A DNA stretch of 63,894 bases from Verrucomicrobiota bacterium (lineage in GTDB: Bacteria; Verrucomicrobiota; Verrucomicrobiia; Chthoniobacterales; JAFAMB01): positions 1 through 63,894 of the forward strand of contig JAFBAP010000019.1 of NCBI GenBank assembly GCA_019247695.1. Direction: 5' to 3'. The position numbers and the translations under genes were made by a program. The first letter of the stretch is position 1, and each line of letters starts with the position of its first letter. The notes beneath the pieces are model-generated. The model was not told the DNA's origin. It made no database searches and saw only the letters and a list, made by a program, of their open reading frames with translations. This document shows, in pieces, positions 1 through 63,894 of the stretch.

Positions 1-113
1 CGAATCGTGACGGCGTCGTCGCAGGCCTCGCGGATTGCTTGCTCGAACTTATCGGGCGCCATGAAATTGTCGCCGATAACCGCGACTTCCATGACTCTGG
101 TTTCAGGCGCCAT
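1..113 (-). CDS. 2-hydroxyacid dehydrogenase-like protein, N-terminal fragment (cut by window edge)
   Basis: Only the first 37 or so codons are present. Reading leftward from the ATG at 111-113, the protein begins MAPETRVMEVAVIGDNF and runs open to base 1. The hydrophobic strand VAVIGDNF followed by an amphipathic helix resembles the start of NAD-dependent D-2-hydroxyacid (phosphoglycerate-type) dehydrogenases. A second in-frame ATG at 90-92 is an alternative start. The first ATG overlaps the end of the upstream FGGY kinase by 11 bases, so the two are probably translated together as one sugar-catabolic operon. The fragment is too short for a firm family call. Confidence 0.5.
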   Translation of the reverse strand, partial: MAPETRVMEVAVIGDNFMAPDKFEQAIREACDDAVTI

Positions 114-1671
114 TGATCGTCTCCCGAGCGGCCTGCATCCGGCGCCATACGCCCGGCAGGGCCGCGTACCCGTCCCGGTATACGGGGAATAAGGCCTCGT
201 AGGCGCGCGCCAGCGCCGGATCGGGCCACTCCACTTCGCCCTTTACCGGCGCAATCCAGCGGGCCGTGCACGCCGCCATATCGGGATAAAGTCCGACGCT
301 AACCGCCGCCATCATCGCCGCCCCCGCAGCAGCCGCTTCTTCGTGCGCAGCGGCACGGACGGGGCAATTCAGGCAGGCCGCAAGGATAACGCGCATCGAT
401 TTTGAGCGTGCCGCTCCACCCGTGATTCGCACCCCCGTCGGCAGACCGCCCATGGCGACGTAGCAGTCGCGCGCGGCCAGCCCCAGCCCTTCGTACACGC
501 CCCTCGCCACCTCCGGCATACGCACGCCCTGGTCAATCCCGAACAGCCCGGCTCGGGCGAACGGGTCGATGAAAGGGCCCCGTTCGCCGGAAGAGGAAGT
601 AAACGGGTGGAAGAGCACCGCCCCCGGTCGCGCCGCGGCGGCTGCCTCATCCAGCGCACGCAGGATGTCCCCGCCCTCGCGGACCGTACCCGCACCGGCA
701 AGCCGCGCCGCGTCCTGAACCAAGCCGGCGAGCCAATCAAGGTTCGGCGTGGCCACCATGTGCGTTTGCATCTGCAGGGTGTGACCCGGGACCGGAAAGG
801 GAATACAATAGCCGGTCATGCCTGGGTTAGGAACCACCCGTTCCGGCGCGGGGACCAGGCGCAAATGCAGGCCCGTCGTGCCGAGGATCGACACGCCCGC
901 CTCCATCCCGCGTCCATACGCACCGGCGCCGAGGGCGGCGCAAGCCACGTCCACATAACCGAGCACGACCGGCAGCCCTGGGGCGAAGCCGGTGCGCGCG
1001 GCCGCCGCGACGGACAATCCGTGCCACTGGCGCGCACCGTCCACGATGGGCGGCAGTAACCGGCGCAGGTGCCTGAGACCGAGGGCCTCGAGCACTGGTT
1101 CGCGGTAGGTTCGGGTGCGGTAATCGCCGAACGAAAAGCTCGCCTCAGAGGGGTCCGTGGCCCGCATGCCGGTCAGTTTCAAGTAGAGCCAGTCCTTGCA
1201 ATGAAAGGCGGTGGCCGCGCGTTCCAGCATCTCCGGGCGGTTGCGCTCGAGCCAGAGTAATTGGGCCGGCTGCTGGCAAGCCGCCAGCCCGCTGCCGGTA
1301 AATGCAAACGCAGCGCGTGCCGCCCCACCCTGCCGGAGGGCTTCGACCAACGGGGCCGCTCGCGCATCCAGCCAGAGCATGGCCGGGCCGACGGGTGCGC
1401 CATCCTCATCGACGAGCCAGGTGCCGTCGCCCTGACCGGTGATCGCAAGCGCGGCAACTTCCTGGCCGTCGAGCCGGCCGGCCAACTCGCCCAAGACCGC
1501 GCAAGCGTCTTCCCACGTCCGCGCCATGTCCTGTTCCGCCGTACCGTCCGAATCGGACGCGATCAGGTTGGGACGCGAGGCGTGCGCAACGACGTTACCG
1601 GCCGCGTCGAACGCGAGCCCTTTCACCACGGACGTCCCTGAGTCAAGCGCAACAAGGATTGGTCCACTCAT
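103..1671 (-). CDS. FGGY-family carbohydrate kinase, erythritol kinase (EryA) type
   Basis: 522 aa, the usual length for FGGY kinases. The N-terminal phosphate-binding strand-loop (VALDSGTSVVKGLAFD, residues 7-22) and the C-terminal ATPase motif (ITGGAARSK) are both present, so the actin-like fold looks complete. Internal blocks GQGDGTWLVDEDG, WLDARAAP, HCKDWLYLKLTG and ATDPSEASFSFGD are those I associate with erythritol kinases rather than xylulokinase or glycerol kinase. It would phosphorylate a polyol or ketose in the cytoplasm using ATP. It overlaps a dehydrogenase-like gene downstream, and the intergenic region 1672-1783 separates it from the divergent sigma gene. The subfamily call is from remembered conserved blocks; the exact substrate is not proven. 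Confidence 0.85.
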   Translation of the reverse strand: MSGPILVALDSGTSVVKGLAFDAAGNVVAHASRPNLIASDSDGTAEQDMARTWEDACAVLGELAGRLDGQEVAALAITGQGDGTWLVDEDGAPVGPAMLWLDARAAPLVEALRQGGAARAAFAFTGSGLAACQQPAQLLWLERNRPEMLERAATAFHCKDWLYLKLTGMRATDPSEASFSFGDYRTRTYREPVLEALGLRHLRRLLPPIVDGARQWHGLSVAAAARTGFAPGLPVVLGYVDVACAALGAGAYGRGMEAGVSILGTTGLHLRLVPAPERVVPNPGMTGYCIPFPVPGHTLQMQTHMVATPNLDWLAGLVQDAARLAGAGTVREGGDILRALDEAAAAARPGAVLFHPFTSSSGERGPFIDPFARAGLFGIDQGVRMPEVARGVYEGLGLAARDCYVAMGGLPTGVRITGGAARSKSMRVILAACLNCPVRAAAHEEAAAAGAAMMAAVSVGLYPDMAACTARWIAPVKGEVEWPDPALARAYEALFPVYRDGYAALPGVWRRMQAARETINGA

Positions 1672-1783
1672 GGCGGGTTACAAAACGGTTTTGGGGCGAA
1701 AGTTTCAGATCGGTGACGGATTCGCTTTTTTTTTCCTTGACCACCTTTTAGGGTATTAATGGGAGCGACTTTACGCGTCGGCC

Positions 1784-2137
1784 ATGATGGACCAGGACCA
1801 CAGCCCCGATGCACCCGATCCGGCACGGGTTGATTTTACGCATTGGAGCGTGGTGCTCGCGGCCGCCCAAAGCGGTGTTCCACGCAGCCCGGAGGCCCTG
1901 GCCGACCTGTGCGCGCGCTACTGGCGACTCCTTTACACCTTCGTGCAAGGCCAGCGGCACAGCCCCGAAGGCGCCCGAGACCTCATCGAAGGCTTTTTCG
2001 AACACCTGATCAGGAGTCGCACGCAACTGATGCGCCCCGAACTGGAATGTACCGTCGAAGACCCCGCAGAAGTCGAGGCCGAATCGCGCGGCTTGCGCGA
2101 GGCGCTGCCGGCGGCGGAGGGCCGCGTGCGAACCTAA
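1784..2137 (+). CDS. ECF-like RNA polymerase sigma factor with internal deletion (probably non-functional)
   Basis: 117 aa. The N-terminus (HWSVVLAAAQSG, LCARYWRLLYTFV, ARDLIEGFFEHL) matches the sigma region-2 start of the intact paralogue at 12986-13756. After residue 81 or so it jumps to a segment (ECTVEDPAEVEAESRGL) that matches the last 35 residues of that paralogue. About 140 residues are missing, including the rest of region 2 and all of the region-4 helix-turn-helix. The frame is kept across the junction. The stop TAA (2135-2137) is followed one base later by the GTG start of the kinase, so the gene may persist only as a translational leader for it. ATG at 1784 or 1787 could be the start. 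Confidence 0.7.
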   Translation: MMDQDHSPDAPDPARVDFTHWSVVLAAAQSGVPRSPEALADLCARYWRLLYTFVQGQRHSPEGARDLIEGFFEHLIRSRTQLMRPELECTVEDPAEVEAESRGLREALPAAEGRVRT

Positions 2138-2138
2138 C

Positions 2139-5100
2139 GTGGACGCTTATCCCTCGCGTCGCATGCACCCGGACGCCGAACGCCTCACCGATGCTCAGCC
2201 GGCACTGGCGCCCAAGCCTTGCCCCGCCTGCGGCGCGCCTTGCCCGGATGGAGACGATGGCACGGGTTGCCCCGTATGCCTGTTGCAGTGGGCCCTGGAG
2301 CTTGGATCACACGGCAAAGACAGCCCGTCAGACGACGAGCCTTTGTCGCCCACCCAGGGCCGGTTTGACCATTATGAGCTGGTGCAACGGCCGGACGGCG
2401 ACTTTGACGAACTGGGCCGGGGCGCCATGGGGGTTACCTATAAGGCCTTGGACACCGTCCTGGGCCATGCCGTGGCCCTGAAGGTGCTCGACGCCCGTAT
2501 CGCGGCGCGCCCGGAGGCGCGGGAGCGGTTCCTGCGCGAAGCCTGCGCCGCCGCGCGGCTGCGGCATCCGAACGTGGCTTCGGTCTTCTACTTCGGCGTT
2601 CGAAGAAGTGACGGCAGGTGCTTTTACGCAATGGAACTGGTCGAAGGCGAGACGATGGAGGCGCGCCTGCACCGGCAAGGGTCACTGCCCGTACCGGTGG
2701 CCCTGGAGATTGCGGCGCAAGTGGCCCGCGCGCTGGCCGCCGCTGAGGCCCAAGGCTTGGTGCACCGCGACCTCAAACCCTCTAACCTGATGCTGGTAAG
2801 CGGGCCGGAGCCCCTGGTGAAAGTTATCGATTTCGGCTTGGCCAAAGCGGCCGCGAACCTTGGAAGCGAGACCGACTTAACCCAGCACGGGTTCGTCGGC
2901 ACGCCCGCCTTTGCCAGCCCGGAGCAATGCACCGCCGCGAGCGTGGACGCCCGCTCCGACCTGTATGCGCTGGGCGTGACGCTCTGGACGCTTCTGACGG
3001 GGCAGGCGCCGTTTCGAGGCACGCCTGAGGAGGTGATGCGCCAGCACGTACGGGCGCCCTTGCCGCTCGAACGACTCAGCGGAATCCCCCAGCCGGTCGT
3101 GGCGTTGCTGCAAACGCTACTGGAGAAAGACCCGGCACGGCGGTTTCAAAGCGCGACCCAGTTACTCCAAACGATGCTGGCAGTTAGGACCGCGCTTGAG
3201 GCGGGGCGCAGCATGACCGGCCAAGCTTTATACCAGACTGGGGCAGTGAATCTGTCCCGCTTGGTTCTCCCTCTACCGGCACGATCGGGGCCCGAGAAAA
3301 TTTCCGTGGCCCGATTGCCCGTGACCGGGAACGCCCTTTTCGGCCGGGAGGAGGATCTCGCCGCTCTCGAGACAGCCTGGGTCGCGTCGCAGGTGAACGT
3401 TATCGCCATCGTGGCCTGGGCGGGGGTGGGCAAATCGACTTTGGTCAATCACTGGCTGAGACGGATGGCGGCCGAACGATACCGTTCGGCGGACCTGGTG
3501 TTTGGCTGGTCCTTTTACCGGCAGGGTACCCATGGAGAGGCGTCTTCGGCCGACGAATTTTTGGATACGGCCTTGGCTTGGTTTGGCGATCCGGACCCGC
3601 GCCGGGGCACGGCGTGGGACAAAGGCGAACGGCTGGCCGGGCTCATCGCCCCGCGCCGCGCCCTGCTGGTGCTGGACGGCCTTGAGCCGCTCCAAGAGCC
3701 GCCCGGCCCGCACGAAGGGCGCTTGCGCGATCCGGCTCTGCAGGCGCTCTTGCGCGAGTTGGCGGCGTTCAATCAGGGCCTGTGCGTGATCACCACGCGG
3801 CTGCCGGTGGCCGACTTGGCCGATCACGAAGGCAGTTCGATGCGGCGCCAGGACCTGGAGCACCTCTCCGCTGAGGCCGGGGCGCAGTTGTTGCGGGCCC
3901 TTGGGGTTAAAGGGCCCGAAGCCGAGCTGCGGGAAGCTAGTGAGGCGTTCGGGGGCCATTGCCTGGCCCTGACGCTCCTGGGCAGTTACTTGAGCGATGC
4001 TTATGGGGGTGACATCCGTCGCCGCGCCGAAGTGTCCAACCGGCTGGCCCACGACGTGCGCCAGGGCACCCATGCCCGTAAAGTGATGGAATCGTACCAA
4101 GCGTGGCTTGGCGAGGGTCCGGAGCTGGAAGCCCTGCGGCTGCTGGGCCTTTTCGACCGGCCTGCCGATGAAAAGGCGCTCGAGGCGCTGCTGAAACCGC
4201 CCGCCATCCCGGGCCTGACCGAGTCGCTGACCAGCTTGGGCCCAAGCCAGTGGCGCGCGGTGCTGGCGCGGTTAAGGAGGGCCAAACTCCTGGCGGACGA
4301 AGACCCGCACCAGCCGGGCCAGTTGGATGCGCACCCCCTCGTGCGGGAGTATTTCGGCCGCCAGCTTCGGGAACACTGGGCTGCGGCACGGCAGGATGGT
4401 AACCGCCGGCTCTACCATCACTATGAAATGCTGGCACCGGAGCGGCCGGACCGCTTTCAGGACATGGAACCGCTGTTTCCGGCCGTCACCTGCGCCTGCC
4501 AGGCCGGGCTATACCGGGACGCGCTGCATAAAGTCTACATCCCGCGCATCCAGCGCGGGGATGCGTCCTTCGCGGCCAAGATCCTGGGCGTCCGGGGGGC
4601 TTTACTCTCGGCGCTGGCCCATTTTTTTGTCGACGAGCGTTGGGGCTCACCCGTGCAACCGGGCGTCGGGGCCCAACGACTCACCCCGGAGGATCAGCTT
4701 TTTATCCTCATGCAGGCAGGGCTCTACCTAACCGCCACCCGCGGGCACTCCGCCCCGGAGGTGCGCCTTTGTTACGAGCGTGCGGAGGCGTTGTGCCATT
4801 CGCTTCATCAGCCGCTGACGTTGTTTTCCGCGCTGGTAGGTCAGTGGCGCAATTCGCTGCTTACCGCCAAGCTGAGCGCCACCATGCAGGTTGCTCAACG
4901 GGCTTACTCGCTGGCGCAGGCCAGGAACGAGCCGGCGCTCACGCTGGGTGCCTTTCGCATGCTGGCGGTCACGCACTTCTTTGCGGGCGAATTCGCGGCT
5001 GCCCAACGCTGCGCGAGGAGTGGCGTTCAGCTCTGGCGCGCGGGAGGGGTTGAGCCCCGGTTCGAGGAGGTTAACTCACCCGCGGTCGTTTGCCTGAGTT

Positions 5101-5735
5101 TTGACGTCCTCTGCAGGTGGCATTTCAGGGAGGGTACGGCTTGCCAAGTGGCCATGGCCGAAGCCATATCCCTGGCAAGAGCGTTGGGTGACCCGTACGC
5201 GTTAGCCGTGGCCCTCTTTCATGCCGAGTTTGCCGGCCACTTTGAAAATAATTCTGCCGACGTGGAACGTTTGGCCTCAGATTTAATGGAGTTGTCGACC
5301 CGGCAGCATTTTGGGCAGTGGCGGGCCGGAGCAAAAGTTTTCCGTGGCTGGGCGCGGAGCGCGTCCGGCAGTATCGCCGAAGGCATTGCCTGGATCGAGG
5401 AAGGAATCGCAGACTGGCGGGCACTCGGATCGACGCTGGTCGTGCCGTATTGGCTTGCCTTAAAGGCCGAAGCTTTGCACCTTGCGAACCGTTCCGCCGA
5501 GGCGCTTAAGGCCATAAGAGAAGCAGAAACGCTGGCCGAACGCTCTGGTGAGGCCTGGTGGAGTGCCGAACTCTGCAGGCTTCGTGGGGTGTTCCTCGCA
5601 ACGATGGATGCCGACGGGGGCGAAATCGAGGCGGCATTTCGCGAATCCATTCGCGTAGCAGAGCAACAGAGATCGTTTGCCCTGCTGAAACGTGCGGAAG
5701 CGAGCCATACCGAATACCGCGCTAAAAAGGAATGA
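2139..5735 (+). CDS. Ser/Thr protein kinase fused to a P-loop NTPase and TPR-like region
   Basis: 1198 aa. A zinc-ribbon-like CPAC...CPVC pair (28-47) precedes a Hanks-type kinase domain at about 80-345: glycine loop GRGAMG (93-98), Lys115, catalytic HRDLKPSN (209-216) and DFG (231-233), all intact. A second P-loop domain follows with Walker A AGVGKST (428-434) and Walker B LLVLDG (509-514), like STAND/NACHT-type ATPases. The last 500 residues are helical and alanine-rich with TPR character. No membrane segment is evident, so it is probably cytoplasmic. The start is GTG 2139, one base after the sigma-factor stop; ATG 2163 is an alternative. It probably phosphorylates regulatory partners in response to an NTPase-switched signal (inference). 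Confidence 0.85.
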   Translation: MDAYPSRRMHPDAERLTDAQPALAPKPCPACGAPCPDGDDGTGCPVCLLQWALELGSHGKDSPSDDEPLSPTQGRFDHYELVQRPDGDFDELGRGAMGVTYKALDTVLGHAVALKVLDARIAARPEARERFLREACAAARLRHPNVASVFYFGVRRSDGRCFYAMELVEGETMEARLHRQGSLPVPVALEIAAQVARALAAAEAQGLVHRDLKPSNLMLVSGPEPLVKVIDFGLAKAAANLGSETDLTQHGFVGTPAFASPEQCTAASVDARSDLYALGVTLWTLLTGQAPFRGTPEEVMRQHVRAPLPLERLSGIPQPVVALLQTLLEKDPARRFQSATQLLQTMLAVRTALEAGRSMTGQALYQTGAVNLSRLVLPLPARSGPEKISVARLPVTGNALFGREEDLAALETAWVASQVNVIAIVAWAGVGKSTLVNHWLRRMAAERYRSADLVFGWSFYRQGTHGEASSADEFLDTALAWFGDPDPRRGTAWDKGERLAGLIAPRRALLVLDGLEPLQEPPGPHEGRLRDPALQALLRELAAFNQGLCVITTRLPVADLADHEGSSMRRQDLEHLSAEAGAQLLRALGVKGPEAELREASEAFGGHCLALTLLGSYLSDAYGGDIRRRAEVSNRLAHDVRQGTHARKVMESYQAWLGEGPELEALRLLGLFDRPADEKALEALLKPPAIPGLTESLTSLGPSQWRAVLARLRRAKLLADEDPHQPGQLDAHPLVREYFGRQLREHWAAARQDGNRRLYHHYEMLAPERPDRFQDMEPLFPAVTCACQAGLYRDALHKVYIPRIQRGDASFAAKILGVRGALLSALAHFFVDERWGSPVQPGVGAQRLTPEDQLFILMQAGLYLTATRGHSAPEVRLCYERAEALCHSLHQPLTLFSALVGQWRNSLLTAKLSATMQVAQRAYSLAQARNEPALTLGAFRMLAVTHFFAGEFAAAQRCARSGVQLWRAGGVEPRFEEVNSPAVVCLSFDVLCRWHFREGTACQVAMAEAISLARALGDPYALAVALFHAEFAGHFENNSADVERLASDLMELSTRQHFGQWRAGAKVFRGWARSASGSIAEGIAWIEEGIADWRALGSTLVVPYWLALKAEALHLANRSAEALKAIREAETLAERSGEAWWSAELCRLRGVFLATMDADGGEIEAAFRESIRVAEQQRSFALLKRAEASHTEYRAKKE

Positions 5736-5739
5736 GGTG

Positions 5740-6009
5740 AGAACGGTTTGAGGCTCGTTTGCCGAAACACGATGCACGCCGGTCGACTCTGTCGGCACCA
5801 GTACCACGGCCGCCGCAAGCAGGATCGCGAGCTGCCGCTCGATTTTCGACCGCTCGCGAAGCTCGCCGCGCGCCGGCATGCAGCTCGCCCATGGCAATGA
5901 GCGGCAGGAACAACTCGCCCTCATTGGCAATCAGCTCCGGCAGCGGACTTCGCCGGGGGGCCACAATCGTGCTTTTATCGAGCAGGACGTCACCACTCAC
6001 CCGGATCAA
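5740..6009 (-). pseudogene. VapC-like PIN-domain toxin remnant (frameshifted)
   Basis: The frame starting at the ATG ending at 6009 encodes a VapC-like start (SGDVLLDKSTIV) and the hallmark ELFLPLIAMGELHAGARR with its acidic residue, then goes off family after AVEN. The family-like continuation (IERQLAILLAAAVVLVP) is in another frame, so a frameshift lies near 5845-5870. The C-terminal half carrying the remaining acidic residues is absent. The first Asp block is also shortened compared with normal VapC proteins. ATG overlaps the stop of the antitoxin-like gene as ATGA, the usual vapBC arrangement. The ribonuclease is almost certainly dead. Confidence 0.6.
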
Positions 6010-6224
6010 TCCTCCGGCAGTCCTGCAACGCCCGCCCGCTCAAGCTCGTCGGCCCCTTCGGAACTGAGCACCCGGCCGGAATTCTGCAGCAAAGCCCGGC
6101 GCGTTTGCAGGTCCGGCACCGTTAAGGGATGGATGTATGGCGCCCGTACCGCCAACCGGTCGGGCGGCAGCGCCTTGAGTTCCTCAATCGCTTTCTCTAA
6201 AGCCGGCGACGCCCGCCATAACAT
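6006..6224 (-). CDS. VapB-type antitoxin-like small protein
   Basis: 72 aa. The sequence has the pattern of a VapB family often paired with PIN toxins: an N-terminal helix ALEKAIEELKALPPDRL, a middle with the variable Ile-His pair, and a C-terminal SSEGADELERA segment that would wrap the toxin. The stop overlaps the start of the decayed vapC by four bases. Because the toxin is broken, this antitoxin would be an orphan left after decay of the pair, or itself drifting. The assignment rests on the pattern and the neighbour; no DNA-binding fold is visible. Confidence 0.5.
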   Translation of the reverse strand: MLWRASPALEKAIEELKALPPDRLAVRAPYIHPLTVPDLQTRRALLQNSGRVLSSEGADELERAGVAGLPED

Positions 6225-6403
6225 GAATGGTTACGCTACTCGCTGCGCTATGGTAAAAGGCGCCCTCTCCGGTCGATCGATCGCAGGGCATCATCTCGCG
6301 CCGTCTCAGCGCGGCTATGGTGACCCGCCCCACTTTAGTGCCTCCAAATCGGCCTTACCCTGCCTATTGGTGGGTTGCAAAAGCATCCTTCTCCACTCGA
6401 AGC

Positions 6404-7012
6404 TTACGGAAGGACCTCGGTAAGTGCCTCGGATACCGTCGGGCTCTCCGGCATGTGGCGTGGGTCCAGCCAAACGCGTCTTACCCAAAAGCCGGGAATG
6501 ACGCGCGAACGGATCACTGCTTCCTCCTGGCCAAACTCGACCAGCACCTCACTCTGCCGATGGTAAAACCGGTGTGCTAAAGTTCGCGGATCCAAGATCC
6601 AGTACTCCCTCACGCCGTACTCTTCGTATTTGGCGAATTTGCGCCCGACGTCATCGCCGGCGCTCGCGGGCGAAAGGATCTCGGCGACCCAGGTCGGCGC
6701 CACCGGGATGTGGGTCTCCTGGAAACGTGAGACCTGATCGTGCGTATAAAAGGCGATGTCGGGCATGACCACGGTTCGCTGAGCCAACCGGACGGCGATG
6801 ACTTCCCGGTGCACCACGCCCAAGCGCCTGCGTTCGACGTAGGCGGCAAGAAGCCGGTCTAAAAAGTTCGCGAGATTGCCATGGGGCAGGCTGACGGGAG
6901 AATGCATGATGATTTGACCATCAATCAGGTTGGCAAAGACCCCGGGCTCCAGCCACTCGAGGAATTCGTCGGCAGTCCAAAGTTGGTGGGTAATCGACAC
7001 GTGAGTTGGCAT
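6404..7012 (-). CDS. Uma2 family (DUF820) putative endonuclease
   Basis: 202 aa from the ATG at 7010-7012, chosen because GGAG lies six bases upstream; the open frame reaches 7150 without a ribosome site. Family features in order: TADEFLEWLEPG, the glutamate/aspartate-containing LIDGQIIMHSP, the PHGNLANFLDRLL helix, VVMPDIAFY, and WVAEILSPASAGDD...KFAKYEEYGVREYWILDP. These match the PD-(D/E)XK-like Uma2 fold (active residues D, E and K in the MPDI, EILSP and KYEEYG blocks). The physiological role of Uma2 proteins is unknown. It stands alone, between a vapBC remnant and an IS remnant. Confidence 0.85.
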   Translation of the reverse strand: MPTHVSITHQLWTADEFLEWLEPGVFANLIDGQIIMHSPVSLPHGNLANFLDRLLAAYVERRRLGVVHREVIAVRLAQRTVVMPDIAFYTHDQVSRFQETHIPVAPTWVAEILSPASAGDDVGRKFAKYEEYGVREYWILDPRTLAHRFYHRQSEVLVEFGQEEAVIRSRVIPGFWVRRVWLDPRHMPESPTVSEALTEVLP

Positions 7013-7289
7013 ACTGCGCTCCGGATAGTTTATCTTATGGCGGCACGTTGGGTCGAGCAGCGTTTTGCGACGACCGGCGCGACGGTCGAACAAGGAGACG
7101 GCCATCCATTTCGTCGCAGCTGCGGCATCAGCGGTTCGAAGGCAGTCCACGTTTTCGATACGGGGGACGGCGGGGGCTCACGCCTTTAGGTTTAAATCTT
7201 CTTGGACCACTGCAAACAGCCTCGCGGGGTCCTTGTCGGTGGTGGCGCGCATTTCGGCTTTGGCAATGGCTTGGGCGACCGCCGCAAAG

Positions 7290-7943
7290 CTCACTCAAAG
7301 GCGCGGGCGGCGACGAGCGGGGGAACGGGGTTGCAATAAGGACCATCGGCCCGACCTGCGCCAGATGGTGGTGGGCTAAACCGTCGATGTCCAAGGCCGG
7401 CCGATTTGCTGTGAGTTCTGGCCGGGCAACACGGCCGACGTCACCACGCTCAAGCCGGTGGTCGAGCGCTTCCGCTTACGCGAGATCACGGTGGTGGCCG
7501 ATCGAGGCATGGCCAGCCAAGCCACCCTGGAGGCCTTTGAAGGCAGCGTGCAGGCGCGCCAGAACCCCAAGGACCCCGCCCCGCTCAAAGTCAACGAAGT
7601 CTGGATGGAGGCGCGCCGTTACGTCGTGTGCCGCAATGAGGAAGAACGGCGCAAAGACGCCCATGACCGGGAAGCCATCGTGGCCCGCCTGCGCGAGCAA
7701 CTGCGCCAAGGCGATAAAAGCTCGGTCGGCAACAAAGACTATCGCCGCTACCTCAAAGTCGAAGGGGAAGGCCACTTCCAGATCGCTGAAGAGCAGATCA
7801 AAGCCGACGCCTTGCATCCCAAGTGGTATTTGACCATTTTCATGGCTTGGCGGTCGGGCACACGTTCCAAAAACCGGAAGGGAAGATTAACACCCAAGCG
7901 GACCACCGATTCAACGCCCGGCCGTCCATTGTCGCCGACCTAA
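7290..7943 (+). pseudogene. IS1634-like (IS4 superfamily) transposase remnant
   Basis: Fragments of a DDE transposase can be followed in order across frames: AGGDERGNG near 7305, then NKDHRPDLRQMVVG (7335-7376), an in-frame TAA at 7377-7379, then CCEFWPGNTADVTTLKPVV and ITVVADRGM in the same frame as the stop. The DHRPDL and NTAD blocks and the Asp of VADRGM are typical of IS1634 elements. At least one frameshift (about 7333), one nonsense codon and loss of both ends leave roughly 215 of the usual 500-plus codons. No flanking inverted repeats were found. The 161-aa open frame from 7458 is part of this remnant and not a gene. Confidence 0.75.
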
Positions 7944-8108
7944 CCCCCGGCAGGTTGCTCGCGGCACCCTGCCAAGACCGGCCAGACGTTCTTGGCAAAG
8001 CGCTGATGGCAACCCCCAAGGAATCTGTCCGCCAGCTGCCTCCGGTAAACGCGCATCCGTTAAAGCATTGTCGCTTTCCTCCATATTGCCTCGCCTGTGC
8101 CCACCGGT

Positions 8109-10454
8109 TCAGGACTTTGTTAGACCGAGAACATCCGCGACGGTTTTAAGATCGTTTTGATTGTTAACTTTAACCGCCGTCCAGCTCTCTTTGATCGCTC
8201 GTTTGTCAGAAGCCCGCAGATGCCATGACAAGGGTGGACGTACGTTGCCGGGCGGAACCCTGAAGCTGACGATCTCCAACTTGGTCGGCTCGGACTTTGA
8301 CTCCCAGAGTTTTTTGAGCAGAACAAACTCGCGCCAAGCCGTCGCGCTGTGCACCGAGCCTTGCATATTCGCAAACGTTAAGAACGGCGCCTCAAATTGG
8401 AAAACGGCCCCTTGCTGCCCAGGGTTCTGCGACTCGGCAACTTGAGCTGGATCCGAAGGAAAAGCGCTGATGGTGATAATTAGAATCTTTTTCGGACGTG
8501 ATTTGTTGCTGTCCTCCAATTTTCCCAAACCGTCGGCCAGCCACGCCATCAGACCGCCCAGCCCTGAACCTTCGTGATAACCGCCATCTACCAAATGCCA
8601 GCGCTCCGAGTCACGCAGGGGGTGTTTGGCCTGCAAATCCTGACTCGACGTTGGTTTTGCGTCGCCGCGCAACGCATCCGCTTCCAACGGTCGCGCCGCC
8701 GGGGACACATAAGTGAAAGTTGACGAGAGCCTTGCCGCAGTCGAAATCAGAATGTCTACGTCACGGTAGGTGTTTAAGAATTCGAGGGCTCCGACGGGGG
8801 CGCCGTTATGTGGCGGGCGCAGGTCATCGCAAGGGACCGTGGAGAATGCGAGTCGCTGGCCTGTTTCAACAACGGTCGCATTGAAAATGATCGCCGGGCG
8901 GATTCCTTTTGCTGCATCCTCCTGCCACTCTCGTAAGTGGACTTTGTCCAACCGCCCGAACGGTTCATTGCCGCGGCCGTCGCTCTTGCTCCGATGCTTA
9001 TGGCATCCGACATTTCTCATCCAGGCCCGTTCCAGTCCCCTGCCCCGATCATCGAAAATCTTGCGGACCAAGAACGGCGCCACGGCCCGAACCAGGTCGT
9101 TGTACGCGAATCCTTGCGTTGCCCCGCTGAGGCTGGAAGCAGAAGCCGCTTCTCTGACGCGCTCAAGCCATTCTTTACGGATTGGACCTTGATGTTCGGA
9201 TCCGTCCTTGGGGTAAGCGGCTGCGAAAAACATACTGCCCACCGATCCCCCTGAAACTCCGCTTAAAAGTTTCACCGCGCGCGAGAAGCTGCATTTACAT
9301 CCGCTTCCAAACTGTTCCTCCAGGCCCGTCAATACTTCGGCCGTCCACACTGCCGCCTGGATCCCGCCGCCCGCCGCCGCAACCAGGATGACTGGTTCAT
9401 CCCTGTCCGCGGCGCGTCCTAAAACATCGGCCGGGGTTGGAGGCTCGAAGCCATTACGGCTCGAAGGCACGATCTTGTAGTAGTGATCCGTTTTCGGGTG
9501 AAAGGCGGCAAAGAAAAGGCAGAATCCTATCGGCGCCAGCAACGGAACCCGGTACAACTCCAGGAAAAAGCTGAGTCCCGATAATGCCCAAGTCAGCACT
9601 GCCAGCAGCAGCAGTACATAGCCTAGCGGGACCAGGTGAACGCGGCGGCACAGCCGATAAAAAATCGCCGTCACACCCAAGCCGCATGCCGCCCCCAAGT
9701 GATCAAGCTCGACGGGGTACTGCCCCGGACCCCGACTTATGTACCCTCGAAGGGTGTCGGGTGGAAGGTGTCCCCGGAGCCAGTCGCGGGCCGACGCGAG
9801 TCCCATGTATAGCCCCGAGACGTCTTTCGGCACTTCTTTTGCCGGACCGGTCGTCTTGTGCAGGTAGAACACGACCAATTGGAGCCCTCCCCAAATGAGC
9901 AGCCCCGCCGCGAGCCCCCCCATGAGCCCGATGATGATGCCGGCGCGCTTTGGCCGTCGATCCTTTCCTGAGTGGTCCGGAGCATCGAAGCAGCCTGACG
10001 CCCAGCATGCCACGACCGCGTTGATTAAGATGCCGGCCCAGACCGCCGCGCCGATCAGGCGCTGCCATAGAACAGGCGTTACAACTTCCTCGCTTGCTTC
10101 GACGCGGAGGCCGCCTAATTGCATATCAAGCGTCGCGGTCATGTAAATGCTCATCCCACACAGCACAATCAAAAATCCCACGGCGATCGCTGCCCAACAG
10201 CTGGTCAGGTCATAAGCTCCGATCAGCAAGGATTTAAGGTTATTAGTCGCCAGAAATGGCAGGAGTGCCGCAAAGATCGCTAACGCCGTGAGCGGCACGC
10301 GCGCGAAATAAAAGACTGGCGTTATTTGATACAGCATGAGGCTGACCACGACGCAGAACGCGAGAGCACCGGTTAGCCAGACGAATCTGCCGGCGCCGGC
10401 GGTGGGTTGGGGAACGTCGGCCGGCACTGCTTGGACATTCACAGGGATACTCAT
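8109..10454 (-). CDS. Membrane-anchored patatin-like phospholipase
   Basis: 781 aa from the ATG at 10452-10454, which overlaps the upstream stop as ATGA; the longer frame to 10499 is less likely. The N-terminal 320 residues hold about seven hydrophobic segments. The C-terminal half is patatin-like: oxyanion-hole glycines in AAAGGGIQA (about 359-367), the nucleophile elbow GVSGG with Ser near 401, and the catalytic-Asp motif VDGGYHEGSG near the C-terminal third. It is therefore probably a serine-aspartate acyl hydrolase acting on membrane lipids from the cytoplasmic face. It is coupled to a lectin-like small protein (10451-10927). Substrate and trigger are unknown. Confidence 0.8.
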   Translation of the reverse strand: MSIPVNVQAVPADVPQPTAGAGRFVWLTGALAFCVVVSLMLYQITPVFYFARVPLTALAIFAALLPFLATNNLKSLLIGAYDLTSCWAAIAVGFLIVLCGMSIYMTATLDMQLGGLRVEASEEVVTPVLWQRLIGAAVWAGILINAVVACWASGCFDAPDHSGKDRRPKRAGIIIGLMGGLAAGLLIWGGLQLVVFYLHKTTGPAKEVPKDVSGLYMGLASARDWLRGHLPPDTLRGYISRGPGQYPVELDHLGAACGLGVTAIFYRLCRRVHLVPLGYVLLLLAVLTWALSGLSFFLELYRVPLLAPIGFCLFFAAFHPKTDHYYKIVPSSRNGFEPPTPADVLGRAADRDEPVILVAAAGGGIQAAVWTAEVLTGLEEQFGSGCKCSFSRAVKLLSGVSGGSVGSMFFAAAYPKDGSEHQGPIRKEWLERVREAASASSLSGATQGFAYNDLVRAVAPFLVRKIFDDRGRGLERAWMRNVGCHKHRSKSDGRGNEPFGRLDKVHLREWQEDAAKGIRPAIIFNATVVETGQRLAFSTVPCDDLRPPHNGAPVGALEFLNTYRDVDILISTAARLSSTFTYVSPAARPLEADALRGDAKPTSSQDLQAKHPLRDSERWHLVDGGYHEGSGLGGLMAWLADGLGKLEDSNKSRPKKILIITISAFPSDPAQVAESQNPGQQGAVFQFEAPFLTFANMQGSVHSATAWREFVLLKKLWESKSEPTKLEIVSFRVPPGNVRPPLSWHLRASDKRAIKESWTAVKVNNQNDLKTVADVLGLTKS

Positions 10455-10927
10455 CGAATCCGGGTAATGACAACGGTTAAACAGCCAAAGTTGTTCCAAT
10501 AAAAACCTCTGGCGTCATTCGCAAAAAGGATGAGCCGACCCTCGGCGTTAAATGGCACCAGCTTCGGACCGCTGCCGATGAAAAACGGGTGGTTCGTGGG
10601 CCGGTCAATGGCGCCTGCTAACGCAAACCAATTCGCGTCCGGCAAAGGTTTGCATTTACGGAAACGCTCCTGAATCGGCGCGATCAAACTCCTTGCGTAG
10701 CCGTCGGGCCCGGACGGAATGAAGAAATCGATCCACCGTTGGTCGGGCAACACGTAAAATTCATACTCCGATCCTCGCGTTACCTGTAACGGGGTCAGAT
10801 TTGCCGGACACCGCGCGTACGCAATCACCACCGCGGAATCGCCGATGGGCAGGTTCTCGCGTTCTGACGAGCCGCAAGGCGCAGGTTTGCTCTGATGAAA
10901 GGTAACGGCGGACCTGAAGGCGTTCAC
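10451..10927 (-). CDS. Small protein with LecA-like (PA-IL-type) sugar-binding fold
   Basis: 158 aa with a GTG start at 10925-10927 and no strong ribosome site, so the exact N-terminus is uncertain. The C-terminal 100 residues read like a LecA/PA-IL-type beta-sandwich: WIDFFIPSGPDGY, then ALAGAID and FFIGSGPKLVPFN, then GRLILFANDARGFYWNNFG ending in a beta strand (LTVVIT). In the LecA family such Asn/Asp-rich loops near the C-terminus bind calcium and galactose. No clear signal peptide is seen. Its stop overlaps the patatin start by four bases, so the two are co-translated. The fold call is from pattern; ligand and partner function are inference. Confidence 0.5.
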   Translation of the reverse strand: MNAFRSAVTFHQSKPAPCGSSERENLPIGDSAVVIAYARCPANLTPLQVTRGSEYEFYVLPDQRWIDFFIPSGPDGYARSLIAPIQERFRKCKPLPDANWFALAGAIDRPTNHPFFIGSGPKLVPFNAEGRLILFANDARGFYWNNFGCLTVVITRIR

Positions 10928-11181
10928 TGACGGTAACGGGTTGGATCTGGTGTAGACCGGACAAAGCGTACACGGAAAACGTTGGTGAGAGTATACGCAT
11001 TTCTACGTACAAGGCCGGCAGGCGCCCGTCACGGGATCTCCTGTAAGGTGATGGAGCTCTATCGGACTAAGAAGGAACAGCCACGGGTGTCAAACGAGCA
11101 GGTTTTGAGGACGACTTTTCCACAACTTTTCGCATGCCTTTTGCCTGCTTGCCGCTATGGGGTAAGACCACGATTGATCGG

Positions 11182-11898
11182 TTAGTCCTCATCACCCGGA
11201 CCAAGATTTTCGACGACGCGCCTGATCGACGCCTCAAGCGCTGGAACATCCTGTTGGACTGTCTGCCAGACGCGCTCTAATTGAACGTCGAAGTAGCCGT
11301 GGATCAGCCGGGTTCTCATGGCGCTGATTTTCTGCCAAGGAATCTCCGAATAAGCCTCTTTCAATTGCGGGCTCAGCCGGCTGACCGCCTCGCCGATAAT
11401 TTCGAGACCTCGGATGACCGAGTCCTGGATCTCTTCCCGTCGGAAAAAATCCTCGCGCCTCGACCCTTGGCGATGAATCTTCGCGAGCGCATCCTGTATG
11501 TGCCCTAAATAATCACGATCTCGAAGTTGTGGACTCATCGACGGCTTGCGTTCGGTTTCTTTCCATGCCTCCAGCGGGCACGCCTCGGAAACAACCCGCC
11601 TTCGAAAACGCTGCGATAAGTCTTCCGGCGTTCGAAGGTCAACGGCTAGGCCCAACTGGTTTTTTAGCTCGAGTTCCGCCCCGGAAAGCGCAAGCAGTGA
11701 GGTGCCCGGACGCGCGTCGACCAACAGGTCGATGTCGCTGTCGGGTCGATGCGTCCCATGCAAAACGGAACCAAAAAGGCGCGGATTGCTCAGCCCGTGC
11801 CTGGCCAGGATCCGGAGAATTTCGGCACGATGCTTTTCGAAAAGCTCCTGATAATCTCCTTTTTCCCGGGGTGAAGGCCACTCTCCCGATCTGTCCAT
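11182..11898 (-). CDS. MNT nucleotidyltransferase-HEPN fusion protein (MntA-HepT-like)
   Basis: 238 aa. Residues 15-110 form a minimal nucleotidyltransferase: GSVLHGTHRPDSDIDLLV gives GS (43-44) and the metal aspartates 55 and 57, with a third at 87. Residues 125-235 form a HEPN domain ending with the R-x4-H-x-Y motif (Arg195, His200, Tyr202; RTRLIHGY). In separate-gene systems the HEPN protein is an RNase toxin whose motif tyrosine is AMPylated by the MNT antitoxin. Here the two lie in one open frame with no stop between them. An internal ATG (codon 121, 11536-11538) could also make a free HEPN protein. Single gene, no operon partner. Confidence 0.8.
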   Translation of the reverse strand: MDRSGEWPSPREKGDYQELFEKHRAEILRILARHGLSNPRLFGSVLHGTHRPDSDIDLLVDARPGTSLLALSGAELELKNQLGLAVDLRTPEDLSQRFRRRVVSEACPLEAWKETERKPSMSPQLRDRDYLGHIQDALAKIHRQGSRREDFFRREEIQDSVIRGLEIIGEAVSRLSPQLKEAYSEIPWQKISAMRTRLIHGYFDVQLERVWQTVQQDVPALEASIRRVVENLGPGDED

Positions 11899-12304
11899 TG
11901 GCTGTAAACCTATAAAAAGAAGTTCGGGCAGGCAAGGGCATAGTTTTTACTACAATGACTGCGCGGCGACGGACATCGTTGATCCCTGCGTCGTTCAGGC
12001 CGCGTTTGCTGATCTGCACTCAAACCCCCACCCTTCACCCAGGCGTAGTCAGTGAGAAGCCGGGCCATTCATAGAGGCGCAATGGAATTTCTGATGGCCG
12101 TGCGTGGCCGAGGGACCCGTTGCCACGCCGCACTTCCTGAACACGCCTGCAATTGAGCCGCTCAAGGCAGAAACAGGAAGCCGGATTTTTTCTATGCCGG
12201 ACCGGAGGGAGTTTCCGAAATTGCCATTTGACCTACCTATATTGGATGGACGACGGGTACAGGAGTTCGCCTGAACACACCTCATAGCATTACGGAATCA
12301 CCCC
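11899..12304. other. Intergenic region, 406 bp
   Basis: This gap separates the start of the leftward MNT-HEPN gene from the rightward small membrane protein. It must contain both promoters, but no convincing -35/-10 pair stood out by eye. Short frames on both strands have no family resemblance and were not called. Confidence 0.5.
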
Positions 12305-12601
12305 ATGCACTTTCCCACCCTCAACCCCTTAACGGCCGCCGCTGTCTTCGTGGCCACAGCCGCTACTGACGCCGTCTACGTCCGGTTCACATCAGCCGTT
12401 GTCGCCCGCCGGAGGCTTTCGGCCGCAAACTGGAGTGGCGTGTGGTACCTCCTCTCTTCGTATGCTGTCATCAGCTACACCAACAATTGGCTTTATGTGT
12501 GCTTCGCGGCCCTCGGTTCCTGGGTCGGGGCCTTTGTGTCTCTTACGTTCCTTCATAGCATGCCCGCCGCGCGCGGACCAGCGGGACCGCGGGTCGAATG
12601 A
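12305..12601 (+). CDS. Small conserved membrane protein
   Basis: 98 aa with three hydrophobic stretches: about 9-25 (LTAAAVFVATAATDAVYV), 45-60 (VWYLLSSYAVISYT) and 62-85 (WLYVCFAALGSWVGAFVSL). The TDAVYV...RR.SAANWSGVWYLLSS pattern recalls short uncharacterised inner-membrane proteins found in many phyla; no function is known. ATG at 12305 follows a short AT-rich leader. It is a single gene upstream of IS21 debris. Confidence 0.6.
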   Translation: MHFPTLNPLTAAAVFVATAATDAVYVRFTSAVVARRRLSAANWSGVWYLLSSYAVISYTNNWLYVCFAALGSWVGAFVSLTFLHSMPAARGPAGPRVE

Positions 12602-12710
12602 GGGGCTGCGCCAGGAATGTGATCGACCACGCGTTGGGGTTTCGGTAGGGTTCGTGGCCAGAAACTTCGGAGAAAGACGGCATGGTTCTGCGGATTGTCG
12701 CCGGCGTAGT

Positions 12711-12895
12711 GCCGAGCGCGCCACCCGTTTCCAAGAAGAGCAGGGTTGCTTGCGGCCCCTGCGGGTCGAGCCGCTGCCCGAGTACGACGAAGAGGCCGTG
12801 GGCGTGAGCCGCGAAGCGCTGGTGCGGGTGGGTCGACAAGCCTACTCGGTGCCCGCCCGCTTTGTGGGCAAACTGCTGCGGGCGCGTGTCCGTTT
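12711..12895 (+). pseudogene. IS21-family IstA transposase C-terminal remnant
   Basis: In one frame the sequence encodes the end of an IstA-like integrase: RFQEEQGCLRPL, then REALVRVGRQAYSVPARFVG and KLLRARVRF. The YSVP..FVGK block is the conserved beta-barrel segment that follows the DDE core in IS21 transposases. The catalytic core, IstB and terminal repeats are missing. The remnant ends about 90 bases before the sigma-factor start, so an IS-associated deletion may have shaped the promoter region of the sigma/kinase operon. Confidence 0.65.
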
Positions 12896-12985
12896 TCTCG
12901 GGGAAAGTACACCGCCCCGGGGCACCTTTTTTTCTTTCAGGCACCGATCCGTTCCGATATCCTAATCCAAGCGAGGAATTCAGAC

Positions 12986-13756
12986 GTGCGGCTGGATCAG
13001 AGTTCACCGGCAGGCGGCGCTAACCGCTTTCACACCACTCGATGGAGCGTGGTGCTGCTTTCAGCCAAGAGTCAAGCACCCGATTGCAACGAGGCTTTTG
13101 CGAAGCTATGCACGTTGTACTGGTACCCGCTCTACGGATTCATTCGACATCTTGGATATTCACCAGAAGATGCGCAGGATTTAGCTCAGGGCTTTTTCCT
13201 GCACCTGGTCGAACGTAAGACATTAAAACGTGTTGATCGATCAAAAGGGAAATTTCGATCTTTTCTGCTGGCATCACTGCAGAATTACCTATCGAACGAG
13301 GCAGAGCGTGCGCGTTGTCTCAAGCGAGGCGGAGGAGCGAAATTTGTTTATTTGGATATCGAACGCGCTGAGGAACGCTACAGTATGGAACCCGTCGAAA
13401 CGCTGACGCCGGAAAAGATCTTTGATGCCAGGTGGGCAATGGCTTTGCTCGGTGAGGCGATGAACAGACTAAGCCGAGAATATTCAGCCCAAGGAAAAGC
13501 AACCACGTTCGAAGCATTGAAGGCGTTCCTTGACCCGATCAACTGCAAAGAGGTTCGGACGTACGAAGATGTCGCGGACCAACTCAGAATCAGCGTCGGC
13601 TCGCTTAAGACGCTGATCCATCGGCTGCGTAAACAGTACACCGATTCTGTGCGGGAGGAGATTAGCCGTACGCTTGCCGACCAGGCAGATGTGGACGCAG
13701 AGATTCACGCGCTCTGCGAAGCTTTAATTGCCGCCGAAGGATGGATCAGTCTTTGA
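12986..13756 (+). CDS. ECF-like RNA polymerase sigma factor, intact
   Basis: 256 aa from GTG 12986, chosen because GAGGAA lies seven bases upstream (12973-12978); the open frame runs further back into IS debris. Region 2 spans about 19-105 (TTRWSVVLLSAK, LYWYPLYGFI, EDAQDLAQGFF, GKFRSFLLASLQNYL). Region 4 lies near 170-215, with the helix-turn-helix TYEDVADQLRISVGSLKTLI. It should direct RNA polymerase to a specific promoter set. It overlaps the kinase gene by 16 bases, implying coupled synthesis, so kinase control of this sigma is plausible (inference). No anti-sigma factor is present. Confidence 0.85.
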   Translation: MRLDQSSPAGGANRFHTTRWSVVLLSAKSQAPDCNEAFAKLCTLYWYPLYGFIRHLGYSPEDAQDLAQGFFLHLVERKTLKRVDRSKGKFRSFLLASLQNYLSNEAERARCLKRGGGAKFVYLDIERAEERYSMEPVETLTPEKIFDARWAMALLGEAMNRLSREYSAQGKATTFEALKAFLDPINCKEVRTYEDVADQLRISVGSLKTLIHRLRKQYTDSVREEISRTLADQADVDAEIHALCEALIAAEGWISL

Positions 13757-16560
13757 ACGTGGAGCCCGCGGATCCTGGGAAGGAGCCGCGTAAAAACGAC
13801 GACCTAAGCCCGCGAGAAATCCGCGTCTGCCCGACCTGCGGAACTAAGTTGCCCGAAGCAACGAAATTCTGTCCGGTGTGCATGCTGCGCCAAGCTCTGG
13901 GCCGGGAGGGTAAGCCCGGCGAGCCGGCTTTAGAACGTGCGGTCGAACCCACACGGGAGTTGGTATCACACCATTTCGAACACTATGAACTAGCGGTCGG
14001 CGAGGACGGGAAACCCATTGAGCTGGGTCGGGGCGCGATGGGCGTATCCTATAAAGCATTCGATGTTGATTTGCGGGTGCCTGTAACCCTGAAGCTAATC
14101 AGCGAGAAATATGTTGGCGACGAATCGGCGCGACTTCGCTTTTTGCGCGAAGCACGAGCTGCAGCCAAGGTGCGACACACGAATGTCGCCTCGGTGTTCC
14201 ACCTGGGGAGGAGCAGCGGCAAGTACTTCTATGCGATGGAGTTTGTGGATGGGGAGACACTGGAGAGTCTCGTCGCGCGCTCTGGCTGTCTTGGTGTGAA
14301 TCTATCGCTGGAAATTGTAACGCAGGTCGCCGCCGGTTTGGCTGCCATCGATGAACAGCATTTGGTCCACCGCGATATAAAACCAACGAACATCATCGTA
14401 AAGTTGAAGGACGACGATCGTGTAACGGCAAAGATTATTGACCTTGGACTGGCGAAGACCGTCGGGGACTCCTCTTCTGAATCTTCGATCTCGGTGCTTG
14501 GAGGATTTGCCGGCACACCGGAATTCGCCAGTCCGGAACAGTTCGCCGGAGTAGGGGTCGATGTTCGTTCCGATCTATACTCGCTTGGGGTGACGCTTTG
14601 GGAGATGCTGGCCGGCCAGACGCCTTTCAGGGGCTCCCCCGCAGAATTGATGCACGAGCATCTGCATGCGGCTTTACCGCTGGAACAGGTGAAAGATATC
14701 CCGCGGCCGTTCGTCGTCCTGCTTGAGGCGCTGTTGCAGAAAAATCCTGCCGAACGCCCACAGAGCCCTGCCGAGCTTCTAGCCCTGCTGCACGCATTGA
14801 GAGGGGATCTGCAGGCGGAGGATCAACTTGACAAGGGAAGCCTTGTCGGCCCTATCTCGGGAAGACAGAGATCGCGATGGCGCGGCAGGAAGGGACGCAT
14901 TGCGGGCGTCGCCCTTCTGCTCCTTGCGACGGCAGGAATGGTTTACTGGTTTGTCACGAAAAATGTTTGGCCTATTGTCAACACCAAGTCTGTAGCGGTG
15001 CTTCCGTTTGACAACTTTAGCAACAGCGAGGAAAACTCCTATTTCAGCGAGGGTCTTACCTCCGAAGTGATTTTTCAGCTCTCTAAGGTCGCTGACCTCC
15101 GCGTGATCTCACGCCAATCCGTTCTACGGTACCAAGATGCTCCAATTGAACGCCACAAGAGCCTAAACGAGATCGGCCGGGAACTAGGCGTTGCAGCGAT
15201 TCTCGAAAGCAGCGTTCAGCGGATCGATGATAGGGTAAAGATTATCACCGTCCTATACGATACCCGCACGAACAGGCGCATCTGGGGAGCGTCTTACGAC
15301 CGCGAGATGAAAGACATCTTCGCCATTCAAAGCGATGTTGCCGAGCAAATCGCTACCGCCCTCCAAGCCAGGCTATCGGGAGAGGAGCGGGCCGGTATCC
15401 GGCACAAACCAACCGAAAGCCTTGTCGCCTACGATTTTTACCTGCGCGGCTGGGGACTTTACCAGTTTTATCGAAAGGACGAGAACGAGAAGGCGATCGG
15501 TTTGTTCAAACAGGCTTTAGAGGCTGACCCGAAATTCGCACTGGCCTACACCGGCCTCGCCGACGCTTATATAGAACGGGTGCAGCGGTTCCATGGTGAA
15601 GAGTTCTGGTCAGATTCTGCCGTCGACCTGGGTCAGCAAGCCGTCGCTCTGGATTCGAAGGAAGTCCGCGGCTATACCGAGCTGGCGCGGGCCTTCCTTA
15701 ACAAAGGTTGGCCTGAGAGAGCGCATGAGCCAATTCGCAGAGCACTCGAATTAAACCCAAGTGATTGGCGGGCAAACCGCTTCGCGGCCGAGGAGCTCTA
15801 TGGGACCGGACGGTACGACCAAATGTATGCGTATCTGAGGAAGTGTTTTGCCGTAAACCCCAACGACTCCTACGCGCCTGACCTTATGGGATACATTTGC
15901 TGGATGGTCGGTGAAAATGAGTTGGCGGAAAAGTGGATGCAGCGGGCGATCGACGTGGAATTCGATTCACAAAGGCGTCTGATAATAGAATGCGAGCGGT
16001 TGGTGCTCCGGGGCGACTACGCGGCGGCAGTGCCTGGTCTAAGACAATTACCGAAAGGCTTTTATGGTGACGCATTCAGCGCTTCGGGCTTGTTGATTGA
16101 TTGTTTGCTTCATCTAAAAGATTGGCCGGCGTTGCTGGAGCTAATCATCGATTTGAAACAAGCCGGTGACACCAGAAAAGGCCTCGTTCCGGGGACGCTC
16201 CTCATGCCGGAGGCCCTCGCGTTGCGCGCTCTCGGACGGGAGACCGAGGCAAGGCAAAGCGCGGAGCGCTGCGAAGCCATGGCCAGGGACCATCTGAGAA
16301 TGAAGAAGTACGACGAACACTGGAGCCATTGGATGTTGGCCTTTTGCGCTCGGTTTCTCGGGCGTAAGGAAGAAGCCTACCAACATATGCACGAGTCTTT
16401 CGTGAATGGAGACGTGGGCTTTCTGGGTTGGTTGCCTGATGGTCCTTCTCTCCAGGTCTTCAAACCAGACCGGGAGTTCCAAGCGACTCTTGCTGAGAGG
16501 GACAAGCGAAACGTTGGAAAACGCGCCCGGATTCTCCTAATCGAGAAAAGTCAGCAATAG
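13741..16560 (+). CDS. Transmembrane Ser/Thr protein kinase with TolB-like and TPR regions
   Basis: 939 aa. A zinc-ribbon CPTC...CPVC (30-47) comes first. The kinase domain (about 82-350) has glycine loop GRGAMG (97-102), Lys118, HRDIKPTN (210-217) and an unusual DLG in place of DFG (234-236). One membrane span follows at about 387-405. The region after it starts SVAVLPFDNFSNSEENSYF and matches the TolB-like domain of adenylate cyclase and kinase fusions (418-525), and TPR-type helices fill 535-900. The topology suggests a cytoplasmic kinase with an external TPR sensor. It starts 16 bases inside the sigma-factor gene. Confidence 0.88.
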   Translation: MDQSLNVEPADPGKEPRKNDDLSPREIRVCPTCGTKLPEATKFCPVCMLRQALGREGKPGEPALERAVEPTRELVSHHFEHYELAVGEDGKPIELGRGAMGVSYKAFDVDLRVPVTLKLISEKYVGDESARLRFLREARAAAKVRHTNVASVFHLGRSSGKYFYAMEFVDGETLESLVARSGCLGVNLSLEIVTQVAAGLAAIDEQHLVHRDIKPTNIIVKLKDDDRVTAKIIDLGLAKTVGDSSSESSISVLGGFAGTPEFASPEQFAGVGVDVRSDLYSLGVTLWEMLAGQTPFRGSPAELMHEHLHAALPLEQVKDIPRPFVVLLEALLQKNPAERPQSPAELLALLHALRGDLQAEDQLDKGSLVGPISGRQRSRWRGRKGRIAGVALLLLATAGMVYWFVTKNVWPIVNTKSVAVLPFDNFSNSEENSYFSEGLTSEVIFQLSKVADLRVISRQSVLRYQDAPIERHKSLNEIGRELGVAAILESSVQRIDDRVKIITVLYDTRTNRRIWGASYDREMKDIFAIQSDVAEQIATALQARLSGEERAGIRHKPTESLVAYDFYLRGWGLYQFYRKDENEKAIGLFKQALEADPKFALAYTGLADAYIERVQRFHGEEFWSDSAVDLGQQAVALDSKEVRGYTELARAFLNKGWPERAHEPIRRALELNPSDWRANRFAAEELYGTGRYDQMYAYLRKCFAVNPNDSYAPDLMGYICWMVGENELAEKWMQRAIDVEFDSQRRLIIECERLVLRGDYAAAVPGLRQLPKGFYGDAFSASGLLIDCLLHLKDWPALLELIIDLKQAGDTRKGLVPGTLLMPEALALRALGRETEARQSAERCEAMARDHLRMKKYDEHWSHWMLAFCARFLGRKEEAYQHMHESFVNGDVGFLGWLPDGPSLQVFKPDREFQATLAERDKRNVGKRARILLIEKSQQ

Positions 16561-16691
16561 CGCAAGGTTCAATCTTTTTGCACAAGGCCTGAAACTCTGG
16601 CCTGCCAATCCGTGTGTACCAGTAAAGAAGACCAACCATCTCGGCCGGTCGAAGTAAATGGTCCAAAGAAACAGCGATTTAAGGCTTACGC

Positions 16692-17276
16692 ATGAAATAC
16701 GAAACTATTTTTTCCAGGCAACTCACGAAATTCAATCCAGTCTTCGAAAGAAGCCTCCGAACAGTCGTCGCCCGGCGTATTTTCCCCCTATCACTGCTCA
16801 CGCTCGCCGCTCTTACCGGCCTGCCCCTGAGGGCGCAGGAATCCTCGGTCAACGCTGACAGTCAAACCCAACTCAGCACGTTCACCGATCACGGTCTCGA
16901 GGGTGTCTGGGACGTGACCGTGACGATTCGCGACGCGAACGGGAACCCTCTTCTCCCCCCCTTTCACGCCATGAACATGTACATTCGTGGCGGCCAGTTC
17001 GAAGAATTCGGCGCGCGTACGCCTCCCTCTCAGAGGGGACCTGGCATGGGCGTGTGGCAACGCGAGGGTAGCGGTAGTTATAGGGCCGAGTTGGAGTTTT
17101 TCCGGTTCAACGCCGACGGTACCTTTGCCGGTACCCAGAAAGTCACGCGGACGATCGCGCTAAGCGCCGGAAAGGATAGCTTTACCTCGAGCGCCCAGAT
17201 CCAAATATTGGATATCAATGGACAACTAATTCCCCCGATCGGGTATGCGACCGAAACAGCGACTCGGTTCCAATAG
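16692..17276 (+). CDS. Secreted protein of unknown function
   Basis: 194 aa. A long N-terminal signal is likely: a basic stretch, then the hydrophobic IFPLSLLTLAALTGLPLRAQ with cleavage near residue 50. The mature part is about 145 residues of beta-rich sequence (GLEGVWDVTVTIRDANG, GSYRAELEFFRFNADGTFAG, FTSSAQIQILD) that resembles small lipocalin-like beta-barrels, though no family is certain. It is followed 84 bases later by another exported protein, and the two may form a unit. Confidence 0.65.
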   Translation: MKYETIFSRQLTKFNPVFERSLRTVVARRIFPLSLLTLAALTGLPLRAQESSVNADSQTQLSTFTDHGLEGVWDVTVTIRDANGNPLLPPFHAMNMYIRGGQFEEFGARTPPSQRGPGMGVWQREGSGSYRAELEFFRFNADGTFAGTQKVTRTIALSAGKDSFTSSAQIQILDINGQLIPPIGYATETATRFQ

Positions 17277-17360
17277 AAAAGGCTGAGGTCTGGCAACGAT
17301 TCGCCGGAAACTGGGCGCAGAACTTTCGGCGACGCACACCCTAAACCCCCAACGCAAACC

Positions 17361-17924
17361 ATGAAAAGGCGCTTACTACTTACCCTTACAGGGTTGGCCA
17401 TCGGCTTTGCCGTGCCGACCTTTGCCCAGCAAAAAGAACCGGTCGATCCTCAACTAATCCAAACGCTGCACGATACAATAATTAGTAAGAAGTATAATGA
17501 GGCGATCAACAATCATGACGCGGCTGCTATTGCTGCGCTGTTCACGGAAGACGCTATTTTTGTGACGGACACAACAGGACCGCTTTACGGCCGCCAAGCC
17601 ATCGAGAAATTCTACACAGACACTTTCAAGGGGTGGCAACCCAAAAACCATACCAGCACGACAGATCCGCATTCTGCCCGCATGTTAGGGCCAGACACTT
17701 TAACGCGCGCTGGAGTCTGGAGCGAGACGGGTAAAGGCAAAAACGGTGAGGATGTAGCAATCAAGGGCTATTGGTCGGAGATTGATACTCGTCAGGGCGA
17801 TACATGGAAGCTCTGTCAATTGACCGCGTGCCTTACCCCGGACAGTTGGGCACTCATCTACAAGAGCTTTGGACTACCACCGGCCACGGCGCCGTCGCCG
17901 ACCGCCAGCCCGAGCGGCCCGTAA
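17361..17924 (+). CDS. Secreted SnoaL-like (DUF4440/NTF2-fold) protein
   Basis: 187 aa. A signal peptide is clear (MKRRLLLTLTGLAIGFAVP..FAQ, cleavage near 23). The remainder is NTF2-like: KKYNEAINNHDAAAIAALFTEDAIFV, YGRQAIEKFY, and the closing strands GYWSEIDTRQGDTWKL. This fold is used by SnoaL cyclases, isomerases and many proteins of unknown activity; nothing here fixes a reaction. The C-terminal Pro/Ala/Ser tail is low complexity. It probably acts in the periplasm. Confidence 0.75.
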   Translation: MKRRLLLTLTGLAIGFAVPTFAQQKEPVDPQLIQTLHDTIISKKYNEAINNHDAAAIAALFTEDAIFVTDTTGPLYGRQAIEKFYTDTFKGWQPKNHTSTTDPHSARMLGPDTLTRAGVWSETGKGKNGEDVAIKGYWSEIDTRQGDTWKLCQLTACLTPDSWALIYKSFGLPPATAPSPTASPSGP

Positions 17925-18030
17925 CCTGGCAAAAACGGGCTTGGGCTCGAAGGAGCGTAATAATCGATTAGGCGGTTTTAGGGGAAGCGTGTGAGCAACC
18001 CCGCCCTTGACGGGTGCGCCGAGGGGGTGG

Positions 18031-18245
18031 TTACTGGCGAGCCGCCCAGGCCCGGGGCGTCAGTTCGGCCACGCGCGGGACGGGCAAGTCGGCCGGCCTG
18101 GGCAGCACCGAGGCCAGGTACTCGCGCACCGGCAGCCCCAAGCGCCGGCAGGTTTCGACCCCCGAGAGGAGGTTGGCCACCCGCGGGCCGGCCCCTTTGC
18201 TGCCGATGTGGATCCAGTTACGGCGCCCTAACGCCACCAGACCTG
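18031..18245 (-). pseudogene. IS66-family transposase (TnpC) C-terminal remnant
   Basis: The reverse strand encodes about 65 residues of the TnpC end: LVALGRRNWIHIGSKGAG, RVANLLSGVETCRRLG, REYLASVLPR and VAELTPRAWA before TAA at 18031-18033. The GR.NW...GS and ETC.RLG blocks are diagnostic of IS66. The N-terminal part is gone, truncated just beside the OiaC-like gene. No complete inverted repeat was identified. Confidence 0.75.
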
Positions 18246-18259
18246 CGTACCCGCTTCGC

Positions 18260-19099
18260 CTACTTTGCCAGGTACCCCATGGCCGCAAGGTGCTCAACGC
18301 TCTGCCGCGCCCAATCGAGCTCCAGTTCCATCGTTTTTTGTAGGGTCTCCTGAAACGGGGGCCACTGTTCCACGATCACGTTCGCCTGCCGGGACGCGGC
18401 TGCCAAAGCATCAAACATCTTGCGGAGGGGCAACATGCCTTGGCCGGTCGGTTTGCCGCGGAACGCAAACCCCATCAGAAACTCAAGCCGTTCAACGGCG
18501 AACTCCTTCAGGTGAACGCTGATGGTGAAGGGGACGAGGTTACGCAGGATCTCATCCGCGCTTTCCAGTGCGCCGAAGGAGTTGGTCAGGTCCAGGCAGA
18601 CCCCTAAGGAGGGGTGGCCGATCCGGCCCACTAACGCCCCCAGGTCCGACGTGCGGTACGCTTCGTAGTTTTCCAAGGCGATCCTTACCCCGGCATCGTC
18701 AAAGGCGGGTAACACCGCCTGAAGGTTGTCCCCTATCTCCTGCAACGTGGCCGGCGCGCCGTGCCAGCCGCCCATCGTGCGGATTAACCGGGCGCCCATC
18801 CTCTCGGCGATTCGGAGGAACTTACGCAGGTGCTCCGGGTCGGTGCCCCGGGTGCCGATTTCCACCTCAATGCCGTGCTGCGCGGCAAAAGCGCCGGCAC
18901 GATCGATCGCCTCAGGATCGCACGCATCCAAGGGCAGGTTGTCCAGGAAGTGCACAACGTGGACGCCCAGGTCCTTGGCCCGCTGGACCACGCCGAGGGG
19001 ATCTAACGGGCGGTCAGGCCGGTGGTTCAGGACCGTCCCGGTCGCCCAGGGAAACGTCCATGACCCCACCCCGATCTTTCCTATAGTTCTACCATTCAT
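18260..19099 (-). CDS. Sugar phosphate isomerase/epimerase-type TIM barrel, candidate 3-oxo-isoapionate decarboxylase (OiaC-like)
   Basis: 279 aa, the full length of an AP-endonuclease-2/xylose-isomerase-like TIM barrel. Strands and metal-ligand positions are recognisable: IGVGSWTFPW at the start, HVVHFLDN, VEIGTRG, the glutamate in IALENYE, CLDLTNSFG, TISVHLKE and VIVEQWPP. Members bind a divalent metal and act on ketose substrates. In the published D-apionate routes a member of this fold, OiaC, decarboxylates 3-oxo-isoapionate to L-erythrulose. The ApnO-like neighbour 175 bases upstream makes that the leading guess; a generic epimerase is the alternative. Confidence 0.7.
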   Translation of the reverse strand: MNGRTIGKIGVGSWTFPWATGTVLNHRPDRPLDPLGVVQRAKDLGVHVVHFLDNLPLDACDPEAIDRAGAFAAQHGIEVEIGTRGTDPEHLRKFLRIAERMGARLIRTMGGWHGAPATLQEIGDNLQAVLPAFDDAGVRIALENYEAYRTSDLGALVGRIGHPSLGVCLDLTNSFGALESADEILRNLVPFTISVHLKEFAVERLEFLMGFAFRGKPTGQGMLPLRKMFDALAAASRQANVIVEQWPPFQETLQKTMELELDWARQSVEHLAAMGYLAK

Positions 19100-19274
19100 T
19101 TGCCGTTCACGCGATGGTGAGTTTTATCTGATGCCCGTTTGCCTACTTAATTTTACAAGCCATGCCCAAGGCCGGACAGGGTTTGGCGGTTCCGGCAATG
19201 TGGCGCGGCGAAGGAAGCCATTGCCTTCCTACGACGCACTGGGCCGGCCCCGGCCATTCATCGCGGCGGGCCGG

Positions 19275-20111
19275 TCAGGCCGCGCAGATGTCGCGCACGC
19301 TTTCCCGGATCGCGGGCAGACTGATCACCGCTTCCAGCCAGTCGTCGCGGAAGATCCGAGGCCGGTTCTGCTCGATCGCCTTCATGGCGCCATCCGAAAT
19401 GGGAAACCCGGCGAACCCAAACGTCACGGCCGTTAAGGTGCGGATGTGTCCCAGGCAGAAATCCCGGGCGGCGTGTTCGGGGACGCCCAAGGCGATCGCC
19501 CGGTCCATCGCTTCGCGCATCGCGGCGATGCAGGTCGCCATCGTCGACTCGACCACCGCCGGTTCCAAAATCGCCATCTGTTCGACCGTAACCCGGTGCA
19601 TCCGCAAGATCGGCGCAAACATGGCGGCGGCAAGCTGTTCACCAATCGGGTAGTGATCTTCCGGCCCGTGGTGCAGCGCGCAAACCACGCTCTGCCGCAG
19701 GGTACCCTGGCCCCCAAACCAGTCGCTTTTGGGTGAGGCCGGCTCGGTGTCGGAGAACAACGGCGGATGGCACGGGTGGGCGATAAAGTAGGTGATGTCG
19801 TCACGCCGGGGCATAACGCCTGCGTAAGCCGCCGCCGGGTCCAACCCGACCACGATGGTACCCGGTTTCAGCTTCGCGACGATGTCGTGGGTGATCTTGC
19901 CGATCAGCCGGTCCGGGACCGCCAAAATCACGACCTCCGTCCTGGCGAGCGCTTCCTCCATCGACGTGGTGTTAATGCCGGCGTCTGCCATTTGCTTTCG
20001 TCGCTCCTCGCTGGCCTCGACATAGTCGACCTGGTACTGCGGCAGGTGATGGAGGTTAGCGGTGATGCGACCGCCCATTTTTCCTCCAGCACCCAAGAGG
20101 GTGATGTTCAT
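19275..20111 (-). CDS. apnO: D-apionate oxidoisomerase-like dehydrogenase (ApnO-like)
   Basis: 278 aa. N-terminal Rossmann motif MNITLLGAGGKMGGRI (1-16), then VVILAVPDRLIGKI and GTIVVGLDPAAAYAG, the YFIAHPCHPPLF block, and the helical C-terminus with VTVEQMAILEPA. The HPCHPP and EQMAILEPA blocks are those I associate with ApnO, which oxidises and rearranges D-apionate to 3-oxo-isoapionate with NAD. General relatives are 6-phosphogluconate-type dehydrogenases. An AraC regulator and a sugar ABC importer lie upstream on the same strand, and an OiaC-like barrel lies downstream. The symbol is assigned by resemblance and context, not assay. Confidence 0.7.
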   Translation of the reverse strand: MNITLLGAGGKMGGRITANLHHLPQYQVDYVEASEERRKQMADAGINTTSMEEALARTEVVILAVPDRLIGKITHDIVAKLKPGTIVVGLDPAAAYAGVMPRRDDITYFIAHPCHPPLFSDTEPASPKSDWFGGQGTLRQSVVCALHHGPEDHYPIGEQLAAAMFAPILRMHRVTVEQMAILEPAVVESTMATCIAAMREAMDRAIALGVPEHAARDFCLGHIRTLTAVTFGFAGFPISDGAMKAIEQNRPRIFRDDWLEAVISLPAIRESVRDICAA

Positions 20112-20452
20112 GATTTGAAGCTACGGTTTGGTGTTAGTCTGCCTTTAAGGAGCCGGCTTGCGGTAAAAGCGCACCTGGGACAGCCCAGGCCGGGTTAACC
20201 CTCGGGCTGCCTTGGTTTCGACGACGCTGCCCGCTCCGCCCCGGCGCCGGCAGTTTTTTCACGGTGTTTAGTAAAAAGGGGATCGTCGGCATGCCCTTCT
20301 AAGATCTCGGGTGTTCTTTAACGCTCGGCGCATAACACGGCCCGCGACGCACCCGAGCCCTCGCGCGGCGTTAGCGGAGGAACGCACGAAAGATTCCGTC
20401 GGAAGAAAGTATCCCGCTTACTTCCTCGTTGTCTAGCGCGCTTTGAGTTTTT
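20112..20452. other. Intergenic region, 341 bp
   Basis: This gap lies between the end of the AraC-type regulator and the ApnO-like gene, both leftward. It likely carries the promoter for apnO and its downstream partner and is the natural place for an AraC-family site, but no clear repeat operator was identified by eye. A GC-rich stretch followed by six T on the plus strand (20240-20260) is in the wrong orientation to end the leftward regulator. Confidence 0.4.
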
Positions 20453-21418
20453 TTAACGATTTTCACCGTTGCCGTATTTTGATCGGAAAGCCCTGGGGGT
20501 CTGCTCGAAGGCCGACTTAAAGCGGCGATCGAAATAACTCTGGTCAGCAAAGCCCACCTGCCTGGACACGTCCCGGATGCTTAACGACGTTTCCTTCAGC
20601 AGGGGAACCGCATTCGCGAGTCGAACGAGCGTGACGTAACTAACAAAAGTGGTGCCGGCCACCTTTTTGAACAGCTTCATGAACTGGGGGGGGCGCAGTC
20701 TGGCGATCGAGGCGCCTTGGCGAAGCGTCACGGGTTCGGCGTAATGGTCCGACACAAACCGGAAGACCGGCTTAAGTTGTGCGGCGTGGTCTTGCTCGCG
20801 AACCAGCGCCGAGCGGGGCGAATCGGCTGCACGGAAATGCTGGGCGAGGTAGTAGAGCAGTTCGTGAAAGTGCACCCTGCAACCGGCCTGAAAATAAGGG
20901 CTGCGGCGGACGTAGCACGCGATCAGCTTTGCGAGCGTCTGATGCATCCGGGGCAGAAGGGGCGCCTGCCGGCGCACCACTTTCGCGTCACGGTCCAGCG
21001 GCGCGTAGAACGGCAGCAGCAGAAGATGGCCGTGCGAGTGGCCGGCCCCCTCCCACACAAATTCGGGGAGGAAGCTGATGACGATAACCCGGGTGTTTAG
21101 ATCCGGGGCGTCCGCCACCATGTGCAGTTTCAGGTTGTCGACGATCAAGATTTCCCCGGGGTTGAGGTCCGCCTCCCGATTGGCCATCCGCATGCACAAC
21201 GGCCCGTCCAACGGCACGAACAACTCCAGCCTTTCGTGCCAACTCGGGGCGGGCGTGAAATCCCGCTGGTGGAAATGAAAGAACCGAATGAAGAAGGGGA
21301 ATTCACGATCCAAGGGTTCATCGTACCGGCCCGTCGGATCCACGGAAATACGGTGCGACGGGAAGGTTAACGGTTCAGTCACCTGGTGAAGGTCGTTGGT
21401 ATGAGGTCCCTTTTTCAT
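20453..21418 (-). CDS. AraC-family transcriptional regulator
   Basis: 321 aa. The N-terminal half is a cupin-like sensor (HERLELFVPLDGPLCMRM, GEILIVDNLKLHMV). The C-terminal 100 residues are two helix-turn-helix motifs: first RQGASIARLRPPQFMKLFKK, second SIRDVSRQVGFADQSYFDRR followed by FKSAFEQTPRAFR, the AraC signature. It would bind a small sugar or sugar acid and activate adjacent genes. It sits between the ribose-type importer and the apionate-type enzymes, all on one strand, so it is the likely local regulator. Confidence 0.88.
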   Translation of the reverse strand: MKKGPHTNDLHQVTEPLTFPSHRISVDPTGRYDEPLDREFPFFIRFFHFHQRDFTPAPSWHERLELFVPLDGPLCMRMANREADLNPGEILIVDNLKLHMVADAPDLNTRVIVISFLPEFVWEGAGHSHGHLLLLPFYAPLDRDAKVVRRQAPLLPRMHQTLAKLIACYVRRSPYFQAGCRVHFHELLYYLAQHFRAADSPRSALVREQDHAAQLKPVFRFVSDHYAEPVTLRQGASIARLRPPQFMKLFKKVAGTTFVSYVTLVRLANAVPLLKETSLSIRDVSRQVGFADQSYFDRRFKSAFEQTPRAFRSKYGNGENR

Positions 21419-21601
21419 TGGCGCCAGGTCGCGCGACCGTCCCCTTACCGCGCTTTCAAGCCGGGGCTAACTAATGCTCGCGCGCCTTTCGTTTACCGGG
21501 TACCGTTCCCGCAGGGGAAAACACGGTACCAACGCGGATCCGCGCGAACTCTGCTTCATCGTTGATAGAAATCCGGTAGGAACCTACCCCCTCGCCGGGC
21601 C

Positions 21602-22603
21602 CTAACTGACTTGCGGTTTTGCGGCCTGCCCTGTGGCAGTGGGCGCCGTCTTTGCCGGCTTCGCCCCGACGGTCGCCACGGCCAGCACCAGGATGATGAG
21701 CAACCCTTCGACGATGTCCTGGGCGCCCCCGGCAACCCGGAGCACCTGCATCGTCGTGACGATCATCACGAGAAAGATCGACCCCAGCAGGGTTCCAAAC
21801 GCGGTTCCTCTGCCCCCCATGATGGAAGAGCCCCCGACGACCACCGCCCCCACCGACTGAAGTAAAAACGGGCTGCCCATCTCCAGAAACGCCCCGCTCA
21901 CCCGGCCGGACAACAACGCCCCGCCCACCGCCGCCAGCACCCCGCTGAGCATGTAGGCGGTGCGCGTCGTCGCTTCCACCCGAAGGCCCGCGAAGCGGGC
22001 GGCCCGCCGGTTCTGGCCGACCGCAGAAAGGCTGCGGCCATAAACGCTGGCGTGCAAAAGCCATGAGACTGCCGCGGTCAGGATGAGGGCAAGGATCAGG
22101 ATGAGAGGAATGCCGAATAGACGGCCGCTCGCCGCGTACGCCAGCAGCGGACTCACCGCATAGGTTTTAAACCCTCGATTATAGATCAACGTGGCCGTGG
22201 TCAGGATGTAACCCACGGCCAGGGTGGCGATGATCGGCGGGATGCGCAGCCGGTTGACGATCAACGCGTTAACCCAACCTACCCCCGCGCCGATCACGCC
22301 TACGATCGCTAACCCGAACGCGAGACGGGCGTCCTGCCCACCGGTCACGCTGGTCAGCACGAACGCAGAAAGGGTGATGACGCTCGGGATGGACAGGTCG
22401 ATCGCCCCGTCGCCGGTCGTCACCACCAGCATTTGACCGATCGCCACGACGCAGAGCAGGGCCGCCGAAGCGATGATGCCGGTGAGGTTGCTGAGGTTAA
22501 CCTGGCGCGCGCCAATGCTCAGCAGCACCCAAAGACCTACGACGCCCAGGAGGGCCCAAATCCACGGTTGCTCAAAAAGCCGTTTCATCGCGCGCGTCCC
22601 CAA
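21602..22603 (-). CDS. Ribose/xylose-type ABC transporter permease
   Basis: 333 aa with about nine hydrophobic helices, the usual size for RbsC-type permeases. Characteristic blocks: DLSIPSVITLSAFV after TTGDGAI, the LIVNRLRIPPIIATLAVG strand-helix, YGRSLSAVGQNRRAARFAG and GSSIMGGRGTAFGTLLG near the C-terminus. It forms one half of an inner-membrane channel. The start lies within the end of the fused ATPase-permease gene (overlap 19 bases), so the two permease halves are probably made together. Confidence 0.88.
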   Translation of the reverse strand: MGTRAMKRLFEQPWIWALLGVVGLWVLLSIGARQVNLSNLTGIIASAALLCVVAIGQMLVVTTGDGAIDLSIPSVITLSAFVLTSVTGGQDARLAFGLAIVGVIGAGVGWVNALIVNRLRIPPIIATLAVGYILTTATLIYNRGFKTYAVSPLLAYAASGRLFGIPLILILALILTAAVSWLLHASVYGRSLSAVGQNRRAARFAGLRVEATTRTAYMLSGVLAAVGGALLSGRVSGAFLEMGSPFLLQSVGAVVVGGSSIMGGRGTAFGTLLGSIFLVMIVTTMQVLRVAGGAQDIVEGLLIILVLAVATVGAKPAKTAPTATGQAAKPQVS

Positions 22604-25062
22604 ATGGTTCTTAACACCACGATGCCGATCAGAATCAGGCCCTGGACGGCGGCGATGTCATCGGAACTAAGCCGCATGAAGCCCAGCAGGGTACCCAACA
22701 GAGAGAGGGTCACCGCGGCAAAGGCGACGCCCACCGGTTCGATTCGACCGCCTACCAAGTCGCAACCGCCCATCACCACAGCGGCGACGCTCAGCAAGGT
22801 GTAGGAACTTGCCGCGTTAACGTCCGAAGCCGTGTTGACGCCCGTGAGGCAGAGCCCGGCCGCGAGTCCGAAGAGCCCGCTTAACAGGTAGGTGATGACG
22901 TGGGTCCGTGCGGCCGGCCACCCTAACTGGCGCATGGCCGCCTCATTATTGCCAAACCCCCGTTGCACGATGCCGGCGCGTGACCGGGTGACCAGGACCG
23001 CCACCAAGGCAGCCAGCACCAGGACCCAGACCGGCAAGGGCACCAGCGGGATCGCGACGTTAAAGATTGCGCTCAGCCAGGGCGGGGAACTTCCGCCCGG
23101 GGCGGGTTGCAGGACGTAGCCCAGCCCCGTCCAGACGAAGGCGCTGCCGAGCGTCGCCACGATGGCGGGGATTTTACGCGCGTGAATGACCCAGCCAAGC
23201 AGGCCGTAGGCGGCCAACCCAGCGGCGAGGCCGACGACACCCAGGGGCGGCTGGTCGACCAACCACGTCGCACTGATCACGTTGGCCAGGCCGGCAAACG
23301 CGCCGATGCCAAGGTCAATCTCGCTGCGTCCGACGACGAACATTTGCCCAAACGAGACCAGGACGAGCGGCAGCGCCGTGCTCAACAGCAGGCCCAGCCC
23401 AAACGGCGTCAGCGCGCGCGGGTTAAAGATGCCGATCGCGGTCAGCACGATCACCAAGGCGGCCAGCGGCACCAGCCACCCGGGTAGTGCCCCCCACTTG
23501 CCGCGCGCCTGGGCCGCTTGCGCCGCCTGCGTCCGGGTTTCCGGCGACCCGAAGAACACCGCCCCAAGGTTTTCGCGGCTGGCGTCCCGCCCGGAGATTT
23601 CAGCGGCGATCTTGCCACGCCGCATCACCAGCACTCGCGAACATTCCAGAAATTCCGCGTCCTCCGAGCTGTACCACACGATCAATTTTCCTTCGGCGGC
23701 AACGTCGCGCAGCACCTGGTAAAACTCCCGCTTTACCCCGACGTCGACGCCCCGGGTGGGGTCATTCAGCAAAATCACGCCGGCCCGGTCGATCAAGGCC
23801 CGGCTCATCAGGGCCTTCTGCTGGTTGCCGCCGCTGAGCTGCAGGATCGGGCGTTCCATCGCCGAGGCCGTGAAACGGAAGCGGTCCCGCCAGGGCGTAG
23901 TCCATTCCTGTTCGGCCCGGTCCGACACCGGCTGCAACGAAGGGTGGCGCGCGTGCCGGCCGATCGTCATGTTCTGCATCGTCGTCCAGAGGGGGAACAC
24001 CCCTTCTTTGCGGCGGTCGCCGGCCACGTAAGCCACCGGCGCATTACGGCTGATGCCGTCTTTGGCCCGTCCTGACGCCGCGTACATGCCGAACAGCAAC
24101 CGTTGCTGGCCGCTGCCTTCCAGGCCGGCCAGGCCGATGATGTCCCCTCGAAACAGCTGCACCGCGCCAGGCTCACGGCCTTCGCGCCATCGGTCGCCGA
24201 CCTCGACGAGCGGGGCTTCTCTCGAGGTGTCCCCCGGCCGGTCACTCACCGGAACGCCAACCGCCGTCGCGACCTTAGGTTCCTCAAGGGCCGGCGCAGC
24301 CTTGGCCGACATGAGCGCAACTAACTTTTCGTGGTCGGTTTCTGTACGGGAGCCCGCCCAGACCAACCGGCCGTCGCGCATCACTAGAAAATCCTCCGCC
24401 AGGTCGAGGATTTCACCGAGTTTATGGCCGATAAAGACCACCGCCAGCCCCTCCCTGGCCCGGCGCCGAAGGTACTCGGTGAGTTCGTGGGCTCGCGTGG
24501 CATCCAGCGATGAGGTGGGCTCATCCAAAATGAGTAACTTCAAGCGCGGGTCGGCCGCCGCGCGCGCAATCTCCACCATCTGTTGCTGGGCCAGGGTCAA
24601 GGAACCGACATTCAATGAAGGTTCCGCCTGGTTTGCCGGAAAGATAGTTGCCAGCGTCCTCTGGGCAAGCTCGCCCGCTTTTTTGCGCCACGGACCCGAC
24701 GGAAACAGCTGGTTCAGCTCCAAAAAGAAGTTTTCCGCCACGGTCAGGTTGGTGCAGACCGAGAGTTCCTGGTGCACCACGCGAATGCCGGCTTCTTTCG
24801 CCTTTCGAACCGTGTATTCTGCGAGGGAAACCGGTTGGGCGTCAAAGAACAAGGCGCCGCTGTCGGGACGCGCGCCGCCGCTTAACAAGCGGGTCAGGCT
24901 GCTCTTGCCCGCCCCATTACCGCCCAGCAACGCCGTAATGGCCCCGCGCCGGATGGAGAGCGAAACTTCGTTAACGGCGATCGTGGGCCCGTACGCTTTG
25001 GTCAACCGTTCTGCCGTGACCAACGGCGCTGTACGCTTTGCATCAACCACCGGCGGTTCCAT
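22585..25062 (-). CDS. Fused ABC transporter: double ATPase (RbsA-like) plus permease (RbsC-like)
   Basis: 825 aa. Residues 1-490 are an RbsA-type tandem ATPase: Walker A GGNGAGKSS, signature-like LTLAQQQMVEIARA, Walker B LLILDEPTSSLD, then the second domain with LSGGNQQKALMSRAL and LLNDPTRGVDVG. From about 510 the chain continues into membrane helices with the permease blocks SEIDLGIGAFAGLANV and FGNNEAAMRQLGWPA. Ribose-family importers normally encode these as separate proteins; here they are one chain, and a second separate permease follows. The substrate-binding protein is 31 bases upstream. Together they import a pentose or sugar acid, possibly apionate or apiose (inference). Confidence 0.87.
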   Translation of the reverse strand: MEPPVVDAKRTAPLVTAERLTKAYGPTIAVNEVSLSIRRGAITALLGGNGAGKSSLTRLLSGGARPDSGALFFDAQPVSLAEYTVRKAKEAGIRVVHQELSVCTNLTVAENFFLELNQLFPSGPWRKKAGELAQRTLATIFPANQAEPSLNVGSLTLAQQQMVEIARAAADPRLKLLILDEPTSSLDATRAHELTEYLRRRAREGLAVVFIGHKLGEILDLAEDFLVMRDGRLVWAGSRTETDHEKLVALMSAKAAPALEEPKVATAVGVPVSDRPGDTSREAPLVEVGDRWREGREPGAVQLFRGDIIGLAGLEGSGQQRLLFGMYAASGRAKDGISRNAPVAYVAGDRRKEGVFPLWTTMQNMTIGRHARHPSLQPVSDRAEQEWTTPWRDRFRFTASAMERPILQLSGGNQQKALMSRALIDRAGVILLNDPTRGVDVGVKREFYQVLRDVAAEGKLIVWYSSEDAEFLECSRVLVMRRGKIAAEISGRDASRENLGAVFFGSPETRTQAAQAAQARGKWGALPGWLVPLAALVIVLTAIGIFNPRALTPFGLGLLLSTALPLVLVSFGQMFVVGRSEIDLGIGAFAGLANVISATWLVDQPPLGVVGLAAGLAAYGLLGWVIHARKIPAIVATLGSAFVWTGLGYVLQPAPGGSSPPWLSAIFNVAIPLVPLPVWVLVLAALVAVLVTRSRAGIVQRGFGNNEAAMRQLGWPAARTHVITYLLSGLFGLAAGLCLTGVNTASDVNAASSYTLLSVAAVVMGGCDLVGGRIEPVGVAFAAVTLSLLGTLLGFMRLSSDDIAAVQGLILIGIVVLRTIWGRAR

Positions 25063-25093
25063 AAGGCCGCAAAAGGGGTAACCGCGCCCTGTG

Positions 25094-26167
25094 CTAACGA
25101 GGCCCTGTGCCGGCGATCGACCCCGGAGCCGTCCCGGTCGACGATTGCTGTTTAGGAGCGGTGAGCAGGTTCTGTTTCACCCAATCCTCGGTGTATTTCG
25201 GGCTAACGATGGTGCCCGGGGGTAAGTCGGCGTATTGCGACAGGTTCTCCGCCGTGACCATCGCGTAAGGCATGAGCATGTTCTTCGACGGGTTGGCGCC
25301 GTCGAGGATGTTGAGCGTTAGCCACACCACCGCGCCCCCAATGCCCGGCGCGGAACTATCCGAGATCGTTTTGTAACCGCTCTTCTTGTACTGTTCATCC
25401 CACCATTTAAGGAAATTCGAGCTGCCGCACCCTTCAACGACCGGCAGTTTCCTGCCTGCCTGCAGGAACGCCTGCACCACGCCGTAGTCATCGCCGCCCC
25501 CCTGGGTCAGCACCGCGTCAACGTCAGGCAGGCTGGGCAGGATGTTGCTGACCGCCGATTGCGCCACCGCGGTTGTGGCCTGACCGTACACCTCGCCGAT
25601 CACTTTGGCGTTCGGGTACTGTTTTAGAGCCTCCATTTGCCCGGCGTACATCTCTTGATCGGGCGCCGAACCCTTGACGCCGCGAACGATCAGCACGTTG
25701 CCTTTGCCGCCCAGCAATGTCCCGACGATGTAGGTGGTGGAGTCCACGTGCGCCTTCTTGAAATCGAAGTCCAGCTTATAGCAGCAGGGGCTGTTCGCGA
25801 TGGAGTCGAAGGCAATCACCTTGATGCCCGCGGCGCAGGCTTTCTCGATGACGCCGTTGAGGGCGGTGGGAGAAGCCGCGTTGATTGCGATGGCGTCGAC
25901 GTGCCTTAATATCAGGCCGTTCATCTGAGAAACCTGCTGGTTTACCGACCCGTCGCCGTTCTCGATGTCGTAATCGGCGATCCGGCCCTCTTTCTTGGCT
26001 TGTTCAGCCGCCTCTTTGAAAGCATCGACCATTTGTCGCCGCCAGGTGTTCCCGAAGTAAGAATTCGAGAGCGCGACGACCCATTTCTTTTGGGGCGCAG
26101 CTGATGCATCGGTGAGGCAACCGATCGTAGTTAGGAGAGCCACGACGGACAAGAGGGGGCGTTTCAT
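25094..26167 (-). CDS. Sugar ABC transporter substrate-binding protein (ribose/galactose type)
   Basis: 357 aa. A signal peptide (MKRPLLSVVALLTTIGCLTD, cleavage near ASA-AP) is followed by a type-1 periplasmic binding fold: VVALSNSYFGNTWRRQM, the alternating DAIAINAASPTAL, AAGIKVIAFD and the hinge segment DAVLTQGGGDDYGVVQAF. It captures a sugar in the periplasm for the adjacent importer and is the first gene of the leftward operon. No strong ribosome site precedes ATG 26165-26167, and a run of nine G lies just upstream at 26193-26201. Confidence 0.9.
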   Translation of the reverse strand: MKRPLLSVVALLTTIGCLTDASAAPQKKWVVALSNSYFGNTWRRQMVDAFKEAAEQAKKEGRIADYDIENGDGSVNQQVSQMNGLILRHVDAIAINAASPTALNGVIEKACAAGIKVIAFDSIANSPCCYKLDFDFKKAHVDSTTYIVGTLLGGKGNVLIVRGVKGSAPDQEMYAGQMEALKQYPNAKVIGEVYGQATTAVAQSAVSNILPSLPDVDAVLTQGGGDDYGVVQAFLQAGRKLPVVEGCGSSNFLKWWDEQYKKSGYKTISDSSAPGIGGAVVWLTLNILDGANPSKNMLMPYAMVTAENLSQYADLPPGTIVSPKYTEDWVKQNLLTAPKQQSSTGTAPGSIAGTGPR

Positions 26168-26192
26168 GCGCGTGTATGCTATGCTATTTTAA

Positions 26193-26201
26193 GGGGGGGG
26201 G
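26193..26201. repeat. Run of nine G upstream of the sugar-binding protein gene
   Basis: Nine consecutive G on the plus strand (C on the coding strand) lie 26 bases from the ATG of the substrate-binding gene, in the likely promoter or leader. Such runs are prone to slipped-strand length change. Only one sequence is available, so variation is not shown. Confidence 0.6.
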
Positions 26202-26626
26202 AATCGGACGCGTTCACCGGTGAAATCCTAAGAGGACCGCGCCGGCGCGTTACGTTACATGGAGCCGATCGGTGCTGGTGTCAACGGTTTCTCTGAAATT
26301 GTCGATAAAACATTTTTCCGAATACACCGATAATCATCCTAATCGGCCAGTTAGAAAAAGTGAGCCCCGGGCCGCCGTTCCCCCCCTGAACTGCGGCCGG
26401 CGTCGACGGAATTGTTCCGATTTGCAAAATGTTTTTAGCCGTTAACCGCCGGCGAAGCCAACCCGTTGAGTACTCGACGCGATGATTCAGCTCCTGGAGC
26501 ATTACAAACTTTCTACCTTGGAGGATGTCAGTTTGCACCGGTTGCAGGTTAGGAAGCGCCAGGCGCACAGCATGAGCATATAACGAGCCACCGATGCATA
26601 CCGTTAAGGGCAGCAGGCCGGGTATT

Positions 26627-26652
26627 GCTTTCGTCCCGGAGGGACGGCTGAT
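26627..26652 (+). repeat. REP-like hairpin repeat, copy A
   Basis: These 26 bases are identical to 35001-35026. The core is a 6-bp palindrome, CGTCCC-GGA-GGGACG. The flanking 12-mer CTTCAGTCCCTG (26666-26677) occurs at copy B in reverse complement (35033-35044), so the copies share two modules in different relative orientation. Confidence 0.75.
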
Positions 26653-27079
26653 CGTAGGCATGGCCTTCAGTCCCTGTGAGGGCGTTTCCCAAGGGTTTGC
26701 GTCCGGGGAATGCCGTCGTCGAGCTTTAGCGACGGCGCCGTGACAGCGACGATTCCGCCGCCGCGATGCAACCTTGAAAGCGCGATTGCGGTCGCGTCTT
26801 TCGGGAGGGGCAATCATGGTCTCTCAGCAATGAACGACTGAGGATGGGCGGCCGAAGCGCGGCCCTTCGGCCAAAGGTTCTGTGCCTCGCCGCCGGTGGC
26901 TCATCGGGGTACGCGCGGACCAAGGATGCGGAGGCGGAGTCCGGCCGGGGCATCGCCCCGGCGCCGGGGGTGTGCGGCATCACCCTCATCCCCGCCCACC
27001 CTGGCCGGAGGGACACGAACATGACGCCGGCCGGCGGCGAGTTTCCCCAAGCGCGCATCCAAGCGTCGAGCCGTTTGGT

Positions 27080-27160
27080 GATAGCCGCGCCGAGGGAGCG
27101 CGCGCCGCCGGTGAGCCACGCCGCTTGGTTGGCCCCTTGTTTCGTGAAATCGGTATGCAT
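27080..27160 (-). pseudogene. Short-chain dehydrogenase N-terminal remnant
   Basis: From the ATG at 27158-27160, the reverse strand encodes MHTDFTKQGANQ then AAWLTGGARSLGAAITKRL, which is the TGGxxxLG cofactor motif of SDR enzymes. Family resemblance stops after about 30 residues and the downstream frame is arginine/proline-rich. The position, divergent from a LysR gene, is the classic layout for a regulator and its target oxidoreductase. Probably a truncated gene; the call is tentative because so little remains. Confidence 0.45.
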
Positions 27161-27311
27161 AAACTTGGCCTTTCGGTTTGACGCTTCTCGGCTCCGTTTG
27201 GTTTGCCGGGCCGGTTGTCCCGCTACCAGCAGCCGTACGCCGGCCGCACGGCTTTGCCCAATACCCCTTTCCTTGCGCAGCCATGCTTTCCGGGCATACT
27301 GGATTTCCACG

Positions 27312-28211
27312 ATGGAACTGCGGCACCTGCGCTATTTAGTCGCCGTGGCTGAAGCGTTGAACTTTACCAGGGCCGCCGCGCAACTGCGGGTGGCGCAACC
27401 CGCCCTGAGCCGGCAGGTGCAGGATCTCGAAGAAGAACTCGGGGTGGACTTGCTGCGCCGCAGCCCGCGCGGCGTGACGCTCACCGCCGAGGGAAAACTT
27501 TTTTTGGAGGAAGCCCGCGAAATGCTGAAGCGCGTCGAGGAATCGGTGGCCAAAGTGCGCGCGCTGGCTCGCGGCCAGTGCGGCGAGCTTCACATCGGCT
27601 ATGAGCCCTCCCTTTCGGTGGACCTGCTGCCTCCTGCGCTCGCGGCTTTCCAGCTGGCCGTCTCGCGCGTGAACGTGATGCTCCATGACCTCGCAAGCGA
27701 TGAATTGTACGCGGGGTTGCTCGACGGCTCGCTCTAACTGGCCGTGATGGTTCAACCCACCGGGGCCTCCGCGGACGGGCTGGTTTTCGAGGAACTGCGC
27801 CGCTACCCCATTTTGGTGGCCGTCGCGCCGGGCCATCCGTTCGCGCGCCTGAAGTCCGTCTCCGTCCGACAAGTCGCCACGGAGCCGCTGATCGTGTTAC
27901 AACGCCACGACTACTCCGAGTTTCATCGGATCCTGGAGCGGATCTTTTCACCTCACAACTTCCGCCCGTGCATCGCCGTGGAATGTGACAGCACGAGTTC
28001 GTTGGTCACAGCGGTGGCGGTGGGGCGCGGGGTCGCCTTGGTCAGCGAGCACTTCAAGCGCGTGGCCGGCCAGCGCTTGGCGTATCGTCCGCTGTCGGGT
28101 GGGACGGAATTCCATCGCGTCGGCGTTGCCTGGGCTGCCAAAGGCGACGTGACCCCGGCGGGGGAGAAGTTCTGTGCAGCGCTGAGGGCGGCGTCACGAG
28201 GCCCGTTATGA
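27312..28211 (+). pseudogene. LysR-family regulator interrupted by one in-frame stop
   Basis: The frame encodes a complete LysR protein of about 299 codons. It opens with the winged helix-turn-helix MELRHLRYLVAVAEALNFTR, AAAQLRVAQPALSRQVQDLE, and then the effector domain (GELHIGYEPS, LDGSL). The TAA at 27735-27737 breaks the effector domain after residue 141. The same frame continues without shift (LAVMVQPTG, PILVAVAPGHPFARL, VAVGRGVALVSEHF) to 28211. A single substitution therefore separates this from an intact gene. The divergent partner is also decayed. Confidence 0.85.
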
Positions 28212-28402
28212 GTGGACTCGCCTCGAAGACCGCACGCCGAACCGGCCACGCGTAACGGACTTCGCGAGAGCCACGTGCGGGTTTAAGTCCGGTTGGGCGT
28301 GCGCGGAAGGGCGCCTGCATTTTTGAGTGCCGGTGGTTGCACCGGGGCGCTTTTTAGCTAGAAACTGCAAAGGCACCTTTGCATCAGGGGTGATGAGGCG
28401 AG

Positions 28403-28810
28403 ATGAGTAGCCCACCCGTACATCGACCTGTCGAGCACGTCAGCGCCGTTGCTTTCGCGCCGACGCTGGAGCGCTTGGTTCAGGCCATTGAGAAGGCCGG
28501 GATGACGGTGTTCGCCCGGATCGACCATGCGGCGGGCGCGCGGCAAGCCGGGTTGGAGATGCCGCCCGCCGTGGTGCTGCTCTACGGCAATCCACGGGGC
28601 GGCACCCCGATCATGCTGGCGGCGCCGCAGGCCGCCCTCGACTTGCCGTTGCGGGTACTGGTGCGCGATGAGGGCGACGGGCGCGTGCTGGTCTCTTTCC
28701 ACCCGGTGGCGCCGATGCTGCGGCAGGCCGGGGTGCCCGAGGCAATGGCGACGCGGCTGGAGCCGGCGCAGCGTATCCTGGTCGAGGCAATCCAGCCGGG
28801 TAGAGATTGA
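28403..28810 (+). CDS. DUF302 domain protein
   Basis: 135 aa covering one DUF302 domain: an N-terminal helix TLERLVQAIEKAGMTVFARI, then DHAAGARQAGLEMPPAVVLLYG, GNPRGGTPIML and LPLRVLVRDEGDGRVLVSFH. These match the conserved pattern of the family, whose biochemical role is unknown. The ATG follows a GAGGCGAG ribosome-site-like stretch. The stop slightly overlaps the extended frame of the hydrolase, so the two are probably co-transcribed. Confidence 0.85.
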   Translation: MSSPPVHRPVEHVSAVAFAPTLERLVQAIEKAGMTVFARIDHAAGARQAGLEMPPAVVLLYGNPRGGTPIMLAAPQAALDLPLRVLVRDEGDGRVLVSFHPVAPMLRQAGVPEAMATRLEPAQRILVEAIQPGRD

Positions 28811-28836
28811 CCTGGCTCGCACGCAGAAACAATCCA

Positions 28837-29643
28837 ATGGACGTCTACGATGACGAGCTCAAGAAATTCGAAGCGGAGGGCGCCGCACCGTTACCGGCCG
28901 CCGATGATCAAGGCTACATTGAACACGAGGCAGCGCGAATCCGGTATGCCGCTTACGGCGTTGGCTCGCCCGTCGTGCTGTTGCACGGGGGCGTCGGCCA
29001 CAGCGGCAACTGGGGCTATCAAGTGCCCGCCCTGGTCAAGAGCGGCTACCGCGCCATTCTGATCGACAGCCGCGGCCATGGCCGCAGCACGCGCGATGCG
29101 CGACCGTTCTCGTATGAGTTGATGGCCTCTGACGTTCTGGCCGTGATGGAGGCGCTGCGGCTTCAAAAAGCCGCCTTGGTGGGCTGGAGCGACGGCTCCT
29201 GCACCGCGTTAATCCTGGCTGCGAAAGCTCCCGCACGCGCTGCGGGCGTGTTTTTCTTCGCCTGCAACATGGACCCAACCGGCGTAAAGCCGCCGGAAGC
29301 AAGTCCCACGCTCAATCGATGCTTTAATCGACACAGGAAGGACTACGCCAGGCTGTCGGCGACGCCGGAGCAGTTCGAGGGGTTCGTCGAAGACGTCAGC
29401 CTCATGCAGCGGACGCAACCGAACTGCTCCGCGCAGGATCTCGCGCAGATCCGCGTCCCTGTCCTGATCGTGCAAAGCGAGCACGACGAATTTATCAAAC
29501 CTGAACACGCAGCATATCTGGCCGCGGCCATTCCGGACGCCCAGTTGCGCGTCCTCAAAGCCGTGAGCCATTTCGCTCCCTTGCAGAGGCCGGAGGAATT
29601 CAACGCCGCCCTGCTCGCGTTCGTGCGCAAAGTTCTCTCTTGA
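28837..29643 (+). CDS. Alpha/beta hydrolase
   Basis: 268 aa from ATG 28837; a TTG at 28807 would add ten residues overlapping the DUF302 gene. Fold landmarks: oxyanion strand VVLLHGGVGHSGNW, AILIDSRGHGRS, the nucleophile elbow VGWSDGSC with Ser in G-W-S-D-G, the acid in VLIVQSEHDEFI and the catalytic His in VSHFAP. The triad is complete. Substrate cannot be told; relatives include esterases and haloperoxidase-like enzymes. Probably cytoplasmic. Confidence 0.85.
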   Translation: MDVYDDELKKFEAEGAAPLPAADDQGYIEHEAARIRYAAYGVGSPVVLLHGGVGHSGNWGYQVPALVKSGYRAILIDSRGHGRSTRDARPFSYELMASDVLAVMEALRLQKAALVGWSDGSCTALILAAKAPARAAGVFFFACNMDPTGVKPPEASPTLNRCFNRHRKDYARLSATPEQFEGFVEDVSLMQRTQPNCSAQDLAQIRVPVLIVQSEHDEFIKPEHAAYLAAAIPDAQLRVLKAVSHFAPLQRPEEFNAALLAFVRKVLS

Positions 29644-29731
29644 TCCACGCATTTTGCGGCGGCATTTTTTTCGATCCGTGATGGAGTTTATTGCGAAGTA
29701 ACTGGAAGAGGACCCGCGTGGGCGGGATACA

Positions 29732-32700
29732 GTGATGAGAATCTTCAGTTTTCTCGGTAACTGGCCGTTGCTCCGGCAAATCCGTCATTGGGCGGATGGC
29801 ACCGGCCTGGAATCCATGTCCGAAAGGACGCGTGCCCTTAAGCCTCGAGTGCAAGAGGCCGAAGTCGCCCGTTCGGTTTGTCCCTACTGCGGTGTCGGTT
29901 GCGGTCAGTTGATCTATCACCGGGAAGGCAAACTCCTCGCCATCGAAGGGGACCCGGCCAGCCCGGTCAGCCAGGGTAACCTCTGCCCTAAAGGGTCGGC
30001 ATCCTACCAGCTGCTTACTCACCCGAACCGGCTGACGAAGACGCTATACCGGGCGCCGCACGCCAAAGCGTGGGTCGAGATCGAGCCGGAGAAGGCGATG
30101 GACATGATTGCCGATCGGGTCTGGGAAACGCGCAAACGCGCGTGGAAGACGGAAGAGAACGGACATCCGGTTAATCATACGACGCGCATTGCGCACCTGG
30201 GGGGCGCCACGCTGGATAACGAAGAGAATTACCTCATCAAAAAGCTCTTTACCGCCGGCCTGGGCATGGTCTGCCTTTCCAACCAGGCGCGAATATGACA
30301 CTCTAGCACCGTGCCCGGTCTGGGCACTTCATTCGGGCGGGGAGGCGCCACGATGGCTCTGCAGGATCTGGCCAACGCCGACTGCATCCTTATTGAAGGC
30401 TCCTCGATGGCGGAAAACCACCCGGTCGGGTTCCGCTGGGTGATGGCCGCCAAGGAACGGGGGGCCACGTTGATTCACGTTGACCCCCGGTTTTCACGGA
30501 CCAGTGCCGTGGCCGACCTGTGGGTGCCGATTCGGGCCGGCACCGACATTGCATTTTTGGGCGGCCTGGTTCACTACGTGATCGAGCGCGAGAAGTATTT
30601 CAAGGACTACGTGCTGCACTACACCAACGCCAGCGCCCTCATCAGAGAAGATTTCCGCATGCCCGACGACGGCCTGGACGGTTTCTTTTCGGGATGGAAC
30701 CCGGACAAGCGCCTGTACGATTCCCAGACCTGGCAATACGACAGTGACGACGTCAGCCACCCGAACCGGGACCTCACCCTGCAACATCCACGCTGCGTTT
30801 TCCAGCTGCTGAAGCGCCACTACGCCCGGTACACCCCTGAGATGGTAGAAAAGGTTTGCGGCATCCCGCAGGCCCTCTTTTTCCAAGTGGCCGAAAAGTT
30901 CACCGGGGCCAGCGGCCCGGACAAAACGGCGGCCATGGCGTACGCGGTGGGTTGGACGCAACATTCCAAGGCCGTGCAGATGATCCGGATCGCCAGCATC
31001 CTGCAGTTGCTGTTAGGCAACATCGGCCGGCCCGGCGGCGGCATTATGGCGTTGCGCGGCCATGCGTCCATTCAGGGTTCAACCGACATTCCTACCCTGT
31101 ACGATATACTTCCCGGTTATCTCCCAATGCCGCGGGCCGGGATGGGCGAGGACACGCTGCACGATTACATCAGCAAGCACACGAACCCGACCGGGCTCTG
31201 GACGGAGTTCGGCAAGTACTTCGTGAGCCTGCTCAAGGCTTATTACGGGAAGAATGCAACGGCGGAGAACGAGTTCGGGTTCCGTTGGCTGCCGAAACTC
31301 AGCAGGAACCATTCTTTCTTCAAGATCGTGTATCAGATGGCGGATGCCCAGGTCGAAGGTTATTTCTGCATGGGCCAGAACCCGGCGGTAGCTGCGCAGC
31401 ATGCCGGCTTCCAACGGAAAGCGCTCGCGAAGCTGAAGTGGCTGGTGGTGCGCGACATGGTGGAACTCGAGCCCGCGACCTTCTGGTTGAACTCGCCGGA
31501 AATCGAGCGCGGCGAGTTAAAGACGGAGGACATCGCCACCGAGGTTTTTCTGATGCCGGCGGCAGGCCACGCCGAGAAGGAAGGTGCCTTTACCAACACC
31601 CAACGCATGGTGCAATGGCGTGAGAAGGCGGTCGAGCCGCCCGGGGATTGCAAAAGCGAGAGCTGGTTCATGCACCAACTGGCCAAACGGCTGAAGCAAA
31701 AGGCGGCGGCTTCCAACGACCCCATGGACGAGCCGCTGCGGGCGCTGGACTGGTGGTACCCGGAAGAGGAAAACGGCGAGCCGAACATGGAAGCGGTCCT
31801 GGCCGAAATCAACGGCTGGCACACCGCGCCGCACGCTGAGGCCAAGGGCACTCTCTGGGTGAAGGACGTCGAGGGCCGGCTTCACCACGGGCCGCAAATC
31901 GACCATTACCAGGACCTCAAGGACGACGGGTCAACCGCGTCCGGCTGCTGGATCTATGCCGGCATCCTCGGGTCTGACGGCATCAACAAAGCCCATCGCC
32001 GGGACCCGCATGGTCCTTACGGGCACGGTTGGGGATTCGCCTGGCCGAGCGATCGCCGCATCCTTTATAACCGGGCGAGCGCCCGGCCGGACGGCGCCCC
32101 CTGGAGCGAGCGGAAAAAGCTGGTGTGGTGGGACCCGGTCGCGAAGCGATGGGTCGGCAACGACGTCCCGGATTTTCCGCCGGACAAACCGCCCGATTAT
32201 CAGCCGCCACCCGGCGCCACGGGGCTTAATGCCCACCCCGGCGACCGGCCTTTTATTGTGCAGGAGGACGGCCTGGGCTGGCTCTACGTCCCTAGAGGTT
32301 TGGAAGACGGGCCGATGCCGACCCACTATGAACCGATCGAATCCCCGGTCTCAAACGCGCTATACCGCCGCAATACCGATCCGGTGATCGACTGGTTTAC
32401 CCGGCAGGAGAACCGGTTCGCGCCGCCGGGCGACCCGCGGTTTCCGTACGTGCTGACCACTTACCGGCTCACGGAACACCACACGGCCGGGGGTATGAGC
32501 CGGTGGTTGAGCCACCTGGCTGAGCTTCAGCCCGAATTCTTCATCGAGATGTCGCCCGAGCTGGCGGAAGAATTGAAGGTGAAAAATGGCGATTACGTGA
32601 CCATCGCCACCATGCGCGCCGCGGTTGAGGCCCGCGCCCTGGTTAGCCGGCGACTTCGCCCGGTGCGGGTCGGAGCAGGCCAACTCGTTCATCAGGTCGC

Positions 32701-32983
32701 GGTGCCGTTCCACTGGGGCAGGGGCGGCCCGATCAAGGGCGACAGCGCCTGCGACCTCCTGGCGATTTCGGGGGAACCAAACGTCACCATCATGGAAACC
32801 AAAGCGGTCAGCTGCACCATCGTGCCCGGACGGGTACCGCGCGGGCCGCAGTACCTGGAATTCATGAAGCGGATAGCGCCCCCCACCCCGCAACCTAACC
32901 TGCACCCGGAACAACCGCCGCCCGGCGCACCAGAAGGCGGCAAGTTTTCCTCGAGTTACGGCCAATACGGAAAAACAGAATGA
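29732..32983 (+). CDS. fdhA: Formate dehydrogenase catalytic (alpha) subunit, selenocysteine-containing
   Basis: 1083 aa if the TGA at 30296-30298 is read as selenocysteine (residue 189). The residues around it, NQARI-U-HSSTVPGLGTSFGRGG, are the conserved active-site context of Sec-containing formate dehydrogenases, and the frame continues to 32983. An N-terminal 4Fe-4S site uses Cys50, 53, 57 and 85 (CPYCGVGC...NLCPKG). The rest is a molybdopterin-guanine-dinucleotide oxidoreductase. It oxidises formate to CO2 and passes electrons to the beta subunit. No twin-arginine signal is visible, unlike E. coli FdnG, which suggests a cytoplasm-facing enzyme (inference). GTG 29732 or ATG 29735 starts it. 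Its end overlaps the beta-subunit start by four bases. Confidence 0.93.
30299..30330 (+). promoter_or_regulatory. SECIS-like hairpin for selenocysteine insertion
   Basis: Immediately after the TGA a hairpin forms at 30311-30327: stem GTGCCC/GGGCAC around the loop GGTCT. The GGUCU apical loop is the SelB-binding hallmark of the E. coli fdhF and fdnG elements, and the spacing of 12 bases from the TGA to the stem fits. The element lies within the coding sequence, as in other bacterial SECIS elements. Confidence 0.85.
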
Positions 32984-33840
32984 TTGGTGAAGGTCTACTT
33001 TCGACTAACCAAAAACGGCACCACTACGTTAAAGACGGCCGGACCGTCGGGTTTTACACCGACCCGACGGTCTGTATCGGCTGCAAGGCGTGCGAGGTGG
33101 CCTGCAAGGAATGGAACCAGGTGCCGGACGACGGTTTTGTTTGGACCGGGAATTCGTATGACAACACGGGTGCCCTGGGTGCATCGACCTGGCGTCACGT
33201 GCTTTTCCTAGAACAACCGTTCAACCGCGGGCCGCAAATCGCCGGCCCGATGACGGGCGCTCAGGAAGCGCCGTTCCGGTGGCTGTTTCTCTCGAACGTC
33301 TGCAAACACTGCGAGGTGGCCGGGTGCCTGGAGAGTTGCCCTACAGGCGCGATCATCCGGACCGAAACCGGAGGGGTCTTCGTGCAGGATGATATTTGCA
33401 ACGGGTGCGGCTACTGCGTGGTGTCGTGCCCGTTCGGCGTCATCGAGCGCCGCGCAAAACCGCAGCCGAAAGCCGGCGGAGCGTTCAAGTGCACCTTCTG
33501 CTACGACCGGCAGCGCGACGGGTTGGTGCCGGCCTGCGCGAAAACCTGTCCGACCGAAAGCATCCTGTTCGGCCCGCTGGATGAATTGCGTGCCCATGCC
33601 GCCCGGCGCGTGGCCGATCTCCACGCGCTCGGCTACACCGACGCGCACAATTACGACCCCCAGGAAACCAGCGTAAAGGGTATCCATGCGTCCTTTCTTC
33701 TGCTGGGGGACCCGACGGCCTATGGCCTGCCGCCCAAGCCGGACGTTCCCATCATCCATTTGAAGGCAAGCTGGGGCGCGGCGCTGATCACTGCCATCGG
33801 GGCATTGGTGGCCACGATCCTGACCTTCAGCCTATTCTAA
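32980..33840 (+). CDS. fdhB: Formate dehydrogenase iron-sulfur (beta) subunit
   Basis: 286 aa. Four ferredoxin-type cysteine clusters are visible: CIGCKACEVACKE (32-44), CKHCEVAGCLESCP, CNGCGYCVVSCP and CTFCYDRQ...CAKTCP, enough for four 4Fe-4S centres as in FdnH. A single C-terminal membrane helix (about 266-286) would anchor it to the inner membrane. It carries electrons from the catalytic subunit to the membrane subunit. ATG overlaps the upstream stop, giving tight translational coupling. Confidence 0.92.
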   Translation: MIGEGLLSTNQKRHHYVKDGRTVGFYTDPTVCIGCKACEVACKEWNQVPDDGFVWTGNSYDNTGALGASTWRHVLFLEQPFNRGPQIAGPMTGAQEAPFRWLFLSNVCKHCEVAGCLESCPTGAIIRTETGGVFVQDDICNGCGYCVVSCPFGVIERRAKPQPKAGGAFKCTFCYDRQRDGLVPACAKTCPTESILFGPLDELRAHAARRVADLHALGYTDAHNYDPQETSVKGIHASFLLLGDPTAYGLPPKPDVPIIHLKASWGAALITAIGALVATILTFSLF

Positions 33841-33850
33841 CTCGAGCGCA

Positions 33851-34945
33851 ATGCCCTCCAACGATACGCCCTCCAACGATAAGCATCCGGATTTCGAGGC
33901 CCGATTGGATCAGCTCCGGGAGGAAGCCCGCGCCACCGGCCGGGTCAGCGGACGCGGCGTTGACGTTGCCGGGGGACCTATCCCGGCGGGTTCGTTGCAA
34001 CCGGCCAAGCCGGGTTACTACGGCCGGCCGGTGGTCCGGCCGCCGGTCTGGGAATGGCAGATCGCACTTTATTTTTTTGTTGGCGGGCTTGCGGGCATGG
34101 CCGGGGTGATCGGTGCGGTCGCCTGCTTTCGCGGGCATGCGGACGTCACGCGCGCGGCGATGTGGCTGGCGGCCGCAGGCGTCATGATTTCTACCGTGTT
34201 GCTGATTTGGGACCTCGGCCGTCCCTGGTTGTTTCTGCACATGCTGCGAGTGTTCAAGCCGAAGTCCCCCATGTCCGTCGGCTCCTGGATCGTGAGTTTC
34301 TTCGGCGCCTGCGCGGTTCCGAGCGCGATCGCCTTCGAGTTAGACCAGCGGCACCTGATCCCTGCCGGCAGCGGAGCCGCTTTAGCCTTGCATGTGCTCG
34401 CGGTAGTGCTTGCCGTCGGGACCGGCTTCTGGGGGATGTTTCTCGCCACCTATACGGGCGTCTTGATCGGGGTGAGCACCATCCCGGCTTGGTTTTCCCA
34501 CGTGCGGCTATTACCGGCCCACTTCGGGACGGTCGGGCTGGGATCGGCGGTTGCCGTCCTGGAGTTGCTCGGGTTCCGATTGCCCGCCCTGAATGCGCTC
34601 GGCTTCCTTGCGGCAATCGTCGAGACCTGCGTCTGGCTCTTGCTGGAACTGAGGCACCACGGGGCCGTGGACCGTGCCGTGCACGAGGGGCGCTCGGGTT
34701 TGCTCCTGCGATCGGCCGGGCTCCTGACCGGACCGGCCGCGTTGATCCTGCGGGCCGCCGGTAGCATCGGAGCCGGGTTTTGGCCGGCTACCCTCCTGGC
34801 GGATGCCGCCTTTCTAGTCGGCGGCGTTACCCATCGCTTCGGCTGGATCGATGCCGGTCACGCTTCCGGACGCGATCCCGAAGCTGTCTTCGCGTCGATG
34901 CAGCCGGAACCGCCCACCGCACCTTCCCCACCGGCCCGTCAGTGA
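33851..34945 (+). CDS. nrfD: NrfD/PsrC-like membrane subunit
   Basis: 364 aa. After a soluble N-terminus of about 75 residues there are eight or so hydrophobic helices, beginning WQIALYFFVGGLAGMAGVIG, then LIWDLGRPW, MSVGSWIVSFFGA and GFWGMFLATYTGVLIG, the pattern of NrfD/PsrC quinone-reactive proteins. It sits ten bases after the beta subunit and most likely delivers electrons to the quinone pool, in place of the cytochrome b gamma subunit of E. coli FDH-N. Confidence 0.88.
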   Translation: MPSNDTPSNDKHPDFEARLDQLREEARATGRVSGRGVDVAGGPIPAGSLQPAKPGYYGRPVVRPPVWEWQIALYFFVGGLAGMAGVIGAVACFRGHADVTRAAMWLAAAGVMISTVLLIWDLGRPWLFLHMLRVFKPKSPMSVGSWIVSFFGACAVPSAIAFELDQRHLIPAGSGAALALHVLAVVLAVGTGFWGMFLATYTGVLIGVSTIPAWFSHVRLLPAHFGTVGLGSAVAVLELLGFRLPALNALGFLAAIVETCVWLLLELRHHGAVDRAVHEGRSGLLLRSAGLLTGPAALILRAAGSIGAGFWPATLLADAAFLVGGVTHRFGWIDAGHASGRDPEAVFASMQPEPPTAPSPPARQ

Positions 34946-35000
34946 TTAATGGCAAGCGGATGGAGATTACCCGCGGGCATTTAGATAGGGGCTGCGGGGT

Positions 35001-35026
35001 GCTTTCGTCCCGGAGGGACGGCTGAT
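35001..35026 (+). repeat. REP-like hairpin repeat, copy B
   Basis: Identical over 26 bases to 26627-26652, with the same CGTCCC-GGA-GGGACG stem-loop. The adjacent 12-mer CAGGGACTGAAG (35033-35044) is the reverse complement of the 12-mer beside copy A. It lies 55 bases past the end of nrfD. Confidence 0.75.
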
Positions 35027-35051
35027 GTCAGGCAGGGACTGAAGTTTCTGG

Positions 35052-35450
35052 CTGATACCATTTCGAAGGCCATGGAGGTAAAATCTTGTCTTCCTTCCCC
35101 GGTACCCTGTCGGCGTTAAACCTTTTAAACCGTATAAACGGCCTAGACCCAACGGGCCGGGAGACCTCGGCCCAGGGTTTAACGGGCGAAGGCGTTCCCC
35201 TCCGGCCCAACCCTGAATGGGCAGTAGCAGGCATTGCCGGCGAATTCTGCCGCCCCATCAGGGCTCGATCGTGATTTTACGGTTACCGAGGGTAAACCCT
35301 GGGCTAAGTTCCTTTAGCCCTTCAGGCCATCAAACCGTCTCCCGGCCCGTTGGGCCTAAGGCCGATCCAACCGGGTACGGAGCAGCCTCCGGTGCCGACG
35401 CTCCGTTAGCCGACATTCTACTGAAATAACTGTCTGCTGAACGGTATCAG
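35052..35450. repeat. Nested inverted-repeat element of about 400 bp (MITE-like)
   Basis: Three inverted-repeat pairs are nested. The outer 8-mer is CTGATACC (35052-35059) with GGTATCAG (35443-35450). The middle pair is a 26/27-base near-match, 35140-35165 with 35337-35363, sharing CCCAACGGGCCGGGAGAC exactly. The inner 12-mer is GCCCAGGGTTTA (35170-35181) with TAAACCCTGGGC (35293-35304). No protein is encoded. It could be a non-autonomous mobile element or a large RNA structure. Confidence 0.65.
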
Positions 35451-35541
35451 AGGTATGTGAAAATCGGCGGCAACCGGGTGCATTTTCCCGGGCATCTCAC
35501 AACGCTCTCGGATCTTCAAAGGTCAGGTAGCACGCTGTTGG

Positions 35542-37269
35542 TTACCGGAACAAATTCGTCCGGGCCAGATCGATGACTTCATCACCGCGCCCGTTGAGCA
35601 CGGCTCGGATCAGGTAAAGGCCGAAGCCGGTCATCTGTTGCAAGTCGATCGTCGGCGGCATCGACAATTCCTGCCGATTTACCGCCACGTCGATGAGCGC
35701 AGGGCCGTCATGCTCGAGCGCCTTCTTCAGCGCCGAATCCACTTGCTCGGGAGCTTCGACCCGAAGGCCCAGGAGGCCCGCCCCTTCGGCCATCTTGGCG
35801 AAATCCGGGTTGTGCAGGTCGGTACCGAAACCGAGCAGGCCGGCCGCTTTCATTTCCAGTTCCACAAATGCCAGGGAACCGTTGTTGAACACGACCACCT
35901 TGACGGGCAGGTTCAACTGCTTAAGCGAAAGCAAATCTCCAAGCAGCATCGCGATGCCGCCATCCCCTGAAAGGGAGATAACCTGCCGGTCCGGGAGAGC
36001 CGCCTGGGCACCGATGGCCTGCGGCAAGGCGTTCGCCATCGAACCGTGATTGAACGATCCGAGCAACCGGCGTTTCCCATTCACCGTCAGATAGCGGGCG
36101 GCCCAGATGGTCGGGGTCCCGACGTCGCAGGAGAAAATCGCATCGTCCGCTGCCAGTGCATCGAGCCTTCTGGTGAGGTACTGCGGGTGGATCGGCTTTT
36201 TACCGGGCACGCCGGTGGCCAGGTCGTCCAGGCCTTTCCGCGCTCTACGGTAATGATCAAGGCAGAGGTCAAGGTGTGAACGCTCAGCCTTGGCGTTCAG
36301 GTGGGCGAGCAGCACTTTCAGAGTTTCTTTCACGTCCCCTACCAACCCGATATCCACGCGGCTCCGGCGGCCAATCTGTTCCGGCCGGATATCGATTTGA
36401 GCAATGGTCGCCTTTTCCGGGTAGAACTGTTGGTAAGGGAAATCCGTTCCCAGCATCAGCAGGGCGTCGCCGTTCATCATGGCGTAGTAGCCGGAGGAAA
36501 AGCCGAGCAGGCCGGTCATGCCCACATCGAACGGGTTGTCGTATTCGACGAACTCTTTACCCCGCATGGCGTGCACGATGGGAGCTTTGAGTCTCTCGGC
36601 GGTCCGGATCAATTCATCGTGCGCCCCGGCGCAGCCGGCACCGGCCAGGATGGTGACCTTTTGCACGTCGTTCAGAACCGCCGCAAGCCGCTGGATATCT
36701 TCATCCGACGGCCGGACGGTTGGCCGTGCCGGGTTCAGCTTCAGCCGGGGCTGCGTGGCGATCGCTTCCTGCAAGGCGATATCGCCGGACAGCACGACCA
36801 CGGCAACGCCCTGCCGCGAAGCGGCTGTCTGCATGGCAATTTCAAGCACCCGCGGCATTTGTTCCGGGTGTGAAATCATTTCACAATAATGGCTGCATTC
36901 CGCAAACAGCCGTTCCGGATGGGTCTCCTGAAAGTAATTACTCCCGATCTCCCTGCTCGGGATATGCGCAGCAATGGCCAGCACCGGCACGCGATTACGG
37001 TGGCAATCGTACAGACCGTTGATCAGGTGCAGGTTGCCGGGCCCGGAACTGCCGGCGCAAACCGTCAGGGCACCCGTAAGGTGGGCCTCGGCACCGGCCG
37101 CAAACGCGCCCGTCTCCTCGTGGCGCACATGAACCAGCCGGATTCCGCCGTGCCGGCGAATGGCATCGGTGACCCCGTTCAGGGAGTCGCCGACAATGCC
37201 GTACACGCGTTTCACCCCCGCTGCGGCCAGGGTGTCAACAAGCAACTCAGCGACTGTCTTTTTTGCCAT
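35542..37269 (-). CDS. poxB: Pyruvate dehydrogenase (quinone)/pyruvate oxidase
   Basis: 575 aa, matching PoxB length. It is a ThDP enzyme with N-terminal [18 protein letters not shown], the activating glutamate in [15 protein letters not shown], an FAD-type middle domain ([32 protein letters not shown]) and the ThDP-binding [17 protein letters not shown] segment. It decarboxylates pyruvate to acetate and reduces membrane quinone. A strong ribosome site (GGAGAAAGG) precedes the ATG. Acetolactate synthase relatives are less likely given the FAD-domain pattern and length. Confidence 0.88.
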
Positions 37270-37595
37270 GAATTTGCCTTTCTCCGAAGTTAGAAACCTC
37301 GGTGTGTCGGATGATTATGGGGGTAGCTTTTCAGGCGAGCCGGTACCGTCGGCTCTCCGCGTCTCGAGGCCGAAGTTCTGCCGGGGAACGGCATTGCGCA
37401 AGGCCGGTTTCACTCCGGCGAAGGTACCACGCCGGCCTCGAGCATCGCTCATTAAAACTCATCGAACCGGATTTACATGAGTCATTTTGAGATGTAAGTA
37501 GATGCGGTGGCTGAAAATGATTTAAGCGGGAACAGCGGCGGGACGCACCGGCCCCTCAGGGGTGAGGCGAAACCCGGGCTGCGCCGGCGTTTTGT
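37270..37595. other. Divergent intergenic region, 326 bp
   Basis: This gap separates poxB (-) from the LacI-type regulator (+) and should carry both promoters. A 10-bp perfect inverted repeat, CTCGAGGCCG (37363-37372) with CGGCCTCGAG (37433-37442), is the only clear structure; its half-sites are 60 bases apart, too far for a simple LacI operator. Confidence 0.45.
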
Positions 37596-38669
37596 ATGAA
37601 GGGGCAAGGATTAGTCAGCATCAACGATATTGTTGCTGCCGCGGGATTAAGCCGGGCGACCGTCGATCGTGTAATCAACAATCGCCCGGGGGTGCATCCC
37701 AGGACCCAGGCTCACGTCCTGCGGGTCATCAACCGCCTGGAGAACGGCCAGACGCCGCAGGGGTCAGAAGCGCCGGTTGGCGAATCGCAGACGGCGTATC
37801 AGCTGCGCCTGATCATCCAGGCGAGCCAGACGTTCACGCGGCGGCTGCTGGAAGCCGTCCGGCGGGTCAACGAGGCCCAAAGCAGCGCGGCTGCCGGTTT
37901 GCAGGCCCTGGCCAGCCGCTCCGACCAGGAGACCCTCGAATTGCTGCAAGCCGTGGGCGCCGAGGCCGATGGCTTGGCCCTGGTGGCCAAGAACACCGAG
38001 CCGCTCAAGGCAGCCCTGGCCGAGTGGCGCGCGGCCGGCAAACCGGTCGTGGCGCTGGTCTCTGACCTCGACGCGGCCGCCCGGGCGGCTTACGTCGGCA
38101 TCGACAACCGCGCCGCGGGCCGGCTTGCCGGGTTTTTGTGCGGCCGCTGCCTGGAACGGTTGCCGGCGGCCAAAGTGGCCGTGGTGGTGGGCTACTTCGC
38201 TTACCGTTGCCATGAAGACCGCGAGATCGGTTTCCGCTCCTTGTTGCGCCAGCGCTTCCCCAGCCTGGAGCTGGTGGAGGTCATCAAAGGGGAGGATTCG
38301 GCCGAGGCCACCTACCAAGCGGCGCTGCAGTTGTTCAAAAAACGCCCGGACATCGCCGGCCTCTACAACGTGGCCGGCGGCAACCAGGGCCTGGCCCAAG
38401 CGCTTCGGGACAGCCCGCTGGCCCGGCGCCCCTTATTCATCAGCCACGAACTGCACGAGGTCACCGAGCCGTTGCTGCGGGCCGGGGTCATCGACTTTCT
38501 GATCACCCAGGACCTGGAGGCGCTGGTGCGCACGGCCCGCCAACGCCTGCTGGAGCTCAAACTGGGGCGCGGCCCGGTGCGTGAACTCAACCACCTGCCC
38601 TTCCAGGCCGTCTCGGAGTTCAACCTCTTTGACCCCGAGCCAGCCTTGGCTTCCGTTCGGTCCGGATAA
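37596..38669 (+). CDS. LacI-family transcriptional regulator
   Basis: 357 aa. The N-terminal helix-turn-helix and hinge are typical: SINDIVAAAGLSRATVDRVI then NNRPGVHPRTQAHVLRVI. The rest is a periplasmic-binding-like sensor (VAVVVGYFAYRCHEDREIGF, DIAGLYNVAGGNQG, DFLITQDLEALVRTA). The EDREIGF and TQD segments resemble sugar-responsive members of the family. It is not next to an obvious sugar operon; poxB is the divergent neighbour and a possible target (inference). Confidence 0.88.
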   Translation: MKGQGLVSINDIVAAAGLSRATVDRVINNRPGVHPRTQAHVLRVINRLENGQTPQGSEAPVGESQTAYQLRLIIQASQTFTRRLLEAVRRVNEAQSSAAAGLQALASRSDQETLELLQAVGAEADGLALVAKNTEPLKAALAEWRAAGKPVVALVSDLDAAARAAYVGIDNRAAGRLAGFLCGRCLERLPAAKVAVVVGYFAYRCHEDREIGFRSLLRQRFPSLELVEVIKGEDSAEATYQAALQLFKKRPDIAGLYNVAGGNQGLAQALRDSPLARRPLFISHELHEVTEPLLRAGVIDFLITQDLEALVRTARQRLLELKLGRGPVRELNHLPFQAVSEFNLFDPEPALASVRSG

Positions 38670-38793
38670 AATGGGAAGCGTACCCCGGCAACCGCGGCCA
38701 GGGCGTTGGGCTTCAGGGACACCCCTGTCGCTCCGCCGTGCGCGCCGCGTGAGGGAGTTGCCGATTGCGCCGAATGACCCTAAGCTGGTTGCC

Positions 38794-39099
38794 ATGGCAC
38801 TTGTCTTTCAGGTCGATGACCAAGGTCATCTGCACCCCCAACTTCGCTGCGACGTCTGTGGCGGCACGATCAAAAACCTCTCCGGAGGAATTGCCCTTTG
38901 GGACCGGCGAAACGAAACCCCGGGCAGCGTGCTCGAGCCCAGCTTTCACTGCGGCGGCTGCGTGGAGAGAGAGGGAGGCGCCCCTCCGCAGTCGATACCG
39001 CTCGACCTGTTCATGGTATCCTTGATGAATAACATCCAGCTCCCACCAGGCGTTCTCGAAAGCGCCGGGCGCAACTTCAGTGTATCGGCGCGCGCGTGA
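38794..39099 (+). CDS. Small zinc-ribbon-like protein of unknown function
   Basis: 101 aa from ATG 38794; the open frame upstream is out-of-family sequence. Two Cys pairs, CDVCGG and CGGC (FHCGGCVE), about 36 residues apart, suggest a zinc ribbon. Short conserved-looking segments are MALVFQVDDQGHLHP and IALWD. No family is recognised. It is a single gene after the LacI regulator. Confidence 0.55.
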   Translation: MALVFQVDDQGHLHPQLRCDVCGGTIKNLSGGIALWDRRNETPGSVLEPSFHCGGCVEREGGAPPQSIPLDLFMVSLMNNIQLPPGVLESAGRNFSVSARA

Positions 39100-39231
39100 C
39101 CGCTGTCAGGCGGGTTGAGGGGTTCAATTTGGCTGAGCTGTTCTCCAGCCCGGAGAGTCAGCCCGGCACTTCAACGTGGGGTGTGAATGCGCCCATTTGG
39201 ACCCGCGACGCCTGCAATCACCGATCGCCAG

Positions 39232-40701
39232 TCATTCAGCGCGTCCGCTCCGCAGCGGTTTCTCTTCCATAAAAAGGAGAAACACATTGGTGATTACCAG
39301 CCCAAGCCCCGCCGTTAAGAAAATCGCGGCGAAAGCCGCACCAGCGCGGGTCCCAAGATCACTTAGCCCTTGGGCGGTCTCGGCGTTTTGAGCAAAGCCA
39401 TGACTGAGAAACACCGCGCCCAGAACGGAGACACCCATCGCGCCGCCGAGCGAGCGCAGAAAGGTCGCCGCACCGGTCGCCACACCAAGGTGCGCCGGAT
39501 CCACCGCGTTTTGAACACAAACAATCGCTAAGGGGAATGAAGTCCCGACACCGGCGCCGATGACCACAAAGAACGTTTCCAGCCCGACGTAGGGCAATCC
39601 ACCGGCCCAGGCTGCCAACAAAAAGAGAGCAAGCGCGGCCGTCGTTACACCAACCAACGCCACTCGTTTATAATGTCTCAATCGGGTTGTCATCCAACCG
39701 GAGAACGCGGCCCCGCATACCATGCTGGACATCAACGGGACCAAGCTCATACCGGCGCCGCTCGGGCTCAGGTGCCGAACACCTTGTAAATACAGCGGGA
39801 TGTAAACGCCGAGCCCCAGATTCACCGCCATCGAAAAAAAGTTCGACGCCGTTGCAGTTGCGACGGTCGGATTTTTCAACACCTCCATCGGAAGGATCGG
39901 CTCATCGCAACCGCGAATCCTCAGACCGAACAGAACCCAAAATACCAGGGACACGAAGGTCAGCCCGAGAACCTGGGGTGAGGTCCAGGCAAACCGCGAA
40001 CCGCCCCAAGTCAACACGAGCATCAAAGAAATCGTCGCCAGGATCACCAGGCCCGCTCCCAGCAAATCCAGCCGATGCCGGCCATGAACGGGAGGCAGCT
40101 TTTTTAAAGGGGCGTTCAAAAAGATAATGGCGAACGCGGCGAGCGGCAGATTAATCCAGAAGATCATCGACCAATGCAGCTTTTGCGCCAGAATGCCCCC
40201 AACGATCGGTCCCGCTAAACTTGCGATTCCCCACATCCCCGAAATGTATCCTTGATATTGGCCCCGTTCGCGGGGAGCAACCACGTCGCCGATGACGGTC
40301 ATGGCTAAGGCGCCCAAACCACCTCCGCCGACTCCCTGGATTGCTCGACCGGCTACGAGCAGTAACATCGATCGAGCCAAAGCCGAAATGATTGATCCGG
40401 CTACGAAAATCCCGATTGCCCAGAAAATAACCGGGCGCCGTCCTTTTATATCTGCCAGCTTTCCGCAGAGCGGCGTCACTGCGGTCGCCGTCAAAAGGTA
40501 AGCGGTGACAATCCAGGAGAGGTATTCGGCGTTTCCTAAAGAGTCCCCGATGGTGGGCAATGCAGGCGCAACGATCGTTTGATCAAGCGCCGCCAGGAAC
40601 ATCGCGAGCAGAACGCCGATAATGATGTCTCTCCGCGCTGCCGGATCAATTCCTCGGCTGGGACTCGTATGGGTGAGTTGGGTCGGCGGTCGGCGATTCA
40701 C
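39232..40701 (-). CDS. MFS drug:H+ antiporter, DHA2 (EmrB/QacA) family
   Basis: 489 aa with about fourteen hydrophobic helices. Motifs of the 14-TM branch are present: LDQTIVAPALPTIGDSLG in helix 1 (motif D1), GKLADIKGRRPVIF (motif A) and the motif-C-like GIASLAGPIVGG in helix 5. It probably exports toxic organic compounds across the inner membrane. The start is GTG 40699-40701. No linked regulator or membrane-fusion protein is present. Confidence 0.88.
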   Translation of the reverse strand: MNRRPPTQLTHTSPSRGIDPAARRDIIIGVLLAMFLAALDQTIVAPALPTIGDSLGNAEYLSWIVTAYLLTATAVTPLCGKLADIKGRRPVIFWAIGIFVAGSIISALARSMLLLVAGRAIQGVGGGGLGALAMTVIGDVVAPRERGQYQGYISGMWGIASLAGPIVGGILAQKLHWSMIFWINLPLAAFAIIFLNAPLKKLPPVHGRHRLDLLGAGLVILATISLMLVLTWGGSRFAWTSPQVLGLTFVSLVFWVLFGLRIRGCDEPILPMEVLKNPTVATATASNFFSMAVNLGLGVYIPLYLQGVRHLSPSGAGMSLVPLMSSMVCGAAFSGWMTTRLRHYKRVALVGVTTAALALFLLAAWAGGLPYVGLETFFVVIGAGVGTSFPLAIVCVQNAVDPAHLGVATGAATFLRSLGGAMGVSVLGAVFLSHGFAQNAETAQGLSDLGTRAGAAFAAIFLTAGLGLVITNVFLLFMEEKPLRSGRAE

Positions 40702-40996
40702 GGCTCGCAGGTTGCGATTGGTGCGGTCCAGAGTTCACCGCCGGGCCCCGTCACACGGGCCGGCTTGGCTTCGGATACGGATTCGCCGCTTGGTTTGGAG
40801 CGCATCCATGTATTTCGCCCACATCATTGTTTCGGTTGCACACCAATCGCTCACATCGGCACGTTCCCCCAGCGTGTCTGCCCTCACGACGGCCGTTGAC
40901 GACCCGACGCGCGACTTGCCAAAGCTCTTCCACGGCTCTATCAGCCGGCTTGATCCGGATAACCCCACCCTGTCCCCCGCGTTGCCTCAGTCCTGG

Positions 40997-43900
40997 CTAG
41001 GGCGTGACGCTGCACAGGCCTTTACCGAAGGCGCAGGTCACCGTGGTGCCCTGCCCGGGAGCCGAGCGCACCTCGAGCGTCGCCCCGAGCATTGCCGCCC
41101 GGTACTTCATGATGCGCAGCCCCATGCCTGCCATGGCAGCCGTCGTGCGGGCAAACCCGCGCCCCTCATCCACCACGCTCAACTCGAAGCAGTCGCCGCC
41201 GTCGCGCAGCCTGATCACCACCCGTTTAGCCCGCCCGTGCCTGGCGGCGTTGCTGATGGCTTCCTGGGCAATGCGGTACAGGTGGGTTGCCGCGCCCGCG
41301 TCGGTGATGCCCACGAGCAGCTCGCCCCGAAACTCGCAACGGATCTGGAACAACTCCGCCGCATTTCCCGCCAGCTCCTCCAGCGCCGTGGTCAGGCCCC
41401 CTGCCTCCACCGCCACGGGCGCAAGGCCCCGAGCCAGCATTCGCGCCCGGTCCAGGGCTTCCTGGACCAGCGCGAGGATGCGGTTGGCCTGCGGCGCCCG
41501 GGGATGGCCTTCGGCGGCCAACTCCTGCTCGAGCACGCCACTCAGCAACTGCACGCCCCCGAGCCGCTGGCACAAGTCGTCGTGCAGGTCGTGACCGATG
41601 CGGCGCTGCTCGCGCCCGCTGATCTCCAGAATTTCCTGCTCCAGTTGCTTGCGCTCAGTTATGTCCAGCGCGATGCCGCGAGACCGCACGGGCCGCCGTG
41701 CCTTGCCCGCGCCTTCGAAGAACGTTCGACCGCGCACGAGCAGCCACCGCACCGTGCCGTCCGGCAGCAGGACGCGGTACTCCACATCCTTGATGCCGGA
41801 CCCGCGTGGGTCGCGCGATTCACGGGTCGCCTCGCGGACCACCGCGTGGTCGTCCGGGTGCACGTAAATGGGCACGCAGTCCGCATCAAGGTGGAACTCT
41901 TGCTCCGGGTGCAGCCCGAAAAGGGACTGGTACTCGGGTGAGCGGTAGGCCTGGCCCGTGACCAAATCCAGCTCGTAAATGCCGAAGCCGGCGGCCTGGG
42001 CCGCAAAACGCAGCCGTTCCTCGGAGGCGCGCAAAGCTTTCTCCGTGCGCTTCTGCTCGGTAATGTCGATGATGACACCGAGGAGCCGGTGCCCTCTGCC
42101 GTCCGCCGCGGGCTGGCGCTGGGCGCGCGCCAGCATCCAGCGGTCGCCGCGTTCGGGATGTAGAACGCGCAACTGGAAGTCCATATCGCAGCCGGTCTTG
42201 ATGACCTGCCAGCTGGCTGCCTGAATCCGTGCACGATCGTCGGGGTGTACCAGGGCCAGGAAATCCGGCAAACTGCGGATTGAGGCCGGATCCGGGATAC
42301 CGACGATAGCGCACGACTCCGGGGTCACGAAGCTGGTCCAGCTTCCCAGATCACACCCCCATACACCGACTCGTCCGATCCGTTGTGCAAAGGCAAGTTG
42401 CGCTTCCCGCTCCCGGAGAGCTTCCTCAGCCTCCTTGCGTTCGGTGATGTCGAGCACAAAGGCGACCCCTTCCGGCCGGCCTTCAAGCCTGGCGGCCCCG
42501 ACCAGACCCCAAAAGCGGGAACCGTCCCGCCGGAGGTACTCTTTCTCATAAGGGATCATGTGGCCAGTGGCCTCAAACTCTGCCATCGCCTGCCGGGTGC
42601 GTTGAAGCCATTCCGGCGGCGTCAGGCGCTCCCACCGCACGAGGCCCGCCGCCAATTCCTGCCGGCTGTAACCCATGAGGCGCAGGAATGCATCGTTTGC
42701 GTCAGTGATCCGGCCGTCAGCCGTAAAGAAGGAGATGGTAATGAAGCCGCTCTCGCTCACGTGCCGGTAGCGCTCTTCGCTTTCACGCAGGGCCGTCTCG
42801 GCCTGTTTTCGCGCGGTGATGTCAGCGCTGGTGCCGATCCATTCGACCACGTCGCCCGCCGCGTTACGAATCGGCGCGCCGCGTGACAACATGTACTGAT
42901 AGCTTCCATTTGCTATGACGACGCGGTGTTCAATTTCGTAAAGGCTTTGGGCCGCGACTGCCTGGCGCCAAGCTTCATGCGTTCGGGCCCGATCCTCAGG
43001 ATGGATCTGGCTGAGCCAGTCGCCGGGATGCGTTTCCGGCTCGCCATGCCCCTGGATGTTGCCGCCCTCCAGGCTCAGCTGCCGCTCCCCGTCCGGGGTC
43101 AGTCGCCACACGGCCACTGAGGTGGCATGAACCAACGCGCGGTAACGGGCTTCGCTCGCCCGCAGGGCTTCCTCAGCCTGCTTACGCTCGATCAGGCAGG
43201 CGACCTGCCCCACGTAAAGATCGGTCAGGCGTAAGTCCTGCGCCGACGGCCGGTGCGGGTGCCGGAAAAGGGTCGAAAGCACGCCGAGGGGTTCGCCGTC
43301 ACGCCCGAACATCGGCGTGGACTGCACGGCCCGGAAGCCGGCGGCCGCCGCCAGAGCCCGGTAAGCGGCGAAGGCCGGATCGGCCTCGGTATCCTCCACG
43401 ATCACGCGTTGGCGCCGCTCCAGGGCCAGACCGCAGGCCGCCGACCCTTCCCGAATTGCTCGAAAGGGCTCGAGCACGTCCGCTTGGTGGAACCCGCGAT
43501 GGGCCACCAGTTCGAGGGTGCCGCTCCGACGATTGTAGAATTGGACGCTTCCGAAATCGGCGCCTTGAAGGGACACCGTGGCTTCCAGGATCTCGTCCAG
43601 CAGTTCATCGAGATCAGCCGCCTTGAGCAAGCGCGTGCTCAGGTCGTGCAGGCGATTCATGGCCGCCAGGTCTGCCGCGAGTTGATCTTTAAGCGCTTGC
43701 AGTTCCGTTTCGGCGCGCTTGCGTTCGCTGAGGTCAACCGTACTCACCACCCGGTAAAGCAGCCGGCCCACCTCGTCGCTGACCCCGATCACATCGATGA
43801 GCACCGGAAAACGGCTGCCGTCGCTGCGCACGTGCACGCTTTCCACCTGGCAATGGCCCTGGTGTGCGCGGCGGATAATCCCGGCCACGTTCGGCCATTC

Positions 43901-44989
43901 CTCGGGCGCGTAAATGTCCTCAATCAGCCGGCCCTCCAGCGCTTCGGGCCGCTCATACCCGTGCATGCGCGCGAAGGCAGGATTAACGCGGCCGATCGTC
44001 CGGCTATCCGCGTTACCGATGCACAAGCCTGCCGGGGCGTAGAAAAAGAGATCACGATACAATTGCAGTTCGGCTTCGGACCGCTTCCGTTCGGTGATCT
44101 CTTCGGCCAGCCCCACGGTGTGCACCGGCCGGCCGTGCGCGTCACGGATCACAAACACGTTGACCCGCACCCACACCGGCGAGCCGTCCTTGCGCAGGTA
44201 GCGCTTTTCGCTGCGGTAATCGCGGGTTTCGCCCCGCACCGCTCGTTGATAGGCCTGCCAGTCCGTTTCACGATCTTCAGGGTACGTGAGTTCGGAAAAA
44301 GATTTGGTCTGCAACTCTTGTGCGGAATAGCCCGTGATCTGGCAGAACGCCTCGTTCACGCGCAGGAAACGGCCCGTCTGCGGACAACCTTCCATCATAC
44401 CAACGGAGGCCCATTCGAAGAGGGCGCGGTGCCGGGCCTCGCTCTGGCGGAGCGCTTCTTGGGAGGCGGCAAGCCGGCTTTGCTCCTCGAGACGTTCCAA
44501 GGCCTCTTTGATCACCGGCGGCAACCGTTCGAGTAGTTGTGCGTCTTTGAGCAGGCAGTCCAGTGCACCGCCTCGCATCAACTCCAGACCGAGACGTTCC
44601 GCGCCCGGCGCGATGAGCGCAACAAACGGTATGGACTTTCCGGTTTTATGATGCCGCTCAAGTTCTTCCTGCCCCGACGAGCCGGACAATGGGAAATCGA
44701 TGAGGAGCAAATTGGCGCCGCCACGGCGTGACGGTTTGATCGCGTCCTGGATGCGCTCGGCAGTCAGGCAGGCGACGCCCGCGTGCGCAAGCGCTTTCCG
44801 GACGCTGGCCAACAACGCCTCGTCGGTTGAAACGGTGATGACGGTAGCCGTCGCCGGGCGGAGCATTGCGGGCTTATGGTCCGCAGAAGATGACAGAGAA
44901 TTTTGCATCGGGAACGCTTCGTGGATCAGGTTAATGCCTGTCGGTCCTAAGGCCAGCGCAGAATGGACCGGGAAGGATTCTTTGTTCAC
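40997..44989 (-). CDS. Multi-PAS sensor histidine kinase (HisKA_3/NarL type)
   Basis: 1330 aa. In order: a receiver-like domain (about 45-165, ATVITVSTDEALLASVRKAL; the phosphorylatable Asp region reads LLLIDFPLSG), two PAS/PAC domains, a GAF domain (about 460-610, FGSVQFYN...), four more PAS/PAC domains each ending in ITERK or ITEQK linkers, then a HisKA_3 dimerisation helix with the histidine in GHDLHDDLCQRLGG and a HATPase domain (ISNAARHG, VVDEGRGFA, GMGLRIMKYRA). No membrane helix is evident, so it probably senses cytoplasmic redox, light or ligand cues. No response regulator is adjacent. GTG 44987-44989 is the start; ATG at 44906-44908 is an alternative. Confidence 0.88.
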   Translation of the reverse strand: MNKESFPVHSALALGPTGINLIHEAFPMQNSLSSSADHKPAMLRPATATVITVSTDEALLASVRKALAHAGVACLTAERIQDAIKPSRRGGANLLLIDFPLSGSSGQEELERHHKTGKSIPFVALIAPGAERLGLELMRGGALDCLLKDAQLLERLPPVIKEALERLEEQSRLAASQEALRQSEARHRALFEWASVGMMEGCPQTGRFLRVNEAFCQITGYSAQELQTKSFSELTYPEDRETDWQAYQRAVRGETRDYRSEKRYLRKDGSPVWVRVNVFVIRDAHGRPVHTVGLAEEITERKRSEAELQLYRDLFFYAPAGLCIGNADSRTIGRVNPAFARMHGYERPEALEGRLIEDIYAPEEWPNVAGIIRRAHQGHCQVESVHVRSDGSRFPVLIDVIGVSDEVGRLLYRVVSTVDLSERKRAETELQALKDQLAADLAAMNRLHDLSTRLLKAADLDELLDEILEATVSLQGADFGSVQFYNRRSGTLELVAHRGFHQADVLEPFRAIREGSAACGLALERRQRVIVEDTEADPAFAAYRALAAAAGFRAVQSTPMFGRDGEPLGVLSTLFRHPHRPSAQDLRLTDLYVGQVACLIERKQAEEALRASEARYRALVHATSVAVWRLTPDGERQLSLEGGNIQGHGEPETHPGDWLSQIHPEDRARTHEAWRQAVAAQSLYEIEHRVVIANGSYQYMLSRGAPIRNAAGDVVEWIGTSADITARKQAETALRESEERYRHVSESGFITISFFTADGRITDANDAFLRLMGYSRQELAAGLVRWERLTPPEWLQRTRQAMAEFEATGHMIPYEKEYLRRDGSRFWGLVGAARLEGRPEGVAFVLDITERKEAEEALREREAQLAFAQRIGRVGVWGCDLGSWTSFVTPESCAIVGIPDPASIRSLPDFLALVHPDDRARIQAASWQVIKTGCDMDFQLRVLHPERGDRWMLARAQRQPAADGRGHRLLGVIIDITEQKRTEKALRASEERLRFAAQAAGFGIYELDLVTGQAYRSPEYQSLFGLHPEQEFHLDADCVPIYVHPDDHAVVREATRESRDPRGSGIKDVEYRVLLPDGTVRWLLVRGRTFFEGAGKARRPVRSRGIALDITERKQLEQEILEISGREQRRIGHDLHDDLCQRLGGVQLLSGVLEQELAAEGHPRAPQANRILALVQEALDRARMLARGLAPVAVEAGGLTTALEELAGNAAELFQIRCEFRGELLVGITDAGAATHLYRIAQEAISNAARHGRAKRVVIRLRDGGDCFELSVVDEGRGFARTTAAMAGMGLRIMKYRAAMLGATLEVRSAPGQGTTVTCAFGKGLCSVTP

Positions 44990-45120
44990 GGCACCGGGGC
45001 CAACCTGCGTTGTGGCGCGCTGACGGGGCGGGCAAGGCCTTCAACGTGCGTCACGCCGCATACATAACGCGAAGCACCAAACAGACACAGGTCCGAACGG
45101 CGCCAGGTTAAGGGTTGCTG

Positions 45121-46440
45121 CTATCGAACCCGGTTGCCATCGTGGTAGATCATCAGGATTTCGGTCGTGTGCCGGATGTCTTCCAGCGGGTTACCGTTTA
45201 ACACCAGGAAGTCGGCCCGCTGGCCTGGCGCGAGCGTACCGCGGTCGCCGGCCCCAAGCACGGCCGCGCTGTTCCGGGTCGCGCAGACGATCGCCTCCAT
45301 CGGACTCAGACCAGCCTGAACCAGCAGTTGCAATTCCCGGTGTTCCGCAAACCCGGGAATCCTGGTCGGCAACGCCCCGGAATCCGTCCCCAGGGCAACC
45401 GTGATTCCCGCATCAAACACCGCCTTTACGTTTCGTTGTCCCATCGCCGCGGCGGCCTTGTTTTTCCGGGTATTGGGGTTGGCCTGCATCTCCTGCGCGT
45501 ACAGCGGGTTTTGCCAACGCTCCAGCAGCTTGGGATCAACCGCCTGGACAAAGAACGGGTCCTGCATCCAGGCCGGCCGTTCCGCGTAGATGTACTGAGA
45601 TTCATCCAGGTCGAGGGTCGGGATGTAGACGACGCCCTTGGCTTTCATCGCGGTGAGTAATTCGGAATCGATGGGCTGATCCCGAACGCTGTGCGCCACC
45701 ACGTCAACGCCAGCCGCCACCAACGCTTTGGCATCGGCCAGGTAGAACAGGTGCGCCGCGACTTTCAGGCCGTTACGGTGAGCTTCATCGATGACCGCCT
45801 CAAAGATGCCGGGCGGCATCTTGGGCGCCGTCCCCAACAGATCGTCCACCCACAATTTTATCATGTCCGGATGCCGGGCGGCCGATGCCCGAACGTCGGC
45901 ACGGGCTTCGTCGGCGCTGGCCGGCCGGTACATCTGGTCCTCAGGAAGCGGAAAAGGCGGCGCGCCGCGCTGCACGCCCAGGCCGCGGTCAGCGCTGAAA
46001 ATGGCGGCGCCGCCGAGCGTTCCCTGGTGTTGCTCGTCACGCCAGGCGTAAAGGACATCCTTATTGCACCCCAGCGCCATGACCGCCAGCACGCCGCAGC
46101 GCTCATATTGCTCGAGCTGGCGGCGGACGTTGTCGCGGGTGTAGTGCGCCGGATTCGGTCCGAGGGCGCCCTGACACAGCCCGAGGTGGCTATGCGCGCT
46201 GATCAACCCCGGCATGACGGTCTTGCCTTGCAAGTCAACAAGTTGGCATCCCGGCGGAGGACGGACGGTGTCGAGCGGGCCAAGGTTCACGATCTTTGCC
46301 CCATCAATCAACAGGGCGCCGTTCTCCAGCGGCGCTCGCCCGGTGCCATCAATGATCCGGACACCGGTCAGGAGTGTGAGCGCCCTGCCGGGTAGAACGG
46401 CCGTCACGGCCGTCAGCAGAAGGAAGGACAACATTTTCAT
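45121..46440 (-). CDS. Secreted amidohydrolase-superfamily protein
   Basis: 439 aa. A signal peptide (LLLTAVTAVLPGRA) is followed by the amidohydrolase core: the metal site HSH in GLISAHSHLG, the carbamylated-lysine candidate in MIKLWVDD, histidines in AAHLFYL and VVAHSVRD, and the catalytic Asp in TVALGTDSGALP. It resembles imidazolonepropionase- and prolidase-like members. It would hydrolyse a C-N bond in the periplasm. The substrate is unknown. Confidence 0.82.
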   Translation of the reverse strand: MKMLSFLLLTAVTAVLPGRALTLLTGVRIIDGTGRAPLENGALLIDGAKIVNLGPLDTVRPPPGCQLVDLQGKTVMPGLISAHSHLGLCQGALGPNPAHYTRDNVRRQLEQYERCGVLAVMALGCNKDVLYAWRDEQHQGTLGGAAIFSADRGLGVQRGAPPFPLPEDQMYRPASADEARADVRASAARHPDMIKLWVDDLLGTAPKMPPGIFEAVIDEAHRNGLKVAAHLFYLADAKALVAAGVDVVAHSVRDQPIDSELLTAMKAKGVVYIPTLDLDESQYIYAERPAWMQDPFFVQAVDPKLLERWQNPLYAQEMQANPNTRKNKAAAAMGQRNVKAVFDAGITVALGTDSGALPTRIPGFAEHRELQLLVQAGLSPMEAIVCATRNSAAVLGAGDRGTLAPGQRADFLVLNGNPLEDIRHTTEILMIYHDGNRVR

Positions 46441-46673
46441 AGAGAATTACCACTCATTTCGCGACCGGTGACGCCCGTCGGGCTATGCGACGCAGGTCTG
46501 ATCAGGAGTTTTGCGGTGCGCTCCTGTTTCATTTTCCGGCCGGCTGGAACCGCAAAGCGCCCGTCAGGCGGCGCCGGCGTTAGTTGGATCGCAGGCTGCA
46601 ATCCTGGCCTGGGGTCGGGGTACCTCGGCGTCTTTTCTTCGCACCGGTACGCCCGGACCGCCTCGAAGACGAG

Positions 46674-47126
46674 CTACCATTTCCGCAGGGGCCGTGGGAG
46701 GCGCGCCCCCAGCGAATAGGCGCCGGCACCCGTGATGAGCAGCGCAACGGCGATCAGCAACTGCATCAGCGCGTATTCCATGCCGTGCTTGGACACATCA
46801 AAACCGTGCGGCAGGTGTACCAGGAAAATGGCCCCAAGCATCACGATGATGATGCAGATTGCCCCGAGACGAATCAGAATCCCGCTTAACATCGCTAGAC
46901 CGCCCCCAACCTGCGCCAACCCAACCAGATAGCCGACCAGGACCGGCATATGCAAGAACGCGGCGAAGCCCTGAGGGCCCGGACCGCCAAAGGCGCCGAA
47001 CAGGATCGCGCTGCCGTGGTAGAGAAAAGCGAGGGCACCGGCGATTCGAACAATCAGGAGCGCAGCGTTCACCTGCGCGGGTGTCGGTGTGGGTGTGGGT
47101 GTGTCGGTCGCGGTTTGCAGGTCCAT
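46674..47126 (-). CDS. DoxX family membrane protein
   Basis: 150 aa, four hydrophobic helices in the DoxX pattern (LLIVRIAGALAFLYHGSAIL, VGLAQVGGGLAMLSGILIRL, AICIIIVMLGAIF, ALMQLLIAVALLITGAGAYS). Relatives are linked to quinone or redox functions, without a firm activity. The N-terminus has an unusual Thr-Pro repeat (TDTPTPTPTP), produced by a GTGTGG-type microsatellite at 47080-47113. Confidence 0.82.
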   Translation of the reverse strand: MDLQTATDTPTPTPTPAQVNAALLIVRIAGALAFLYHGSAILFGAFGGPGPQGFAAFLHMPVLVGYLVGLAQVGGGLAMLSGILIRLGAICIIIVMLGAIFLVHLPHGFDVSKHGMEYALMQLLIAVALLITGAGAYSLGARLPRPLRKW

Positions 47127-47224
47127 TTCGAGAGGGTTTTTAGCCCCAGGCCCTCATATTTACCAGCGGTCTTTGATGGGATCGCGAAAGGCGGACCTGA
47201 GCGCATTTTTATTTTCCACCCGGC

Positions 47225-48175
47225 TTACACACCCGCTGCGCTATCTCTCAACGTCGTATCCCGGCCCGCCGCGCGCTCCCCCTGATCGCTTGCCGGCTTC
47301 CGAGCCGGAGGGATGTCTTCGGTTTCGTCAATTCTGCCATAATCGACCGTCCAATCGCCGGCCTCATTCTCATCATAGATTTCGACGAAACGCCGGCTCC
47401 ATTCGATCTGATCGTAATTGTAGTCGCCGAAGCTTTGGACGGGCGCAACGATCACCGTGTCCACGCCCACAATGGACGCGGTAACGCGAATGTCTTGCTG
47501 CTGGAAATCTTCTGGGGTCATCCCGAAGAGCGGACTGTCTTCGTCAATCCGATGCCGCACGGTTAAAACAGCCGGAAACGCGACCAAACGGTCAAAGTCC
47601 AGTTTGAGGGAGCGGAACCGTCGCACCTCCTCGCCTTCCGCCGTGATGGCGCTCCGAATCATGAACATGCGAAACTCAGGCTCGACCATGGCTTGGTGCC
47701 GCAGGTTGGCTACGCGAATCATCAAATGAGGCACTCCATCGAACGGTGCAATGACGGCGACTTTGCTGAAGTGAATCCGCGCCGTGGGTCGAGAGAAACG
47801 CACGAAGATTAAACCGGTGATGACCGCCAGCCCGAACATGCCCACGACGATCTCGAGCATGGTGATCAGGTGCCCGTACAAAGACTCAGGATACATGTGC
47901 CCGTAGCCAACGGTCGCCAGCGTTTCCACGCTGAAGAAAAAAGCGTCGGAAAACGAGCCGGGCGACATCTCGGCCACGGCATGTGGGCTCAGCACGTACA
48001 ACGTCGCAAAGATCACATTGATCAGGAGGTAGAGGCCGAAAACCAGGCCGGCGAAACCCGGCCAGCTCAGGGTCAGGATCGAATGGTAGGTATCCCGCCA
48101 ATCGACCTGCTGGGCATTTAGCTTAACAAATTCGAATTGGCCGGACCGGACCCGGATGTGGCGTGGCCGTCTCAT
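47225..48175 (-). CDS. Inward-rectifier potassium channel (KirBac-like)
   Basis: 316 aa. Two membrane helices (about 37-60 and 104-126) flank the pore with the filter TVGYG in FSVETLATVGYGHMYPES. The C-terminal 190 residues are the Kir immunoglobulin-like cytoplasmic domain (ARIHFSKVAVIAPFDGVPHL, MIRVANLRHQAMVEPEF, LMIRS-like strands and SPLFGMTPEDF). It probably forms a tetrameric K+ channel. The C-terminal tail is charged and probably disordered. Confidence 0.9.
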   Translation of the reverse strand: MRRPRHIRVRSGQFEFVKLNAQQVDWRDTYHSILTLSWPGFAGLVFGLYLLINVIFATLYVLSPHAVAEMSPGSFSDAFFFSVETLATVGYGHMYPESLYGHLITMLEIVVGMFGLAVITGLIFVRFSRPTARIHFSKVAVIAPFDGVPHLMIRVANLRHQAMVEPEFRMFMIRSAITAEGEEVRRFRSLKLDFDRLVAFPAVLTVRHRIDEDSPLFGMTPEDFQQQDIRVTASIVGVDTVIVAPVQSFGDYNYDQIEWSRRFVEIYDENEAGDWTVDYGRIDETEDIPPARKPASDQGERAAGRDTTLRDSAAGV

Positions 48176-48809
48176 AGCTTATCGGATCAGAGGAGCATGC
48201 GATAATGCGCGTTGTCAGGCAAGGATACGCCGGATGAGCGGCCCGCGCGGCGGGACCAGTCTGCCGCTCGTTCCTCCGGAAACGGTTTAAGGCCGCTATC
48301 GTTTCATCAAACCCGCTCCAGACGGTGCCACATCGGCGGCAGGCCCCTGCGCACGCGACAGGAGGGTACCCTTTGTCGATATGAGGATGGGACAAGGCTG
48401 GGATGAAGCCCAATCCGCCCAGGGCCGTCGTGCCCGAAACGCGGGCCGCTCCTCCCCCCCTCGTCACGTCACCCCGGCGCGGACCCGGCACGTACGCCGC
48501 AACCCCGGCAGCGAACCGGCGTGATTGATCTTTGAGGTCGTAAAGCGCTGGCAAGCGTCGGACAAACCGGTCCGGGAAGCGTTCCTGGGCCGGAAGAGGG
48601 CACCTACCCCGTTGAGCAGACCGCAATCCCCGATTCGGGTCGAAATCGAAAAGTGCGCTGGCCGGCCAAGAGGGGCTGCCCGAGCGCCGGAGGTGCGGGC
48701 CGGCGGCCGAGGACGTCGTCGCACGGCGCTTCCGCGGCAAAAATGCGCTTTCAAATGCCTCGCGATCCGGTTTAGTTACAAATGGCAGTTGGATTCTCTA
48801 CCCCGGCGC
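48176..48809. other. Divergent intergenic region, 634 bp
   Basis: This gap lies between the KirBac gene (-) and the adenylate-kinase-like gene (+). The frames on both strands have low-complexity arginine/proline-rich content without family resemblance. The AK-like frame is open back to 48525, so a longer N-terminus is formally possible. No repeats or RNA genes were recognised. Confidence 0.5.
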
Positions 48810-50060
48810 ATGAAACGTACCCAGAAACAAGCGGACACGGCTGGCCCGTGGACAGGCCACGGGACGGCCGCTGCCGTAGTGCCCACCGTGGCTAACTCCT
48901 CCGACCTGGAGATCAAGGACGCGCAACTTATCTTCAACGCCGTCTGGCGGGAACTGGAGGGGGAGTTCGGCCGGATCCGGATGCGTTTTCCCAAGGAATT
49001 GATCCTGCTCGGAGGGGCGCCGGGCGCGGGTAAAGGCACCAACTCGGATTTCATCCGCAAGGTGCGCGGCATTGAGGCGCCGCCCATCGTGGTTTCCCAA
49101 CTTCTTGACACCCCGGAGGCGCGCGCCATCAAGGCGCGTGGTGGTATGGTTGGGGACCGGGAGGTGGTCGGGATCCTGTTTCGAAAACTGCTTGAGCGCG
49201 AGCAGCAGAACGGCGCGTTGCTCGACGGCTTTCCGCGCACCCAGGTGCAGGTGCAGTGTCTCAGGCTGCTCTATGACGAGATGATCGCGCTCCGGCGGGA
49301 ATTTTCCGGGACCCCGGAGGTGGTCCACTTCAAGCAGCCTATCTTCCATATCATGGTGCTGTTTGTCGACGAGACGGAGAGTGTGGCGCGGCAACTCAAG
49401 CGCGGACGGCAGGTGGTCGCCCACAACGAAGAGGTCGCCCGCTCAGGCGTGGGCGAACTATGGGAGGAACGGGCGACGGACTTCAGTGAGGCGCTCGCGC
49501 GCAACCGTTACCGCGTCTTCAAGGAGCAAACCTACGACGCGCTGCTTTCTCTTAAGCAGATCTTTAACTACCACTTCATCAACGCCCAGGCGCCCATCCC
49601 CGAAGTGCAGGCCAATATCGTCCGCGAACTCGAATACCAGAGTTCGCTCGAACTGGATCCCCTCACCTTCGACCGGCTTCGGGGTTTGCCGCTGGCCAGC
49701 GAGATCGTCCGGCACGCCCGTCAGGATCTCGTCCGGCGACTGGACGGCTACGAGGTGGAACGCACGGAGACCTTCGGACGGGTGATCGAGTTTATCGAAA
49801 GCAAGATGATGCCGATCGTGATTCGCCACGCGATCTCGGGCATGGCCAGCATCAACTCCGAAGACCCGCTCTTCGAAGACCCGTGTGCTTTGACGATGCT
49901 GATCGACATCTTTTCCGAACGCGGTTTTCACGTCACGGCCGACGTTGCGCGGGTCGGCGTGCCGTTGCGCGTCGACCTGCAAACCGGCCAGATCGTCTCC
50001 CAGGAAAAGAAGGTCTTCCGATTCAGCGTGCGGTTCCGGAATCCGGAGATCCGTGGTTAG
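48810..50060 (+). CDS. Adenylate kinase-like nucleotide kinase, long form
   Basis: 416 aa from ATG 48810. The N-terminal half is a nucleoside-monophosphate-kinase-like P-loop domain: Walker A GGAPGAGKGT (68-77), then SQLLDTPEARAIKARGGMVG and the NMP-binding LLDGFPRT (138-144). The remaining 200-odd residues have no match I recognise; they are helical with a beta-rich C-terminal end. Normal adenylate kinases are about 185-215 aa, so this is nearly twice the usual size. Nucleotide kinase activity is plausible; the role of the extra domain is unknown. Confidence 0.7.
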   Translation: MKRTQKQADTAGPWTGHGTAAAVVPTVANSSDLEIKDAQLIFNAVWRELEGEFGRIRMRFPKELILLGGAPGAGKGTNSDFIRKVRGIEAPPIVVSQLLDTPEARAIKARGGMVGDREVVGILFRKLLEREQQNGALLDGFPRTQVQVQCLRLLYDEMIALRREFSGTPEVVHFKQPIFHIMVLFVDETESVARQLKRGRQVVAHNEEVARSGVGELWEERATDFSEALARNRYRVFKEQTYDALLSLKQIFNYHFINAQAPIPEVQANIVRELEYQSSLELDPLTFDRLRGLPLASEIVRHARQDLVRRLDGYEVERTETFGRVIEFIESKMMPIVIRHAISGMASINSEDPLFEDPCALTMLIDIFSERGFHVTADVARVGVPLRVDLQTGQIVSQEKKVFRFSVRFRNPEIRG

Positions 50061-50488
50061 CTCGCTTACGGCCTGCGTGCGGCTCCCACGGTCGCCTTTA
50101 CGGTTGATGCGCTTGTTGGTTCCACTCGTCGTAGGCTTAATAATACAACTGGTGGCTTGAACGAGACCGGGACAAAACGGGGGGCAAGAGGCAAGCGTTG
50201 ACCAGGACGTGCCGCCGCCGCGGGCCGGGTCACTCACGCCCCGGCTCCTTGGTAAACCAGCAGCAAGCGCGGCTCTGGCCGAAATCCCTAGATCGGTTCT
50301 GGTCCGCCCCCATTTTGTCCCGGTCTCCCAGCATGGCACTTGATCAATAAATGTGGCCCTGGATCATGTCACGCACGGTGTTGCCGGCGTCCCGGTCAAC
50401 GCCCGCTTGAACGTCGATTTTCTGTATTTGAGGCGGTATATTTGGCAGTGGTCTTCGACCCCGACCCGCAGCATCGGCAACGTTGCTA
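50061..50488. other. Intergenic region, 428 bp
   Basis: This gap lies between the end of the nucleotide-kinase-like gene and the end of the decayed aldA gene, which converge. No gene, IS end or structured repeat was recognised. Confidence 0.5.
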
Positions 50489-51688
50489 CTACTTTGCCGC
50501 CGCATTGAATTGCACGTAAACGACATGGGTTTGGGTGTACTCATAAAGGCCGTGTTTGCCGTCGGCGCCCCCGATGCCCGACTTGCGCCACCCGGCGTGA
50601 AAACCCTGCATGGCCTCGAGGTTTTCCCGGTTAATGTAAGTCTCGCCGAATCGGATCTCTTTACACGCGCGCATCGCCACATCGAGGTTGGCCGTGTAAA
50701 TGGAGGAGGTCAGGCCGTATTCGCAATCATTGGCGTACGCGATGGCTTGATCTAAGTCATCAACGGCAACGACCGGCACGACCGGGCCAAAGATCTCCTT
50801 CTGCACGATCTCCATCTCTTGGCGACAATCGGCCAGCACCGTCGGCTCGTACTACCAGCCTTTGTCTCGCTCAGCACGGCGACCTCCCGTCACCAGGGTC
50901 GCCCCTTCTTTGGTCGCCCGCGCCACCATGCTTTCCACTTTGCTCAACCCCGCTTGGTTGATTAGCGGCCCGTAGTCCACCGACAGGTCTTCCAACGGGT
51001 TGCCGAACTTAGCCGCCTTCATCGCTCCGGCGAGCCGGTCCGTAAACTCGTCGGCGATTTTGCGGTCTACATACACGCGCTCGGCCGCATTGCAGACCTG
51101 GCCGCCGTTGAAGATGCGCGATCTCTTAACCGCCTCGACGGCCAAATCCAGGTTGGCATCGCTCAAGACGATGGCGGGCGCTTTGCCGCCCAATTCCAGA
51201 TTAACCTTGGTGAGATTCGCGGCGGCGGCGCCCATGACTTTTGAGCCGGTCTCCACACTGCCCGTGAAGCTGACCATGCCGACGCCGCGGTGGGCCGTAA
51301 GCCGCTGGCCGACGTCAATATCTCGCCTTCGATGCGCCGGGCCCACTCGGCCATGTAGACCAGGTAATCGGCGGCAACCTCGACCTCCAGCTTGGCCAGC
51401 CAGAGCGGTTTGCCCTGCTCCTCGGTGATGACCCGGGCCAAGAACTCGGTCCGCTCGCGGATCTTCTCGGCCAGCGCGCGCAAGTGGTGGGCGCGCTCAA
51501 CCGCAGCCCGCTTGGCCCAGGGCTTTTGCGCGCGCGGCGGCCTCGACGGCGCGGTCGACTTCCGCGGCGCTGCTTTCCGGGACCTGCGTGATTTCGGCTT
51601 CAGTGGCCGGATTAAGGACGGGGATCGTCTGGCCTTCGTGATCGCTCTGCACGAACCTGCCATCAATAAAATTCTGGTAGCCTTTCAT
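50489..51688 (-). pseudogene. aldA: Aldehyde dehydrogenase (AldA-type, lactaldehyde/glycolaldehyde) with three lesions
   Basis: The start MKGYQNFIDGRFV (ATG at 51686-51688, AGAGG upstream) and the AldA-like end (GGADGKHGLYEY) are both present. A 1-base frameshift in a GC tract near 51527-51537 separates the first 55 codons from the next block (AVERAHHLRALAEKI, YMAEWARRIEGEI). At 51312-51322 the sequence jumps in another frame from EGEI to VGQRLTAHRGVGMVSFTG, losing about 85-90 codons including the conserved PWNFP region. TAG at 50852-50854 stands where Tyr is expected. The catalytic Cys block GQVCNAAERV and Glu block LELGGKAP remain. The enzyme cannot be made. Confidence 0.88.
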
Positions 51689-51966
51689 GGGGAAAGCCTC
51701 TGGGGTGAGATGAACTGTCACCGAGCGAGGTCCTGAACCGAGCAGCATCAGGGACGCGTTTGCGGGAGGAGGACATCGGATGGCTGACGGTCGAGAAGCT
51801 ACAAACTTGGATACAACGAATGCGGTCATCCGCGCAAGACTGACCGCAATTTTGGCAGCGCCTTACCAAGGAGCTCATCGGAAGTTCACGGACCGTGTCG
51901 CGGCCGTCCGATGAGAATGTGACCGGTTCGTCGCTTTGCAGGTCCTGGCGGTCGAGCCACACCGGG

Positions 51967-52140
51967 AAGCGCCGCCAGGTTCTGCTCCAGGCCGGCCAGA
52001 ATTGATCGGGCTTCGGCCAGCGACAGCCCGAGCGTCCCTGGCTGCAAGGGTCCGCGTTCCAGGCACGCCACCTCCCGGACCGCTTCGGCGTGCCCCTGGT
52101 CTGACCGCACCGTGTCCACCTGCAGCGTAGCCTGGAGACG
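51967..52140 (-). pseudogene. ISKra4-like transposase N-terminal remnant
   Basis: A short reverse-strand frame contains LERGPLQPGTLGLSLAEARS followed by ILAGLEQNL, matching the N-terminal TLGLTLAEAK motif of ISKra4-type transposases. The zinc-binding and catalytic parts are absent. No terminal repeats were found. The match is short, so the family call is tentative. Confidence 0.45.
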
Positions 52141-52397
52141 ATCCGGCAACCCCGCGAACGCTTCGCCGCTAATGCGATCGGGGACAGCCCTCACCCAAAA
52201 ACATTGGGGATTCTTCCCTGCACCATCCGGCCATGAGCAAAATCCCGCCGCGTCCTCAACCACGTGATCGAAATCGCCTCTCGCCACGTCATCCTGTTAA
52301 TCCCGGACGCTCGCTGCTGCGAAACCGCCGATTCGCATCCGAACGATTATGATTTTGCAAACGCGTGGAATTGACCCAACTTTCACCGGAGAGGTAG

Positions 52398-54404
52398 ATG
52401 GACGTACGGCTTGCTGCCAGTGTGGCGTTGATCGTCTTAGCGCTTTTTCCGGCGCATGCAGCCGTGCTGACCGGCGTGGTCATTGAAAACCACGCGGGCG
52501 GGCCAGGGATGGACAATGTCGCGATCAGCGTGGATGAAGCCGCGGCCGGCAACCCCACAACGTCGAAGGACGGCGGAAAGTTTACCCTGACCATCCCTGA
52601 CAAACACCCCGGCGAGATCGTGCACGTGCGGGTAAGCAAGCAGGGTTACACAGTGGTCAACGGCGTCCAACTAGAGACGGTGCTGCCGGCCAACCCCGAC
52701 GCAAATCCACTCACGATTATCCTTTGCCCCGAAGCCGAGCGAGAACAATGGGCCGGGCTTTTGTACCGCGTCACCAGCGATAAAGTCATTGAGAGCACGT
52801 ATCAGGAAAAGCTGAGGATTCTGGAACACGAACATCACGCCGATGCTGCCCCCTTGGCCCAACTCCAGCAGGAACGCAGCCAGGCCAAAGCCGCGGCCGA
52901 AATGGCAGCTGAGGCATTCGCCAGGATTCCGCCGGGCCAGGGTTCAGACCGCTACCGGCAAGCCAAGCGACTTTTCCTGGATGCTGACCTGACCGGGGCG
53001 ATTCAACTCCTGGACGACGCGAAATCGACCCCGCCGGACGTTGAGAATGGCGTGCAGGAGTGGCTGCTGAAAGCCCAACTGCTGATTCTGGGATTCCGCT
53101 TTGAGGAGGCCGGCGACGTTTACCGCCAGGCGCTGGCGGCCAAACCGGGCAGTTTTGAGGTCAATCTCGCTTACGGTGTTCTCAACCAGGCGTTGAACCG
53201 TGTTGATGACGCCAGGGCGGCGTACAGCCGGTGTTTGGAGTGGGCCAGGAAAACCGGGAACGCTGACGCGGTGGCGACGGCGCTTAACCATCTCGCCGTT
53301 CTGGATAACGATCAAAGCCGGTTCGACGATGGTCGTAACGAATACCGCGAAGCGCTGCGAATCCGCCGCAACCTGGTCGAAACCTACTCGTCGGCTATGG
53401 CCGCAACGCTTAACGATCTGGCCGTTCTGGACAGCAGCCAGGACCGGCCCGACGACGCCCGCGACGAGTATGAAGAGGCGTTACAGACCTACCGTCGTTT
53501 GGCCCGGCAAAATCCGGATACCTACCTGCCGGCCGTGGCCCTTACGCTCAATAACCTGGGCAACCTGGACAGTGACCAAAACCGGCCTGATGAGGCTCGC
53601 AGGGAGTACCAGGAAGCGCTCCAGATCCGCCGCAAACTGGCTGAGAACGATCCCCAAACCCACCTTTCGGCGGTCGCTGCAACGCTCAATAACCTGGGCA
53701 ACCTGGACCGTGACCAGCACCGGCCTGACGACGCGCGCCGGGAGTATCAGGAGGCGTTGCAAATTCGCGGTAAACTGGCCCGGCAAAGCGCGGACAGTGA
53801 TCTGGGGGACGTGGCTCAGACGCTTAACAATTTAGGCAACCTGGACAGCGGCGAGGACCGGCCCGACGACGCGCGCAAGGAATACCGGGAAGCTTTGCAA
53901 ATCCGCCGCAAGCTGGCCGAAACCAACCCAAAGACGCACTTGCCGGCCGTGGCCGAGACGCTTAACAACCTGGCGGTGGTGGACCGCGGCCGAAGCGGGC
54001 CCGACGAGGCTCGCAAAGAGTACCAGGAAGCACTCCGGATCTACCGCCAACTGGCCCGGCAAAACCCGCAAGCGTATCTCCAGTACGCTGCCGCGACGCT
54101 CAATAACCTGGGTAACCTGGACGCTGATCAACACCGGCCCGACGAGGCACGCCAGGAGTACCAGGAAGCGCTCCAAATCCGTCGCAAACTGGCCGAAACC
54201 GATCCGGACGCGTACCTGCCGGCCGTGGCGCAGACGCTGAACAATCTGGGCAACCTGGACCATAACCGGAACCGGCCCGATCAGGCGCGCAAAGAATACC
54301 AGGAAGCCCTGCAGATCTACGAGGCCGCGGCCAAGCGGAATCCGGAACGATTTTTGCCTGTCGTTGCGCTGGTAAAGCGGCTCCTGGCGCAGCTGCCACG
54401 GTGA
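52398..54404 (+). CDS. Secreted TPR protein with a carboxypeptidase-regulatory-like N-terminal domain
   Basis: 668 aa. Signal peptide about 1-21 (AASVALIVLALFPAHA). Residues 23-100 look like a carboxypeptidase regulatory-like or Ig-like fold (VLTGVVIENHAGG, GKFTLTIPDKHPGEIVHV). A helical middle is followed by at least eight 46-residue tandem repeats with consensus LNNLGNLD...RPDEAR-EYQEALQIRRKLAE, each one TPR pair extended by a linker. The repeats are near-identical at the DNA level (138-bp unit, about 53280-54370). It is probably a periplasmic scaffold for protein contacts. It is followed by a sugar transport operon. Confidence 0.8.
   Translation: MDVRLAASVALIVLALFPAHAAVLTGVVIENHAGGPGMDNVAISVDEAAAGNPTTSKDGGKFTLTIPDKHPGEIVHVRVSKQGYTVVNGVQLETVLPANPDANPLTIILCPEAEREQWAGLLYRVTSDKVIESTYQEKLRILEHEHHADAAPLAQLQQERSQAKAAAEMAAEAFARIPPGQGSDRYRQAKRLFLDADLTGAIQLLDDAKSTPPDVENGVQEWLLKAQLLILGFRFEEAGDVYRQALAAKPGSFEVNLAYGVLNQALNRVDDARAAYSRCLEWARKTGNADAVATALNHLAVLDNDQSRFDDGRNEYREALRIRRNLVETYSSAMAATLNDLAVLDSSQDRPDDARDEYEEALQTYRRLARQNPDTYLPAVALTLNNLGNLDSDQNRPDEARREYQEALQIRRKLAENDPQTHLSAVAATLNNLGNLDRDQHRPDDARREYQEALQIRGKLARQSADSDLGDVAQTLNNLGNLDSGEDRPDDARKEYREALQIRRKLAETNPKTHLPAVAETLNNLAVVDRGRSGPDEARKEYQEALRIYRQLARQNPQAYLQYAAATLNNLGNLDADQHRPDEARQEYQEALQIRRKLAETDPDAYLPAVAQTLNNLGNLDHNRNRPDQARKEYQEALQIYEAAAKRNPERFLPVVALVKRLLAQLPR
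53280..54370 (+). repeat. Tandem 138-bp coding repeats (46-residue TPR units)
   Basis: Eight or more copies of a 138-bp unit lie inside the TPR gene. The most conserved part encodes LNNLGNLD followed by RPD(E/D)AR and EYQEALQIRRKLA. The high similarity suggests recent unequal duplication and possible copy-number change between strains. Confidence 0.7.
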
Positions 54405-54568
54405 TATTGCTATCCCCCCTGCACGGTGCACCGCGGCGGGAGCAACGCCAGTCCTTTGCCGTGGACCTTTCTCCCACCGTGGACGCGCCAAAGATTCGCC
54501 TGCTTGACGGTGAGAATGGGTATGTTAAAAGAGGACGCTCTCAATCCCCCCATCAGACAGGAGTCATA

Positions 54569-55834
54569 GTGAAATCACATTTTGCCACGTTCGTGCTGGC
54601 AGCCGGCCTCGTGCTCGCTTCCGGCAACGCCTTTGCGGCCGATGCTTCCGGAAATCTCCGGCTTATGGCCTTCGGTGGTGCCGCTCAACTTAAGGCGGTC
54701 ACCAATGCCGTCGGGCGGTTTAATCAGAAGTATCCGAACGCGAAGGTCGAGATCGCCATCGACCCGATCTCAAACGGCTGGGGCGACTACGTCACCCGCG
54801 TCTTGTCGCAGTTTAACGCCAACAACGCGTATGACGTCTACGGTACGGCGATCGAAACATTCAGAACGTTCGAGACCCGTAACCTGTTCATTCCGCTCGA
54901 CGACTACATCGCCGGCCACGCGAGCTTTTCCGATTTTGCTCCGGCCCTCTTCAAATACGCATCCTACAAGGACAAGACCTACTTTATCCCGATCGGGTGG
55001 AACAACATCATGATCAACTACAACCGGAAGCTGTTCAGGGATGCCGGTGTTGAACTCCCCAAGGCGGGCTGGACCTGGGATGACTTCCGTGCGGTCGCCA
55101 GGAAACTGACCGTTCGCGACGCGGCGGGCAACGTGACCCAGTTCGGGTATGAAGTCCCTAACCAGTTCTTTTTCGTGCAGCCATGGTTTTTTTCGAACGG
55201 AACCTCCGTCCTGAACGCAGACTGGACCGCATCCAACATGCTTGACCCGAAAGTGTCCGAGTCGCTTCAGTTCCTCTACGACCTGATCCACGTGGATAAA
55301 GTGTCGCCGATTCCCGGCAAGGACACGATGGACAACCAGTTCATGGCCGGACAGGTGGCAATGATCTCGCGCGGCCACTGGATCGTTGAGAACGCGAAAG
55401 CCGCCCACCTCGACCTGGACGTCGCCATTCCGCCGGCCAAGGTTAATGATGTCACGGTTATCGGGTTCGGCGGCTACGGAGTCGCGAGGACGTCCAAGAA
55501 TCCGGAACTTGCCAAGGAACTCATCGGTGAACTCACCAGCTTTGAAACGCAGAAGGAAGAGGGCGAAGCCGGCGGGGGTGTACCCGGGCGGAAATCGGCT
55601 GCCGAGACCCCGGACTTCCTGGCTTACCCGCCGAGTGCTGCCCTGTACTATCAGACGCTGCCGCACACGCTGCCGGTACCGTCGCCGGCAAATTTCCAGG
55701 AGGTCGAAAAGATTTTTATCCGTAACTACGTCGCCATGATGTCAGGCGAAGTCTCGATCGCAGAGGGCGTCAAGCGGGCGGATCAGGAACTGAACGAATC
55801 GTTCAAGCGCCTCGCTGCCCGTCAGAGTCGATAA
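54569..55834 (+). CDS. Sugar ABC transporter substrate-binding protein (family 1)
   Basis: 421 aa from GTG 54569, with CAGGAG six bases upstream; the frame is open further back. A signal peptide (FATFVLAAGLVLASGNAFA) precedes a solute-binding fold (LRLMAFGGAAQL, GWNNIMINYNRKLFRDAGVE, WTWDDFRAVARKL, MAGQVAMISRGHW). It is the first gene of a five-gene operon and binds an oligosaccharide or glycoside for the CUT1-type importer. The ligand is probably a beta-glucoside, given the GH116 gene downstream (inference). Confidence 0.9.
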   Translation: MKSHFATFVLAAGLVLASGNAFAADASGNLRLMAFGGAAQLKAVTNAVGRFNQKYPNAKVEIAIDPISNGWGDYVTRVLSQFNANNAYDVYGTAIETFRTFETRNLFIPLDDYIAGHASFSDFAPALFKYASYKDKTYFIPIGWNNIMINYNRKLFRDAGVELPKAGWTWDDFRAVARKLTVRDAAGNVTQFGYEVPNQFFFVQPWFFSNGTSVLNADWTASNMLDPKVSESLQFLYDLIHVDKVSPIPGKDTMDNQFMAGQVAMISRGHWIVENAKAAHLDLDVAIPPAKVNDVTVIGFGGYGVARTSKNPELAKELIGELTSFETQKEEGEAGGGVPGRKSAAETPDFLAYPPSAALYYQTLPHTLPVPSPANFQEVEKIFIRNYVAMMSGEVSIAEGVKRADQELNESFKRLAARQSR

Positions 55835-55862
55835 GGGGTGAGATTTCGACCGGGCAAAGAAC

Positions 55863-56795
55863 GTGGCGCCTTTTTCGAGCGCAACTGCAACGCAGGCTCC
55901 GGCCGGGCGAGCCAAGTCGGACCTCGAGAAAGCACAAACGCGTGCCGGCTACCTTTTCATCCTGCCATCCGTCGCGCTCTACGCCACTTTCGTTCTGGCG
56001 CCGGTCATCCTGACCTTCGTGCTCAGCTTCACCTACTACGATCCAATGGCCGGGTCGCGCTGGGTGGGGCTCGAAAATTTCCAAAGGTTTTTCACCGGCG
56101 ATCGCTCCCTTCAGATCTTTTGGAACACCCTCTGCTTTGCATTCTTCGCCGTGACGGGAAACGTCGTCGTCGGACTTCTCCTGGCGCTCGCCCTCAATCG
56201 GGCCATGCCCGCGTTTCTTCTCTACCTGTTCCGCCTCGCGTATTTCCTGCCTGTGATCATTGCCGCCGCGTTCGTCTCAATCGTCTGGGGCTATTTCTAC
56301 GGCGACGATCTCGGCGTCATCAACTACTACCTGATCAGACTCGGCTTCCCTCCGGTCCATTGGCTGACGTCAAGCCGCACGGCGATGATGTCGATCGTCA
56401 TCATGGATATCTGGAAAAACGCCGGCTTCTTCATGATCATCTTCATTGCCGCACTGCAGGGCGTGCCGAAGGCGATCATGGATGCTGCAACCATGGACAG
56501 CGGCTCCTATTGGCGCCGGTTCTTCCGCATCGTGTTGCCGTGGATTTCGCCGGTTGTCTTCTTCGGGATCGTCTACGCCTCGATCGGCGCACTGCAGGTC
56601 TATGAGTCAATCGTGATCCTGACCCGGGGTGGTCCCGGCGATGCAACCCGCTCGATGTCGATCCATATCGTTGAGGAAGCCTTCGGCAGCTTTGATATCG
56701 GTTACGGTGCAGCCGTGTCCGTCATTATGACGCTGGTTATTCTGATCATCACGTCAATTCAGCTTCTCGCCTCGCGGCGTTGGGTCCGGTATTGA
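55863..56795 (+). CDS. Sugar ABC transporter permease (MalF/UgpA type)
   Basis: 310 aa with six membrane helices and the ATPase-contacting EAA loop (GVPKAIMDAATMDSGSYWRR then FRIVLPWISP). The opening YLFILPSVALYATFVLAPVI is typical of CUT1 permeases. GTG 55863 is the likely start, 28 bases after the binding protein. It forms half of the inner-membrane channel with the next gene. Confidence 0.9.
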   Translation: MAPFSSATATQAPAGRAKSDLEKAQTRAGYLFILPSVALYATFVLAPVILTFVLSFTYYDPMAGSRWVGLENFQRFFTGDRSLQIFWNTLCFAFFAVTGNVVVGLLLALALNRAMPAFLLYLFRLAYFLPVIIAAAFVSIVWGYFYGDDLGVINYYLIRLGFPPVHWLTSSRTAMMSIVIMDIWKNAGFFMIIFIAALQGVPKAIMDAATMDSGSYWRRFFRIVLPWISPVVFFGIVYASIGALQVYESIVILTRGGPGDATRSMSIHIVEEAFGSFDIGYGAAVSVIMTLVILIITSIQLLASRRWVRY

Positions 56796-56803
56796 GGTTG
56801 GGG

Positions 56804-57643
56804 ATGCAGACCAAAACCGCCAGGCGCTGGGTTGACCGAGTCATTGTCGCCGTTATGGCCGTGCTGGGCGTGTTCATGCTCCTGCCGTTCGCCTGGCTTT
56901 TCAGCATGTCGTTCAGACCGCCAGCCGAGGCCTACAAAATGCCGCCGAGCTTCCTCCCACCTACCCTCGACTTCAAAAACTACCAAGCCGTTCTCAACTC
57001 CAGCGTTCCCTTCCTGCGTATCTATTGGAATAGCCTCGAAGTGGCCGTGCTCGTCACCCTCGGGCAGCTCATTACCTGTACTCTCGCCGCTTTCGCCTTC
57101 GCGCGTCTGAAGTTCCCCGGCCGCGACAGCATCTTCTTCGTGATGCTGGTGGGGTTGATGTTCCCCGCGCAGGTAACGATCATCCCCATTTACCTCGGGT
57201 TCGCTCAGGCCGGACTGCTGAATCGTCCGATCGGGCTCGTGCTCATGTATCTGACGTCGAGTTTCGGGGTTTTTCTTGTCCGCCAGTTCATGCGCTCGCA
57301 GCCGAAAGCGTTGGAAGAGGCGGCACTCATGGACGGCGCCGGCTACTTCAAAATATTCCTGCGAATTTCGCTGCCGCAGCTTCGACCCGCACTCTCCGCC
57401 TTGGGGATCATCACGTTTACCCAGACTTGGAATTACTACTTCCAGGCGCGCGTGCTGCTCGAACCCCAGCAGGCGATGACGCTGCCCGTCGCGATGGATC
57501 TGCTCCGCGGGTATATGGCGTCCGGCAATCTTTCCGTGGTGATGGCAGCCATGAGCATGGCCGTGCTGCCTGTCATCCTGATCTTTCTTCTTGCCCAGAA
57601 AATGGTGATTGAAGGCGTTACGATGAGCGGAATCAAGAGTTAA
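56804..57643 (+). CDS. Sugar ABC transporter permease (MalG/UgpE type)
   Basis: 279 aa from ATG 56804 with GAGG upstream; a TTG at 56780 would overlap the previous gene. The membrane segments and the EAA loop (ALEEAALMDGAGYFKIFLRI then SLPQLRPALSAL) are those of a CUT1 second permease. FPAQVTIIPIYLGFAQAGLL is the usual conserved block. It pairs with the preceding MalF-type subunit. Confidence 0.9.
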   Translation: MQTKTARRWVDRVIVAVMAVLGVFMLLPFAWLFSMSFRPPAEAYKMPPSFLPPTLDFKNYQAVLNSSVPFLRIYWNSLEVAVLVTLGQLITCTLAAFAFARLKFPGRDSIFFVMLVGLMFPAQVTIIPIYLGFAQAGLLNRPIGLVLMYLTSSFGVFLVRQFMRSQPKALEEAALMDGAGYFKIFLRISLPQLRPALSALGIITFTQTWNYYFQARVLLEPQQAMTLPVAMDLLRGYMASGNLSVVMAAMSMAVLPVILIFLLAQKMVIEGVTMSGIKS

Positions 57644-57758
57644 GGTGCTGGTCCCGCAACCGCACGCATCCCAGCCGGGCAGAGGTAGAGCGGGGCAGAC
57701 GTGCGGCGTCGTCATGACCGAGACTTGCAAGGTAGCCCGCTAAACAAACAGAAAACCG

Positions 57759-60410
57759 ATGATCATGTCGAACGACCCCAGGACTGTTAGCGACCGGTTT
57801 GTTTATACCGGCGAAAGGCGCAGATACGTCTCCTTTCCCCTCGGCGGCATCGGAACCGGCAGCGTGTCACTGACGGGCAGCGGCCGGCTGGTTGACTGGA
57901 GCATCCGTAACCGGCCCGCCATCCACCAGTTCAACGGTTACAGCCACTTCGCGGTCAAGGCAGAGCGGGACGGACATCTGCTGGGTGCTCGCGTACTGAA
58001 CGGACCCTACGAGGGGACACCAGCCGGTTCGCCCAGCCCACGCAAGTTCGACGGATTTGGGTTTGGCGCGAATCGCGACTCGATGGCCGGAGTCCCCCAC
58101 TTTGAGGATGTCACGTTCGTCGGGCGCTTTCCGGTTGTCGAGCTCGAGTTTCATCATGCAGGCTTTCCAGGCCGTGTGCGGTTAACCGCCTTCAGCCCGT
58201 TCATCCCGCACAATGACCGCGACTCTTCGATGCCGGTCGCGCTGTTCGCATTCTCAGTCGAGAACGACACCGGCGCACCGATTGACTACACGATCGCCGC
58301 GACGCTGGGTAATTACGGTTGCGACAGCGGCATCCACACCTTTTCGCGGCATGAGGGGCTCAACGTTCTCCATTTCACCGCGGCCGATCCGGTTGATCCG
58401 GAGCAACATGGCGACCTCGCAATCACGACGGATGGGGACGACGTCGAACACGTCGACTACCATTTTCGGGGACAGTGGTTCGACAGTCTGGGTCTCTACT
58501 GGCGAGAATTCGCGCGGGCAGGCCGCCTCCGTGAGCGGCGCTACGACAAGCCGCGTGCGACCAGGAACATGTTCCAGCAACCCGAGCACGGCACCGTGGC
58601 AGCGCGCGTCTGCGTCGCGCCTGGCGAAACCCGGCGGGTGCGCTTTGCGATCAGCTGGAATTATCCGTTCGGCAGCATCTACTGGTTCAACCGCGAGGGG
58701 CCCGGCAGCCCGCCATTCGCAGGCAGGGCGCCTACCTGGAAGAACTACTATGCTACCCAATGGGCGGACGCGACCGCGAGCGGGGCGGACGCTTTGAAAC
58801 GGTGGGACGCGCTCGAGGCGCAGACCGTCTCTTTCCGCGATGCGCTTTTCGGCTCCTCGCTGCCGCCTGAAATCATCGACGCAGTGAACGGCACCCTTGG
58901 GATTCTCAGATCCGCTACCGTCATCCGGCTGGAGGGTGGCGAACTCTGGGGATGGGAGGGCCAGCACGTAAATGAAGGTTCCTGCGAAGGTAGTTGCACC
59001 CACGTCTGGAACTATCAGCAGGCGCTCCCCAACCTTTTCCCGGCGCTCGAACGGACGTTGCGCGAGACGGAGTTTACCTATAATCAGTTAGCAAACGGCG
59101 GACTGACGTTCCGACAAAGGCTCCCCCTTGGGTCCGGCTTCGACGTCATCGGACCGTGCGCCGACGGGCACTTCGGCGCGGTCGTCAAAGCCTACCGCGA
59201 GTGGAAAAACTTCGGCGACGACGCGTGGCTGAAGCGGTATTGGCCGAATATCAGGCGGGCGATGGAGTACGCCTGGTCGCCGGAGAACCCGGACAAATGG
59301 GATCCGGAAAAGACCGGCGTGCTCTGGGGCCGCCAGCACCACACCCTCGACATGGAGCTGTTTGGCCCAAACCCCTGGCTGACCACCATGTACCTCGCAG
59401 CGCTGAGGGCTGCGTCGATCATGGCAGGCGCTATGGGCGAACCGGTTTTCGCAAAGGAATGCCACGAGATGGCGGCGAGAGGAGGCGCCTACGTTGATCG
59501 CGAGCTCTTCAACGGCCGCTACTACATTCAGAAGGTCGATCTGTCCGATCGCTCGCTGCTTACTCCCTTCGACCAGGGGCGCAAGGCCGGTGTGCTCAGC
59601 GACTCGTTCATGGAGGCGTACTGGTCTGATGAGTACGGGCAAATCAAGTACCAGATCGGCGACGGCTGCCTCACGGATCAGGTCCTTGGTCAATGGCACG
59701 CCGATATCGCCGGGTTAGGTGATCTCCTGGCGCCGGAAAACGTCAGGACGGCATTGAAATCCGTGCTCAACGAAAATTACCGGCCGAGCCTCTGTGACCA
59801 CTTCAATCCTTGCCGGGTTTACGCTTATGAGGGCGAAGCGGGGCTCCTCAACTGCACCTGGCCCGACGGGTCGAGCAAACCGGCATTACCGGTACCCTAC
59901 GCAGAAGAGGTTTGGACCGGACTCGAATACATGATGGCGTCGTACCTGATCCAGCGCGGTCTGGTCGACGAAGGCCTCACCGTGGTTCGGGCGGCACGCG
60001 CGCGCCACGACGGGTCGCGGCGCAACCCCTGGAACGACATCGAGTGCGGCAGCTACTATGCCCGGGCGCTCTCGAGCTACGCGCTTGTTAATGCGTATTC
60101 AGGCCTGCGGTTCGACCGGCGGCACGGCGAGATCGGCTTCAAACCCGCGCGCACCGGTGACGGCGTCTATCTCTGGTCCGCCGGGTGCGGCTGGGGCGTA
60201 GTTGACTGGAACGGATCGGCCGTGACGCTGGTGGTGAAGGGCGGCGAACTAAAAGTGTCGAGACTTTGGCTGCCGGGCCTTCACGGGGCAGTCACGGTGC
60301 AGGGTCAGGCCGCCGAGCGGGACGGCGACGTAATCCTGCTCGGAAAAGATCACACCCTGCAAGCCGGCGATCGTTTGGTCGTAAGCGTGGAACCGTATGG
60401 CGAAGCTTGA
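57759..60410 (+). CDS. GH116-family glycoside hydrolase (GBA2-like beta-glucosidase)
   Basis: 883 aa. The N-terminal beta-sandwich starts VSFPLGGIGTGSVSLTGSGR. The catalytic (alpha/alpha)6 part has WGWEGQHVNEGSCEGSCTHV then WNYQQALPNLFP, and GRQHHTLDMELFGPNPWLTT with the candidate acid/base Asp. These match the GH116 family, whose bacterial members cleave beta-glucosides and beta-xylosides by a retaining mechanism. No signal peptide is present, so it acts in the cytoplasm on imported glycosides. It lies inside the importer operon and overlaps the ATPase gene by 14 bases. Confidence 0.88.
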   Translation: MIMSNDPRTVSDRFVYTGERRRYVSFPLGGIGTGSVSLTGSGRLVDWSIRNRPAIHQFNGYSHFAVKAERDGHLLGARVLNGPYEGTPAGSPSPRKFDGFGFGANRDSMAGVPHFEDVTFVGRFPVVELEFHHAGFPGRVRLTAFSPFIPHNDRDSSMPVALFAFSVENDTGAPIDYTIAATLGNYGCDSGIHTFSRHEGLNVLHFTAADPVDPEQHGDLAITTDGDDVEHVDYHFRGQWFDSLGLYWREFARAGRLRERRYDKPRATRNMFQQPEHGTVAARVCVAPGETRRVRFAISWNYPFGSIYWFNREGPGSPPFAGRAPTWKNYYATQWADATASGADALKRWDALEAQTVSFRDALFGSSLPPEIIDAVNGTLGILRSATVIRLEGGELWGWEGQHVNEGSCEGSCTHVWNYQQALPNLFPALERTLRETEFTYNQLANGGLTFRQRLPLGSGFDVIGPCADGHFGAVVKAYREWKNFGDDAWLKRYWPNIRRAMEYAWSPENPDKWDPEKTGVLWGRQHHTLDMELFGPNPWLTTMYLAALRAASIMAGAMGEPVFAKECHEMAARGGAYVDRELFNGRYYIQKVDLSDRSLLTPFDQGRKAGVLSDSFMEAYWSDEYGQIKYQIGDGCLTDQVLGQWHADIAGLGDLLAPENVRTALKSVLNENYRPSLCDHFNPCRVYAYEGEAGLLNCTWPDGSSKPALPVPYAEEVWTGLEYMMASYLIQRGLVDEGLTVVRAARARHDGSRRNPWNDIECGSYYARALSSYALVNAYSGLRFDRRHGEIGFKPARTGDGVYLWSAGCGWGVVDWNGSAVTLVVKGGELKVSRLWLPGLHGAVTVQGQAAERDGDVILLGKDHTLQAGDRLVVSVEPYGEA

Positions 60411-61515
60411 GCTAAGAGGCGTCCGTAAAAGCTTTCTGTCAGTTGAAGTGATTCATGGCATCGACCTGACGGTCGAAGACGGATCGTTTACCGTATTCGT
60501 CGGCCCCTCGGGGTGCGGAAAATCGACTTTGTTGCGGCTGATTGCCGGGCTTGAAGACCTAACCTCGGGCGAAGTCCACATCGGCGGCATCCGCTGCGAT
60601 CACTTGTTGCCGTCCGCGCGAGGCATGGCCATGGTATTTCAGTCATATGCGCTCTATCCGCACATGAGCGTGTACGAGAACCTCCGTTTTGGCTTGGCCA
60701 ATCAGAAGATCCCAAAGGCGGAGACCGACGCCCGTATCCGGCGCGCCGCCGGGATCCTCCAGATTTCCGAACTTCTCACGCGGCGGCCTTCTCAGCTCTC
60801 AGGCGGCCAGAGCCAGCGCGTCGCCATCGGTCGCGCCATCGTGAAGGAGCCGAAAGCCTTCCTGTTTGACGAACCGCTCTCCAACCTGGACGCGGAACTC
60901 CGGGTGAAGATGCGGAGTGAAATCGTCGGTCTGCATCGCCGGCTGGGGTCAACCATGATCTATGTCACCCACGATCAGGTTGAGGCCATGACGATGGCTG
61001 ACACGATCGTGGTCCTGCGTGAGGGGGCTGTCGAGCAGGTAGGAAGCCCGATCGAGCTCTACGCACGGCCCCGCAACCGGTTCGTCGCCGGCTTTCTCGG
61101 CACGCCGCAAATGAACATGCTCATGGCAACGGTGCACACGGCCACCGGAAACGGAATGACCCTGTCCGTCGACGGTGGGCGGAGCGCAATCGACGCCGCC
61201 GTGGACGGAAACAGGACGCCTGCCGGCGCGGCGTGTACCGCAGGAATTCGACCCGAACATCTCTCGCTGGCTGGTGACGGCGCGCCGCTGGCCGGGACCG
61301 TCATCGCGACTGAGATCCTCGGCTCCGAGACGATTGTGTTCGCCAATCTGCAATCGGGCGAAAACGTCATTGCCTCCGTCCGTGGAATTCGCAACCTCCC
61401 GCCGGGAGCGCCGGTTCGATTTTCCGTCGACCGCCGTTTCGTTCACGTATTCGACGATCAGGGGACGACGCTTACGCCGTTGCGGTCGTGGCGCGAGGAC
61501 TATCTGGATGGATAA
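60397..61515 (+). CDS. Sugar ABC transporter ATP-binding protein (MalK/UgpC type)
   Basis: 372 aa. Walker A VGPSGCGKSTLL, Q-loop FQSYALYPHMSV, signature LSGGQSQRVAIGRAI, Walker B FLFDEPLSNLD and switch His in IYVTHDQVEAMT are all intact. A C-terminal TOBE-like regulatory region follows (AGIRPEHLSL). It powers the CUT1 importer. It starts 14 bases inside the GH116 gene, so the hydrolase and ATPase are co-translated. Confidence 0.92.
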   Translation: MAKLELRGVRKSFLSVEVIHGIDLTVEDGSFTVFVGPSGCGKSTLLRLIAGLEDLTSGEVHIGGIRCDHLLPSARGMAMVFQSYALYPHMSVYENLRFGLANQKIPKAETDARIRRAAGILQISELLTRRPSQLSGGQSQRVAIGRAIVKEPKAFLFDEPLSNLDAELRVKMRSEIVGLHRRLGSTMIYVTHDQVEAMTMADTIVVLREGAVEQVGSPIELYARPRNRFVAGFLGTPQMNMLMATVHTATGNGMTLSVDGGRSAIDAAVDGNRTPAGAACTAGIRPEHLSLAGDGAPLAGTVIATEILGSETIVFANLQSGENVIASVRGIRNLPPGAPVRFSVDRRFVHVFDDQGTTLTPLRSWREDYLDG

Positions 61516-61599
61516 CGCAGGGCGGTACGACGGCGCCCTCCCCGGGTACACGCCGACGCCGGACCCGTGACCGTTCGCTTCCGGCCTTCTCCCCCTCGC

Positions 61600-61980
61600 T
61601 CACGGAAGATCTCGCCGGGTCTGAAGCCCGGGGACCAGACTGAAATACCCATCCAGCGTCACCACCGGTGCGCCTACCTGCAAGGCACACGCGGCGATGA
61701 TCAGATCGGTGAGCGGCAGGATCGTGCCACGCCGGTCCAGTTCCCATGCAAGATCGGCCGTGGCTCGCCATAACCCCGCATCCGTCGGCACCTCTGCCAT
61801 AGCGTCAAACAGGTCATTCAGGTCGGATTTGATACGCGGCAAACGCACGCCGCGCAGCACTTCAGCCCGGATGACCCCACACGTCCACAGTTGACCCGCG
61901 ATCAGCCAAGGCCTCAGCAAGAAACGAACGTCCTGCCGTCGACGCAATGCATCGACATAGAAAGTGGAATCAATCCGCAT
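61600..61980 (-). CDS. vapC: VapC-like PIN-domain ribonuclease toxin
   Basis: 126 aa. Acidic residues of a PIN domain are present: Asp in RIDSTFYVD, Glu in VIRAEVLRG, Asp in PLTDLIIAACAL and the final Asp in TLDGYFSLVPGL. Members cleave RNA (often tRNA) and are held by VapB. It overlaps its antitoxin by 67 bases on the same strand. It appears intact, but the antitoxin's 5' end is affected by an IS element, so control may be altered. Confidence 0.8.
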   Translation of the reverse strand: MRIDSTFYVDALRRRQDVRFLLRPWLIAGQLWTCGVIRAEVLRGVRLPRIKSDLNDLFDAMAEVPTDAGLWRATADLAWELDRRGTILPLTDLIIAACALQVGAPVVTLDGYFSLVPGLQTRRDLP

Positions 61981-62183
61981 GGGCCGGCTTGTGGCTTGTC
62001 TCGCTCGCGCAGGGCTTCCAGGTCATAGCCGGGCTCCAGCGCCGCATCCAACTCTTGCTGGGTCCAGGGCCGGGCAAACAGCTGCGCGAGTTTGGCCGCA
62101 CGCTCCGCTTGGGTCAATGCGTAGTCGATCGCCGCCTTTCGGGTGCTGAGTCCGGCCAGCGCCATGACCAGAACGCGCGGCAA
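61914..62183 (-). CDS. vapB: VapB-like antitoxin, 5' end disrupted by an IS605-type element
   Basis: 89 aa as annotated. LVMALAGLSTRKAAIDYALT is the DNA-binding N-terminal segment of VapB proteins of this group, and LEALRERDKP is a typical end. Upstream of it, the expected first beta strand is missing, because the frame ends in the hairpin at 62185-62204 that borders an IS605-type insertion. The ATG at 62181-62183 therefore gives a shortened N-terminus. The C-terminal extension overlaps vapC. Truncated antitoxin function is uncertain. Confidence 0.65.
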   Translation of the reverse strand: MPRVLVMALAGLSTRKAAIDYALTQAERAAKLAQLFARPWTQQELDAALEPGYDLEALRERDKPQAGPCGLIPLSMSMHCVDGRTFVSC

Positions 62184-62184
62184 G

Positions 62185-62204
62185 CCCCGCCATTGATGGC
62201 GGGG
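62185..62204. repeat. IS605-type subterminal hairpin (likely left end)
   Basis: CCCCGCCAT-TG-ATGGCGGGG is a perfect 9-bp palindrome 43 bases beyond the end of tnpA. IS200/IS605 elements carry such subterminal hairpins that TnpA binds. It abuts the truncated vapB gene, marking the probable insertion border. Confidence 0.65.
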
Positions 62205-62246
62205 AAGGATAGCGCCGCTCCTGAAACGGCGTTTCCGGGTTCGTGC

Positions 62247-62660
62247 TTAATCGGGCGTCTGTTGCTGTTCGATGTATTGCCGAATGATGCTAATCGGCGC
62301 GCCGCCACACGAAGCGGCAAAATAGCTCGGCGACCAGAGAACGCCGTTCCAGTAGCCTTTCGCCAAGGCCGGGTGGCGGGTGCGAAGCAGGCGCGAGGAG
62401 ACCCCTTTAAGGCTGTTCACGAGCTTTGCTACCGCTGTCTTCGGTTCGTAATGCACGAGCAAATGCACGTGATCGTCTTCGCCGTCGAACTCCGCGAGCT
62501 TCGCGCCAAAATCGTTGCAGACCTCGGCGAAAACGCCGCGCATATCGTCCAGTATGGCTTTGGTGAAGACGTTGCGGCGGTATTTGGCGACGAAGACCAA
62601 GTGAACGTGCAGGTTAAAGACGCAATGTCTTCCCCGGCGAAGTTCGCTTGAATCGGCCAT
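62247..62660 (-). CDS. tnpA: IS200/IS605-family Y1 transposase TnpA
   Basis: 137 aa from the ATG at 62658-62660. The HUH motif is in DDHVHLLVHY, and the start has FNLHVHLVFVAKYRRNVF. The C-terminal helix carries the catalytic Tyr candidate in IIRQYIEQQQ. It cuts and joins single-stranded element ends. It is divergent from tnpB with 15 bases between starts, the IS605 layout. Confidence 0.88.
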   Translation of the reverse strand: MADSSELRRGRHCVFNLHVHLVFVAKYRRNVFTKAILDDMRGVFAEVCNDFGAKLAEFDGEDDHVHLLVHYEPKTAVAKLVNSLKGVSSRLLRTRHPALAKGYWNGVLWSPSYFAASCGGAPISIIRQYIEQQQTPD

Positions 62661-62675
62661 AAGACCAAGTGTATA

Positions 62676-63894
62676 ATGCGGGGCATGCAGCGGCTGCAAG
62701 CCTTCAGGTACGCGTTGAGGCCCGACGGCGAACAGGTGCGCCGGATGCGCCGCTTTGCGGGTTCATGCCGCTTCGTGTTTAACAAGGCGCTTGCCCTGCA
62801 AAAAGAACGCTACGAACGCGGCGAAAAGAACCTCGGCTATGCGGGCCTGTGCAAGCAACTGACGGCGTGGCGCGGCGAAGCAGAAACGGCATGGCTGGCC
62901 GATGCACCCACTCACCCGCTGCAACAGACCTTGAAAGACTTGGAACGGGCCTACGGCAAGTTTTTTGCCAAGCGCGCGGCGGTTCCCCGGTTCAAGAAAA
63001 AGGGCAAAAGCGCAGCCAGCTTCCGGTAGCCCGACCCGAAACAAATCCGGCTTGATCAAAGCAACAATCGCGTGTTCCTGCCCAAACTCGGCTGGCTGCG
63101 CTACCGCAATAGCCGCCAAGTGATTGGCGAGTTGAAAAACGCCACCGTCTCCGAACGCGGCGGCAAATGGTTCATCTCGGTGCAGACGGCGCGCGAAGTG
63201 GCTGAGCCGGTTCCTGCGTCGGCTTCCATCGTGGGCGTCGATGTCGGCGTTGCCCGCTTGGCCACCCTTTCGGACGGCACGATCTACGAACCGAAAAACA
63301 GCTACCGCCAAGGCCAGCGCCGCTTGCGCCATTTGCAGCGGGGCCTGTCGCGGAAAATCAAAGGCTCAAACAATTGGAGAAAGGCGAAAACCAAGGTCCA
63401 GAAACTGCACGGCAAGGTGAGGGATATCCGGCGCGACTACCTGCACAAGACTTCAACGGCGATCAGCAAAAACCACGCGGTCATTGTCCTTGAGGATTTG
63501 CAGGTCGGCAACATGAGCCAAAGCGCGGCGGGCAGTGCCGAGCAACCGGGCACGAACGTCAAAGCCAAGTCGGGCCTCAACAAAGCCATTCTTGATCAGG
63601 GCTGGCACGAGTTTCGGCGGCAGCTTGAATACAAACAGCAGTGGCGCGGCGGGCAGGTGATTGCGGTCGAAGCCAAGAACACGAGCCGCCCTTGTTCAAG
63701 CTGCGGACACGTTGCGGCGGAAAACCGCCAAAGCCAGAGCCGTTTTGCTTGCGTGGCGTGCGGCTACATTCAGAACGCCGACCTGAATGCAGCCCAAAAC
63801 ATTTTAGCGGCAGGGCATGCCGTTTTAGCGTGTGGAGAGGACGTAAGGCCACGGGCAACCGTGGCAGCCTCGGCGAAGCACGAACCCGCCGAAG
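62676..63894 (+). pseudogene. tnpB: TnpB (OMEGA nuclease-type) with one amber codon, 3' end beyond the window
   Basis: From ATG 62676 the frame encodes RYALRPDGEQVRRMRRFAGS and continues past a TAG at 63027-63029 (codon 118) in the same frame, at a spot where relatives have Tyr (SFR-*-PDPKQI). The RuvC acidic residues are present: Asp in VGVDVGVARLAT, Glu in VILEDLQVGNM and Asp in QNADLNAAQNIL. The zinc finger CSSC...CVAC is intact. Without suppression only a 117-aa fragment is made. The 3' end, and any guide-RNA scaffold, lie past base 63894. Confidence 0.85.

Follow-up and report, generated by a model that had tools for sequence, protein, structure and literature searches.

The window, by which we mean the whole 63,894-nucleotide stretch of Verrucomicrobiota DNA that was analysed, contains a three-gene formate dehydrogenase (FDH) operon on the forward strand, consisting of fdhA, a gene for an Fe-S beta subunit, and a gene for an NrfD-type anchor. 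FdhA (29735–32983) is an FdnG-type FDH alpha subunit that passed the curated FDH-N alpha model TIGR01553 (982.6 bits, cut-off 814.2) as well as NF041513 (1551.4 bits, cut-off 1400), and a domain search found both Fe4S4 and molybdopterin domains. The ferredoxin-type beta subunit (32980–33840) has a Fer4_11 match and, by hydropathy, a single C-terminal membrane helix; its match to TIGR01582, at 162 bits, lies under the equivalog cut-off of 335. The third product (33851–34945), a membrane anchor or quinone-interacting subunit, matches PF03916 at 49.6 bits and has at least five hydrophobic helices.

Within fdhA lies a TGA (30296–30298), predicted to be read as selenocysteine (Sec), that is in frame with the open sequence on both its 5′ side (29732–30298) and its 3′ side (30311–32983). 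Translation through this codon yields a single protein of 1082–1083 aa, terminated by the TGA at 32981–32983. The start is probably the ATG at 29735, which gives 1082 aa and places the predicted Sec at residue 188 (189 if counted from the GTG at 29732). The initial annotation had anticipated that a gene caller would split fdhA, and an open reading frame listing under translation table 11 does cut it into exactly these two pieces; annotation has to treat it as a single selenoprotein, not as two fragments. Alignment with E. coli FdnG (FDH-N alpha, 1KQF chain A) covers 989 residues (E=3.6e-222), and the TGA falls on the Sec (X/U) of that protein, with NQARI-U-H in the window and NQARV-U-H in 1KQF, which bears out the earlier claim of a Sec codon in an FDH active site. 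Full-length homology, the Sec column, and the Fe4S4 and molybdopterin domains are common to FdhA, E. coli FdnG, and other solved Sec-FDHs (e.g., 6SDR).

The TGA is followed by a bacterial SECIS hairpin (30311–30327, forward strand) made up of GTGCCC (30311–30316), a GGTCT loop (30317–30321), and GGGCAC (30322–30327). It starts 12 nt past the TGA, which places the loop at +18. Folded alone, it has an energy of −11.5 kcal/mol, with a perfect stem of 6 bp closing a 5-nt loop. When fragments of 45–55 nt were folded, G-rich sequence further downstream offered competing pairings, and the energy did not beat that of shuffled DNA (z −0.4 to 0). Energy by itself is therefore insufficient, and the convincing evidence for the hairpin is its placement and its conservation. 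GGTCT is found at +18 for 3 of the 1693 TGAs in the window (both strands), and only TGA 30296 has a perfect 6-bp stem as well; no TGA with both turned up when one strand was resampled 40 times with a first-order Markov model. Without the stem and the frame the loop motif means nothing, since TGA-N18-GGTCTG had 30 matches across the 5.2-Mb genome versus 26 for a reversed control pattern, and its use as a genome-wide finder of further selenoproteins was dropped as uninformative. A scan of the window against Rfam gave no match. The bSECIS model specifies an apical loop of 3–9 nt with a G within its first two positions, an upper stem of 4–16 bp, a UGA-to-loop distance of 16–37 nt, and an energy of −7.5 kcal/mol or lower (PMC13188914); the hairpin falls within all of these limits, with a 5-nt GGUCU loop, a 6-bp stem, 18-nt spacing, and −11.5 kcal/mol. 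The initial annotation had matched the loop to the SelB-binding loop of E. coli, and this holds. The loop letters and the 18-nt UGA-loop distance are identical to those of E. coli fdhF (MG1655), whereas the uninterrupted 6-bp stem of the window has no counterpart to the bulged U of fdhF or to its lower stem. The loop of E. coli fdnG is AGTCT, as opposed to the GGTCT shared by the window and fdhF.

Both the codon and the hairpin are conserved. Among 19 wider homologs spanning the site, drawn, going by their record titles, from Verrucomicrobiota, Acidobacteriota, Chloroflexota, Desulfobacterota, and Carbobacillus, 18 have TGA and the remaining one has TGT, encoding Cys. Within the order, all 38 homolog matches spanning the site have TGA, with the position confirmed for the subset examined as loci. 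Outside Desulfobacterota, every Sec relative but one retains the GGTCT loop. The exception is locus L072 (genome G046), a natural SECIS-loop variant in which the loop is AGTTT and the peptide reads VPSLG while the stem is kept, so GGTCT is not absolutely conserved. The stem GTGCCC/GGGCAC becomes GTCCCC/GGGGAC in Chloroflexota, and near variants are found in Acidobacteriaceae; the swap of C-G and G-C affects third codon positions (GTG to GTC, GGC to GGG) and leaves the peptide VPGLG unchanged. Pairing was intact in 96 of 96 cells (100%) over 16 sequences, compared with an average of 92% with shuffled partners and 24–56% when the partner was slid by 1–3 columns; these figures are per sequence, and few independent events underlie the covariation, perhaps just one swap, as a single pair is altered on both sides and the variants divide by lineage. 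Between FdhA and its homolog in a sister species, whose contig covers residues 1–276, protein identity is 97.5% and identity at fourfold sites 77%, a difference that indicates purifying selection on fdhA both before and after the TGA.

These observations bear on the possibility of a decaying FDH gene in which the TGA is a genuine nonsense mutation or results from misassembly, the hairpin being a side effect of conservation of the peptide VPGLGT. That peptide does limit codon choice, and an FDH remnant elsewhere in the same genome (described below) shows that decay does occur. However, the codon coincides exactly with the Sec column and is common to several phyla, the remainder of the 1082-codon frame is open, the sister-species comparison points to purifying selection rather than decay, and the stem shows covariation at third positions even though the changes are synonymous. 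We regard this explanation as very improbable.

The genome also encodes the machinery required by the Sec reading. A sel cluster, in the order selC-selD-selA-selB, lies on the minus strand of contig C83 (4518–9135) of the assembly, which comprises 5.19 Mb in 191 contigs and is 96.7% complete. The tRNA-Sec gene, selC (9039–9135), scored 60.7 bits against a gathering threshold of 47, and ARAGORN and Rfam agree on it, with anticodon TCA. SelD (8027–8959) scored 368 bits (cut-off 125), SelA (6488–7849) 481 bits (cut-off 268), and SelB (4518–6416) 296.6 bits with the full-length model TIGR00475 (cut-off 242). SelB has GTPase, beta-barrel, and terminal winged helix domains, the last of these matching PF09107 at 59.9 bits (residues 590–636). 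The second wing model, PF09106, gave no match to SelB although the full-length model was clearly positive, and used alone it would mislead. The initial annotation had predicted SelA, SelB, SelC, and SelD and had named an absence of Sec machinery as grounds for abandoning its claim; with all four parts of the bacterial system found in one cluster of this assembly, each above its cut-off, the claim is upheld. Reading of the TGA as a standard amino acid, by a suppressor tRNA or under a non-standard genetic code, would equally leave the frame open, as would any code with TGA as sense, but is less probable still, given the dedicated tRNA-Sec, SelA, SelB, and SelD and the use of TGA as an ordinary stop here, as at the end of fdhA itself.

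Across 197 genomes of the order, a SelA match was found in 36 of the 41 with an fdhA homolog, and 14 have SelA but not this FDH. One relative that is 99% complete and has no SelA match retains only a TGA-containing fragment of this FDH (G002:C2:643312–644202, residues 7–303), which may be left over from a Sec trait since lost. SelD is commonly a selenoprotein and is predicted to be one here as well, since the gene in the sel cluster (L021:4423–5481, minus strand, on G000:C83) contains a TGA in frame, in the context SCAG-U-ASKL. This codon is common to relatives, with Cys in its place in relative L050; the downstream DNA is strongly conserved in relatives, and folding at the selD TGA gave no clear hairpin.

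As judged from the sequence, TGA 30296 is almost certainly a Sec codon in a membrane-associated, Mo- or W-dependent FDH. We infer the course of Sec insertion, from SelB binding onward, together with the metal, the electron route, and the direction of catalysis. SelB with Sec-tRNA-Sec would bind the GGUCU-loop hairpin, Sec would be delivered once the ribosome reaches the UGA, and translation would go on to 32983. Sec would then ligate the active-site metal, as in E. coli FDH-N, and electrons leaving FdhA would reach the quinone pool by way of the Fe-S beta subunit and the NrfD-type anchor. It is well supported that FdhA is an ordinary bacterial selenoprotein with a known mechanism and a textbook-like SECIS element. 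Since FDH already ranks as the most widespread selenoprotein of bacteria (PMC13188914), predicted decoding of UGA as Sec by a soil Verrucomicrobiota lineage, for formate oxidation (or CO2 reduction), adds a lineage and not a principle. A literature search of limited coverage found no report of a Verrucomicrobiota Sec-FDH; absence in such a search is weak evidence.

The operon differs from that of E. coli FDH-N in its NrfD-type anchor. In E. coli FDH-N the anchor is FdnI, a cytochrome b. A twin-arginine signal before the CxYCxxGCG motif is absent from FdhA of Verrucomicrobiota and Acidobacteriaceae and present in the Chloroflexota and Desulfobacterota relatives (29735–29880 of the window compared with loci L022, L038, L039, L056, L058, and L059). 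Lack of this signal suggests a cytoplasm-facing enzyme with an NrfD anchor.

The remnant mentioned above is an FDH operon scar on contig C83 (L021:5796–6201, plus strand; G000:C83:9295–9700), which adjoins selC and is transcribed away from it. Its 5′ part corresponds to the first ~135 bp of the FDH locus, from ~60 bp upstream of the start, and is joined directly to the last ~260 coding bases of fdhA and to a beta gene truncated after ~20 codons; the 2.9-kb middle is deleted. In the sister genome G047 (which matches MAG CP_BM_RX_22, L039) an FDH gene lies at the same place beside selC and is open to the contig end; its homology to the window copy begins at 29672, which is also the upstream boundary of the scar. 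Taken with the scar, this gene and the shared boundary suggest that the window operon probably arose by relocation or duplication from the sel neighbourhood, the original having then been lost. For the genus, we favour with some reserve a history in which copying or relocation took the FDH operon away from the sel cluster and the old copy next to selC decayed to a scar. The Sec trait would have been kept through the relocated client gene, encoding a Sec-FDH that lacks a Tat signal, has an NrfD anchor, probably faces the cytoplasm, and is typical of soil Verrucomicrobiota and Acidobacteriota. The 97% protein identity had also raised the possibility that FDH was gained horizontally from a sister species, which was set aside as unneeded, with fourfold-site identity for fdhA (77%) close to that for poxB (72%) and selD (71%); the values for selB and selA were 66% and 59%. 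Between the nrfD-like gene and poxB, the window carries a dispersed repeat (35043–35456) that is nearly absent from the sister genome G047; it is partly self-complementary, and about 100 partial copies, ~70–96% identical and in both orientations, are found across the genome.
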